Notes under the pieces: generated by a model
Database searches by the model: none
Told to the model about the DNA's origin: nothing
The model's input: only the letters and a program-made list of their open reading frames with translations
Source of the DNA: Buxus sempervirens
Taxonomy: Eukaryota > Streptophyta > Magnoliopsida > Buxales > Buxaceae
Direction of reading: 5' to 3'
Length of the DNA stretch: 64,000 nucleotides
NCBI GenBank assembly: GCA_947561395.2
Contig: OX387184.1
Location: forward strand, 27,022,766 to 27,086,765
Translations under genes and position numbers: made by a program
Part shown: in pieces, positions 1 to 64,000 of the stretch
Layout of the letters: every line of letters starts with the position of its first letter
Numbering within the stretch: position 1 is the stretch's first letter

Positions 1-1171
1 GTTTCCTTGCAGGCTATATAGCAATTCCCAATGCATTCCTTGGACGCACATGTCAATGGAAGATGCTTCGTTGATTCGTTCTTTGCAGTTGAGAACCAGG
101 TTTCTCCATCTTTCAATGAACTCAGCAACGGGCTCTTCCCTCTGTTTAATTGCAGCAAGTTCCGGAAGGCTCACGGTCCGTCCGGTATTGTAAAAACAAG
201 TAAGGAACTCCTGCTCAAACTGATCTAAGCTATCGATTGAACCAGCTTTGAGATCAAGATACCAGTCAAAGGCAGAACCCTTGAGAGACCAGACAAACTG
301 TTTCAACATGAGGTCACCGTATGTGCCGACATTATTGCATGTTTCAATGAAATGAGCAATGTATTGCTTAGGATTGCCCTTCCCATCGAACTGTTGGAAT
401 TTTGGAAGCTGGTAACCCATCGGCATGCGCATCTCATCGATGCGTTGAGAATATGGTTTAGCATAAACCAATGAAGATTGCGGCGAACCTCCATACTGGG
501 CTCCTATGGTGTCTACGATCATGTGTTGGAGTTGTTGCATTGAAAGTGATGCAACTGATATTTGTGTTGTATCATGCATGATATTTTGCAACACCACTCA
601 TTCACGATGCTCCTGTTGTTGCTGCTGCTCAAAATGGTCAGGAGTTGGTTGTGGGGTGAATCCTGCAGGATTCAGAGGATCATGACTAAGTTCAACCGGC
701 TGGTTCTACAACTCAAGCTTGCTTATCAGAGTTGCAATCTACATGTCTTTCTCCGCCAGGGATTGTTGTAATTTTTCAATGGCCTCAACCATTTGTTGAA
801 GGCGATTGTCTGATGTCAAAGCTTCCGCCATCATTACCGATGCAACGATATCAGCAATAGAGTAGGACTCATTTCCTTTGCGGAAACGAGAAGTTCCGAA
901 GTACGATCCAGTCTTTGATCCATTGCTGGATTCAGCATTAGAAGAGGAGTATCTGGATCCTTCGTTCTCATGTTAGGGTGAGGATGGATGAGCAGCTACA
1001 ATTTTTGGTGCAGTAGCTTTCTTGGTGTTTTGCCTGGAATGATGTTCCAGGGGTGACACAAGACTAGATTCTCCATACTTCGTCTTGGACTAAATAGTTG
1101 GCACAGCCTTATTAGCATGCAGCACCAAAAGTCTTATTGGATGTAGCAACCATAGCTTGCTTGGATGCCAT
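1..1171 (-). pseudogene. Ty3/gypsy gag polyprotein, 5' part, broken
   Basis: Read on the minus strand from an ATG at 1171 (MASKQAM...), this is a plant retrotransposon gag protein. The region 1-460 translates to the retrotransposon gag domain: a PMGYQLPKFQQFDGKGNP segment, then HFIETCNNVGTYGDL, FDWYLDLK and WRNLVLNCKER, which match the conserved core of plant Ty3/gypsy gag proteins. Several in-frame stops and at least one frame change (first stop 19 codons after the ATG) make it non-functional. It sits directly inside the LTR at 1257-1946 in the same orientation and runs off the left edge, so protease, RT and integrase, if present, lie outside the window. Family assignment rests on remembered domain similarity. 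Confidence 0.8.
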
Positions 1172-1489
1172 TTTTGCAGTGATAAGTTCTTTTTTCTTTT
1201 TCTTTGAACTCGAAAGATGAGAGGAAGAGAGCATCCCACCAGGCATTCCAGAAATTTGTACACACAAATTTCATGTATTTCCCTTTAACACAAAATAAAG
1301 TGATTACAAATAATATGAATTTAATAAAAAGAGGGATTTTACTCTCTTTGGGTGCTCGATCACTTGAGCGTCCTCTGATTGACGAGTGATTTGATGTAGA
1401 TGAATGCCAGGTGGCATTCTTTAGTTATGGAGTGGTTGTATATGTTCTTCACTCCAGGATTTGCTTTTGCTTCTACTTGTTTGTTGACT

Positions 1490-1700
1490 TGAAAGAGGAT
1501 TTTCTCTTTATAGAGAAGTGCCCCTTTCTTCTTTGAGAGGAGGTTTTCTCTTCAAGAGAAGTGCTCCTTTCTTCTTTGGGTGGAGGACCTACTCCTGCCT
1601 TTGGTGGAGGGTTTTTTCTTCAAGAGAATCTCTCCAGGACTGCTTTGAGCTGCTTCTCTTCAGATGGAGGATTTTCTCTTCAAGAGAATTTCTCCAGAGC
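1490..1700. repeat. Short tandem repeats inside the gypsy LTR
   Basis: About four diverged copies of a 40-60 bp unit with the core GAGGxTTTTCTCTTCAAGAGAA followed by a CTCCTTTC or CTCCAG tail. The core contains a small palindrome (CTCTT...AAGAG). They lie downstream of the LTR TATA box, so in the transcribed R/U5 part of the LTR. Confidence 0.55.
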
Positions 1701-1755
1701 TTTAGCCTTCGATCTCCTTAATTTGATTTGTGTCCTCTCCTTGTAACCAAGCCCC

Positions 1756-1765
1756 CTATTTATAG
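1756..1765 (-). promoter_or_regulatory. TATA box of the gypsy LTR
   Basis: CTATAAATAG on the minus strand, about 180 bp inside the LTR start and followed by a GGGGGCTTGGTTACAAGG stretch, the usual layout of a plant LTR promoter. Confidence 0.5.
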
Positions 1766-2029
1766 AGTTAAAATTACAAGGAATTGACAAATTTACCCCT
1801 TAAGGGATAAATGACAGAATTTTAAATTAAAATATCCCATATTTATCTTGTGGGATATGGGCTCACAATTTGGGCTTAATGAGCTATTCTTTGACAAGCC
1901 CATTTACAAACATGGGTTTTGGGCCTTGCAAATTTTGATGCCTACAGATACCATGTGACTAGTTAACTTATAGATACTTAAAAATTGTTCATAGGTACTA
2001 TGTAATTAGTGTTGTAAATATGCAAAAAG

Positions 2030-3300
2030 CTTCAATACCATTACTTTTAACTCCGCTACCTCATCTAGCAATTTGCTTAGTCTCTTTAATTCAGCAACAT
2101 CTCCTTTTAAGATCATTTATCATTGAATTCAATTTGTCGATCTAAAACAATCAAGCAAGAAAATTTTGAATTTATATAAGAGCTGGAACTTATGATGAAT
2201 AATGAGTAAAATTTAATTCCACTACCTCATCCGGCAATTCCTTCAATTTCTTTAATTCAGCTACCTCAACCTTCAGGGCAGCAACCTCTTTCTTTAGATC
2301 GTTTATCACTGCCCTTAATTCATCCACTTGAAACAATCAAGCAAATAAAATTTAAAGAGATATAGGAACCGCCACTTATGATGAATAATGAATACCCCTA
2401 CTGGGAGAAAAACATAAGAAATCTTAAAACAATATAATATACCTTATCATTTGATTTAATTGATTCGTGAAAATATTGAAATTTTGGTGTTTTCAAGTCC
2501 TTTTCTTTCTTACTCTCTCTCTCTCCAATATGTTAGCATCACTCCATACAATGATGCGAGGAGTTTCTTTATTGAAATGTATAGCGGCTCCATCCACGGG
2601 TACATGCTCATAATACAAAAGGTGCAATGGAATAAACATGTGTTGCATTAAAATTTATAATACCAAATAAATTAAATTTGTGTATGAAAACACTAAATTA
2701 CGTGTAAAATTATCAAACAGCTACTGATATTGTTGGTTGTTCTCCTTGAAGTGACAAATTGAGTCCACGAGCCAATCAAGAACAAACTTTGACCAAGTAT
2801 AGTTGGGGATTTTTTCTGTATCTCTTAGGAGATTTAAGAACTTGGGACTTGCCTTCGGCATAGCAGGGCATAAAAATGAGACAAATGCAAGTAATACAAA
2901 AAGCCTCTTGAAATCATCATCTCCCTTATCCGTATTTGTAAGTCTTCTCTCTATGTCTCGTAACTGTATCTTATTTGCCGTATCACAATACATTATTCTT
3001 AACTAACACACCTCACTATCCAACTCATCAGTTTCTATGCTCTCACCGGTAGAGGGCAACTCTAATATCTCCTCAACATCAAGTGGTGATATACTAATGC
3101 TCCTTTCTTCTGCTTTCAAGTAATACTAGTTGCTCTTATAAAACTGTTTCATCTTCATATCCAAAAGGCTTCCAAAGACAATTGTCCTAATAGCTAAATT
3201 CTAAGAATCGTTCAACCCTCCTATAATTTTGTTTAAATGAACCAGCGTACATCTGGTACGAGCTTCTTTTCCTCTTGGTGTCATTTATCTACAAATAATT
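2030..3300 (-). pseudogene. Decayed transposon-type plant ORF with coiled coil
   Basis: Three minus-strand pieces look coding. At 3040-3290 a fragment contains IRTIVFGSLLDMK and SISPLDVEEILELP, the style of the DUF1985/aminotransferase-like plant mobile region. At 2721-2993 an open 90-codon frame reads FKRLFVLLAFVSFLCP and TWSKFVLDWLVDSI. At 2030-2340 two tandem copies of about 185 bp each encode a heptad segment (LKKEVAALKVEVAELKKLKEL), a coiled coil. Such modules occur together in Ulp1-carrying Mutator-like transposons of plants. Stop codons break the first and third pieces. The family call is from memory; it may also be a decayed host gene. Confidence 0.45.
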
Positions 3301-3363
3301 ACAGAAATTCATAAAAAAAAAAATGGAAATTTTGAATTTAAATGTGCCCTCTATAAATTCAAA

Positions 3364-3687
3364 AGGTACTTACAAAAAAGCCTTAAGTACCCCACAAATA
3401 ACCCTCAAGTACCCCTCAATTAAGCTTTAGATACCCCAATTAAGCCTTATGTACCCCAAAATAAACCTTAGGTACCCTTACAATTAAGCCTTAGGCATCC
3501 ACCAAAACAACCCTTAGGTAGCCCCAAATAAGCCTTTAGGTACCTCCAAAATTAAGCTTTAGGTACCCCCAATTAAGTCTTAGGTACCCATCAAATTAAA
3601 CAACCCTTAGATACCCCTAAAATAACACTTAATTAGTCACCCCAAATAACCTTTAGGTACCCCAAATAAGCGTTAGATACCCCCAAG
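3364..3687. repeat. Minisatellite, unit around TTAGGTACCCC
   Basis: About 14 degenerate head-to-tail copies of a 20-27 bp unit close to AAGCCTTAGGTACCCCAAAT. Copies differ by substitutions and small length changes, and many keep the GGTACC hexamer. It lies about 1.3 kb downstream of the IspD stop codon. No reading frame runs through it. Confidence 0.85.
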
Positions 3688-3699
3688 AAAATGATCCTA

Positions 3700-4985
3700 T
3701 AATCTAATTTCGAAAGGACAAAAAGTGGCCCTTTTTTGTAATTTGGGATCTTAGTGGTATGTTTTTATAAATATCGACGAAAAGTGACCATTTTCCATAA
3801 TTTTCCCTATAAAAAATTTTCTGTTAATAATGAAGACACATAAAAACATAAATAAAAAAGAAAGTAAAAGACTAGACCTACAAAGAATAGAATTAACAAC
3901 CCTAGAAATCACAAAATCAAGATACATACAATTCAGTATTTCAAATATCAAGATTTATTCTTGTGATACTTATTCATTTTCTATTATTACATGTAAATCA
4001 TCTTTCTCTACAAGCTGTGATGCCTGATTTACCAAGTCCAAATTAATTCAGATACTTGATAGTTTCTGTCCTCTAATTGATAGCTATGCTAGCTTAGAAC
4101 CACCACTCATGATTTGCAAGGGTTTTATTCTTTAAAAAATATCCAAATTATCACTTTAAATAAATGAAGATGAGGAACTTACAGAAATCTCCCCGGTCAA
4201 TTGAGACATAAAGGCAAAAAAAAAATTAATAAATGAAAGAAGAGGAAGTATGCTTGGTGGTTGCGGAACGACCATTAGTGACGATCTTCCTTTCTGAGAA
4301 TCAACCTCGAACATTTTAACCGAATTGCCCCAAAAGCACACAAAAATCTCGGGTGTTTCGGGAGAGTCCCCATCTGTGCGCAAATGCAATAGCACTCATT
4401 CAAGACAGACAGTTCAGTCCAGCTGATTTTACATTGCCCTAGCCCAAACTGATTGTAACACCGCCTAACCCACCTTTAAAACCCTTTATTCACGTAGTCT
4501 AGCAGTCCCCTGTATTGTACTGCTGTTACATGTAAAATTAAACACAAATTTTCTAAGATTTTCTTAAAAGTTTCAAGACCCATTAAGATTGAAGCTGCCG
4601 TTTGCAATAGGGAAGTTCTTTAGGACTCGCCAACTATTCTTTTTTTTTTTTTTTTTGCTTTGATAAGGTCTCGCCAACTATTCGGCCAGGTGAAAAGTTA
4701 CCATACAACTGATGAAGTTATACATAACTATAAACGAAACTTAACTCATTTATTGATCACGATAGTATTATATGACAAAATAATGCACTTAGTCAATCTA
4801 ATTAGCTCAAAATTCTCTGTTGACAATGGCATGAAGAGTATTACATTGACCAAGACACTTGTCTGTTCTGTTTCTCTTTCGAAGAGTTTGAAGATACCCA
4901 TTTCTTCACTTTTTTTTCCCTTCGAATTTAATTTGAGTATTCATCCAAATCAACTGAAAAACTAATGAAAAAAATGGGGAACAAG
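3700..4985. other. No recognisable gene (IspD 3' flank)
   Basis: AT-rich, with a T run at 4641-4656. A 79-codon open frame on the minus strand at 4156-4395 (starting MLLHLRTDGDSPETPEIF) resembles nothing I know. The stretch next to the IspD stop (about 4700-4992) should hold the IspD 3' UTR. Confidence 0.5.
4749..4754 (-). terminator. Candidate polyadenylation signal of IspD
   Basis: AATAAA on the minus strand, about 240 nt downstream of the IspD stop codon. Plant polyadenylation signals are weakly conserved, so this is only positional support. Confidence 0.3.
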
Positions 4986-4992
4986 GTTGGAT

Positions 4993-5064
4993 TTACTTTG
5001 AAGGCACTGTGGAGTCTGTATTCAATATCCTCTCAGCAAGTAAAATATCATCTGGGGTTGTAAC
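4993..5064 (-). CDS. ISPD: IspD exon 11 and stop
   Basis: Residues 275-297: [18 protein letters not shown] and five more residues, then [13 protein letters not shown] is the conserved C-terminal helix. Confidence 0.95.
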   Translation of the reverse strand, partial: VTTPDDILLAERILNTDSTVPSK

Positions 5065-8000
5065 CTGAAGATAATAAAAATAATTCAGTAAATTGGGATC
5101 AAGATGACATAAAATTCAACAATTTTTTAACTCTCATATGGTAGAAATAATTGGTCAAAGCAGCAGTGATGTGGTTGTGCATGGAAGCACGCATTCATGA
5201 ATATTTCAAATAAATAGGGGTAGTTTACATGATTGTGACATTCGATGAATATTAAGAGTTGAAAAATACAGGTTATGTAGTAAAAGCAACAAGCTAAAAC
5301 TAACAGAACAGTATAGAGAATAGAAATCCAATACCTTGATGTTGGTATAAGATCCATCTGTGATGTACACAGGATGATTAAGATGCTCTACAATAGACAC
5401 GTCATCGGTAACTTCAAGGCCCTCTCTGTAGAGAAGCACAAATGCTCATTATATGTCTCTTATTTAAGGCTCTCCTATGTTAGAGAACAAAATTGGCCAA
5501 CCTCTATGATAGATATTTAATCAACTAGGGAATAATGTCTTGAGATCGAAACCACAGAACTGTAAAAGGTAGCTGGCTACAGATATATGGGGGAGGAGTA
5601 AATCCAAGAATTATTCTAGTCTAGTGCCTAGTTTCAAACATTAATTTGGCAATGGACTACTGATAGAGCAGCAGTTCACTATTCTTAATCGATGCATAAA
5701 GATATTTTTGGATCCTTATGTTACCTATTCATTCATAGTGAAGTTGTTAGAAGTATTTGGGCCTTATTATTGCCTGGTGGTGCATGGGTTTTTCTGAAGG
5801 AGCCAAGGGAGTTATAGGATACCCTCAAAGATTCAGCCCTTTAGTTGTCTGGGGTTTGGTCCACTGGTTTTCGCAGATGGTTCTCTGTTCTAGACATCTT
5901 TCTCATTTAGCCTAAAATACTTGATTGGGTATCAAATTTACTAAAGTTCATTGTAAGATATGGTGCTGGCCGCACATCAATCCAAAAAGATCATCATAAT
6001 GTTGTAGTTTATCACAGAAATTAAGATTCAATGGGTGTAAAAGACCAGGTTCAAGACATGATGCTGTGTCTCATATCATTCATTGACATGATTTTGTGAA
6101 CTTTCAATTGTGAGAAGGTACTATTTTGATAACATGAGTTCATGCAAGAATCAAATCTTTTTACTATTCCCTTGTACAGTAAAAGTTAGGAAAAATTCAA
6201 GATCAATCAATACAGAATTAAATATCACAGGTGTGGAAGAATTCTACCTATTAACAAGCTGAAAACCTTTCCTAAGCAAGTCAGGCCTGATAACCTGTAG
6301 AAAATTTTTGATAGGTAACCATAAATCTCTTACCAATATGGTGAATGAAACACTAATCATATATAGAAAAGTCAAAACTAAGTGCTTTAACCAATTAACC
6401 TGCGGGGTTTGCATTTCCCAAAGTGTTTTCCTGTCCAGAGTTCTTACAACAAAAGATTCAGCATTTGCCTGCATAAACATTGAAACAAGAATTTCAGGCC
6501 TTGTCATGGATGTGATGATTACAGCTCATGTGGTTAAAGTGGAGAATAATCCAATGCATATTGTTGTTATGGGAACAAATTTTAGATATAAGCAAACAGC
6601 AAGACATTTTCAAGTGATTTGACTCTTCACATCAAATGATTGAATCCGAAATCCTCAAGGCCAAACAACAATGTGCTATGAATTCATGTGTACAATCATT
6701 ATTGTAATAGTGGGAATCAGTCTGTTTGAAGAATAGGAGCTCTAGTTGATAAAATTCAGAAAAGAATTTTATTACTGAAAAACTACAAGATGTTTACATT
6801 GCTGGTTTTGTTATTAAATGAGTTTGTCATGATTTTTTAAGTCAATTGGGCTGGTTTTTTTTTTTTTATATATATATATATTAAAAGAAAGATGTATGTA
6901 CATAGTAAATACAAGTATGTATGATATTCCCCCTCCCCCAAGAGGCAACAAAAACCTCTCGGATCCAGAGACTATTCAAAACAAACTAAAACACTATAAA
7001 CATTGACACTATCATATACAAAAACCCATAACCCTCCCCATGACCTTATATCTCTAAACTGAACATATCTCCACACACTCCTCAGAAACTGGCCCTATAT
7101 ATATATATATCTGATCTGGAGGCCCCATACTTAGCTCGTCGATCTGCCATAATATTAGCCTCTCTAGGCACGTGACTTAACGAGACGTTCAGCTCATATG
7201 CCAAGGCTCTAGCTCTGATAATGACATGTGAAAGCCTCCATGTTTCAGGCTGGAATTATTTATACTCTTTATCCCTTGCTTTATTATTTGGAAATTATGG
7301 ATTGGAAGGAATAAAAGCAATTTTGAGAATTATTTCACAAACGGATCATTTTCTTGCCTTCTTCTAAACCAAAAATCAGTCGTCCTACTTTGGATTTGCC
7401 AAATTTGAAGTCTTTTAGTTGTCATGCCTTCTACACAGTAATCTTTCTTTATTCTCAAGTGGCTTGCTCCTACCAATTTCTTTAAATTGAATATTGATGG
7501 GTCTTCTTTGGGAAACCTAGGCCCCAATGGTGGACAAGGAATTTTAAGAGACTCCCGTGGAGGTTGTCTTTGCTTTTTCTCATCATTTTTGGCACTTCAA
7601 ACCAAGATTTTATACTTAATCTTGCTGGGTGTTTCGCCCTATGATTGAAACAAAATTTCAACGGCAAACCACCGAAATTTCTTCGAAGCGAAGAAATATT
7701 TGAAACATGAAAATCAGTGATTATTTTGGATTTGGCAAAAATAATGACAAAATTGAGTGAAATTTAGCTTGAATTGGGTGAAATTTCAAGTGTATCGCCC
7801 ATTGAAATGACTAAAATAATTTAAAAAACAAAAAACAAAATTTCACTCCATTTTGTCCGTTTCACCCAAAATTCCGCTCTGTTTTACCCATTCCACTAGA
7901 AGTTTCACTCAATTTAGAATCGCGCAAAATGTCTTGTTTGCTTCATTTTACCTCCCACAAAACATCATGCAGGGGGGTGTCTAGAGTGAAATTTCACGGT

Positions 8001-11000
8001 GTGCCGTCGAAACAGTAAACACTAGTTCGAACAATATAGAAAAAAACAAATCTCTTCTCCAAGGTCTCCACGTATGCTCATCTCTTAATGTTTGCAACCT
8101 CTCAATTGAATCTAATTCAAAAAGATCCTATTAATTGAATTCATTGTCTACCCTTTCCTTGGCACCTTTCTTACTGGATTCTGTAGATCAAGGATTCATT
8201 TTCTTTTTGTTCCTGTTTTACTCATAATTTTCAATAAGTCAATTCACTAGCAAATGCTCTTGCGAACCTTCATGCTAGTGGCTGCAACCCTATTTATTTA
8301 ACTCTGATGTTCCTCAGGATATTTTTTTATTTGTATCCTTTAGATAAGTTGGACCTTCCTTATTTAAGGAGTAATTCTTTGGTTAACATTGTGTGACACA
8401 TTAGAAGATTTCTTGGTCCTTTTTATCTAGGGGTCAGATCTTGTGTTCCTTGTTCTCTTGTAATTTTTTTTCTTTCAATTTTAATATAGGTCAAGATATC
8501 TGCCTCAACCCTAATCCCACTGACGGAGTGCCCCTATTGATCTATTGACCAAAGGGGGTTTCCTTTAAAAAAAATTTACTCCCACCAAGGGCGAGCCTTG
8601 GCGCAACGGTAATGTTGCTCCATTGCATTGTAGCCTAAAGGTTGCAAGTTCGAGTCACAGGAAACAGCCTCCCTGCTTGCGCTGGTAAGGCTGCATACAT
8701 CAGATCCTCCCCAAACCCTGCACAGTGGCAGGAGACTCGTGCACTGGTCTAGCCCTTTCTAATGTGATAGAACTCCTTGAATGTGAATAAATTCCCATGA
8801 AAAAATCCACTTCCATAAGCTCCGAAGTTGAGTCCATTAGACTCTGAAAGAAATCTTGCAACATGGACTACAATGTGATAGTCTAATTTGAAAAAATATG
8901 AGATATACGTGAAGATAATGAAGGCATGCCAACTGTGAGAACACGGCCCGTGGGGTCGGTTCGGGTCAAAGGAGTCGCCACCATCCATGGTTCAATTTAG
9001 GTGTGGATGGACACCAAGAAAATTAATTAATTAAGTGAGAATCTTAAATTGGCCCAACCAGATTTTGAGTTAGGGGATTCACTTAAGTGGTTGGGAAGGT
9101 GTTAGGCACCCAACTACCCCTAGTTCAATGAACTAGTTACCTTATCTGAATCACTCTAAAAATTTTATTTATTTACAATTTCCTCAAATTCTAATGAAAA
9201 AATCTTAGATATTTACAAATCCTAAAAAAGGGGAAGTTTCTAAGTTTGCTAAATTTTATAAAAGTAGAATATTTATAAAATCCTAATCTTTATAGATTTC
9301 TAAAAAATTTAAAAGAAAGAAAGTTTCTAAATTTACCAAAAAAAGGGAAAGTTTCTAATGGGCCATTTAGTATGGCTTCTGGATTGTGGATTCTGGATAA
9401 TAATTTGGATTTTGAAAATCAAGATTGTATATGCTTATTTTTAGAATCCAAAATCTTGTTTGGATATTTTGGATTTTAGCACCTTATTTAAGTGGAACCC
9501 ACCACCATTAATAGCTATTTAGTACTTGTGTTCAAGTGGGATCCACCACTTTTTAAGTATCAAAATCTATACAAACCCATAAAAGAAGGATTGTGGTTTT
9601 TGGTAGATTTTAGTATCTGCTTTAAAAATCAAACTTTCAAAAATCCTACCAAACAACTTAATGGACCTTGGTTTTTGGATTCTGGTAGAATCCAGAAACC
9701 CCACCAAACGACACCTTTGAAAATTTTCCTTATTTAAGATTTGTATATATTAGCAAACTTAAAAACACTTAGAAATTTAGGTGTCATTTGGTGGGGTTTC
9801 TAGTTTCTGGATTCTACCAGAATCCAAAAACCAAGGTCCATTAAGTTGTTTGGTAAAATTTTTGAAAGTTTGATTTTAAAAACAAATACTAAAATCTACT
9901 CAAAAACCACAATCCTCTTTTTATGGGTTTTTATAGATTTTGATACTTTAAAAGTAGTGGGTCCCACTTGAACACAAACACAAAAGAGCTATTAATGGCG
10001 GTGGGTCCCACTTGCACACAAGTACTAAGGAGATATTAATGATGGTGGGTCCCACTTAAACAAGGTGCTAAAATCCAAAGTATCCAAACAAGATTTTGGA
10101 TTCTAAAAATGAGCATTTGTAATCTTGATTTTCAAAATCCAAAATATTATCTAAAATCCACAATCTAGAAGCCATAACAAACGACCCCTTAGATTGCTAG
10201 ATTTTATACGAGTGGAACATTTCTAAAAATCCTAATCGTTAAAAATTTCTAAAAATTTAAAGATGCAACTAAAACAAAAAAATTTACAATTCTTTAAGCA
10301 TTTAAAATTTTCTTTCTTTTTTTTTCATTTAATATAGTTATTTATTAACAATTTCTTAAAAAAAATAATATTTACAAGTCCCACATAAATTATCACACCA
10401 AAAGATCCCCAAATAAAATAAAAAAATTTAAAAATAAAAGGAACTAAGCCAGTATAGGTCTAGCTGAGGTTAGTCCTTGGAGGGGTGGACTGGCAACCAT
10501 GATATTAAAATTCAACCAATACTGCAAAATACCAGCTAGTATTAGCCGGTAAGACGTAATTCTGTTCAGTGTTCACAACCTGTATGGTGAGTGGTACAAG
10601 TTCTTTAAACCATGAGGCAACAAACCAAACCTTCAGCATTTTTTGCAAAGTGGTTACACTTAGACTCAAATCTCCATTCACATTCTAATGGTGCAATGCT
10701 TGCACCATCAAACCATGTGATGGTCCCTCAAAAGAGCCCAAATGAAGACCAAATTTCCTCAAATCTTACTATCATAAAAGAAATCGAGGCAGATATCCGA
10801 CTGACATTTCCTTCCCAAAGAACCCTTCTCCTTTTCCCATATTGACTTCTATATCCCGATTAATAACTTACATGGTTACGCTCACTTATTGAGATTTGCT
10901 GCCAAATAGTGCCTCTCTTTTTTCCCTGTTGACTTCTATATCCCAATTTATAACTTACACCGCATACTAAAATTTGCTGCCCAAAGAGCCCCTCTCTTTT

Positions 11001-14000
11001 TCTATATTGACTTTTATACCCCAATTAATAACTTACAACCACATACAGTATGCACGTGCCACCCGCTAGTCAAACCGAATAAGAAGATATGAATGTGAAT
11101 CATAAAAATATAATTAATTCATCTTGATTCCTGGTGTACATATGATTCATAATGATCTTATTGATTATTTTATGGGAAAATGTAGTGATATGGCTACTTG
11201 AAGCCCTTGCTTGGCTTCACCGGTAGACAGAATCAGCAGCTAAGGAATAGCTTTTCATCTGAATCCACAGACTGAAGCAAAAGGCACGAAATCAATCAAT
11301 CACACAATGTGGCCAACAGTTACAGAAAATTTCCTTCCAAGGATTTGATTATGGAAATTAGCAGCAAAGAGAAAAAAGAAACAGGGAATGAGAGCCCTTT
11401 TGTCCACCTGAAAGACAGCTCAACCATACTTATATGTTCATGACAACTGACAAGGATAGCAAGTCAGAAACAGTACCACAAAGGTGAATAGTTTCAGCTG
11501 AATCTTAAGAACAATATTCCCAGTAACCATTTTCACTCAACATCCTGACTTCATAAGTGTCTTTTATGTCCATACAAGCTAAGGTCAAAGAATTACCTCC
11601 ACATTGCACTCAACTGACATGAAGTGATCACTGGGTCTCACTTCGCGTCTCTGGCTAGTCTTGTCAATAAAGTCCTCAAGATAAAACTTCATGTCACTTA
11701 GGGAAGTTGGATAAACTTTGAGCTTCTGTGGCGCCTATTCTCTAGACCAACCTTGCCACATACTTCATCAATTTTATTCAACCTGTAAGTCTTGGAAAAC
11801 CATTTTACTAATAATCTTCTGTCAACCATAACAAACTCATCTTGGCATGACCTTATACATGACGTCAAACTCAACACGTTGTTCTTCTCACTTCTTCATG
11901 CATAGACAACATTTCCCAGATGATTGAATCCTAATTATCATATATTTACTTCGCATCCTTCCAAGTCAGTCAGTTGTCTCAAGCCTAACAGGATCACATT
12001 TAAATCAGCCAGTAACTCTTAACTAACTGCTTGTTTGCAGCTCAACTTCTCTTGAACTAAAACTGATGTTGTCAAATCATTTTAGTGGCTCCAAATACAT
12101 AAGAAGTGCCATTCTATTGTTCCATTCAACTTCTGAGTTCCAGATGCAACATAAACATCTCCTTGCACAGCAATTCCTGCTAACTTGGCAGGCACTAATG
12201 TCAACTCAAATAGAAAACCTAGATTTTGAGGACGTAAGAGGGTCAGCATCCTCATCTCAATCCAACAAGGACAACAACTCTATGTGAATTTCATTTTTCT
12301 TTCCACGTCTTTAAACAAAACACATTCTTCTCTAAATTTTGACAGACCTTTCCTAGGATGAACCACATGTTCTCATAAAGTCTGGAAATATACATCAAAC
12401 TCAAAAGGATTAGCATCAAAAGAAGATTCAACTATTTAATCTGCTTCTCAGGACCTTATATCTCACTTCAATTCCAACATAATCAACCTCTGGAAACTGT
12501 TTGTATTCACAAAGACTGGAAGTACAACCATGGAGAAAAGGCAAAGTAGTACCCCACAATGTCTGAGGGTCTATGGCCTCATCTGAACTCAAAGTAATAG
12601 AGCATTGCACCATCTTCAATATAAACAAATATTTTTCAACTTCAGATATGGATTTCAATTTCATGTCCAACTTATCTTCATCACCAAACTTGGACCTGTT
12701 CTCTTACTGCAGCCCTTTCAGTTCTTGGTCAATGGACAGGATAAAACACAAACACCAATCATATCTACGTTAACATAAATATTAGTGATAACGTGCATAG
12801 ATAGACTAGTATCGCTTGACTTCAATGTTCAACCATTTGTATTACTTAAGATTAGGAATATTTGAAAAATAAAAGGGTACACAATAAAAATTCATGGTGT
12901 TTGAAATGGATTTAGGTGATCCAACAAGATGGAATTTTATTCTTGTCTTCTTTTTGCTATGTAATATTATATCTTTTGACATATAAAACTTCATGAACTT
13001 TATGAGATTACAACTAAGAAATTTAAAAATTCCATATTAATAACTAGACAGAGGGCAGCGACATGGGATCCTGTCATACTTGCTTGGAACCCAGCATCCA
13101 GCTGCATAGCACTGGCACGTAATCATTCATTTGTTTTCCAATACCAACGATGCTCTAACATATTACACTTTAATCAGTTAAGTTATGAGGAAAGTTGATG
13201 TCTGACACCCCCATAGCAGACTACCCAATTGACATGGTTTATCACTGGTAAAGAAATATCTCTGATTCATGTTAGTTAACATTAAGTACAATGTATGAAA
13301 AAGAAATGTATCCATACAGTGAAGAATTAGATCCACGCCCAAAAAATATACTGGAGCACATATGATATCTCATGGCATAGTTTCTGAAATGAAGTTATCC
13401 TTATATTTAGATGCACAAAAACACACACATGAAAAGGTAACTTCATTTTCAAAGAGATTCTGACATCTACACAGAGATTATTTTTCAGAGTGTAACATGA
13501 ACCTCTTTGATCGTAGCTTTAACAGGAACACCAAGAACAGCAGCACCATGTAGCCAACCATCTTGAAGAACCTGAGTCATGTTAAGCATGTGTTTTTAAA
13601 TCGTCAAGATGCATATGCCGAAAGAGCAAGAGAGAGAAAGAGACACACACAACAGACACAGAGAAATTCAGAAAAAACTTTTATGTATATAAACAGTGAC
13701 AGTTCCAATTTTCTGAAAGAAAAAACTGTCGAAAAGCTAGAAGAAAGATGAATTTGGAACTGAATTTATGCAATGCACTTATTGCATCAACAAAAATAGA
13801 TCACTGAGTTTTCCATACCACATGCAATCTCTGATTCATTTATGTGTATAAATCACCTAAAATACTAGCTCACTACCAAAAACAAACAGACAATGACCAC
13901 TAAGCCACAAGTTCAGATGTCATCATCTAATGTTACCTGAAAATAAGGTGGAGATTAAGAAGGCATCTATGACACTTAGAAAACAATCAATGTTACATAT

Positions 14001-17000
14001 CTCTTTCCTAAAGAATATCATTACAAGAAAATTGTCAGGATTTGAAATATTTTTAATATCTCTTTGCCTTTGTGGATAGAGTTTTTCTACTTGCTCATGA
14101 TTTGTTTTGAACTTTTGATATGATGTAAACCACAAGAAAAGCCCCCTAGAATGTGACCATCATCATCTATACATCTCACCTACTGGGTGACAGATGGAGC
14201 CTATCCTTCTCCCCATTTGGATCAGTATAGATGTGCCTTATAAGCATCAAGAGTTAGATATGCTAATAGCCTGTGGTAGTTATGGAGTTATGTGGTTAAT
14301 CCTCTTGATGCTGCATTTCTATGACCTCTTTTATGGCACACGGAAGAAGCATGTATATATAGATAGAGAGAGATTGTAATATATAGAAGCATAGCATTGT
14401 TCTACATAATATATATCATTGTGAAATCTTCAAAGTTTCAAACTGGTCCATAACTATGTTTTATATCCTCCTTTAAGTTTGTAAGCAGCGTCGCGGCGTG
14501 CTGCCGAAAAATCGAGTGGCATTCGGCTAGCAGCACGTTTCGCTAGCCGAATGCCGCTCTTTGCATTTCTCTAAGAAATGCCGATGAATTTCGATGCGTT
14601 TCGTCGCAACTTTTTTTTTTAAAAATTTTTAAGTCGCGCACGGGAAACAAACGCTTTAAGTCGTCGATTTGGGCAAAAATTTCGCCCAAATCAATGACAT
14701 TTCGTTTGCAACGAACAAGGAAAGTGGTTTTGAGTTTTCTTCTTCAAATCTTGACAATTTTTTGTGAAATCTGTCCCAAAGTTCATTTTTCTTCAAGATC
14801 TTGGTTCTAGAAATAACATAGACACAATTTGGAGTGGGATTTGAGCTCATATGACGTTCTTGCTCCATCTTGAAGAAGGTAAACGTCCACTTCTTGATTT
14901 CTTCTATTTTATAGCCTTAAACATATTAGATTAAGTTGAAATTAGGATATGTTAGGCTTTGGCACCCGATCTATCAATGGGTGCCATTATTTTATTTTTT
15001 TTTTTAAATTAATTTTTTTAATTATTTGTGACGAAAATTAATTAAAAATAGGGAAAAATATACAAAAATACAAAAGTTATGTTATAATTGATAAAATTAT
15101 TATGAATGCTATGTATTATTATCTATAAATATTTGTTTGAAAATTAATTTTTTTAATTATTTCTCATGAAAATTAATTAAAAATAGGGAAAAACACAAAA
15201 ATCATATTATAATTTAATAATAATTACTGTGAATGCCATGTATAATTATCTATAATTATTTGCATGAAAATTAATTTTTTTAATTATTTCTCACAAAAAT
15301 TAATTAAAATTTAAAAATAGGGAAAAATATAAAAATCATGTTAGAAATTAATAAAAGTTATTATGAATGCCATGTATAATTTTTTATAATTATTTGCATG
15401 AAAATTAATTTTTTTAATTATTTCTTACGAAAATTAATTATTAATTATTAATTTGTTTTGTATTGTATTCGCAACTAATATTATAAGTTTGTTTTGTAAC
15501 TAAACTGTTGTTGGTATTTTATTTGTACGTCGTGCAGGTGATTGTTGATTGTTACTGTATTGATCTGGTATGGCTTCTGGCTCTGGCACTGGCAATGGAG
15601 GCGACCAGTAGGGTCGTAGGCTAGTAGATATTGGCTGGAGGCACTGTAAGAAAGTGGATGAGGATAGAAATAAGACGGGATGCAACTATTGTGGCCAGCA
15701 ATTTAAGGGTGGTGGGATTTCACGGTTGAAGCAACACCTAGCACATGGCTACAAAAATGTAGTCAACTTTCCAAGAGTACCTCCAGACGTAAAAAAAACA
15801 AATGCAAGAACATCTACACACAGGGACGATTGGCCGGCAGGAGAAGAGGGTCATAAAGCATGAGATCAGACGCAGGCTAGGGAGCCTGTACGATCACCTA
15901 CTGGGGGTGAGGATTCAGATGATGATATTTTCTACCCTGCTGATATAATGAATGAGGCAGAGAGGGCTGCATTTCGAGCTAATGTTCGAGATTCTTTACG
16001 AGATGAGTACGAGAGGAGGGAGAGCCACAGATTGGGCTTAGAGAGGGGTGGTTACTCAGAAGGTGATCATGGTAGCCATACTCGAAGTTCAGAGCATAGG
16101 GCTCAGCCTGCATTAGGGTGGACACAGAGTACGAGGATGCCGGACTACCCTACGGAACCCCAGTTATATCGTTCTTCTGGATTGAAACAGAAAAGACTTA
16201 GAGATGTTTGGAGCAAAGGATCATTGAAGGAGAAAATGGGAAAATACATATCGAAATTTTCATTTTTAATAACATCCCAACAAATACAGCAGCATCTCCT
16301 CACTTTAAGAAAATGGTAGACGCTATTCAGGAGGCGGGTCCAGGAGTGCAGCCGCCTACACCCCGTGACATTTTGGGTAAATATCTGGATGAGGAGCAGG
16401 AGATGAAAGATTTTATTGCATCCCTACGACCTCATTGGGAGCAATTCAGGGTGACCATTATGTATGATGGTTAGACAGGTCCTACTAGACTGTCCATCAT
16501 CAACTTCATGGTATACTGTAAAGGGAAGGCAGTGTTCTTGAAGTCAGTGGACGTATTAGATAAAATAAAGGAAGCAGAGTATATAGCACGTCTACTTGAG
16601 GAAGTCATAGCTGAGGTTGATACACAGTATGTGGTCCAAATTGTCACAGATAATGGAAACAATTATAAGAAGGCTGGGAAGATCATGCAAGAGAAATATA
16701 GTATATACTGGACACCGTGTGCGGCGCATTGCATTGACTTGATGTTGGAGGCGATTGCATAGAGGAGCACAGTAGTCAGTGTTCTACAAGATGCCCGAGC
16801 CCTGACGACATTTGTCTATAACCACAACTTTGTACTAGCAAAGATGAGAGAGATATGCAGTGGAAACATAGTTCGGCCTGATATTACCAGATTTGGCACA
16901 AACTACATTGCCCTAGAGAGTATTTTGAAGCATCAGACTAGACTAAGAACACTTTTTACTAGTCAGGATTAGTGTACTTCCTCTCATAGCAGAATGGCAG

Positions 17001-20000
17001 TAGGCAGAAAAGTTGAGGACATTGTATTGTCTAGTAAATTTTGGGATGATGTCGGAGCCATTGTGGGATATTTTGAGCCTATGTACCATGTATTAAGAAT
17101 TGTTGATACAGATGCTTATCCCATGAGAGGGTCCATATATGAATACATGAGAGTCATGAAGGCCCAGATTATGAATGCACAGCCTGACTCGTACCAATGG
17201 GTGCACAAGATTATTAATGCGAGATGACCAAGACTTTGTTACATGCGAGATGATCTTTAGGCCTTCAAGTTTTTCTATCAAAGTAGAAGAACTATTATAG
17301 TTTTTCTTTTCTTTTCCCGTTTTGTTTTTTTTGGTAGACATTGTGCCTTGAAATATGATCGTTTGAAAATGACAATCAATTCCCCTTTCACGAAAAAGTA
17401 TTTTAAATTTATGGGAAGATTCAGTAACTATTGTGAAAAACACAGAAATGAATACTGATATTTCAGAAAGAAAAAATATGCAACGAAGTCTTAGTTCATC
17501 TCGCATTAATAATCTTGTGCACCCATTGGTACGAGTCAGGCTGTGCATTCATAATCTGGACCTTCATGACTCTCATGCACTCATATATGGACCTTATCGT
17601 GGGATAGACATCCGTATCAACAATCCTCAATACACGGAACATAGACTCCAAATATCCCACAATGGCTCGGACGTCATCCCAAAATTTATTAGACAATACA
17701 ATGTCCTCGACTTTCCTGCCTGCTGCCGTTCTGCTATGAGAGGAATTACACCAATCCTGACTAGTAAAAAGTGTCCTCAGTCCAACCCGATGCTTCAAAA
17801 TACTCTCTAGGCAATGTAGTTCGTGCCAAATCTAATAATACCAAGCAGAACTATGTCTCCACCACATATCTCTCTCATCTTTGCTAATACAAAGTTGTAG
17901 TTGTAGACAAATGTCGTCAGGGCTCGAGCATCTCGTAGAACACTGAGTACTGTAATCCTCTGTGCAATTGCCTCTAACATCAAGTCGATGCAATGCACTG
18001 CACACGGTATCCAATATATACTCTATTTCTCCTGTATGATCTTCCCAGCCTTCTTATAATTGCTTCCATTATCTGTAACAATTTGGACCACATACTGTGT
18101 ACCGACCTCAGCTATGACCTTTTCAAGTAGTTGTGCTATATACTCTGCTTCTTTTATTTTATCTGATGCGTCCACTAACTACAAAAACACTGTTTTCCCT
18201 CTACAGTATACCATGAAGTTGATGATGGACAGTTTAGTAGGACCTGTCCAACCATCACACATAATGGTCACCCTGAACTGTTCCCAATGAGGTCGTAGGG
18301 ATGCAATAAAATCTCTCATCTCCCACTCCTCATCCAAATATTTACCCATAATGTCACGGGGTGTAGGCGGCTGCACTCCTAAACCCGTCTCCTGAATAGT
18401 GTCTACCATGTTCTTAAAGTGAGGAGATGCTGCTGCATTTGCTGGGATGTGATTAAAAATGAAAATTTTCGATATGTATTTTCCTATTCTCTCCTTCAGT
18501 GATCCTTTACTCCAAACATCTCTAAGTCTCTTCTGTCTCGATCCAGAAAAACGATATAACTGGGGCTCCGTAGGGTAGTCCGGCATCCCCGTACTCTATG
18601 TCCGCCCTAATGCAAGTTCAGCCCTATGCCCTGAACCTCAAGCATGGCTACCATGATCACCTCCCAAGTAACCACCCCTCTCCAAGCCCAATCTGTGGCT
18701 CTCCCTCCTCTCATACTCATCCCGTAAAGAATCTCGAACACTAACTCGAAATGCGGCCCTCTCTGCCTCAGTCATCATATCAGCAAGGTAGACAATGTCA
18801 TCATCTGAATCCTCACCCCTAGCAGATGGTCATGCAAGCTCACTAGCCTTCATTTCATACTCTATGGCTCTCTTCTCCTGCCAGCCAGTCGTCCCTGTGT
18901 GTAAATGTTCTTACATTTGTTTTTTTACGTCTGAAGGTACTCTTTGACAGTTGACTACATTTTTGTAGCCATGTGCTAGGTGTTGCGTTAACCGTGAAAT
19001 CCCACTAACCTTCAATTGCTAGCCACAATAGTTGCATTCCGTCTTATTTCTATCTTCATCCACTTTCTTACAGTACCTCTAGCTAATATCTACCAGCCTA
19101 CGACCCTACTGGTCGCCTCCACTGCCAATACTAGAACCAGAGGCCATACCAGATCAATACAGTAACAATCAACAATCAACAATCACATGCACGACATACA
19201 AATAAAATACCAACAACAGTTTAGTTACAAAACAAACCTATAATGTTAGATGCGAATACAATATAAAACAAATTAATAATTAATAATTAATTTTCGTGAG
19301 AAATAATTAAAAAAATTAATTTTCATTCAAATAATTATAGATAATTATACATGGCATTCATAATAACTTTTATTAACTTATAACATGATTTTTGTATTTT
19401 TATATTTTTCCCTATTTTTAAATTTCAATTAATTTTCGTGAGAAATAATTAAAAAATTAATTTTCATGCAAATAATTATAGATAATTATACATGGCATTC
19501 ATAGTAATTATTATTAAATTATAACATGATTTTTGTATTTTTTATTTTTCCCTATTTTTAATTAATTTTTGGCATAAATAATTAAAAAAATTAATTTCGA
19601 AAAAAAATTAAAATAACGGCACCCATCGATAGATCCGGTGCCAAAGCATAACATATCCTAATTTCAGCCTAATCTAATATGTTTAAGGCTATAAAATAGA
19701 AGAAATCAAGAAATTGACGTTTACCTTCTTCAAGATGGAGCAAGAACGTCGTATGAGCTCAAATCCCACTCCAAATCGTGCCTATGTTGTTTCTAGAACC
19801 AAGATCTTGAAGAAAAATGAACTTTAGGACAAATTTCACCCAAAATCGTCAAGATTTGAAGAAGAAAACTCAAAACCCCTCTTCCTATTTCGTTGCAGAC
19901 AAAATGTCGTCGATTTGGGCGAAATTTCACCCAAATCGACGACTTAAAATGTCCATTTCGCGCGCGCATGCGATTAGCACGTGCGCACGACTAAAAAATT

Positions 20001-22677
20001 TTAAAAAAAAAGTTTCAACGAAATGCATCGAAATTTCAATGCGTTTCATCGAAACTCATCGACATTTCTCAGAGAAATGCAAAGAGCGGCATTTGGCTAG
20101 CAAAACGTGCCGCTAGCTGAATGCCACTCGATTTTTCAACGGCACGCCGCGACTGAAAACGCTGGTTAGAAGATAAGCAACCTTTTTGCGCCTACAAACT
20201 GATGCAAGACAGGTCATGTTTGGAACCTTATATTTGGGCTGTAACCCAAAACAGAAAATTAAGAGGTAATTAAAAGAAAAACTTAAACGTATTTATTTTT
20301 CTGTTCTCAGAAAATCCAGGGATCTAAATAAAACCTAAGAGATCTATAGGATATAACTTTGCAGTCTATACACACAGCTCTTTAACCTTTTTTATGTCTC
20401 CAGATGATACCAAAGGTCTGGCCGAATCATGGATGCAGACAAGTTCAGAATTAAAATCAACCGCCTGTAGAAATTAACAGAAAAAAAAAAGACAAAAATT
20501 AGATCAAACCATATGAACAAAAATATGCACAGCAAAGGATATATAACATTGAGAAATTTTATAAAGGTCACCATTAAATTATAAATGAAGAACATGCAGT
20601 AACTATGAGTATAACCTCCATAAGATATCATTGTTCAGAAAATATCTAATCAAGTAGGGAATAATGTATCAAAATCTAAATCACTAAAAATGTAAAAAAA
20701 AAAAGGTGGCTACAGATTCATGGAGACAGAGTTATTCCAAGAATTGAAGCGTCGTCTGGTGCCTAGTTCCAAACATAAATTTGGCAATGGACAACAGATA
20801 GAGTAGCAGTTCCCTATTCTTAATCAATGCATAATATTTAAAGTTATTTTTGGATCTGTAGATTATCTGTTCATTCCCTGTGAAATCGCTAGAGATATTT
20901 AGGCTTCTTATTATTGCCTGGAATTGCATGGGGTTTTCTAAAGGAGCTAATGATGTTATTTGATCTCTCCAAGATTCATCCCTCTGGTTGTCTGGGTTTT
21001 GGTCCTCAGGCTTATGAGGGACCGAAAATGCAAAATAGGTGGATCTTTCAGGGCAGATATTTCTCTATTCCACACATCTTTCTCATTTAGCCTAAAATAC
21101 TCGATTGGGTATCAAATTTAGCAATGGTCATTAACTTGGACGCCTCTACCTTCCACAGCTTTTAGATGAGCTTGCCTCTACTGTCACAAGATTGTGACTT
21201 TGTGAGATTGTGTGTATTTCTGGATCTAAGAAGATCCAGAACTTTAAGTCCACTTTAAGTTATGATATCTGATAAAAAAAAAATTCAAAAGAAAGAGAGA
21301 GAATCAAATTTCGAACAAAACCCTATATTTAGTTGTCTATAAACCACATCTTCTGCAGCAATATGAAAAATACCGATCAATAGCCAAATTCCTTTTAATT
21401 TACGTGCAAAACATCAATCACATAACACCCCAAACACGCCTCTCTACTAAACATAGCTCTCTACTGAATCCATCTCACTATAATTCTATGTGCAGTATCC
21501 TCATTAATGTCTACCTCCTGAATAATTGACTGAAGATAAAAAAATTTGATTATTTGTAAAAAGCTCTTGATTCTCAAAAACTATAAAGAAAAACAAAATC
21601 ACCATCATCATCATAGCTTAGATTTGAAGATATTCCACCATCACAGACATAATTCATCAGCATAGTCATAAAGCTTAGGAAAGCCTACATAGTAAATACT
21701 GAACCTAGCTAAATTCCTACACACTTTCCCAACAGACCACGCACCAAGGGGACTTGCCTAGTGAACTTAGCAACATGGTTCTGAATATCATATAGATACA
21801 CTCGATATCAAGTACGAGGCCACTCAATACAACATGTTACCATAAATATCGAAATGATTATTTTTGGAGCAAATTATTCAATGCTTTAAACATATTGGAA
21901 GTCATAAGTGGTCATGTTTAATGTAGCAGCTGATACAATTGGATCTCTTGATTCATTTGTCTTTTTTATTTCCAAGAAAATTGAGATAGGTCAAACCAAA
22001 AACCAAACCAAACTGAAAAAGAAAATGAATTTAAAAACCGAAAATGAAACCAATTTTGTTTGGTAAAATAAAAACCAATCTGAGAAAACTAAATGTACAA
22101 CCGTCTCGGGCTCTCAATGTGAGCCTTTCACTTCCTCTCTCAAATCAAATTCTGGTCACAAGCTCCCAATTTGAGTGCCTCTACTTCACTTCTCTTTACT
22201 GAAATCAAATACTAGTCTTAACTTATTACCTTCTTTTGATTGACAAAAAGATATATACAGAGACAGAGAGAGAATGAGCTAGTAATGTATATAGTGACAG
22301 TACAGAGAGAGTTCATTGTTGATAGAGATAGATAAGGACAGAGAAATTGAGTCCATCAATAATAATAGAGTCATGATAGAGAGAGAGAGAGAGATGGGGT
22401 TGGGTTTACTAGCGCTTTGAGCCTCAACAAACTTCCACATTCAGTCACTATTCTCGTGTTTTCTCATCTCAAAACCCTAATAATTTTTCTCCAGAGGCAT
22501 TATATCCACACTTGAGGTTCAAAATCCAGAAGCAACAATAGCTATTATGATAACACAACCAAAACTCTCTACTTGAAACCTTGTTGGTGGAGTACCTTGT
22601 GGGTGGAGCTAGAATTCATTCCAGCAATGACGACAATGAGATCAAGGTCTTCAACTCTTTGTCAATGGGTAACTATC

Positions 22678-22733
<56 letters not shown>

Positions 22734-25700
22734 AAAGGTGTGATGTTGGCATACCTTGGTGAACATTGAAGATGACAACACTACTAAGCTAGGGTTTCCT
22801 CTGTGAAGAGAAGAGGATCAAGGAGAGAATAGATCTCTCCTTTCCTTCTATACCAAATCAGTTGAATGGATTGGTTCAACCAGCTTGGTTAGATTAACTT
22901 GAAGTTTTAGTCTTGGATTATTAGAGACATGTATGTCAGTTTAATAGGATTTATTTCGGTATATCAGACACCTTAAATAAACTGAACTAAATTGATTTGG
23001 TTTTGTGAATTTTTAAATTGCAACTAAACCAAAGTACTAATAAAACTGAACCAAACCGATTTTTTTTTTTGGTTTGGTTCAATTGGTTTTCGGTTTACAC
23101 CAAACCAATTAACACCCCTACTTGGTATGAAGGTAAAAGCCTTGGGCCGTAGCCACTTTGCATAGCAAAGGTTAGGTCAATTGCTAGTCCACCCATCCCA
23201 AGACTTATGCTAGGTTATGGTCCTTTCTATCAAAAATATGAATCCATTATATTCTTTTCATATCTTTATTATAAAAATAATTTTAGATATAGAAATGAAT
23301 AATTTTGTAACCATATTCCTCTTTAAAGCTTGATTATTGTACATAAACACAATCCACAGATGAGTGTAGACACTAAAATTTTTGTATCATCAAGTAAAAA
23401 AAGTTCACAAAGTCAAATAATTGACTTTAGTAAATGAGATTAAATCCAAGGCCAAGGCATATTCAAAATGCAAGCAAATAAGCCCGGGTTAAGCAAAATG
23501 GTGGTTCGACCCGTAGATTATAAAATACAGGCAAAACAAATAGCCCACAAATCTGGCCCATTTATCAGACATGGGCCCACAAGGCAAGATATGGGTCATA
23601 TTTGTTACCAAAACAAAAAAATAAATGAGTCTTATGGTAACAAAGTGTGACGATTCAAATAAGGAAAGTCACAAACCCTACAGAAATTCAAAGAAAGTTG
23701 GAGAAACTCATTCAAGTCTACACCAAATCTACCCCGTTTTCTCTTCATCAAATTTATACTTTGAGAAAAGAGAAGGCAAATCACAATCGCAAGGAAAGAA
23801 GATCATCCGGTTCGAGATCAAGCTTTACGGTCCCCGAATCGAAAATCGAAGTCCAATTTGAGATCAAGCTCTAGCAACCCTCAAGTCGAATATTGAAGTC
23901 TAATTCAAGATCAAGCTCGTGTAGCCCTTGGATCAAAGACCTATTAAGAAGATCAAATCAGAGGAGAAATTACAAAGATTGTAACCCATTTCTTCTTTTC
24001 AAATACGAATTGTAATTTGTTTACATTTTTCTTATCTTTTGTTTCAATGAGATATCAATTACAAGGACAAATTATTTTCACATCTCAATATTAATAATAA
24101 ACACTTCCTAAAAATGAATTTTTTTATCAGTTTTGTTTTTAGCATTGAATACATTGCATGTTCTTTTAGACGACTTTGATCCTACACATAAATTCTTATA
24201 GCACTAATGTTTTTGTGGTGATGTACGCCATACTGAGGATGAATTGTTTGTATGAAGATATTTCTTTTTGGTGTGAGAAATTTCAAAAGGATTTGACTGC
24301 TTTTGAAATCTAAAGGATTAGATCTTGTTGATTAAGAGTTAATTGATGCCATTTGCTGCTTATGAAGAATCTAGAGCTGATCCTATACGTCACTTCTTGT
24401 GGTACTGAAGATGCAATGAGGTAGCTTTGGAAACAAAAATTTATTGTTGTAGCAGCAATTCTTTCTTATAGATTTTTTATTTCATTGTTGACATTTGTAT
24501 GGATTATGGAAGTTTTATATATTTTTGTATTAAGTGTTATATGAATGAATTTTCTTACAATATTTATTGGTTTATCTAGCATATTATAGCTATTATTAAT
24601 CTTCAATTAATTTTTCTAAAGTTTTCATTCATCTGCATGTATGGCGATTTGTTTCCATATCAATATGCATTCTTTTGTAGGCCTATGATATGAGAAACAT
24701 GTTTATTTATCATATGTTTTAGCTTAACTTCCTATCCAAATAGGTTTTCTTTTATGTATCCACCATTTTTTGCACATATCCACCATTTTACAGCATATCA
24801 GATAGTATCTCAAATACAATCCATTTCTGGATTGGTTGATAGGTACACCAGCCCGATATTTTGAACCATGATTACAAGATTCTCACTTAAACATATTTAC
24901 ATGTAATAATGCAAGATTAAAATTTATTAAAGTTAATGATATTAACCAAGTGATTCAAGTATAAGAAATTATCATTCATCTCCAGTTGTTCAAACACTCA
25001 AAGAAACATAAATAGAAAGTCTGAAGTCAGATAATAATATCTAATGAGCATACAAAAAGTATAAAATCTTTAACAACACAACCAAAGTTACTTTACATAT
25101 ATGTGATAGCACTCAGACTAGATCCTCAAAACACACACACATAGTCTTCACCAGTTTTTGTAAAACAACTGAAATAAATGATCTCAAATCCAAAAAAAAT
25201 AGCCTTTTTGTACAGCATGCAAATTGGCCTGCCACAACTATAAATCCAACAAGTCAAGGTCAGCAAAACAAATCTTGTTTTCCATCCCAATCTCTTAAAA
25301 TTTGCACTTTCAATCAGGCTATAAGTATCCAAATCCTTCCTGACAGACCCAATCCTGATTTTTCCGGTCTTCCTCTCGCTCTTTTAAATCTTTTAATGAA
25401 TATCCTCTCACAGCTTCTCATAAATGCCTCTTTATTGCAAACATTCTAAAATGAAATGCATGTCAATTCATCACATATGTGACCTCACAAGCATTTCCTT
25501 ATAAAAAAATGCAAAATCAACAAAACAAAAGAAAAAAAGGGTTCACACATGCTGTTACTAAGTTCGGAAACAATTTTATGGAAGTCTCTAATAAAATGAC
25601 AGCGGAAACATATAGGAATTATAACATATTCAGGTAAGTAGTTCAAATCAAGATCAAAGCACTTAGTAGAAGATTTGAAAGATTTCAAGCATTTTTTGTG

Positions 25701-28700
25701 AAGATTGATCAAAATGGGCCAATAAGTTGAAATTTCCCCTATTTGATAAGATCACATTATCAGAGGGGATTTATATCTTGAAATCGCTAATATCACAATG
25801 TATCATTTGATACTATGTTATAACCATAATAAACTGTTAAAAAATTATTATGCCTTGAGTTTATATTTCTACCTAGGGAAAGAGGATATGTTGTTCAATA
25901 CGATGATATTTAAAACCACTAAATTTCTCAGCATTTTCAAACCCTAGGAGACACATAATTGAAACGCAATTTTGAATCATAACTAGTAAGATTCATAATA
26001 AGTTTAGTAGAAGTAGGGTTTATGGTTTAGGATTAGGGATTTTTCCCAGGGGAAGAGCTTTGTTGTTAAAAGAATCAAACTATTTTCATTTTGTACACTC
26101 AATCATTTTAGATTACTGTAATCTATATAAAGAAGGATAAAATAAAGGGAAGTTATTTAGGAAAAAAGAAACATAATTAATGTTTCAGAGCCAAATCATT
26201 TGAACCATTGAATAATACAAGTGAAACATGGACCATAAATAGCAAAATTCAAACATAAACCAAACTTGTTCACTGATTTCAATCAACCTCGGGTCAAATG
26301 AAGTCATAAGATTTGAACCGTGCTCAGCAATTGAACACACTTCATGTCTACATTTTAAAGAAAATAATATATCAAAAAAAAAAAACTATGCAACTGGACT
26401 TTTATTAAATAAAATTTGATACTACAAAATAGTATAAAATGTTACATCAATTTACATTCAAATGTAAAATGATATAGGGTTTCTTATCTCAGTAACATAA
26501 GTATAAGAATAACCAGTAGAAAAGGAGGAACGGAAAAATATTTTTATATAAAACAAATAAAATACCAAATTAAGTTAATGTGAATGAGAAACATGGAGAT
26601 GAAATGTGAAGGGTAACAATATAAATGCCTGTAATTGGAATTCCCCTCCCTGAGAGAAAATTTCCAGCTGGATGTATTTTTGACTGATTTCAATTTGGAT
26701 TGACATGCAAATACATAAAATATGGAAACTTTAGCAGAAGTTCAGTATACAACTCAACAAAAGCTGGCTGAATTTGGGTTTCACATGCCATTCTTCCTCT
26801 GGAGATTAAAATAGCCTAAAACTACAAGTAGTCACCAAGCACTTGACTTAACAGTAACAGGTTTGGTGGTTCCTAATTCACTGTAGCTTCTACAGTACTG
26901 GTTTGTCAGTTCCTAATTTACAATATGTAGCTTCTACCTATAATTCAGGTAAAATTTTTGAATTTAAGGAGAATAATATCTAGATAAAGGATGTAGTTTA
27001 TTTGAAATCGTGTATTCCATGATAGACTGATAGTAGCTTCTAACAAAGAACCAGTCATCATCTACTTTGAAGCAAGATAATGACTTCTCTGAAGAATCAA
27101 AAATAGATCATCAATAAATACGAGTATAGAGTAGATTTTCCATTAGCAACCTCACAACGAATATTGCGAATGCACCTGAAGTCCACTGAATACAGAATCT
27201 TGTCTCTCCTTCCCAGGATTGGTGAACTTAAGGTCAACATGGATCTTCTCCTTTGTTTCTGTAAACAAAATAACCATTATATCTTGTTTTTGTAATACTT
27301 TGAGCAACTCCAATAGATATAACTGATAAAGACACTAACAAAAGGCAGCTGAGAAAAGGAAACCAACTATCACACAGGGTTACTCCAACAATCCTTTAGG
27401 GTAGGAGGGGAAAGGTACCATGATAGCTTGTGGAATGTATTCCTTCATGCTGTTTATTGTACCATTTGAAAGAAAAAAGAACAAGAGGAGTTTCCACGGA
27501 ATGAGTGAAGTTTTGCTACCCTCGAGAACCATGTGGAGTCCCCTCTTTTCTTTTGGCCAATTTTGTAACTGAATTTTGTAGTGTCACTTTTTATCCTTTC
27601 TAAATTATTGAATACCCTTCTAGGTAATGTTTGTCGCTTGACAAAGGCTGATTCTGTTTATTTACTAACAAACTGTACACTTTCTGTGTAGATAAGAAAT
27701 CTGTATACTTTCTGTGTACATAAGATGCTGCATATATTAATAATGATATACACTTTTACTGATTAAATTTTATATGTAGATATTGCTCTATGATTCATTT
27801 CTACTTCATAACATAAGAACAGAAGACAAAATTCTAAAGCAGAATGTAAATAAAGTGATAGGCACAGATGCAAGCACATGTTTATGCATCATGCTCACAG
27901 TAAAAAACACAAGTAAAATTGTTTGCATGTGTATTGTGTATGCTACAAAAATTAAGGATACTCTCAAACCTTCAAAAACGTCCTTGTAGGATGGATCACA
28001 AACTACAATAATTTCCTTCACTTCAACCAGGCATGAGAAAGTATAGAAACTGCAGAAGAAAGCATGGACTAATTATCTGAGAGCATAGGATACTGCTTTA
28101 ACAAATGAGGATACAGACAAGAGAAAATATAGGATTACTTTAGGCAGACCAGAGTGGTTTACTAATTATGTCTAGCATTCAAGATTGAAACAGTGGGATC
28201 CACCTATAGGATCTCTTGCACATAGAACTGGCCATTCCAGACGAGTGTCACCATGTGTTGCAAGGACTACAATTTTTCTCAAATGTTAATCATGGTTTTT
28301 CTATGACAATCTCAAACAAATAAATCAGATAGTTTCATCTGACTCAATCAAAGTGTGATGTAAAAGATCTCTTAAGTGGGACCCTCCCACTGTGTCCAAT
28401 CTTCTACTCTTCCTAAATTGTTACATGTAAGGGATTTTCATTTCTATGGCATGTCAAATATCAGGTAGTTAATTTTAATTTTCCTCAAAATTTGTCAAAA
28501 TATGTAATAGTACTCCTATACCTGTACAAAGCAATTGGTTGGCCGAGGAGTGGAAGATACTGCTTCGGAATGCTTGCCTATGCACCAAACGTAAAACCAT
28601 CATCTCGCATATGAATATGATAAACTAAGAAAATGTAGAGAAGAAAGAGAATGAAATAATTTATACAGACACACACACACATATACAAACACACAAATCC

Positions 28701-31700
28701 ATATATGTATGTGCACATGAACCTTTGTGCATATAAACACCTTATAAAAAAATATAGAGAGAGAGAGAGGTCATAGTTGACATAAGGGTCATTCATACCA
28801 AGGAATGTGAAGGCCACAATATAGCCCTTTTTTTTCCTATGAATAATGAAGATTGGATCAAAAGAAAGAGAGAAAATATATTACATGACACCATTAAAAA
28901 AGAAAGAATCCCAACAAAACAAGGAAAAATAACAACCTACAACACGCTAAGGAAACAACATAAGGCTACACCAGTGGCCCATCCACATGAAATGAGTAAC
29001 CGTCACTCTCAATGCTGGATGCCCCCCAGTCCCTTCACCAATAACTCAAGATAAATATAGGGTTTAGCAAAACTCCCTCTGTTATGTTAGAGAGTATCAG
29101 GTGGATGACATGCCCTTTGTATTTTAACTGTAGACACCCCAAAATTGCACGATTTTTGATAAGTCTTGAAGGAGAGAAATATTTTATTGGGAATTTCAAT
29201 TCTTAGCATTGAGTTTGAGATCCTTAACCCATTTTAATCCAAAGCCACAAAGGAAAAGGCCCGAATTCAATATTTTATGCAAAGTCAAACTTTTTTCGGG
29301 TTGAATTTTGTTGACTTTTGACCCCAGAAAATGAAATATTTTTTAAAGCAAGATTTGAAGATAATTTTTCCCGGTAATTAGGTTTTTAGCAATGTTATTG
29401 CATAAATGAATTTTTTGAGATTTTAAATCTTGACGAATACCTTGGTATTAACATGTTGAATCTTTTTACCGGACCTGAAAAACCGGAATTTAGCCTGGAA
29501 CTGGAAATTTGACTTTTTATTCACTTGGAATTTAGGTCTAGAAATATTTTTAATGGATTCAAATGGAGGGGTGTTTGCTTATTTACATGTAATATCTTAA
29601 GTAAATGGAGATTAAAAAATACGAGGACATTTACTTAAACGATATTACATGTAAATAAGCCTGGCCTGTGCAGTTAAGGCTCAAAACCAACCAGAAATGT
29701 GCTGACTGCAGTATATGTGTGGTTTTGGTTAATTTGGTCTCAACCGCCCTGTATGTACGGTTGCAACCGCACACACAGCACGGTTGATGTTCATGTTTTT
29801 TGCGTGAACTGCCACGTGGCCACCAGGCCGTTAGGCCGTTGAGCCACGTCGGCAACAATCATGGCAAGCGTAACCGAATTGGAACCGCCCTGTATGTGCA
29901 GTTGAGGTGAATTTGCATGGAAACCGTATATAGAGTGACGGTTCTGTGGAAACCGCACTGTGTATACGGTTTTGCTTGTTTCGGGGATTTACGAAAATGT
30001 TCGATCTTTGAGCCTTATTTACGCATATTACCTCTCTCTCAGGGACTTGAACTCCCCATTTTGACCTCCGAAACTTCTAGTATTACAACAATTCAAGGCT
30101 TTTGCTTGAATTGGAATAATCTAGAAGGCTTTTTTGGCATACCCTTGGGACTCTTCTACCCTTTGCTTTGCCTATAAATAGAGGGGTCCTCCTCTTGCAA
30201 ATGGCTGACAATTTGAAGCATAGAAGCTCTGCAAGAAGAGGAGAAACTCTGCTGGATTGTCTACTCAAGGCTCAAGCTACCAAGGTAAGGCTCTAGTTAC
30301 ATTTCCAGCTTCTTCTTTACATTCCAGCACTCTCATCTTCTACTTTTCTGTAGTGTAAGGCCTTTGTGTATTTTTGAAGCCCCAAACCTCTTCCAAAGTA
30401 CCTGGGAATCCTCTCTAGCCGTAAAACGTGAAGCGATAGCCTTGGGAAAAAGAAGTAGGAATGGATCCTCTAGGCTTAGAACCTACAAGTGATGATGAGC
30501 ATGCTATTTGGTTATTTTGAGCCTATGGATGTTTTTTCTGATGTTTATGCATTTTCTTCCGGAGAAGTTGAGTGAATCCTTGCTCACAATAGCCATGGAT
30601 TCCAGACTTCTCCTAGAGAACTGATTTCCACCTATTCACACACTTCTCACCATTTTTCATCAAATAAGCTAGATCTTGGATTTCCATGTTTAATACAGGA
30701 AATCTGAATCTATTGGCTTTAGAATGAATTTTAGAACTTCATGAGATGATTCCTATTGATTTCCAAGTGTTTTGGTCGAATTCACATGCACATATGCACC
30801 ATTTTGGCTTTCTCTTTAAAAATTTTTAAAACAGGGCAGCATCTGTGGCCTGTCTTAGAATGCTCATAACTTCATCCTCAGGATGAGTTTTCGAGTGATT
30901 CCAAAGACATGTGATAGATGAGATGGCCTACTCCATATCTGGAAATTTTCGTTCAAAGTTATAGAGCCAATTTTTGACACCATCTGTTCAAAGTCTGTAA
31001 GTCAGTCCAGCTCAGATTGCTAAACTTGCCGCTTTGATGGTGCACCATTTGCTCAATTTTAATCCATTTTGAGTGATTTCAGTTTCTGAGTTTTCCTTGA
31101 GAAGTCTATTTTCATTTCCAACTAGTTTCAGCTAATTTTGATCTGATTTGTACCTTGGGTGCTCGATTGACTCAGAGATGCTCGCTGGCATAGTCCAGAG
31201 CTAATCTGTGGTCTTCTAGGCCTGTTCGAGAGAGCACACAAGTCATATCTGAATAGAATTTGGTGTGAGGTTTTTTTCTTTGGAAAGATGGCACCACATA
31301 CTTCTTCCATGTAAATTTTCACGGATTTTTATTAAGCCAAACTCCACGAATAGGACTTTGAAAATGCCTACTCAATGCTTTTTCCGAGTTATAACAACAG
31401 ATTTCAGATATGGGTTTCTCTCTCATTTTGAATCGGATTGAGCTGAAATTTTTACTGTATACTCTACTATATACCAGTTTTCAAATGGCTTTAGTTTCAT
31501 TGGATTTGGATTTAAATGGAATGAGTTATGGTTAATCGAAGCTTTCAAGCTCTTTTAGTCTGAATTTTCCAGATTTATCTTAGCTTGATTTTTCTTCATT
31601 TTTTACTTTGATTTCCATTCACTCATGAAGTTTTAGAGGTGATATATCCATGGAGAGAGTTCATATTTATTGGACTACTCATGTGGAATAATCACTTACA

Positions 31701-34700
31701 TTTTGCTTACTTTTAAGCATCCTTTGGCTCTTTCTTGGATTAGCAAACAATCTTTAGCATAAGCAAGCATGTGGCAACCGTCTTAGACGGATGAGTGGGG
31801 GTACCTAACACCTTCCCCCACTCATAAATAATTGCCCTTACCTAATCTCTGGATTTTTTCCTTGTATTAGAGCTACTTTGGCTCTATTTGGCATAAATGA
31901 TCCCTTTGGTGTCCATTCACTCCTTAACTTGAATGGTGGCGACTCTATATCTTTTTGAATCCCGCGTGACGATATCGGAAGTCATCATAGATGACATTTC
32001 CATGTCTCACACTAACATTTTTTTTTTGAATGAAATTCTTTCGTGAATATCCCAAAAAAAAACCTGAAGTTAAATATCAGATAAAAGAGTCCTACTAGTG
32101 GGTCCCCAAATTAGCCCATCAACAAGTGAATTCACAACCCTTGGCATGAGGATGAATGAGATGTTCAACCCTTATGCAAAAATAAAATGGATTAGGGTGA
32201 AGAATCTCCAGGTATACCTCCGGGTGTGTGAACCAACAAGATACAATGATGGTGAAGAACCACCGTCAACTACTAGGTTAGAAACACAACCACCACCCCC
32301 ACCCAAACCCAATTCCCCCTTCCTGCCTTCCCATGTGCAATCCCACGAAATCATGGCAAAACCATATAAAAGTACAAAGAGAACTTCTATCAAAGTTCAA
32401 CTTGATAAATGTCACATCTGAGGGCCTCCACAAAAATGCCTGATTGATAAACTGAAGGAAGAACCAAGCACTAAGTAGCAACTTCCAAATCATGTCAAAA
32501 ATTGCAATATCCTAGAACTCCAGACGAATAATGTCCATCATGCCACCAATGAAAACACCTCCTCAATAAAGGAAACTCTACTATGTCTTGACTTATAAAA
32601 ATCGGCTTACTCCGCTCCTCAAGATCACCAAATGGTAGTGAAAATATTACTTGATACATCACCTGATGTTATTAAAAACACCCAGTTATTAGCATGAACA
32701 TTAACTTGAAATCTAAGTGCAAGCACTTTGTGGCAAAATGCAAAATATTAGGTCTTTTTCTACTTAATAGTCCCTACTTTAGCAAAACCTACAATCGATT
32801 ATGACCATTATTTCATACATCATCCTATCTCTCTCACCCAGACTTAGGAAAAGCCATTGAAAAAGACCCACATCATGACAATAAAAGCAATATAATGAAG
32901 ACAAACGTTCCGAACCACCCTAATTTATCGGAATAAGTGGTCCACTAACTCTTAATGACTAAGAAAACCCAAAACTAAAGTGATTTAGTGCTTCTATTGT
33001 GGGGGCAAGGGTCATTCAAAGAGAGAGTGTCCCGCAAGGCCGGGCAACCCAAGCCAAAACAAATTGGATTCTAGAGAGCCCGAGAAGGGCGAGGCCTAGG
33101 TGGAGGATGAGGAACTAGAAGACTCACCTATGAGCAAGCCCTAAACCAACAATTACTTCATCCGAAATGGAAGTTCATGGGCAGGTCTATGCTATAGGAC
33201 CTAATCAAAGCATGAAGGAAAGTCTCCTCAAGTGTTGGAAGGTATTCACTTAATCTCAAATACTCCTGCTAGAGTACTTATACATGCAGGTGCATCACAT
33301 TCATCAATTCTGCATCTTTAGCCACTGCAATTAATATAAACATGATGAATTGTCTGATTTTACATGGTGGGTACTCCTGTGGGGGCCTTTATGTTTGAGT
33401 TATGCGTGTAGAAATTGTTGAATCTAGATAAAAATCAGGAAATAACAATTGATCTACTAGTATTGAACATGAATGAGTTTCAAGCCATATTTGGAATGGA
33501 TTGTCTAACCCACATCCATGCCAAGATGGATTGTGGCAACTGGTGGTGATGCTTCAATTGTCCAACAGGGATTTGTGCACATTTGAAGGAATTGAAGGGG
33601 ATGAGCTAAAGTCAAAGTATATATATGCTTCTGACAATGTGGTGCTAACACTTGAAAACCTACAAGTTGTTAGTGAATTCTCTGATTATTTCAGAACATT
33701 CTGGTTTGTCACCATGGAGAGAGATCAAGTTTTGCATTGACCCAGTGCCCGTAACTGCCCTTATAGCTCTACCTCCTTACCAGACTGCTCCTGCAAAACT
33801 AAGGGAACCAAAAGAACAATTAGATCACCTGCTGAAAATGGGTTTGATCAGACATGGTAGTAGTGCATGAGGTTAACCAATATTATTTGTACGGAAAAAG
33901 GGTGGGTCCTTGCAGCTATATGTTGACTATAGAAAGCTAAATGTAGTGATCATCAAGAAAAAGTATCCACTTCCACATATTGATGATACATTTGATTAAC
34001 TAGAAGGAGCGGTACACTTTTCCAAGATTGATTTGAGGACAGGGTATCACCATTTAAGAATCAAGGAAGAATATATCCCAAAAACAACTTTTCAAACAAG
34101 ATGTGGTAAATTTGAGTTTGCATTATTACCATTTAGGCTAACTAATGCTCCTATTGCCTTCATGGATCTAATGCATCGGTATTTCGGCTATATCTACACC
34201 AAGGTTTACTGTTTCGGTGCCGATGGACGGCAACCAAAACGAAATTTCGGCGGCAAAACGCTGGAAAATTTAAAATGGGCAAAATTTGGGTTTTTTTGGA
34301 TTTTGGGGAAATTTCGCCGGCACACCACCCGTTTCGCTAATAAAAATTAAATAAATTTGCATTTTTCGCCTGTTTCGCTTGGCACGCTTCCCCGTTTCGC
34401 CGAAAAAATCGCCAGGGAAACTACCCTGGCGAATTCCCCCAACGAAACGCATTGCTGGGGGGAAAAGGGGGGAAAAAAATCGAAATTCTGAAACTCAAAA
34501 CACTGATCTAGACCACTTTCTTATTGTCTTCATCGAAAATATCCTTATATATTCTCAGTCTAGAGAGGAGCATGAATAGCAGTTAAATATTGTTTTGCAA
34601 ATTCTCAGAAACTATCAAGGACCAGTATCGTACCAATCCCTGCCAATACCAGTACATACCAGTAACAGCCAAGATTAGAAAGTTAGAAACCATGCAACGA

Positions 34701-37135
34701 AACATCCCTCCCAAAGTTTTTCACCTTCTTCAGCAACTAATGAAGGTGGGCATATTAACGTTTGACCATCATCCACATTCGTTTGGGAGAATTAACACCA
34801 TGGTCTTGCACACTTGTTTGCTTGAAAATTTGAATTCCATACTTTCTGTTTTACACCTGGGCAGCCATCCAGGTCCTCACTAACCTTATTTTTTGCCAAC
34901 TCATCACTAGGGGGATAGATTTGAAACATGTTGGCTAGGATGCTTAACATGTCGCTCAGATCATCAAATGGATCAACTCCATTAAGGGTATTCTCAACCA
35001 AACTACCCTGCACAGCACTGAAAGCAGCTGCACCAACCAGCCCACTCATACCCGACACAATAAGAGGCAGGAAACTTGAATTAGACAGTTCAACCACCCT
35101 TGAAGAGCACAGACGCTCAGAACAAAGAGCAACTAGACAAAAATAAAGTGGACAGAACAGAGGAACAATCAATACCATACACAAAAGAAATAAGTAAAAG
35201 AACCAAGACTGCTGAAAGAACATGAATCACAGAAACGACAAAAAGCAAACAGCAAAGGACGACCATCACAAGATAGACAAATCACGAAGCAGAAAATGAA
35301 AAAGAAAATGCAAAACACACAAACAGCCAGACAATGCGAAACATGAACAACTCAAAGATCGAATATATATACACATACACATACATACACACACTCACAC
35401 ATACATACATATAAATATGTGTGTGTGTGTGTATGCATGTAATATGTACATATAGATATTTCACCTTTGGGTTAATAATCTGAAAAAGTTGGTTACCAGA
35501 ATCAGATAAATTGAAAAGATCCTCCTTTCTTGGTTTTCTTTAGCATCATTCAGCACAAGAACTGAGATAAATTGTTAAAAAATGAAAATAATGATCCACT
35601 AAAATGTTTTCACATAACTTAATTGAACAAACTTCTGAGCCTCTGGAAGGCTTCCAATTTTCTATTTGTCCTCGCTTTGAGCCAAGGAACTACACATAAA
35701 GCCAGTGGGAATTTTGCAACAACATAGTCCCCATTGCTGGATAAGATGGAATGCACCGTTTTTGGTATGGCTGCAACTTCTATTGCCAAATAGAGAACTT
35801 ATCTTTCATTGAACTTTAAAAGATTTCCACAAAATGGCCATTGAGCATCCATAATAGTCTTTAATAAATTGAGTCTTGGTGCAAGAACAAACACTCTGGA
35901 AAGTTGTAGGCTACTATTAGAAAGGCCCCAGAAGTTCAGTTGGAGCTTTTCACATCAAGCAATTTTTTTTCTAATCGGTAATGAGTATTATATATATAAA
36001 GAGAAGAGAGAGAAAATAGTACAAGACAACATCCACAGAATAGGGTGCCCAATCACAAGCCCAAACCCAAGTCCAATGAGACAACATCAAGCAATATTTT
36101 CACTAGTTATTATTTTCGAATTCATAGTGCCATAATAACATTTTAGTATTTTACATTAATATCATTAAATCAACAACCATGATTCAAAGAAGAGGTGCAT
36201 CTGTTGGTTGAGGACAATGAGGCATCAGTCAACAAAACTTGACATAAGAGAAATGACATTTGAGAAGCTTAGAATCTACAGTTTTCAAATAAGTCTAGTG
36301 AGTGTAAATATTCGGAATGCAACATATATATATATATATATAATAAATTTGCTCATAAGGATGATGCAGCAGTAAAAGGAACTAGTACGGAGATCCAGCA
36401 AAGTAACCATTTCACCCAAATCTTACTGACAAATTATGTGTTGGTAAAGTGGACATAACTTTTGGAGCTTTATGTGAAGGGCACATCCCAATGAACTTCT
36501 GTGCTTTTCGGGACATACTCCTGTTTTAATTTCTCCATTGTTTCCATACATTTCCACATTCATATTTCTACGTTTAGTCATAGAGAGAGAGAGAGAGATG
36601 AAATAAACTCACACCCATTCGTTTGCCTTTTCCTCCGGCCAAAAGAACAACAGAGACGCTTTTCTCTTTCACAATCCCAGAATCCTGTAACAGAATCGAA
36701 AACAAAAAGCGCAAGTTAAAAATAGAAAGAGTTAAACTAAACACTTATTTCTCATTTCCAACCTCGTTTTCTGCTCCGCTTTTCGCAGAACAACTGATTC
36801 TCGCCTTTCTGCTCAGGTCGACTTGACTATCTAAGAAACATTCATAAAAGATTGAAAAAAAAAGGGTAAAGACAGAGTAGATTCAAACGGAAGATTCTGC
36901 TCGAAAATCTGAAAATAAAAAAAAAATGTAGAATAAGTGATTTTGGATTAATTAAAACCGAGATATCGCCCTTGCCTTGAAATCGAAGGTTGTATCCGGG
37001 ACATTTAAAAAGACGAGTACTTGAAATGGGGGAAAGCGAGAGGAATCGAATGGGGTCGAAGGGAAATTTAAATTTGAGACTATTAGTGGCAGAAAAAGAT
37101 GAAGAGAAGGAAAGGTCAAGAAGTTGAAGCGCCAT
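4993..37135 (-). CDS. ISPD: 2-C-methyl-D-erythritol 4-phosphate cytidylyltransferase, chloroplast
   Basis: Third enzyme of the plastid MEP pathway: MEP plus CTP gives CDP-methylerythritol and pyrophosphate. Eleven exons join in frame: 36959-37135, 36613-36684, 28522-28577, 27970-28049, 27176-27258, 20387-20464, 13503-13571, 6400-6468, 6248-6294, 5335-5425 and 4993-5064 (894 nt, 297 residues; plant orthologues are about 300). Residues 1-59 are a Ser/Leu/Arg-rich transit peptide. The glycine-rich CTP loop [12 protein letters not shown] is at 72-83, [11 protein letters not shown] at 87-97, VVCDP at 117-121, PGKERQDSV at 143-151, HDSARPL at 168-174, [14 protein letters not shown] at 215-228, [13 protein letters not shown] from 248, and TNIKVTTPDDI spans the last junction. 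All introns are GT-AG. The first donor (TCG|GTTTTA) is weak and the least certain junction. Introns 2, 5, 6 and 7 are 8.0, 6.7, 6.8 and 7.0 kb, filled with transposons. Confidence 0.95.
5335..5425 (-). CDS. ISPD: IspD exon 10
   Basis: Completes Arg244 and encodes [20 protein letters not shown] followed by [10 protein letters not shown] (245-274). The TDD acidic pair is a family hallmark. Acceptor CTCTACAG, donor GTATTG. Confidence 0.95.
5500..5950. repeat. Dispersed repeat, copy A (IspD intron 9)
   Basis: Matches 20617-21130 in the same orientation, with shared blocks such as CTAGGGAATAATGT, CAAACAT-AATTTGGCAATGGAC and CTAAAATACTTGATTGGGTA. No protein is encoded, and no terminal repeats are evident. 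Probably a non-autonomous transposon. Confidence 0.6.
6248..6294 (-). CDS. ISPD: IspD exon 9
   Basis: Residues 229-243 plus two bases of Arg244: [15 protein letters not shown]. Follows the 105-bp intron 8. Confidence 0.95.
6400..6468 (-). CDS. ISPD: IspD exon 8
   Basis: Residues 206-228, [20 protein letters not shown], the conserved Arg and QTPQ segment of cytidylyltransferases. Phase 0 on both sides; acceptor TATGCAG. Confidence 0.95.
6853..7246 (-). mobile_element. L1-type LINE 3' end, truncated
   Basis: On the minus strand 7100-7240 encodes [20 protein letters not shown] and then EANIMAD, the C-terminal part of the RNase H-like domain of plant L1 elements. The 3' tail runs down to a T run and AT microsatellite at 6853-6881 (poly-A on the minus strand). 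A short repeat GGCTGG flanks both sides (just before 6853 and near 7243), a possible target duplication. Confidence 0.6.
7247..8570 (+). pseudogene. L1-type LINE, RNase H-like region, interrupted
   Basis: The plus strand encodes [17 protein letters not shown] near 7288-7335, then [20 protein letters not shown] and [11 protein letters not shown] around 7467-7575, the linker and RNase H-like (RVT_3) domain of plant LINEs. Stops are present. It is split by a hAT-like insert at 7625-8032, after which a tail with [13 protein letters not shown] (about 8245-8285) resumes. An opposite LINE abuts it on the left and an Au SINE on the right. Confidence 0.6.
7625..8032. mobile_element. hAT-like MITE
   Basis: About 408 bp without a coding frame, rich in GAAATTTC and CGG words. 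The right end, read inward, is TAGTGTTTACTGTTTCGACG, then GCACACCGTGAAATTTC. The left end carries TGGGTGTTTCG and AACGGCAAACCACCGAAATT. It resembles the tips of the large palindrome at 14486-20164. I could not see a matching 8-bp target duplication. Confidence 0.5.
8588..8759 (+). mobile_element. Au SINE
   Basis: A tRNA-derived SINE of about 172 bp. It has a Pol III A box (TTGGCGCAACGGT, 8598-8610) and B box (GTTCGAGTC, 8648-8656), then the family-specific body GGAAACAGCCTC, GGTAAGGCTGCATACATCAGA, CTCCCCAAACCC and TCGTGCACTGG, ending in a short T run. This matches the plant Au SINE family as I remember it. Confidence 0.85.
8934..9140 (-). mobile_element. Ty3/gypsy LTR 3'-end fragment
   Basis: Read on the minus strand it contains GGTGCCTAACACCTTCCCAA, TTGGTGTCCATCCACACC, GGTGGCGACTCC and finishes GTGTTCTCAC. 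The same ordered motifs end the solo LTR at 29129-32011, so it is a fragment of a related gypsy LTR in opposite orientation. The upstream limit is uncertain. Confidence 0.55.
9358..10192. mobile_element. Inverted pair of MITEs (foldback)
   Basis: Two MITE copies of about 360 and 410 bp in head-to-head inverted orientation, with a short centre near 9725-9778. Outer ends are AATGGGCCATTTAGTATGGC and, inverted, AAGGGGTCGTTTGTTATGGC. Inner ends carry GGTGTCGTTTGGTGGGG-type termini. The right copy has an extra internal duplication of about 55 bp around GGTGGGTCCCACTT. The TIR style fits hAT or PIF-type MITEs; no clean target duplication is visible. Confidence 0.75.
10816..11045. repeat. Three tandem copies of an ~80-bp unit
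   Basis: The block TATTGACTTCTATATCCC, ATTAATAACTTACA recurs at about 10838, 10928 and 11004, each followed by a TTTGCTGCCAAA-type link. Copies are diverged. Confidence 0.65.
11594..12670 (-). other. Unidentified coding-like remnants in IspD intron 7
   Basis: Two minus-strand pieces read like protein. One at 12428-12670 is an 80-codon frame ([20 protein letters not shown] ... [13 protein letters not shown]). The other at about 11594-11720 contains [20 protein letters not shown] and [12 protein letters not shown]. Stops separate them. They may be captured host-gene fragments or exons of a decayed gene. I do not recognise the family. The rest of 11046-13500 shows nothing else. Confidence 0.3.
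13503..13571 (-). CDS. ISPD: IspD exon 7
   Basis: Residues 183-205: [18 protein letters not shown], then ATIKE. Phase 0 on both sides. It lies between the two large transposon-filled introns 6 and 7. Confidence 0.95.
13600..14480. other. No recognisable feature (IspD intron 6, 3' part)
   Basis: AT-rich intronic sequence with short AGAGAG and ATAT runs, between exon 7 and the left tip of the palindrome. No coding segment is supported. Confidence 0.5.
15003..15440. repeat. AT-rich tandem repeats, left arm
   Basis: Three full and one partial copy of an approximately 130-bp unit with TTAATTATTT, AATTAAAAATAGGGAAAAA and GAATGCCATGTATAATTATC blocks. It lies just upstream of the transposase frame. 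Confidence 0.75.
15540..17227 (+). pseudogene. hAT transposase (BED finger, DUF659), 5' half, left arm
   Basis: The frame opens with a short Ser/Gly-rich start and a BED zinc finger: [20 protein letters not shown] followed by AHG (15680-15750), giving the C-x2-C...H pattern. An acidic linker follows. Then comes DUF659 with [34 protein letters not shown] and [13 protein letters not shown] (16499-16750). A further piece, [14 protein letters not shown], ends near 17227 at TGA. Several stops interrupt it, including TAG where the right arm has the Trp codon of DGWTGPT. The C-terminal dimerisation domain is absent. The protein would have been a DNA-binding transposase. Confidence 0.85.
17245..17477. 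other. Palindrome spacer
   Basis: 233 bp present once, between the inverted arms. It has T-rich and A-rich runs and no recognisable coding or terminal motif. Confidence 0.6.
17496..19155 (-). pseudogene. hAT transposase (BED finger, DUF659), 5' half, right arm
   Basis: Inverted copy of the left-arm gene. It keeps longer open stretches: 18179-18586 includes [20 protein letters not shown] and [20 protein letters not shown], and 17496-17798 includes [20 protein letters not shown]. The BED finger at about 19010-18930 is degraded. No C-terminal domain. Two decayed halves facing each other would give a fold-back transcript if read through from either side. Confidence 0.85.
19270..19600. repeat. 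AT-rich tandem repeats, right arm
   Basis: Inverse of the left-arm repeats, with two full copies plus a partial one, one unit fewer than on the left. Confidence 0.75.
20387..20464 (-). CDS. ISPD: IspD exon 6
   Basis: Residues 157-182: [20 protein letters not shown] with the conserved HDSARP motif of the active site. Phase 0 on both sides. Confidence 0.95.
20617..21130. repeat. Dispersed repeat, copy B (IspD intron 5)
   Basis: Same-orientation partner of 5500-5950, with an additional stretch of about 45 bp near 21010-21055 not present in copy A. Both copies lie in IspD introns. Confidence 0.6.
21420..21580 (-). mobile_element. RTE-type LINE fragment
   Basis: The minus strand resembles the RTE reverse transcriptase tail: [20 protein letters not shown], then a REACLG block. 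It shares wording with the fragment at 47880-48250. No active frame. Confidence 0.5.
21985..23120. other. AACCAAACC-rich MITE remains and GA microsatellites
   Basis: AACCAAACC/GGTTTGGTT-rich sequence at 21990-22100 and 22960-23120, the latter ending AACACCCCTAC, an hAT-like AGGGGTGTT terminus. Between them are GA microsatellites (22380-22394 and the long tract at 22677-22731). It may be one decayed element or two. Confidence 0.35.
22677..22731. repeat. (GA)n microsatellite
   Basis: About 55 bp of nearly pure GAGAGA with one AAG interruption near its start. Confidence 0.95.
23365..24411 (+). mobile_element. Gypsy-type LTR remnant
   Basis: Starts TGTAGACACTAAAATTTTTG, a typical start of plant Tat/Ogre-like LTRs, and carries the later ATTGTAACCCATTTCTTC block. 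The 5' flank is ATGAG (23360-23364). ATGAG follows a CA twice downstream, at 24047 and 24412, so the LTR could end at 24046 (682 bp) or 24411 (1047 bp). I favour the second because the first cuts off the expected U5 length. Confidence 0.5.
24420..27170. other. No recognisable feature (IspD intron 5)
   Basis: About 2.7 kb of AT-rich intronic sequence with only short spurious frames on both strands. I see no transposon ends, tandem repeats or conserved protein segments. Confidence 0.5.
27176..27258 (-). CDS. ISPD: IspD exon 5
   Basis: Residues 129-156, including the invariant [13 protein letters not shown] segment. Acceptor TTTACAG, donor GTGCAT, phase 0 out. A 6.7-kb intron follows. Confidence 0.95.
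27970..28049 (-). CDS. ISPD: IspD exon 4
   Basis: Completes Ser102, then [20 protein letters not shown] to Glu128. The VVCDP strand matches the family core. Phases 2 in and 1 out agree with neighbours. Confidence 0.95.
28522..28577 (-). CDS. ISPD: IspD exon 3
   Basis: Residues 84-101 plus two bases of Ser102: [18 protein letters not shown]. Contains the Lys of PKQY that contacts CTP in the family. Separated from exon 2 by an 8.0-kb intron. Acceptor GCATAG, donor GTATAG. Confidence 0.95.
29577..29660. repeat. Inverted repeat in solo-LTR U3
   Basis: Arms of about 30-33 nt (GCTTATTTACATGTAATATC... at 29577-29607 and its inverse at 29628-29660), differing by a 2-base indel, around a 20-nt loop. 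Confidence 0.75.
30172..30181 (+). promoter_or_regulatory. TATA box of the solo LTR
   Basis: CTATAAATAG about 1.04 kb into the LTR, downstream of a cluster of AACCGC...GGTT repeats. It points antisense to IspD. Confidence 0.5.
32989..34600 (+). pseudogene. Ty3/gypsy gag-pol fragment, inactive
   Basis: Ordered pieces: a CCHC zinc knuckle ([14 protein letters not shown], 32989-33030), a protease segment near 33264-33300 ([15 protein letters not shown], with His where the catalytic Asp should be), and reverse transcriptase from about 33740 ([52 protein letters not shown]). The RT is broken by an insert at 34201-34506 and resumes with [14 protein letters not shown], where the usual catalytic Asp pair reads Glu-Asn. 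In-frame stops are frequent. No LTRs of its own are evident, and 32017-32988 shows no recognisable gag. Confidence 0.8.
34201..34506. mobile_element. hAT-like MITE inside the gypsy RT
   Basis: 306 bp, CG-richer than its surroundings, with TTTCGGCGGC, TTTCGCC and GCCGGCAC words. Ends are AAGGTTTACTGTTTCGG and, inverted, TCAGTGTTTTGAGTTTCAG. Flanks TCTACACC (34193-34200) and TCTAGACC (34507-34514) match at 7 of 8 positions, the duplication size of hAT elements. The interrupted RT reading resumes on the far side. Confidence 0.75.
34792..35150 (-). other. Unidentified coding-like segment
   Basis: Part of a 143-codon open frame on the minus strand with regular composition, including [38 protein letters not shown] and [11 protein letters not shown]. 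It looks like a captured exon or decayed gene; I do not recognise it. It lies in IspD intron 2, same strand as IspD, just downstream of the gypsy fragment. Confidence 0.3.
35371..35440. repeat. CA/TG-rich microsatellite
   Basis: ACACATACACATACATACAC repeated, switching to ATATAAATATGTGTGTGTGT, so the two halves are partly inverted and could form a hairpin. Confidence 0.85.
35952..36095 (-). mobile_element. 5'-truncated LINE 3' end with target duplication
   Basis: A 120-bp insert flanked by a perfect 12-bp duplication ACATCAAGCAAT (35952-35963 and 36084-36095). It starts with a T run followed by CTAATCGGTAATGAGTATTA, similar to TATCGGTAATAGATATTATA at the 3' end of the LINE at 51236, so it is the same LINE family in minus orientation. 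Confidence 0.7.
36110..36600. other. IspD intron 2 proximal part, TA microsatellite
   Basis: AT-rich, with a TA repeat at 36326-36342 and a GAGAGA run at 36584-36598 next to exon 2. Nothing else identified. Confidence 0.5.
36613..36684 (-). CDS. ISPD: IspD exon 2, CTP-binding loop
   Basis: Residues 60-83. Encodes [19 protein letters not shown], the glycine-rich nucleotide loop of the IspD family with its conserved Arg-Met. Bordered by TTACAG and a strong GTGAGT donor in phase 0. Confidence 0.95.
36959..37135 (-). CDS. ISPD: IspD exon 1, transit peptide
   Basis: Starts at the ATG in ACATGGCG, a favourable plant context, and encodes residues 1-59 ([14 protein letters not shown]...). High Ser, Phe, Leu and Arg with almost no acidic residues indicate a chloroplast transit peptide. 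The donor is a weak TCG|GTTTTA in phase 0; it was chosen because it joins exon 2 in frame. Confidence 0.8.
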
Positions 37136-37283
37136 GTAAGAGGCAGAAATTAATACAAGAACTCGAATGAGAACTAAACAGATGATTCTCTACTGATGCA
37201 GTGGTGGTCTGGTGGAGCGTCGTGAACGACGAGAGATGAGGAGAGGTAAATGAGTAACTGGTTGCACATACGACAACAAAGCT

Positions 37284-37289
37284 CACGTG
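37284..37289. promoter_or_regulatory. G-box upstream of IspD
   Basis: CACGTG about 150 nt upstream of the IspD ATG. G-boxes bind bZIP/bHLH factors such as HY5 and PIFs, and MEP-pathway genes are commonly light-regulated. A single hexamer is weak evidence. An upstream out-of-frame minus-strand ATG at 37310 opens a 64-codon frame overlapping the IspD start, which would be a uORF if the transcript begins above it. Confidence 0.4.
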
Positions 37290-37488
37290 GAAGACGGAGC
37301 GAATATTCATCCTAGTACACGCTTAGCCGCAGCTATGACCCGTGTTAAACATACTTCAGGTTCAGTCATCCAAGTGTGAAAATTGAAAAACGGTAAATGA
37401 TAAAGAGTGTTAATTTACTGGTCACGAAACATTTCTTCTAAAAACGCCCTTTGAAAGACTTGTAAACTTTTTGTAATCTGATTTCTGT

Positions 37489-38095
37489 TAGGGCTGCAAC
37501 TCGGTCTAGTTTAGTTCAGGTTAATCTCAATCTAAGACCAAACCAAAGTTATTGATGGTAAACCCAAACCCCAACCAACCCGATCTTGGAATCGAAGTTC
37601 CCAAACCGAAAATCAAACCGATCATATATGTAAAACCCGCAACCCAAGCCAACCCAATGGTTTGGGTCAATATCATATGATAAAACCGGTTATTTGTTAA
37701 AATAATGTATTTTAAACAGTAAAACTTGATATTCACATAGTAAAACTTGTCTCGCTAAAACTTTGGAACCCTTAAAAGACCTACAAGAGTTAACCTAAAG
37801 AGTAAAAACTTTGAGTTAACGACATTTAATAAGTTAAATATTATTATATAACTTATATCTATAATATATAGCATATAATATTATAGATTTTGGTTCGGTC
37901 CTAGGCTTAGGATATTTGGTTCTATTTTTGGTTCGATTCAGTTTAACTAAGCCTTCAACCCAAAACTGAACCAAACAAATTTGGTTTTACATTTTTTAAA
38001 ACCAAAACTGAACTAAAGACTTAGGAACCCAACCCAAACCGACCCAATATCGAGTTGGATCGATTTGGTTTTAACCAACCCAAGTTACAGCCCTA
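37489..38095. mobile_element. hAT-like MITE, TAGGGCTG termini
   Basis: 607 bp with terminal inverted repeats TAGGGCTGCAACTCGG and TAGGGCTGTAACTTGG. The interior is full of self-complementary CCAACCC/GGTTTTG/AACCAAA words. Flanks ATTTCTGT and ATTTCCAA share the first five bases. It lies about 350 bp upstream of the IspD ATG. Confidence 0.6.
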
Positions 38096-38134
38096 ATTTC
38101 CAAGTCATCCAAATTGCATTCTATTTTGGAAAAA

Positions 38135-38460
38135 CTATGGGATTGCAGCACGTAGCGAATTTGAAATAGAATTGAGGGCATTTTAGGTATTAAAATGTTA
38201 GACAATTAGTTATTAATACACTTGGTGATACACTTGGCATTAACAAATGGATATATGAATTAATTTGATAAAGAGTGAAGAGTGTTTTAGGCAACCCCAA
38301 ATCGCATATGATTTCATCAGTTATTATGTGACATCGGGTGTCGAATTCAAAAAAAAAAAATATTGGGTAACAAAAGTGTAAAATGGGGATTACTTGGAGG
38401 GAATTTTCGATACAAAATATCAGCCAGAAAACTCCCTTTTGGCTTTATAATAGTAATGGA
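38135..38460 (-). mobile_element. Non-autonomous Helitron-like element
   Basis: On the minus strand it begins A|TCCATTACTATTATAAAGCC (TC after A), typical of plant Helitron 5' ends, and finishes with a CGCTACGTGCTGC near-palindrome, then ATAG|T. Its 5' sequence is shared with 40988-41300 (ATAAAGCC, TTTTCTGGCTGATATTTT). About 326 bp, no coding frame. Confidence 0.45.
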
Positions 38461-38586
38461 TGATCATCTTCCTCAGCCCCATAAGGGAGAAGGTAGAGAG
38501 CTTCAAAAAGTCTTAACCATGATTAAATATATCCCATTAATTCTCAAACACGTCTTCTTTTTGCACTCCTTGTCCGGCATATAACC

Positions 38587-38705
38587 GTGATCCAGACACA
38601 CCCTTTATTGGTAACCCTTTATTGGTAAGGATAGGTTTCGAACCCAAACCTTTGTTACATCTCAAGGTCTTACGACCGTCCCAAGTGGCGCCCTTGTCCT
38701 ATTCT
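38587..38705 (-). mobile_element. tRNA-derived SINE-like fragment
   Basis: The minus strand reads GGGCGCCACTTGGGACGGTC, AAGACCTTGAGATGT, then GGTTTGGGTTCGAAACC with a good Pol III B box (GGTTCGAAACC) and ends with AATAAAGGGTTACCAATAAA repeats. I cannot name the family. Confidence 0.4.
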
Positions 38706-38992
38706 CTTTGTTAGAGCAAGAAAAATTTCCTCAAAGTCGCCTAATTACTTCTCCATCAAGCACGATATTAAACTTTTTTGTTCGCAAGTTCTTAAGCTTT
38801 GCTAACCTGTCTTGTGATCAAGCCTGGCTCATTAAAGCTTAGCTAAATTTGAATTATAATTGAGCCATATGAACTTAAGGTGTATAGAATGTAAATTAGA
38901 GTTGGCAATGAATCAAGTTAGATTGGGTTTGGTAGGTCATAAACATGTTTAGAGTAAAAAGAGTTGAATCAGGGTTTGAAAATCATCGAAAA

Positions 38993-39020
38993 CTAGTTGT
39001 TTTACCCGTGCTAAGCGTAG
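38993..39020 (-). mobile_element. Helitron-like 3' terminus
   Basis: The minus strand ends with CCTACGCTTAGCACGGG (degenerate hairpin), then TAAAACAACTAG|T, the CTAG-T end of plant Helitrons. No matching 5' end was found, so the element length is unknown. Confidence 0.35.
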
Positions 39021-39463
39021 GAAAATATTTTTTTAAATAATATATTATAAAATTAAAATAGCTACTATAGTGATTAAATATAGCATTTGGACGTGTTTTA
39101 ATGGCAATGATACCTTATACCATTAAATCTTTTATTGACAGAATTCACTCTTTTATTGAATTTTTTTGTCATGCGTAAGAGTATCTTATTTTGTTGTTGC
39201 CTTCTACGGTGGCCATTCTCAAGTAAAAGGAAAAGGCTTCAGGAGTAGATCAAAATTGGTAAGTTTTGGCACGAAAGAAGTGGGTCCTAAGGGGGCAAAT
39301 GAGAAAGATGATGAAAATAAAAGGTGTTTTCTAATGAAAAGTAATATATATATATACTAATAAATAAAAATCCTAATATAGGACATAGAAGAGAGGACGA
39401 TACTCGTTATACACCCAACCCCCTAGGGACAGCAATTGGCTGGGTTAAATGGATAACTTGCCC

Positions 39464-39730
39464 CAGGGGTGCAACTCGTTCGGTTAAAACCAAACCCAAA
39501 GCGACTTTGGTTCGGTTTTTTTGTTGTTCGGTTTAGTTTCAGTCCAAATATCCCTAATCCGAACTAACTCGATTTGATTTTGGATTGGATGCTTGCTTAA
39601 ACCAAACTGAATATATATAATATAATATAAAATATTAAACTTTGAAAGCTTAGCTTTAAACTTCAGCGATATTATGAACAACACCCTTCTTCAGTCTAAA
39701 CAGAACCAAACTGAACCAAATTGACCTCGT
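39464..39730. mobile_element. GGTTCGG-rich MITE fragment
   Basis: Starts CAGGGGTGCAACTCGTTCGG, near-identical to the termini at 62122 and similar to 37489. The interior carries GGTTCGG/AACCAAA words. The far end is not clear. Confidence 0.35.
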
Positions 39731-40329
39731 GTACTTTAGTTTGAGTTGATATTGCCAAATTTGGATTAGGGGAGGGTTCAAGTCTAGCACAATCCAACCC
39801 GTACCCAATGTAGTCCATAAAAATGTTATTTTTTATGTTTAAATATTATTTTAATATATATCATAGATTAAAATATACATTTAATAAATAAATATATTAT
39901 TAATTGATATATTTTATTTATAAAATTTGTATTTTTAATACAAAAAATTATATTTTTGTATTTTTTTTAAAAGCAAGAGTTTGAATTCAAAACTAAAAAA
40001 ACGTAAACTTTGGGTTTAAGTAGGAAAGTAAAAATTTAAAGTAGAGTTTGAGTTAACTAGAATAGCAAAATTTTCTTTCCTCTAGTTTGTTATCACTCTA
40101 CGCATTATCCAATTTTATTCACATACCATTACCTATTATGTTTTACCCGTGGGAACCATCTTTAAAAGATAAAATATTATTAAATAATTTATAATAGGTG
40201 TTACCCATATGAGCCTAATTATTAAGAAAAAGGTTTATCTAATTACTAAATTCATCTATTTGAGAAGTGGGACCCAAAAAATAATGTGAATATATATATT
40301 AATTAAGTTAAAGATAATGAAAAAATCAA

Positions 40330-40582
40330 ATATTATCTATTTTAAGAAATTATTGATTACACAAATTATTTTAGTGTGGGGCCCAAAAAAGCCATTGGAG
40401 AAAGATAGGCATGTCCACATAGAGGAGAGAGAATGTAGTGTTTTAGGACTTTGCTTTCATATATATATATGTATGATAGAAAAGTGTATCTTTGATTATT
40501 TTGATTACTAATTTATTTAAAGATAGTTATGATTTTCTAGTCCACATAGAGGAGAGAGAATATAGTGTTTTAGGACTCTACT

Positions 40583-40617
<35 letters not shown>

Positions 40618-40900
40618 AGTATATCTTTGATTATTTTGATTACTAATTTAGTTAGAGATAGTTATGATTTTCTAGGACTCTGAAGAGATGAGGATTGATC
40701 ATATAATTTTCAGTTAGTTAAAGATAAAACTGGAGAAAGGGCCATGTCCACGCGGAGTTAATATATATATTTTAAGAAATTATTGATTTTAAATAAATTA
40801 TTTTAATATGGGCCCCAAAAGAGCAATTGGAGAAAGAAGGGGATATCCATGTGGAGAGAGAGAATGTGGTGTTTCAGGACTCTTCTTTACTATATATATA
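40330..40900. repeat. Three partial tandem copies of a ~190-bp unit
   Basis: Blocks TTTAAGAAATTATTGATT, GGGCCCAAAA, CATAGAGGAGAGAGAAT, GTTTTAGGACT, a TA microsatellite and GATAGTTATGATTTTCTAG recur at about 40333-40530, 40541-40670 (lacking the first block) and 40768-40900 (lacking the last). Confidence 0.65.
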
Positions 40901-40987
40901 TATATATATATATGATGGGTTGAAATTATGGGCCTATTTATATTTAAGTTATTTTTGAGTTCTTATTTTAACTTGAAATAAGGATAA

Positions 40988-41300
40988 CTAAGGGAATGTA
41001 CGCGCAATGCGCGTAGAAAAATAATTAGAAACAAAGAGGAGGTTGGTAGTTAGTTAACACGTGGTGGTATGCCAAAGGAATAAGAAAACGTTTTAGATGG
41101 AAATGCTCAGTCGAAGGCATTGATGGGGAGCCTTCCGGTTTTGCTTCTTGGCAATTGGAAGCACGTCATGAAGGTAATTACTGACATACATGGCATTAAC
41201 AGAACTGGAATTAGAGCAAATTTGGAATTAATCGGTGGGTATTTTGGCTATAAAATGTCGGTCAGAAAATGGTATATTGGCTTTATATAAATACAACTAT
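40988..41300 (-). mobile_element. Non-autonomous Helitron-like element
   Basis: The minus-strand 3' end has a strong hairpin, ACGCGCATTGCGCGT, followed by ACATTCCCTTAG|T. The 5' end shares TATAAAGCCAA and TTTTCTGACCGACATTTTAT with 38135-38460. The 5' TC is not preserved. Confidence 0.4.
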
Positions 41301-41309
41301 TACTTTACT

Positions 41310-42040
41310 TAACATAGTATATTTCTAGAAATTCTATAAAAATATTATTAAAATTTAAAAATCTAAGAACATTTTTTATTAAAAAGGGTTAGAAATTTCC
41401 TAACTAATGTGTATTTTTTTCTTAGCGAATTAAAAAAATTGATAATTTCAAATTATGAATAAATTTAGAAATTCAAGAATTCCAACAAATAACAAATCAA
41501 CATAAGAAAATGTCATTTATCATGGAATCTAAATATTAATAATGATTTATTTACCACCTTGACTGTGGGTTGTTAGATCCTCAAGCCAATTAAAAGAGAA
41601 AAATTTGGGTTAAAAGTGAATTTTAAAAAAAAAAGAATTCAGATTCAGCCATCCAATTATTGATTGTTAGAAAATATTTATTTTTAAATAATTGAGAACA
41701 TTATTTCGCTGTTTGCGAAGAATTTCTTCCAAAAATGATCTTAAGTAGTATTTTAAGATCATTTTAACGAATCAGACTAAAGGGCTAAAGGATAGGCTGA
41801 GTAGTATTTTGTGTCAACTGGGGTTTTATGGAGAACATACAAGTAATCCTATTAGACAGATCCGGACTCAGTCATTACCTTTTTTTTTCTTCTTATCTTT
41901 GAATGAAACACAATGTAAAGAAGGCAGTTCCACACATTCCTCTCCATCTTCTTTTAACATGAAAACTTTCCTCCATTTCATGTTTTATGTTGATTCTCTC
42001 CATTGTTTTTCCTTTCTTTACATTAGTTGCAACGTGATAT
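41310..42040. other. No recognisable feature (intergenic)
   Basis: AT-rich intergenic sequence. A 118-codon plus-strand frame at 41809-42165 and its opposite-strand shadow overlap the copia LTR and show no known domain. Confidence 0.45.
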
Positions 42041-42051
42041 GTTTCAATTCC

Positions 42052-42356
42052 TGTTGGAAACAATGGCTCATATTTTGGGTTCAAGGGATTTTGGATGCAA
42101 GGGGGGAGGGGCCCTGTGGGCGGAGCACAACAAAGCTCACAAGGTTTGACCAATATACAGGCTAGGGTTGTAATGGGAATTTGGAGAGATACATGTTGTA
42201 ACCCTAAACTTTCTCATTATAATGGAAAACTCCTCTCTCTCTCATAGATGTCGGCAAACTACCGAACCACATAAATCCGTGTGCAATTTCTTCTTGATTC
42301 TTATTTTACGTTCATAGATTAGTATAATTGCAACGGTAATCTAAAAAATTCCCACA
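42052..42356 (+). mobile_element. Ty1/copia LTR, short
   Basis: 305 bp from TGTTGGAAAC to AATTCCCACA, with inverted ends TGTTGGAA/TTCCCACA (7 of 8). The body has GGGTTGTAATGG, CTCTCTCTCATAGATGT, AAACTACCGAACCACATAAA and TCCGTGTGCAATTTC, typical of short copia LTR tails. Flanking pentamers (ATTCC and CCATT) do not match, so it is a rearranged solo LTR or fragment. Confidence 0.55.
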
Positions 42357-43045
42357 CCATTCTTTCCAATTTTTCCTCTAAGTTAATCTTGCTTTAGGTA
42401 CCTGTTTGATGTAAATTCATTGGTCCACAGTATCAACCTAGACGAGATGTGTTGCAATTTTACAAGAACCAGTATCTGTGCAGGTCTAGCAAAATGTCAT
42501 CAATAATGGACTTCTTTGGCTATTCATTCTTCTTGTCCCCTACATGCAAGTTTTGATTTAAAATAAGCTGATAGCTAGATATACTTGGTTCTTTCATGAA
42601 GATTACCTGTTGCAAGCAACACAATGTAATTGGACAATATTCCATAAGATATAACATCATTTTGAATCATTCTAACCTGTTAATCACTTAATTCTTGATT
42701 GTGTTAAGAGATTCCAGCACCATGTGTCCGCACCTTCAAATTTGATTTAAGGTTTGAAGAGCCAGTAGAGATAATTTAAACATATTAAACAGAGAACTTT
42801 ATAGGTAACAAGAGGTCTCAGTGATCCAAGTTAAAGTCTAAAAGGGCTAAAGGAAGATGAAAAGAACCAATATAGACTTAGTAAGAAAAGAAAAGCTCTG
42901 CATGAATATAAATTAGATGATTGATTACATGGTCTTTGTACTTGATCCTAACAAGTTGGGATGAGACATTATTGTTCTTACTTGGGTTGTTGTTTAGGAT
43001 CTGTGTTCTTAACAAATTCCTGCTAGGAGAACACCACATTGAAAT

Positions 43046-43145
43046 TCAATTTCTCGCCAAAAAATTATCCTTAGCCTGCTCTAAAATTTTGATTAAAGGT
43101 TTGCTCCCACATCTTCGGCCTTCATCTACTGGAGTGTTTCCCCAC
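43046..43145 (-). CDS. K+ channel last exon, ends without KHA
   Basis: Completes Arg, then WGNTPVDEGRRCGSKPLIKI, LEQAKDNFLARN and TGA. The WGNTPxDE segment aligns with SKOR. It lies 7.3 kb from the previous exon. SKOR and GORK continue for over 100 residues past this point, ending in the KHA domain, which I could not find down to 37300. No GT donor precedes the stop; a GC donor (CAG|GCTAAG) exists but is poor. Confidence 0.85.
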
Positions 43146-46100
43146 CTATAATGAAAAGATAATACAGTGCACAAAAATGAAAAATTTCAGTAGCACATTT
43201 AATTACTATGGCCCAAAATGAAAGAAAGAATTCCTTCAAAGTTTCTCCAATCATCTAGAATTTTAATCATTTGATCATAATTTTTCTATATTTATTCTAA
43301 GGTTTTTTTTATTTCTGTTGATTTTTTGGGGGTTTTTAGGCATATTTTATTCTCATTTAAATGTCCTAAAAGTTTGAAGAATTTAACATGGTTTCTCCAT
43401 ATTTTCGATCTGATTTTCTATTACAATAGGGAATTATTGATGGCATGCTGGAAAAATTTTGCCAGGTCTGCCAAGCAAAATTGACATGTAAAACCTTCAT
43501 AAATACAACATGAGATGTTTCTCATAATTCTAAACATCAAATTGGCTATTTAAAATGTTAAACTGGATTAACGGACTTATATGATCACAGTTATATCTAT
43601 ACTCTCAAATATATCTACGTGCAAAAAATAACAACAGCATAGGAATTTCTTAAGTTATGCTGATTTAATAGGATTAATATTGAGTTCATGCCACTCTTCA
43701 ACATAGTTTATTAAAATTCTAACATTCCGCAAACATATTACCGAGAATATTAACCAGATTGCAGTGAACAGACAAAAATTCAGTTACAAAGAAAAAATGT
43801 ACATATGCTATTTTAATTCTAATCACTTTTTAATAGACATAATGTAGCACACATATTGCACTTTTTGCAGATATATTTATGTGAATTTCCTAATGTCAAA
43901 CTTATGTTAGCCACTTATTATTATGCATATATTTATTATGAAAAATGTTTTAGTTTTCACTTCTTACATATCACCAGTAACAGGAGGGATCTGTCTCAGG
44001 AGTGGGGTTGTTAATGAGCCAGGTCTGGTGGATTGGTTTTGGAACTAGCTTTTAGTCTCAGTATCTAATCAGATAAAGTATAATAGGTGCCTACTCCATA
44101 GAAAATTTATATGAGGTGTTTTATAGAAGTTTACTTACTTGAGAACACCAAGTCCCATTCAGAATTTTAATTTGCTCAATCATTGGTCTTTGACAGATTT
44201 TAAGTTTTAACTCCACCATGGAAGCTACTTAACAGTTTTGGGGCTGGAATATGTAGTCCATGACAGTCAAGCTGTGGTCCATTACTCTCATTCTAGTCAA
44301 TACCTTGATAACATGAGCACAATAACCCATCAATTATTAGGTCAGCAAGTTAATGTCAAGAAAAAATGTTCTTGATTATTCAGTTCAGTAACTTCACTAA
44401 TATTTTAATTGATTCAAATCTATAACATAAGATCACTATAACTTCTGCTAATTTTGATGTTTTAATAACTTAAATCCCAGAATTTTCAGTTCAAATCTCA
44501 ATCTAACAATCTGAATCTTAGAAGATAATTTAACAATTCGTTATCTGAATATTAGATCATGACTCAATATTAGATCCCGTTAAATCCCAGGAAACAGGCA
44601 CCATTGTTGTCATTGAACAGTGAAGATCATACATATTTTAGTCATACCGGGACCTACATGGCTATCTAGAGGGATTTATTCATGGATGATGCTTTTTATG
44701 AGGTCAAAAGGATAATGCTAAATAAGAGATGGAAAGTAAAAAGAAATTCATAATTAGAAAAAAGAGAAAACAACAAAACTTTAAGATGAACAAATTGCCA
44801 ATTATATCAAAATTCATTGAAGTGATAAGGAATTTATGTTGGATGTTTGAGTTAACAATTTTGCCTCATAATTTGAACGTAGACTAGTTTTTTCGTAGAT
44901 CAAGTGTATTCAGTGGGCTATTACCTTATTATCTTAAAGTGTTGGGATTTGTAGATAAAGAATATTAAAACGTAAGGTTAATGCGGATTTATGTTATTGT
45001 GTTTAAGGTTACTGCAGATTTTAATGAAATACATTTTTTATGTTTTCTTATATTATTTGTCTGTTTCAACTTTCCAAATAAAAATTTTATGAATCTCATG
45101 ATCATATGAATTTTTTCCTGATTCTATTTTGAACTCCAAATTTTCAGACTCAATTTGATTTTCGAGACACAATGCACTATTATCGAAGAGGAACAAAGCT
45201 CAAGAAACACAAGATGCAACCCCAAAACTGTTACCTGTTAAACCTCTGCAGTTTCCATCAGTCCCTTCATGCAACCCCAAAATAATTTAATGGACTTATA
45301 AAGGTATTGCCACCTCACATTCCATGGTGAATGTTGGTGTTGCTTGTATGTTCTATTACTGCTCTCTAGAAATATTAAGAATGTACCAGATAGAAACAAT
45401 TTCTTTCACTTATTTTGTTTTTCTATTGGACCAGTTGTTAGAAAGCAAAATTTTATTGAACTCTAATGGCACTAACATTAAAAGATAACAAAGGCCATTA
45501 GAAACAACCATTGAGAAGATTCCACTCCATGAACCACCAAAAATCAACCATTAAGACCATTGACAATTATTCCTAACTTTCTAGTCACCTATACATACTT
45601 GTGATCCAAATTGACAATCTTAAGCCAGCTCAACACATTTATCACCTCCAATCTAAGCTGTTTCATTCTCATTGAGAAAAAAACTGGTCCATTGCATGTA
45701 TGTACTTTATGCTATCTTCATATGAATGTGACAGCATATTTACTTCCAGGGTTTAGTTTTCATGGTCAACCCTTAAAATTTTTTCTCAGATGGGCAAAAT
45801 CTGTCTAAGGTCCATGCTTTTAGTGCAGGTGCAGAACAAACACACATTCAGAAGGCTGAGTGAATGGATTTATTTTTTGAATCTGCACATCAAGAGTTTT
45901 CACCTTGACTTTATTCTCTACTAGAGTCTAGAAGTAGGAATTTCTTGAACTAAAAGATATGCTTTACTAGATAATTCCACTTCCTCACCTTTTTCTTCCT
46001 ACAAAAAATGAATTTGTCTACCTTACTTTTCTTACATATTTTGTTAACAAACTAAATAATGGAAATACCATTATTGATTATCAAAATTATCAAATGAAAC

Positions 46101-49100
46101 CATATAGCAAATTGCTCCACACAGGAACCTCATGGCAAATGTAATTCACATGAATGTTAATTTCGTGAGTCCCACTTGTGAACCTATAATTCCAGTTGCT
46201 CCAGCTCATATGCCAAAATTCAGCCCAATGGCTCCTTCTACATGACAAAAAGTTCATAACTTCAAAATATGTAAGAATTCAACATGCGATGCTCCATGAG
46301 AAAAGTATGTTATACAAGTATTTAGTCTTATGATGGTTAAATATTGTTCATGTGGCCTATCTAGAGGAATCTTATCAAGCAGATGATTTGAACTTGTCAC
46401 ATCATCTCTCCACATGGCTGAAAACTGAAAAGGCCATCTCTGATCAAGTGACTACAACTGATCAGAATCTTTTTTACCTCATCTGTGTATCCACATAACT
46501 AAAAAAATTATGCCCTATCTCAACTATATCTCTTTTTAAATTTTGTCACTCTCTAGCTCTAATTTTTGATCCACTCATGCTCCAGTCTCCAACCTAGTTA
46601 AGAAGCAGTTAAGCACTGCTGTTAATTCACCACTTGCTTTCTTTGTTGCAGCCAACACATCTTGTAGGTATACAAAACAGTGACTGCCTTTAAGCAGTTC
46701 CAGCCTCCAGGCTTCTTTGGCCACCAGTTTCTATACTCTTTCTTTTCTGCCTTAAGGTTGCCATTTCAGTAAATTTTTTAACAATCTAAACAATCTTCTT
46801 TATCTATAGTCTCTCTGTTTTCAACTTTTAACATCCTTTGATTTTGTTATTATTGGAGACCTTGAACTTTTAATGCTGGTTTTACTAGAATATATCAATT
46901 TTTTTTTCCAGCGCAATCACCTCCAGGTTATACATAATGTGACTAAGGTAAAAGTTGATGAAGTTGAGATGTCCCTGTTAATTATCTAAATCCCCCAGTT
47001 AGCAAGATAAGGAGCTAACCCAAGAATTTCAGTGCCTGAACTTTTAAGATTCCTGTTTTGTAAGAGTATTCACTTTGATTCTTTAAATTCTGCTAAATGA
47101 AGTGAATAATGACACCTTGATGTCATCATGCCTCAATATTGAATTATCAATTATTAGTATATTAAAAACAAATATTTTTACAGAATGAGATGAAACATAA
47201 TTTTTGTTACCTATTCCAACTAGTTGAGATAAGGATTTTATTGTCATCGAATATGGAACTATTTTACCAAGAGTTGGTTTCGAAATTTGTTTCATGTCTT
47301 CATAAATAAGTAAATATGGAAACCATCTCATATTAGCAGACGTATCTGGTATTTATTTTCCAATGTAATGGTCCTGCTAGCCCATCATCATCTTCTTGAA
47401 ATCCATTTGATCAACTAGACTACTCCTATGGTTTCCAGCCCTTGATTATAAACTGCTTTATTGTTATCCTGTTTGATGCCATTACCATAATCAAGGTTTA
47501 ATAGCTGCTTCATAAGCCAAGGGGTATTATGTCCCAAATTTGCCGATCCAGTCAACCACACTGTGCTCCAGAGCCTCCATCTAACCTTGACACACTTGTA
47601 ACTCCGTTGGTTACTGGAGGGTTTGGAATTATAGTTCTGGTTGCTAGTATGGCCTTTGCTCTCTTTTCTATCTATCATGGATGTTCCTCATTGAGAGTGG
47701 TTCTTCTCACCTTCATGAATAAAGAAAAACCTTTTTATAACAGAAAATTTGAACTTCAATTTTGAAGCATTGTTAGTGTTTATATCTTTATGGCAATCTC
47801 AAGGTGACACTAACTAATCTATATGGGAAAACTATCCAATCAATTAGAACAAATGCCTTATCCCAACTAGTTAGGGTTGGAAACAGGAACACTGTTCCTC
47901 CAAACACACCTCTCTACTTGAGCCAACCAACCCTGATTTAATGCGCAATATCCTCATCAATATCTCCTCCCTTGTGTATTATAGATCAAAGATAATGAAA
48001 TCAAATACTTTTAGAAAATTCTTGATTCTCAATTCTTACTGCTCCCTCACCTTGAAAAGTATTTGTATTATGTTATGCTCCATACACTCGGTATTGGTCC
48101 AACTTACTTTAAAACCATTTGATTCAAATATATCCATTCACAAATTCAATTTTGCACTTACTCCTTCCTAGTTTGGTCCACTAAAACTACATCATTTGCA
48201 GAACAACATACATCAAGTAAAGCTAGCTAACCATTGCATAAGAAAGGTGAAAGAGATTACAAGCTCAACTCCTTTTTTTTTCTCTCTTTCTTCATAATTT
48301 TGTTTTTCCAATCAAACAAACTGTATCTTATTCATAAGATTTACGAATGAATCCATGACTAACAAACATGAATATTTGTGACCCACTGAACAGATACCTT
48401 GTTAGTTGACGTAGCGGAATGAGATTCACGAAAAATCACTTTTGTGAATTCCCAGGAACGATGATCTCACCACTAGAGCAACCCAAGTGTGTTGCCTCCC
48501 AAAGTATTCACGTCTCAAAGCCTTCGTTAGGTTTTTCTTAAGAGAGTTCTAATGGTAAACCCCCTTTTTATTTTGCTATATATGTAGCCTCCTTAAAAAC
48601 CCTAGGCAATGATATGATATGCGATCCTTAGGGATCTCAATTCTCAGCCAGAGGATCAAACTGAAAAACTATTTTTCATTGTTCCCCTTACGTTCTTTTA
48701 TTCATAATTTTGGGCTTCTACAAATTGCAATCATGCCCATTAAAGTATTGCAACTAACCCCCGAGAATAGGAGATTAATTCGTGAAATCCCTTTTGCTTA
48801 CAATTATTTTCTTGTTCATCCTTCCACCATACTATATTCCACATGAGCCAATAGGATTGGAATAATATCACTGATAAAATACTATATTCTTTATCTGTAA
48901 TTCAGTTGGACTCCAAAATCTTTCTAAAATAGTTTCACAAATAAAATATGTATACTTATACACATATTTTGAAAACAATCTTTCAAAAAACCCACTGCCA
49001 AGTTTTTCCTTGTTCATTCAAGTCCAACCATATATGGATATCTCGAATATACTATCTCATTTAGAGATTGGTGGATTCTTTATTGAACATTTATACAACT

Positions 49101-52100
49101 TTATTAATCATGCACAAGACCCGAAATAATTTGAATATTTGATCTTCAAAGACCATCACCAATTGACTCCGTCAAAGCACATGTGCATAATAAACAAAAT
49201 TGCAGAAAATTTTCAGGTCTAAGGATGTGTAAGCTAATTGTGCTTAATAACCTATTCAACATCAGTGATCACTTCCAAAAGGTATTCATATATGATCCAG
49301 TTTAGTGCATGTACTCCTATAGTGCACTCACTCATTTGCTTAAGATCATTACCTTAGTGACGGAGTTCATCACCCTATCTTATAGCGGCACGAGTGTAGA
49401 CCTTTTCATATATCAAATATGTATCTAGGTCTAGAATAATAAGAGTTATACAAAGAACCAAAAAATCATAACTCCCTACCTTTGATTCCTTAATCATTGG
49501 CATGATTTTCCTACAATGTTACTCAAATTTATTCTTCTTGGTAACATAATATATTACAATCCAATACACATATGAATAAATATATGCTAAATATGGAGAT
49601 ACAATAAATTATGCAATAATTATCAAAAAATTATTCACAAAATGGTTTTTGAGGGCATATATGTCTAACATACCTTAGAAGCCCTCATCCAACAAAGACA
49701 CATCCCAAGATGAGAAGAGGAATAAGTCATTATTTCTGGGAAATCTTGTAATGTAGACACCAAATTGACTAAAAAAATATCCTAGAAGAGGAAAAAATTT
49801 CATGCAACAAAAATCCTCATCATATAAAATACACAATGCACCGCTCCTTGTAAATGCCCCAGCATAGAGTGGAAGGGACCAATTACAAGAAAATCGCAGC
49901 TCTCCCCCTTGGATCTTTCCCTAGAATAAAAGAACTTCCTTCAGGGGGAAAACTATACTACTCAACAAAGAGAAATTAAACAAGGCAAGCATCTCAACTA
50001 ACACATAAAGCGTAGAGTTATAACAATTCTTGCAATGCCCTTATCTTAAGGATGGCTTTCTATTAGAAAAAATAGATTTCCAATGAAAATTGGCCAAGAC
50101 AAAACACAGCCAATTCTTTCTATGTGCAGGTTAGAATTATCTTTTATGGACACATTAATTGTATGAATGGAATATGCTAGTCTTGTCTCCTTGCAAAAAT
50201 TGGGAATCTCAGTTCTTGCAAAAGTGCATTGTTCTTTTATGATGACAGGAAGTGATTATGTGAATCCTTAAGGTTTGAATGGTAGCTTGTAAAGCTACCC
50301 AAAAAAAATCAATTCTGGACCCATCGGAAGTTAAATTATCATATTGGTCCAAAAATCTAAATTTTCATTCATAATACACCAAATATAAGATTTGGGAAGG
50401 AGGAAACAGACTATTTTAGACCATTTCTAGCTAAATATATACTACACTATGAGACATAAATGAGAAGTTTTTACCTGTCTTTTAAAAGAACATCTGCTCC
50501 AAAGCTGATCAAGATTTTTGCCACCAGGTGCAAACCTTCCGCAGCTGCAACATGTAGAGGCGTTCGTTCATCATAATTTGTTGAGTTTGGGTTGACTCCA
50601 TTTTCCAACAAACGCTTCAAGAAATCAACATTGCCATCTGTTACAGCCTTGCAGAGGCAACAACCAGCATTCTCTAAATTTAAAGTTGCACCATGTTTGA
50701 CAAGAAGTGAGGCAATTCTATCATGCCCAGCCCTAACAGCTTCGAACAAGGGTGAGCTGCCGAACTTGTCTGCATTGTAAGCAAGAATATCTTATCTCAG
50801 TAAACATGAAAGAAGCAAAAACCAGCTAAAAATTTTCAAATCATAAATTATAATTATGAGAGAACATGTAAATCCAACATAATAAGAAGTCATTCTCGAT
50901 AAACTAGAAACATGAGCAGCATTTACACAACAATCTTATGTTCCATTTAAGAAGTCTATCAATATCATTTCATTCTAAAGGGACACAAGAAACAGAAAAA
51001 TAAATAAATAAGCAAGCAACAAATCATGTAATCGTGACACTCTGAATGGAAGAGGCTCGACTCTAAGATCTGAAACAGAAAATAAGAGGCTATCACCATC
51101 TAGAAATTCACCTATGCAATTGAAATTTGCTCCATGCTGAATGAGAAATCTCACAATATCTTCATAACCTCTGGAAGCAGCCAGATGCTGCACAGAAAGA
51201 AAAATAGTTTAGCATAATAATTTATATAAATATTTTTTTTTATCGGTAATAGATATTATATTAATTAAAAGCATAAATAATGTCAGGTACATAGCTGTAC
51301 ACCAAGAGTGTACCAATCACACCATGTAAACCTAAACTAGAGGACATTAAAGTTTTCACAGTTCTGAATTTCTTCTATATTTAGACCCTTGCACGACTCC
51401 ATAGCTGATGCCCAATGGAGGAGTAGGTTGAGCGAATATTTGAACACAGCTATTGGAGATCTTTCTTTATCCTCAAAGATTCTGTTGTTCCTTTCCTTCC
51501 AAACAGCCCATAGAACAGCCCCCATAGTCAATCTCCATAATTTATATAAATATTTGTGTGTGTAAATATTTTGTGTGGGATTTAGTTGCTCCAAAGGATC
51601 CAAAGCCTATGCTACCAGTAGGCCACAGCTTCATCCAGAGAGAGCCAACAGGGAAACCCATATAATTTATCAAATCAGCCAAGGTATGAACTTTTTTTCT
51701 TACTAGTTACCTTGTTTTCTTCTAGTAACCCAAGTTTCAGCTCTAATTAGACAGTTTAAACAACCTGGTCAGCGTATGTGCCATGTAGTTCTCAGGCAGT
51801 AATCCAGCAATTAAATTATTAAGTTCAGATGACATCAGTGCATCACAAGCATCTGAATTCAGAATTGTGCATTGAGCATAATCCTCAATGCTTGTGGAAA
51901 TGATCAGATAATACTGTCATGAAAAATGAAACCTTCATATTTTTGTACATCCAAAGGTGCAAAACATGATCTTTTTATTCCATGAAAACGTGCAGAAGAT
52001 ATAGGCAGGGAAGAAAAAGGAAACACTACAGAAGCTTTAAACTGGGAAAGGAAAAAGAAGAATACCAGTGCACATCTGCCGTCATAGTCAGTTTTGCAAG

Positions 52101-55100
52101 GATCTGCTCCTGCCTTTATCAGGTCTTTCAGATGATATAAATCCCCGTGATAAGCAGCACTGTTTAATCCTAAAGCTAACTCAGACTCCTGCTTTGTAAT
52201 AAGATAAGTAATATCTGACTCCAGCTGCTTGATTCTTTGATCAGTATCCTTTCCCTGAATAACAAATTATAATGGTTGAAAATTTGAAATAAAAGAACCA
52301 TTAAAAAATCTCAGTGTACGGCCAAATCTACAAATATTAGATATTATAAAACTTCAAAAACCATAACTAAAATATTATATTCATATCCCTAAATTCTGAA
52401 AATTTTGCATACTTCTGAATAAGTCCACAAAATAATTCAGGTAATGTTAACTCATATTCAACATGGAACACATAGCTAGCATCAAATCATGTACCATTGA
52501 AAAGAGGAAAATTCTGATCAGAGAAATTGTTTCTATTCAGAATCTGTTATTTGGAGGCATTTGAACCTTTGAACATGTAACTAGACAATTAACAGCCTTT
52601 TATGTCCTTGAACAAAGAAAAGAAAGATTCTCCCCCCCCCCCCCTTCTTCTTTTTAAATCATCCAAAAAGGATAATTATATAAATTATATTAGATGAAAG
52701 ATTTCTTAATACCTTCAAAAGATTATTCAGAATTTGGCGGCTGTCTGTGAAGTAAAGTTGCAAGATACTAGTCAATGACTGCTTTTCCATCCGTAGAAGT
52801 CTGCACAGCTCAGAAACACGAACTGAGTATGGCTGAGGAATATTGCACAAAACTGCAACTTCACCAAATATACAGTGAGGCTCAAGTTCGGCAATCAATT
52901 CTTCAGACCCATCTTCTCCAACATAAACCTCTTCCTGCAATTTGATCGAAAGGAAATGACCATCAGTTGGATCTTGTCAATTGATGATGTTACGATCCTA
53001 GATGTTAAGTGCCTAACCAACGAAATCTCCAAAAGCCAAGGCTTATGGAGATTTCGTTGGTTAGGCACTTAACATCTAGGATCGTAACAGATGAGGACAA
53101 ATAAATACAGTTTTTTGGAAGGTTTATTGGCCTGCAATTCACATACATATTGGCCTGTATTTTAGATTAATATGTTTGTATTCTTTGTCAATTGATAAGA
53201 AATTCCAGAAGAATAAAAACTTGAAGCTCTAAAACAAGAAGCTTCAGATTAACAAGATTGTCTATTTATTCCTTATCTGAAAGGATGTGAATGGCATTAT
53301 CGGCATTTCCAGTAGCAACCCTCAACAAAAGTTGTAATCAATTAATCATCATCGTTATCAAAAGCCAGTTCCACCAAAATAGTGTCAGCGACAAATCTTA
53401 TCTCTCCATCCAGCTCAATCAAAAATCATATCTTTAGTTTATTTGTGTTTTTAGAAGTATTGTTGTATTGACTCCATCCATGTCTCCTTAGGTATTCCTC
53501 CTGATCTCTTAGGCCATTCAATATGCATCCTTTCACACTTTCTTACAAGTGCATATCTAGGTCACTGCTTTAAATGTCTCAATTCTATAGGGTTTAAACA
53601 TGCCAAAGGTCTCAATTGGAATCGAGACATTGAAGACTGTGGTATCCCCAAGCATGATTCTATTTGGACCATTTTAACATCAACGAATTTGCACGGGCAG
53701 GATTGCTAATTCCAGTTAAAGACTGGAATCCCCAAGAACGACTAAAAATATAATCGCACTAATTCCTCTCAAGCACTCTTCCTTTCCTTTTCCTTCTCCT
53801 CACACCCTAGAACTGTTAGTGTGAAACCACGGCAGCTCAAGGTAAATTGATGCATCCGGTAAGTCTCCCTCTTTCTCTCTCTATCCCTCTCCCTCCGGAA
53901 AAACCTAGTTGTTAATAGGAAAAGCTGATCGGGGACAAGCTTTTCAAAACAATCCCATCATCCACAGATCTATTTTACCATCAAACATTTATTGTTAACA
54001 TAAAAGCTTAATTGCTGATTAATAATATTCACATGTGAAAGATGCTTGCACTTTTAGTTTTCCTTAATGCGAACAAAAAGAAAAAGCAAGGCCCATAACC
54101 TGTTGTAGGTCTCATTGAAGCAGGGTCCTAGTCGAAGTGGACTCACAACAGACTCAAACCCATGTTTTCATGCTGGCAACCTAAGGCATTTACCATCATA
54201 CCATCATACCATGCTATGCGCATGGTGTATCATTTCTTTCATTTTCTGAAAGCTTGTCCAAGAAATGGAAATGAATTTTGAATTATTATCAAATTCCAAC
54301 TTCTTACTCCAATTTCACCATGTCATCCTGTAACTGAATCTCAATTCTAAAAAATTCAAATTCTTAATAAATTAGAGCTAGAGGTAGAATTCCTCCTAAT
54401 TCTAACTATGCGAATTAATCAGAGCCTAATTAAACCTTTTCTTTTTTCGTTTTTTGAGAAAACAAAGAAACATAAGGTAAGATGTACAACAATTACATAT
54501 TATCAAATAAAGATATGTGAAAAAATTAGCCCTTGTAATGCTTATACATGGTGAAAAATATATTTAAATTGTTCATCATATCACTGAACTTTATAAGGTT
54601 ATTCACATGATCATTGTCATTAAAAAGGAAATATTGACCATTTATCCTAAAAACAAATAAAATTAAAAATTAAAAAAAACAAAGACTTCATTACCAAACA
54701 TCCATGAGAAACTATGTAAACTTGATCCACAGCACTGCCTTGTTCAAGGATAAGTTCTCCTGGGAGAAAAAATTCTTCATTCAGTTTCATTACCTGCAAC
54801 AATTTTTTCTTGATGGAGTTAGAAGCAACCACAAACTGGGAACAAACACAACAAATCTTCCAAGTTTTAGTTGAACATACTATCTGATTGAGAAACTCAT
54901 ACGAACATCCTTTAAAGAGTGGAACTTGTTGAACTGTCTCAATATGTAAAGTCTGAGAAATCTGTAACGATAGAAAGAACTGTGAGTAACATGGGATTTT
55001 CCAGAAGAACCACAGTACGTGATTATTCAAAACAGAAAATGACATGCTACCGACAGTTTTAACAATAAAAATAAATATACCATTATCCATATAACCATAC

Positions 55101-58100
55101 AATTAACTAACTAGATCATTTTAAAATGACCAAAAAAATACTGATCTAATGGCACTTACATCTCCCTAAAGATACAAATACATAAAATCCTTATGGGAAC
55201 GTCATATTTATTATTCAGAGAAAGAGTAAGAGGAACCATATTGATTTCAAAGACTGGAACATTGGCAATTGTTAGTGTAAGCAACTACAGACGTGTTGAT
55301 ATGTCCTCTCATGCCCACAATTAATTACTTATGAGGAAATTATGAACATAAACTTCAGAAAAATAAACAGAGGTAGTTCTCCTGTGTTGTTAACCGCAGT
55401 TGAAATGCCAAATTTAGCCTTTTGGATCAACATTATTAAGGATCATTTTAAGTATATGTCAGGGGACAAAAATTAATTGAAATTGCATTTTCTGAAGATT
55501 TAATCTTACTGCCTTCTTGAAAGATGAAAGAAACAACAGACCAATTTTAAACAGGACTTAAAGATTATTTTTGTTCCTAGATCATTATAATCTCCAAGAT
55601 GACTCAAAGCAAAGCCCATGATGCAAAACAAAAGAGGGATGAGACAGGGTTGGGGAACTGGGTACTATTACACTGAGAAAAAAGGGCTGTGGGGTAGGGA
55701 GTGTAAGTTAGGGTCAACTGACCATAATGAGGGTATCGAGGAGATATAGGAATATAAGTATGCCACAGACCGAAAACAAAGAAAATAAAAGTGGAACATA
55801 ATTCTGGGTCATTTTTACCACAACCTCTGAGCTTGGATCCAGTCAAACCAACCAAATTGAGATCAACCTTAAACTGCAGAATACAGGACACTAACTCATA
55901 CCATGTTCACCAATAAAAAGACACATATATTAGGTTATTATTTTGATGACAAAGGCAGAGAAGCTCCTTTCCTTGTCCAATTACAGCTTGAAAGTAGAAG
56001 CTTCCATGTAAAAAGAAAAGTTCTAAGCCTAACAAGCAATACCAAAAGAGAGATTAAAAAGTTCACAATTAGAAAAAAAGAAAAAACCTCTGCTGGTAGA
56101 TGATTTTTATGCAATCTAATGCAAGAGAACTGGAAAGTCGCTCCACTAGTAAATAAGCCAAAAAAATTAATTTCAAATAGAAACTTCACTGCTGAACCAA
56201 GATAAGCAATTTCACCAAGAAAAAAAAAATAGTAGTTCCTACAACCAATGAATGCAATTTCGGTGAAATTTCACAGGTGCTAATGGAAAGTGGCACCAAA
56301 AGCATTTGGTTTTGGTGAACTGCTAGTTTCAGCTAAAAAAGGCAACTTAGGCCATTTTGTAAGTTACCTAAGTTGCCATTTTGGTGCTTTTGGTGACAAA
56401 AATTACTAAAAATAAAGAGGCTTGAATGCCATGGTTATTATTGAAATAATGTTTCAATATTAAAAAAATTACTATAAATAAAGTTTAAAAACCTGGAAAA
56501 AAATTAGGAAAATGCCATGGAAGCTTATAATGTGAGTTTGCTTGTCCAAATATGATTTAATTAATCAAATATTTAAATAATAATTTATTATTAGAAATTA
56601 TGAAAATTAGAAGATTTAGAAAATTCAAAAAAGATAATAAAAGTTTGTAAAGGTCTTAAGTCTATTTTTTATATTTTACAAATTTTTTTGCCTTCGTTAT
56701 AATTTTCTGAATTTTTTTATTTTTGGAATTTTCTCAACACAGAGGCTGGAATTGGCATATGTATAAGCGGTGTGCCAGTGAAACAGAACAAAAACCCAGG
56801 TAATACGACGTCAAAAATGACATGGCAGACCTTGGCAAGGGGATTAAATTAATACTTTTTTCTTTTGGTAAAAACTTTATTAGAGCAATAAATTATGTGT
56901 AGTACATTTAACAGCTTGGGGGCAATAACACATGTAAGAGCAAAAATGCCTTAGGCAATAATACAACAGAAATTTCCCAAAAGGTTTTGCACATTTGGTG
57001 TTGTGGGGGGGGGGATGTGGAGGAGGTTCTTATGGAGGGTCGGCATGGGCTTAGGTCATATGAATTGGAAACTCTTCCAGTTCAAAGCTTGGGGGATGCT
57101 TATGCATATGTGAGGGAAAATGATTTAGATGGCTGCTCCATAGCACAATAGGAATTTTCCATAAAGTTTTGTTTGGGGTGGAGGGCAGGCACCTATGGGT
57201 CCCGTAACTTAGCTAGTGGTTGTATCTTACCTACAGGCCCATAGTTCCTCTAGTCATTCTGTCTTACTACTTCTTCACCTTATCCACAAGAGATCTGTCC
57301 ACCAACAACAACCTCCGTAAGGGCTGTCGTCAAGGTAGAAGGAACTATTTCATTGTATAGAAATGGTCTTCCCATTCATCTGTTAACAAAAACCTATCCA
57401 TCTTTGAACTAAATTATCACACTCAGTTATTGGATACTTAGCCTTGCTCTCATATTTGTCTATACTGCCACATTTTTCCACTTTAATAGCCAAATTATTT
57501 AGATTCTCCAGGAAGCAAGAATCCCAATATATGTACTTTCTTTGCATGGTAGAAGGCTCCATTTTCACAGATTTGGTTTCTACAGCATAATATTCCAGTT
57601 GTACATTTGAACAATCATTCTCAATACATCATCCACGTGACTATAAGAGAATATTGTTCATGGATCAATTTTGATATTAATTTTGTTTAAACTGCTCAAT
57701 TTAATGACTTTTGTATCATCTCCTTAAAAATTGGATTGTGGAATTTCTTTCATCAATCACAACTGTGAGATATTTCCTAATCCCTAAAAGTTTGTCCCAA
57801 ATTCCATATCCATCCATTGTCCAACTCTAATATCTAAATGGAGGAGTTTGCTTATATAACATTGACAACACACTCCCAGGTCAAGCTCTGAAACAGAAAA
57901 ATGGAGTGTGCTTATACGGTTTCTTCAGAAGAAAGAATTTGCAGATATAATGTTCTCCAGAAAAAATGCAGAGATTCAATAAGAAAGACAGTTCTGTTCA
58001 TAATAAATGCGATAAGAAAGATGACTGTTAACAAAAGACCAGAATTTCCCACAAATCAATATTTGATTTATCTTAGATTTTTTTTTAATATGAGCTTTTA

Positions 58101-59041
58101 CAAGGAAGGCTGTGTTTGGGGAGAAAAGAAAAGAAAGCTAAAAAGGAAAAGAAGAGAAAAGAAAAGAAAAATATTGATTTTCTTTCCTTCGTTTAAACCA
58201 AACAAGAGAAGAGAAAATTTTAGCATTTTCTTTTCTTTTCTCCCCAAATCCAGGGTTCCAAACACAGCCGAAATTTTATAATGAAGAAGAACGTCCCCCA
58301 AAATTTCGTATTCTTAAGGTGCAAAATTTCATCAAAAATATATTGGCTATAACCACCAAAATTAAATTCAGTTCAGTTATTTTTTTTCTTTCAATATTTT
58401 AACTTCTAGACTTTGCCCTACCTCTTCGATGCTACTAGATTGTTCTAGAACACTTGTTCATAGACAACAAATATTTATAAGTTAAGAGGCTGGAGCAACA
58501 GTAAGTTCCGACCCCAGATATCTATGCCCCTTGTCCTTGCATTGTGTTGAATATACCAGGTTCTCATACATTCATAAAAGAGTGTGTCAACTAAATCATT
58601 AATTCCTTCTAATAGTACCAAGAAATAAATAAAGCACCATGATCACTTAGATAAAACGCAAGTAACCAGTTCATATTAAAACAAGATTCAAAAGCATAGA
58701 CATGCAAACTATGTGGAACCGATTGCTTGAAATTGAAGTTACAACCTTGGACCGGACAGCTACTGGAATGTCCTCAAGGATACTAGCTTTAGTATAGGTA
58801 CTCTCATACTGTAGCCTCAGATGACTTGTTATCTGCGACCTGATATCCTTACCAAGCTTGTTACGGTTCATATATTTTATTATATCTGCCATTTTATCTC
58901 GAAATCTCTCCGTATTAGAGCCTTTGACTATCAGAGCTGTCATGTTACCAATCAAATATGCCCCAAGTATCATGTCAAAGGAGATATAAATCATAATAAA
59001 TATCATTTCCCTGGTGTTCACTGCATGAATATCTCCATAAC
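43046..59041 (-). CDS. SKOR/GORK-type outward-rectifying K+ channel, C-terminal part
   Basis: Plasma-membrane Shaker-type K+ channel; SKOR loads K+ into xylem and GORK releases it from guard cells. Eight exons join in phase: 58746-59041, 54881-54961, 54695-54793, 52713-52934, 52066-52254, 51112-51187, 50475-50769 and 43046-43145 (1358 nt, 451 residues after the entry codon). In order: selectivity filter end GYGD, S6 (SFDMILGAYLIGNMTALIVK, with the DMI triplet of the outward-rectifying subfamily), C-linker, cyclic-nucleotide-binding fold (FFLPGELILEQGS, FGEVAVLCNIPQPYSVRV), then about six ankyrin repeats. The frame stops 33 codons into the last exon with no KHA domain, which SKOR and GORK normally carry. 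Exons for S1-S5 and the pore helix are not found up to 64000. Whether it is SKOR or GORK is unresolved. Confidence 0.9.
43150..47870. other. No recognisable feature (K+ channel last intron)
   Basis: About 4.7 kb of AT-rich intron. Short frames at 45611, 47083 and 47415-47765 show no family I recognise. No terminal repeats or tandem arrays stand out. Confidence 0.45.
47880..48250 (-). mobile_element. RTE-type LINE RT fragment
   Basis: The minus strand contains ANDVVLVDQTRKE (the FADD-type RT region, changed to AND), GFKVSWTxTECME-like wording and KSGLVG/REVCLEE, in the order found in plant RTE (BovB-like) reverse transcriptase. Frameshifts and stops throughout. Confidence 0.6.
48400..49670 (-). 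mobile_element. Ty1/copia solo LTR with perfect TSD
   Basis: 1271 bp from TGTTAG to CTAACA (perfect 6-bp inverted ends), flanked by identical pentamers TACCT at 48395-48399 and 49671-49675. Read on the minus strand it starts TGTTAGACATATATGCCCTC, a common copia LTR start. No internal domain, so a solo LTR. It sits in the 7.3-kb last intron of the K+ channel gene. Confidence 0.85.
49680..50465. other. No recognisable feature (K+ channel last intron)
   Basis: AT-rich intron between the solo LTR and the ankyrin exon. No transposon ends or coding segments identified. Confidence 0.5.
50475..50769 (-). CDS. K+ channel exon: ankyrin repeats
   Basis: Encodes KFGSSPLFEAVRAGHDRIAS, a degenerate AGCCLCKAVTDGNVDFLKRL repeat and RTPLHVAAAEGLHLVAKILI, all in SKOR order. 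Donor CAG|GTAAAA, phase 2. Confidence 0.95.
51112..51187 (-). CDS. K+ channel exon: ankyrin repeat
   Basis: 25 codons plus one base: HLAASRGYEDIVRFLIQHGA, NFNCI. Closes one repeat; the next residue Asp is split across the junction. Confidence 0.95.
51217..51555 (-). mobile_element. 5'-truncated L1 LINE with 19-bp TSD
   Basis: A 301-bp insert (51236-51536) flanked by a perfect 19-bp duplication, ATAATTTATATAAATATTT, at 51217-51235 and 51537-51555. The T run on the left is the poly-A tail of a minus-strand LINE. It encodes the C-terminal end LWRLTMGAVLWAVWKERNNR, IFEDKERSP and LLLHWAS, typical of plant L1 ORF2, and a stop. Its 3' end TATCGGTAATAGATATTATA matches the small insert at 35964. Confidence 0.9.
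52066..52254 (-). CDS. K+ channel exon: start of ankyrin domain
   Basis: 63 codons from GKDTDQRIKQLESDITYLIT, a short coiled helix, into the first ankyrin repeat NSAAYHGDLYHLKDLIKAGA, DPCKTDYDGRCAL. Confidence 0.95.
52713..52934 (-). CDS. K+ channel exon: CNBD second half
   Basis: 74 codons: GSEELIAELEPHCIFGEVAV, LCNIPQPYSVRVSELCRLLR, then the ILQLYFTDSRQILNNLLK helix. Acceptor TTGCAG, donor AAG|GTATTA. Confidence 0.95.
52988..53089. repeat. 102-bp hairpin with 44-bp perfect arms
   Basis: Arms 52988-53031 and 53046-53089 are exact inverse complements over 44 bases (TGTTACGATCCTAGATGTTA...). The 14-nt centre AAAGCCAAGGCTTA contains a further AAGCC/GGCTT pairing. Flanks are GATGA on both sides (52983-52987 and 53090-53094). 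It lies in the intron between two CNBD exons, 54 bp from exon 52713-52934. It has no coding capacity. Confidence 0.95.
53100..54690. other. No firm feature (K+ channel intron)
   Basis: AT-rich intron. A stretch at about 54080-54230 has a weak Pol III B-box-like word (GGGTTTGAGTC on the minus strand) and a repeated ACCATCAT, possibly a SINE relic, but I do not call it. Confidence 0.4.
54695..54793 (-). CDS. K+ channel exon: CNBD first half
   Basis: 33 codons containing LNEEFFLPGELILEQGSAVD and VYIVSHGCL, the beta-roll of the cyclic-nucleotide-binding homology domain. Phase 0 both sides. Confidence 0.95.
54881..54961 (-). CDS. K+ channel exon: C-linker to CNBD
   Basis: 27 codons: ISQTLHIETVQQVPLFKGCS, YEFLNQI. 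Matches the SKOR linker PLFKGCS. Acceptor GTTACAG, donor GTATGT. Confidence 0.95.
54970..56240. other. No recognisable feature (K+ channel intron)
   Basis: Open frames at 55604-55891 and 55903-56189 show no known domain. No transposon ends identified. Confidence 0.45.
56243..56806. mobile_element. Decayed hAT-like element
   Basis: The right end GCGGTGTGCCAGTGAAACAG then AACAAAAACCCAG resembles the right end of the MITE at 7625-8032. The left end CAATGAATGCAATTTCGG, then TGAAATTTCAC resembles its inverse. CG pairs are mostly replaced by TG/CA. An internal hairpin (GGCAACTTAGG...CCTAAGTTGCC) lies at about 56340-56382. No target duplication seen. Confidence 0.35.
58108..58269. mobile_element. 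162-bp MITE, GGCTGTGTTTGG termini
   Basis: Terminal inverted repeats GGCTGTGTTTGGGGAGAAAA and GGCTGTGTTTGGAACCCTGG; the inverted homology AGAAAAGAAAAG extends inward. Flanking trinucleotides GAA (58105-58107 and 58270-58272) match, suggesting a 3-bp duplication and a PIF/Harbinger-type MITE. It lies in the 3.8-kb intron before the S6 exon. Confidence 0.7.
58746..59041 (-). CDS. K+ channel exon: filter end, S6, C-linker
   Basis: Begins in phase with GT of the filter Gly codon, then YGDIHAVNTREMIFIMIYIS, the S6 helix, TERFRDKMADIIKYMNRNKL and LRLQYESTYTKASILEDIP. Acceptor CTGCAG, donor AAG|GTTGTA, phase 0 out. Confidence 0.95.
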
Positions 59042-59049
59042 CTGCAGAA

Positions 59050-60700
59050 AGGAGGAAAAAAAATTAGCTCCAAGGAAGCAGAGCCATTATAATTCATAAT
59101 TCTAGATCTACCCAGAGGTTCTCTGGAAAACAGTTCTTTAATCTACAATGCTTCGATGAAAAGTTTCTATAGTGAATTTACAATTTCAAATTACAAAACA
59201 AGACAGGAAATAGAGATGTCCAATGGCTCATAGGTGATACAAAAATAATGACACACACGTTGAAACCAAACTATCGATCTGGAAAAACGAAGTGTCTATA
59301 CGACATTTTGATGCAAGGAACCCAAAATATGTATTTCCCCTTTCTATTTTTTTTCTTTTTTGTTCCTTTTTTTTATGAATAACAAAAAAAGGATTTCCCA
59401 ATGTCACATGGCTAAAAAAGGGTATAATACATTACATGATACAAGGCATTAAAACACCTTCACCATTTAATGCCAAACAGAAGTAGTTCACATATTTGAC
59501 AATATAAAGAATATATAGGCATGCAAATTTAAAATAAGGTTGAAAAAATGGGTGCTTGTAAGTTCATTGAGTCATAGGATACCAACCAGTAAAAAATTAA
59601 ATGATTCAGAAACTTTAAATTTGGAAAGGCATCATTTTCTTTTCAAATTAATACATAATTTCATACGTTAATTGCACTTAGAAATTAAAACTAAAGTGAC
59701 AAGTCCCCATTCTTCCTGACTAATAACCTTAAATTTGAGCAAAACCTCATGGTTGTGAAATTGGGAAATAAACCATCCAAAAGTTTTGAAAATCAATATT
59801 GCTCCAAAAGTTTTGAAAATCAATATTGCTATATATGTTGACACCTAGGAGAAGGAGATGTACTGCTTGATATATCAAGGGAAATACATAAGATTACAAT
59901 GGATTTATATCTCCTTCCAGGGAAAGAAGATATATCACATAATATAGCAAGTGATATCGATATTTAAAACCATGAATAAATGATAATAGCTCATAACAAC
60001 CCTTGCACAGCTTTGGCGTAGAGATCATGAAGATGTTGAACCTTCATTGACAAAAGTCACCATCATCGATCAAAATGAGTCGTCATTGGACATCAAAAGT
60101 AAATATTTATGTTTTTAGTTGTGGAAGCTTCATAACAAGGCATGATCAAGTATTAACATAGAGAACCACATCCTGAGTATTAAAATGATCAATTAAACAT
60201 TCAGTATTTTTCTACTAAGACGAACCAAAATTCTATCTCCAAAGGCCACGGCGGCTCATAAATTTTGAATATGGGGATCAACTCTGATCACAATCTGTAA
60301 TGATTATTGAGAGATGTATCAAATAAATGCGCTCAAACTTCAAACCCCTGTATCCAAGCCCTTTTATGATTTTATCAGTTTTCTTTGTTTCTTTTCTTGT
60401 TGAGCTTGTTGTGTGAGTAGCCAAGCTGGATGTATCCACTATATACAAACTTGAGAAGCTCAACCAAATTGCTGATATCCAGCTCTCTTAAGTTCCCGCA
60501 AAACTAAGACCATAGAAAGAGAGATCCAGTACCAAAGATGATTCTCAAAATCTCTTTTCAATTAGTAATCCCCACCTTGACCAAATATTCTGGACATAAC
60601 CTCAGAATCTAAAACTACACCTATTCTAATATATTAAGCCAGAGAGATTCAATTTTTCCTTTATTTTCCTCACAAGCCTGATTAGTCATAGCTCCCTTTA
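59050..60700. other. No recognisable feature; no upstream channel exon
   Basis: Intron sequence upstream of the S6 exon. I looked on the minus strand for the pore segment preceding GYGD and for S1-S5 segments and found none. A short direct duplication of CCAAAAGTTTTGAAAATCAA occurs at about 59777-59827. Confidence 0.5.
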
Positions 60701-60710
60701 TAATCAAAAC

Positions 60711-61064
60711 CATGGTTTACAATTTTACTGGTATGCCAGTGAAATTTTGTTTTTTTTTCCTGGTTGCATGATACTGGGGGCTACAAACAATTTTCACTTT
60801 TTGCCCTGGCATGCTGCGAAACTTAACTTAGCCGCATGTCGTCAAAATCTGCTGGCCTACTGTGAAATATGGGGATTTCTTCCCCAGATTGGGGGAATTT
60901 TAGGGTGGCAGCCTGCCTGCAAAATTTGGCGAAATACACGCTAAATCTAGCGAAATTTCCCCAGATTTCTCCAGGATGGAGAAATTGTAGGGATTTTATT
61001 TTCCCTAGATTTGCCATCAGCATGCCCAGTGAAATTTCAGCAAAATCCGAAATTTCTAACCTTG
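60711..61064. mobile_element. hAT-like MITE with perfect 8-bp TSD
   Basis: 354 bp flanked by ATCAAAAC at 60703-60710 and 61065-61072. Ends are CATGGTTTACAATTTTACTG and, inverted, CAAGGTTAGAAATTTCGG. Subterminal GGTATGCCAGTGAAATTT and its inverted partner AAATTTCACTGGGCATGC match the family of the other GAAATTTC-rich elements here. No coding frame. Confidence 0.85.
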
Positions 61065-61074
61065 ATCAAAACCT

Positions 61075-62115
61075 CCCAAAAATAACCACAATTTTAAAGC
61101 AAATTTACATCTGTATGAGACTTTTTATCTTATGATTTTTCTTAGCGAATAAGGAATATGAGGCTTACATGTGTAAAATTCCTGAAGTTTCCTTTTTTAA
61201 TTATTTTCACTCCTTGACTTCACAAAGACATTTCCCAATCAAAAATCATTTAAAGGCGAATAACATCTAATCTGAATATATAAGTGCACACATAGGAATG
61301 CTCTCATCAAGATCTTCAAATAATATCCAATTTCATGAATATTAACACATATTCATTAAATCACCTCAAAAATATAATTCCATTAATTTCTTATGTTTCA
61401 GCATATTTTTTATTGAAATTATCTTTCCATCATTGTTATGACATTTTAATTTATGAATATTATGACCTTCCTGTCTTTAAAATTGCTTTCTTTTTGTTTT
61501 CTGGCAGTTTTTCTTTATAAATTATTTTTAAAAGTTCCTTCCATTTCCTTTCTGAAAGAACATCTATTCCTGCTCAACAAAAACATTTCTGATTTCTAAG
61601 CTCCTCTTATGTTTTCAATCAAACGACAGAGAAATACTGAACTGAAAGACCGCGTAAAGTATCAAAGCAATTGTAGGACAAAATAAAATACAATAAACAT
61701 GAAGAGTGAGGGATTATCGGTTACCAGTTCTTCCATTACTTTATAAACCACAAAATCCCCAGAAATTTCAGAAAAAAGGCACGAGGCAAGAATTTTGAGC
61801 CGCTTTTTGCAAGGTTTTGATTCCGATACATGTAGGAAAAAAGAAAAAGGAAAAAAGGTAAGAATCGCAGCCATTTGATGTGCATTCTGAAAAGCTGAAA
61901 TATATCTTGCGATACCGTAGCTTGAAAGAGAGCCCTAACAAAGCAACAGTCTTTTCGTCGTTGTTGAATCCGAAGGTCGCGGATTTTTAAAGGTTTTGTA
62001 ATCCAGTGGCACTGAGCAGAACCATGTTCAATAGACATTAAACTTTGCTACCTTTAACCTTCTATGCCAATGTGCGGTTGGATAAGAGCAAAGACCGTGC
62101 TGTGGAACCAGTGTG
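61075..62115. other. No recognisable feature
   Basis: AT-rich. A 100-codon minus-strand frame at 61736-62038 (starting MSIEHGSAQCHW) has no domain I recognise; it is not an N-terminal SKOR exon. Confidence 0.4.
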
Positions 62116-62121
62116 AATCAG

Positions 62122-62480
62122 GGGTGCAACTCGGTTCGCTTAAAACCGAGAACTGACCGAGGGTTAGCTTTCAGACCAACGGTTCGGTTTCCTTTTAAAA
62201 TCTGTGAAGCCATATTATCTTTGATTTGGTTTTGGGTAGATATTTTGATTAACCTGGGTCAGACCCAAAATGAGTCAAAATCTGGATTAAAAATAAAATT
62301 TTACATTGACACAAACTATATATATTAATATATAATATATATATGTTCAATTTGGTTTTCAGGTTTGAGTAATATGTTCTCCAGTTAGTTCAATTCGGTT
62401 TTAGGTCAATAGCTACAAACCTTGGTTTGGTCTTGGGTTGATGTACATTCAATTCCCTTTTGAATTACATACATGTACTA
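62122..62480. mobile_element. GGTTCGG-rich MITE fragment
   Basis: Starts CAGGGGTGCAACTCGGTTCG with GGTTCGGTTT and TTGGTTTTGGG words following. It is the same type as 39464 and 37489. The distal terminus is not evident. Confidence 0.4.
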
Positions 62481-62881
62481 CTACACATGACACCCACGTG
62501 CTTCTTTAGTTGAAATAGATGGGAATATATTTGGAGCCACCCCTTTCATATATGGCTTCAAATCATATGAAATTAAGAACTAATTAGATCGGCTTGAGTC
62601 AAGCCCATTTGAACCCTCTTCATGGATATCTATGCTAAACCAACATAAACCAACCTGGCCCCTACCCTACGGTCTTAGGAATGGTGAATGGGGACTAGGG
62701 ATAAATTTTGGCAAACCCTAACTTGCTACTCCTGACCCGGATGGCCATAGTATAAAGCATTAAAATATGAATATCTATGTATTAATCATCATTATCGTAA
62801 GCCCGTTTCCAAAAAGTAACGAATCTTCTTCATATGAATTAATAATATTTTTATTTGGGAAATGTGTATCTATATCTAATA

Positions 62882-63081
62882 CTAGGGGACTGCATGCGCT
62901 ACGCACATAGAAAACGACTATGGGCGCATTTAAAAAAACACCATATTTACATTCTATTCAATTTATTTAGTTATGCTGATGTGGCATAATTAACTTATAA
63001 AAAAGGGAAAAGCTGAGGGACAATTCAGGTATAGATTGTTAGGCTCGAATCTCCCATGTTCTCTTTATATTAGTATAGGGA
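62882..63081 (-). mobile_element. 200-bp Helitron-like element
   Basis: On the minus strand it runs from A|TCCCTATACTAATATAAAG to a TGTGCGTAGCGCATGC hairpin, then AGTCCCCTAG|T. TC start, CTAG end, a hairpin about 8 nt from the end and insertion between A and T are all Helitron hallmarks. It is too short to encode protein. Confidence 0.6.
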
Positions 63082-63639
63082 TATGTGAAAAATATATATT
63101 TTAATAGATTAAGATAAAAATATGTATTTTAATGGATTAAGATGGAGTCTCGGGTGGGTTCCTCCTCCTCCCCTTCCCAATCCTTGATTGCCCATAAGAA
63201 TTTTCTAACCAGGGAAATGACCTTGGTTGGGCTAGCTTTTAAAATAGATAAAAGTAGGGAAATTGGCTTTTAAGTGATACTTTTTAGAATAATTCAAATT
63301 CAGTCACCAAATTCTCGATAAATGAAAAATAATGATTCTTTTTGAAAACAATTGAAAACTAGTATCATTCCACTACTCATTGAAACATTTTTTTTTTCTA
63401 AAAATACCCTTAAAAGACTTTTAAACCTTTTGTAACAATAGTTTGTTATTACAAGTCTTTTTACAAGTTTTTGCGGGCATTTTTGGAAGAAAGTTCCTAT
63501 GAACAAAAAATGACACTAGTTCTCAAGTGTTTTAAAAAGGAATCACTATTTATCTGTTCTCACCAATTGGGCGACTCAATCTGAATTATTCTAAAAAATT
63601 GGCAATTAAAACCCATTTTCCCTAGGCAAGTCCATCATT

Positions 63640-64000
63640 GTTAGAGCCAGCAAAATGCGAACCGACCCAACGGGCCAACCCGAACTGACCTGATTTAAAC
63701 GGGTTTGGGTTGACCCGTTTATTAATTGGGTTGGGTGCGGGTTGGGGTTTCCCCAACCCACCAGTAATCGGGTCAACCCAATTATGACCCGGCAACCTGA
63801 CGGGTAACCCAATAAATAAAAAAAGCGGCAAAGTGTCCTGTCTCGACCCAATTAACCCCCCAACCCGACCCGAACCCGGTACAACCCAATCCAATTAACC
63901 CCCCCAACCTTATTTTAATCATATTTTTTGAAAAATAAAAAATAAAAAAATAATAAATGGGTTGGCGGGTTGGGTTTGGGTTGAGGGTTTTCCAACCCGA
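63640..64000. repeat. GGGTTGGGTT-rich sequence
   Basis: Dense CCAACCCGA/GGGTTGGGTT words in both orientations, giving high self-complementarity. Likely the end of a MITE of the GGTTCGG type that continues past the window edge. Confidence 0.45.

Follow-up and report, generated by a model that had tools for sequence, protein, structure and literature searches.

The intron of an IspD gene holds a palindrome in which the 5' halves of two hAT elements lie head to head, and the two halves differ in a strand-ordered manner that agrees with the direction of the host gene. We somewhat favour an account in which a single burst placed two members of one hAT family, oppositely oriented, in the same IspD intron, where they were fused as their 3' halves were lost and then decayed with strand asymmetry. 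All coordinates and strands given here refer to the window, the whole 64,000-nt stretch of DNA that was analyzed.

The palindrome (14486-20164) consists of a left arm on the plus strand (14486-17244) and a right arm on the minus strand (17478-20164), separated by a spacer of 233 bp (17245-17477). The left arm carries the 5' half of a hAT element, including 134-bp subterminal repeats and the broken 5' half of the transposase gene. In the right arm lies the corresponding half of a second copy; its terminal repeat is CAGCGTTTTCAG, and its open reading frame at 18182-18595 matches DUF659 (E 4.7e-11). When 14490-17244 was aligned with the reverse complement of 20153-17478, identity was 90.9% (2378 matches, 238 mismatches, 199 gap columns), and the mismatches comprised 194 transitions and 44 transversions. 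Both outer tips extend to the terminus of the family; the terminal repeat at the left tip lacks 7 bp that the right tip carries, and the number of repeats is unequal between the arms. The alignment, the inverted-repeat list and the profile matches bear out the description given in the earlier note, namely a head-to-head pair of BED/DUF659 hAT 5' halves in an IspD intron, with arms of about 2.7 kb around a 233-bp spacer. Palindromes are a recognised type of assembly error, and a false inverted repeat would therefore be a familiar explanation for such a structure. It is highly improbable here because the arms have diverged by 9% and are not near-identical. In addition to the mismatches and gap columns that separate them, their flanks and repeat numbers differ and the differences between them are strand-ordered.

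Relatives of the arms place them among the hAT elements with a BED finger and DUF659. One relative (L012) contains zf-BED (E 9.9e-8) and Dimer_Tnp_hAT (E 4.9e-6) domains and another (L024) contains DUF659 (E 2e-42), such that the BED finger, DUF659 and C-terminal dimerisation domains are all found within the group. The relatives also carry the 8-bp target duplications of hAT elements. In the two single copies for which both ends were available, the duplication matches at 8/8 positions in L026 (GTTATAAC) and 7/8 in L024; it is likewise 8/8 in a 376-bp derivative at L027. The palindrome differs from these relatives in retaining two broken 5' halves only, and lacks the 3' domain.

The host intron was read from consensus splice sites between two IspD exons on the minus strand. 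It spans 6815 bp, with its limits at 20386 and 13572, and the palindrome occupies 5679 bp of this length. The exon upstream of it (20387-20473, near 20.43 kb, with the motif HDSARP) matches the Pfam IspD profile with an E value of 9.8e-4 on an open reading frame at 20369-20473, whose end supplies the provisional limit at 20473. Further minus-strand exons near 6.4 and 5.3 kb match the same profile (E 9.3e-4 and 3.5e-5), while the minus-strand exon near 13.53 kb is placed by its ATIKE motif only. Taken singly, all three Pfam matches are under the curated cut-off, but their assignment to one gene is supported because they are consecutive along the profile (85-113, 136-162, 175-206). IspD is a plastid-pathway gene.

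It was proposed in the earlier note that the whole palindrome may behave as a fold-back transposon, given that both outer ends are the same terminus. Both tips do attain the family terminus, and the long inverted arms resemble those of fold-back elements and inverted double-Ds structures. However, neither the common target duplication expected of such systems nor a second copy of the unit was found. The left outer 8-mer TTTGTAAG (14478-14485, plus strand), which adjoins the family terminus and is a candidate half of a target duplication, matches the right outer 8-mer GTTAGAAG (20165-20172, plus strand) at 5/8 positions, compared with 8/8 and 7/8 in the single copies; as target duplications are short, this value is not decisive. 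The left flank (14434-14485, plus strand) is a fragment of a repeat, here called repeat X, with matches of 91% and 88% at C1 and C12. Two other copies of repeat X (L030, L031) are uninterrupted and extend past the insertion point, whereas no continuation of the left-flank repeat is present beside the right tip, where 20165-20385 is unique sequence. A search of the 676-Mb assembly with the spacer and its junctions (query 17230-17495, E up to 10) found only itself, hence no further copy of the inverted unit, and the spacer had no match to hAT copies in 20 fetched stretches or in the elements of L024 and L028. Two other palindromes were found (L009, L010), but these are separate formations since their inner breakpoints differ and their outer 8-mers match at 4/8 and 5/8. 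On these grounds, movement of the palindrome as one fold-back unit is very unlikely; the two arms probably represent the remnant of a fusion that cannot move. Pieces of repeat X occur again at 20534-20558 and 20879-20958, in the same order and strand, beyond the IspD exon, an arrangement that the two-insertion account does not explain.

The inner junctions point in a different direction to the outer flanks. Both arms end at an identical element base (...TTGTTGCAT), corresponding to base 2752 of the element at L024, with unrelated spacer between them. This favours a single event, as two independent truncations would seldom coincide. At the left inner junction, ATGCGAGATGA (17243-17253, plus strand) repeats the 11-mer at 17217-17227 and looks like templated filler. 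Such features would be expected if interrupted gap repair or template switching had copied the 5' half of one fresh element twice, with filler closing the centre. Inverted duplication of one copy also seems to occur in this family, given that the arms of L009 are sisters in the tree (bootstrap 100) and share 68 changes unique to the pair. In contrast, the window arms share three such changes and do not group in the tree. They are no closer to each other (identity 0.899) than the left arm is to dispersed copies (0.899 to L012, 0.903 to L011). With almost no private shared changes, a single event would need to have taken place at about the time of insertion, and it is also opposed by the mismatched outer 8-mers and the missing left-flank continuation. 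We therefore regard a single event as a tentative possibility; abortive gap repair, which the earlier note had suggested, could have produced the palindrome but is not favoured. The contrary finding named in that note, that the arms inserted separately and that each has a target site of its own, was partly seen. Two candidate proofs of a common origin of the arms were rejected. The TAG stop that they share (15609) is also present in 3 of 18 others (5 of the 20 rows covering that codon, with the arms included), and the repeat unit missing from both is missing from L011 as well.

In the favoured account of two insertions, a later rearrangement would have removed both 3' halves and the intervening intron DNA, stopping in both arms at one and the same base of the element. 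The probable route was a cruciform or hairpin intermediate that was repaired by end joining with filler, leaving an immobile head-to-head relic. A further observation counts against this account: simple pairing and deletion predicts both 5'-outward and 3'-outward pairs, yet only 5'-outward pairs were seen among the scored places. Of the 40 scored 5' places, 6 belong to 5'-outward pairs, while a 3' probe revealed no close opposite pair of 3' ends among the 40 scored of 305 candidates. An inner-arm probe found the window pair as the sole pair among 40 scored of 602. These scored lists are samples, as L009 and L010 are absent from the 40 of the inner-arm probe.

The opposite orientation of the two arms means that strand-specific decay can be read from the differences between them, and no outgroup is needed. 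The transitions are divided 125:69 (p=7e-5), and C>T is over-represented on the sense strand of IspD. At non-CG sites the division is 102:46 (p 5e-6). At CG sites the arms compared directly show an even division (23:23), and polarised counts lean the same way as those at non-CG sites (18/112 vs 8/113). Polarisation of non-CG sites on the relatives gave C>T at 17/319 and G>A at 46/495 in the left arm, compared with 42/321 and 32/505 in the right arm. Within the window, sites beside a pyrimidine are the only ones with a significant excess (64/567 vs 34/571, p 0.0015; other sites 14/143 vs 10/143, p 0.52), and this split of C>T by sequence context bears on the lesions inherited by plant germ lineages. 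An ultraviolet reading of the asymmetry is weak; at L010, sites not beside a pyrimidine are skewed too (16/139 vs 6/147, p 0.025). The asymmetry fits transcription-coupled repair with long-term read-through, and its presence in the sequence indirectly supports long-term transcription of both arms. Within the two-insertion account, the relic would have been transcribed in the IspD pre-mRNA after its formation, with DNA damage and transcription-coupled repair of the template strand raising C>T about twofold on the sense (non-template) strand of both arms. Replication asymmetry may be another source of the pattern. Flank T/A skew, considered as a predictor, did not track the asymmetry (rho -0.03, n=20).

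Direction was predicted from the asymmetry at L010, L024 and L012, and gene direction was readable at the first two. The asymmetry of L010, the second palindrome, was assigned to the plus strand, and the exons of an IPT gene that bracket it are on that strand. Likewise, the asymmetry of the single copy at L024 was assigned to the minus strand, and minus-strand exons of glucan-synthase type flank it, one of which we take to be of this type. Asymmetry and known gene direction thus agree at three loci only, including the window. In these three intronic loci pooled, C>T affects 248/2090 sense and 108/1886 antisense sites (ratio 2.07, p 8e-12), a p value that is inflated because L010 and L024 were picked for skew. 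L009 gave a weak minus prediction (p 0.066); its neighbours are IspF (plus) on one side and a CCCH-finger gene (minus) on the other, and its position appears to be intergenic. Searches of PDB sequences with two exons returned no match.

On balance, we lean slightly towards the view that inverted intronic transposon pairs record germline transcription, in which the twofold sense-strand C>T would be the trace of inherited damage, perhaps by light, and transcription-coupled repair, and would predict gene direction. In a study of somatic mutation in Arabidopsis, C>T is likewise commoner when the C is on the coding strand (PMC10550316). That study also describes T>C and other classes, whereas the pattern here concerns C>T that is inherited in intronic transposon relics. 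More useful than the palindrome itself is what its arms suggest, namely that such relics in a plant can acquire C>T on the sense strand at roughly double the rate, and therefore may be readable as a record of transcription in the cells leading to the next generation. With several hundred candidate copies in the family, the asymmetry is open to a genome-wide test.

The palindrome also resembles Mu killer (Muk), described as a maize MuDR derivative with a partial inverted duplication of the transposase, located beside a transcribed gene (PMC3440606). Both structures have inverted partial transposase copies and the same terminus at both ends, from the transposase side. They differ in that Muk is a Mutator derivative beside a gene, while the arms here are of hAT type, diverged by 9%, and inside an intron. 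By this analogy, a hairpin-RNA silencing role is possible: the IspD pre-mRNA would fold into a hairpin of 2.7 kb, dicing of which would yield siRNAs against the hAT family, and the hairpin would have been retained for silencing. Transcripts of the host gene are expected to read through the palindrome, the predicted fold of the sense RNA is more stable than that of the antisense (MFE -4229.5 vs -4022.6), and cross-arm G-U pairs number 130 in the sense RNA and 71 in the antisense. However, C>T on the sense strand would by itself also produce the G-U excess, and it is seen in single copies that lack a hairpin (L024, L012), and selection for RNA pairing is not needed to explain it. In the compared codons, there are three private stops in the left arm and six in the right, and changes are evenly spread over codon positions (40/55/55). 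A silencing locus retained in this way is unlikely, and in the Muk report it is argued that silencing is not due to the transcripts made by read-through (PMC3440606). A raw dN/dS of 0.50 is uncorrected for transition bias and not used as evidence. The palindrome is a further Mu-killer-like structure, here of a hAT element and within a plastid-pathway gene.

The inverted repeat that the earlier note had placed in an IspD intron is real. A 5.68-kb structure was recovered in the window by repeat finder and local alignment, with a left arm (14490-17244) and a right arm (20153-17478, as reverse complement) separated by a 233-bp spacer. The aligned arms are 90.9% identical (2378 matches, 238 mismatches, 199 gap columns). 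IspD occupies the minus strand: exon ORFs near 20.43, 6.4 and 5.3 kb match the Pfam profile, each below the curated cut-off but following the order of the profile, and further exons near 36.66, 28.56, 28.0, 27.2 and 13.53 kb were read from motifs. By splice-site reading, the host intron spans 20386-13572 (6815 bp, minus strand). The palindrome is real, old and broken, and its structure type is already known.

A search of the 676.5-Mb assembly with the left 1 kb yielded 374 candidate relatives; the best 40 were scored and 20 surrounding stretches were fetched for comparison. The relatives define the 5' terminus (CAGCGTTTTCAG) and 3' terminus (CAAGGTTTTCAATAT) of the hAT family, an element length of about 4.9 kb (in stretch L024), and BED, DUF659 and hAT dimerisation domains (Pfam). 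Target duplications of 8 bp agree at 8/8 bases in L026, 7/8 in L024 and 8/8 for a small derivative in L027. Both arms are 5' halves with a common end point in the element (...TTGTTGCAT, base 2752 when numbered on L024's element) and the right arm has a Pfam DUF659 match, which bears out the claim of two hAT transposase 5' halves. The 11-mer ATGCGAGATGA at the left inner junction (17243-17253) repeats 17217-17227 and looks like templated filler. A palindromic target duplication, GTTATAAC, is common to two insertions at different places (L026 1190-1197/4140-4147; L027 8459-8466/8843-8850), which suggests a target preference.

The palindrome probably arose from two separate hAT insertions that were fused later. 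This reading is favoured because of the outer 8-mers, the left flank, the relatedness of the arms and the copy number of the spacer. At the outer ends, the 8-mers TTTGTAAG and GTTAGAAG match in 5/8 bases. Immediately left of the palindrome, 52 bp come from a repeat, presumably LINE-like, whose two other copies (C1 and C12) are 93% alike over the insertion point; its continuation past that point was not found beside the right tip, where the flank (20165-20385) is unique. Identities are 0.899 between the two arms, 0.903 and 0.899 between the left arm and relatives L011 and L012, and 0.896 between the right arm and L012, while the arms have three pair-unique changes in common, like other pairs (68 for the arms of palindrome L009); the arms are therefore not each other's closest relatives, and the tree did not group them. 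The assembly search gave a single hit for the spacer. A single event, if it occurred, would predate many private changes in the arms. In its favour, the common inner endpoint is unlikely from independent truncations. Under two insertions, symmetric loss from both arms would be expected if a folded intermediate had been severed through the stem. Plus-strand pieces of the flanking repeat also turn up near 5.6 kb and to either side of the palindrome (5619-5952, 14434-14485, 20534-20558, 20754-21132); those at 20534-20558 and 20879-20958, past the IspD exon, keep the order of the left flank and count against two insertions.

Two more 5'-outward pairs were present among the best 40 of 374 5' places, L009 (C3:10.99 Mb) and L010 (C3:50.91 Mb); with that of the window, such pairs take up 6 of the 40. 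All three inner breakpoints differ and the outer 8-mers agree poorly (4/8 in L009, 5/8 in L010), so the palindromes formed separately rather than as copies of one fold-back element. A fold-back transposon moving as a unit is thus very unlikely, given also the unmatched outer 8-mers and single spacer of the window palindrome. The 3' probe gave no close opposite pair among the best 40 of 305 candidates and the inner-arm probe gave the window pair alone among the best 40 of 602, all three probe lists being samples of top-scoring places and no census. The centre of the L010 palindrome contains a MITE-like insertion (4741-5098) flanked by the 8-bp target duplication AGCACAAT, whose two copies begin at 4733 and 5099.

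A strand-specific mutation bias in an inverted repeat leaves a crossed pattern of arm differences. Between the window arms, 125 transitions are G>A or T>C on the plus strand and 69 are of the opposite class (p = 7e-5), divided into 102:46 outside CG (p = 5e-6) and 23:23 in CG. Polarised on relatives, non-CG changes are 17/319 C>T and 46/495 G>A in the left arm, and 42/321 and 32/505 in the right, and hence C>T is more frequent on the minus, IspD sense strand. Arabidopsis somatic data likewise have more C>T on the coding strand (PMC10550316). Skew reached p<0.05 in 8 of 23 rows of the polarised comparison, and the C>T:G>A ratio varies significantly among the 19 fuller rows (chi2 73.7, 18 df, p = 1e-8), as it does without the window, L010 and L024 (chi2 26.9, 13 df, p = 0.013). 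Beside a pyrimidine, the comparison is 64/567 v 34/571 in the window (p = 0.0015), 68/545 v 35/510 in L010 (p = 0.0025), 70/566 v 50/566 in L009 (p = 0.066), 150/1491 v 47/1062 in five single elements picked for skew and 118/1292 v 202/2450 in seven unskewed ones. At other non-CG sites the respective counts are 14/143 v 10/143 (p = 0.52), 16/139 v 6/147 (p = 0.025), 15/147 v 15/146, 18/284 v 14/326 and 43/500 v 42/417. Given this context split, light damage is only a suggestion as the source of the skew. T/A skew of the flanks did not correlate with the asymmetry. Elsewhere in the window, a MITE-like hairpin in the next IspD intron (9354-10193, arms 92% alike in local alignment) leans the same way (15:8, p = 0.21), as does an inverted pair about 80% alike at 63255-63624 (transitions 12:4, p = 0.08).

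Folding energies of the palindrome RNA are -4229.5 kcal/mol for the sense strand, which forms 130 cross-arm G-U pairs, and -4022.6 kcal/mol for the antisense, which forms 71. Sense-strand C>T itself yields the stabler sense fold and the extra G-U pairs, which are hence no evidence of selection. In structure the palindrome resembles Mu killer, a maize MuDR derivative that likewise has two outward transposase-side termini and an inverted partial transposase (PMC3440606); the authors of that paper attribute silencing to transcripts other than the read-through ones. The IspD locus may produce siRNAs or influence IspD splicing.

The worth of the palindrome lies in recording transcription with strand resolution. 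The hot strands (those with more C>T) of L010 (plus) and L024 (minus) were assigned from asymmetry alone, ahead of the gene search. L010 lies between plus-strand isopentenyltransferase-type exons, with Pfam IPPT matches downstream (E 2.3e-12 and 8e-4) and, upstream, exons recognised by their P-loop and VGGTN motifs; the top Pfam match of the P-loop exon is Zeta_toxin, a general P-loop family (E 1.4e-4, below the cut-off), and IPT matches it at E 0.023. L024 is flanked on both sides by minus-strand exons from a glucan (callose) synthase gene: one matches FKS1_dom1 (Pfam, E 2.5e-6), and the other, tentatively placed in the same gene, had no match in Pfam or PDB. Gene direction agrees with the hot strand at all three loci, and replication direction is a possible alternative cause. 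Pooled over these intronic loci, C>T is 248/2090 in sense and 108/1886 in antisense, a ratio of 2.07 whose significance is inflated because two of the three were picked for skew. The agreement covers the window, L010 and L024 alone; for L012 the asymmetry predicts a plus-strand gene. L009, with weak skew, lies between IspF and a CCCH-finger gene and appears intergenic. Each of the three palindromes found is inside or close to an isoprenoid-related gene (IspD in the window, the IPT-type gene at L010, and IspF about 6 kb from L009, in stretch L035), which is probably chance at n=3.
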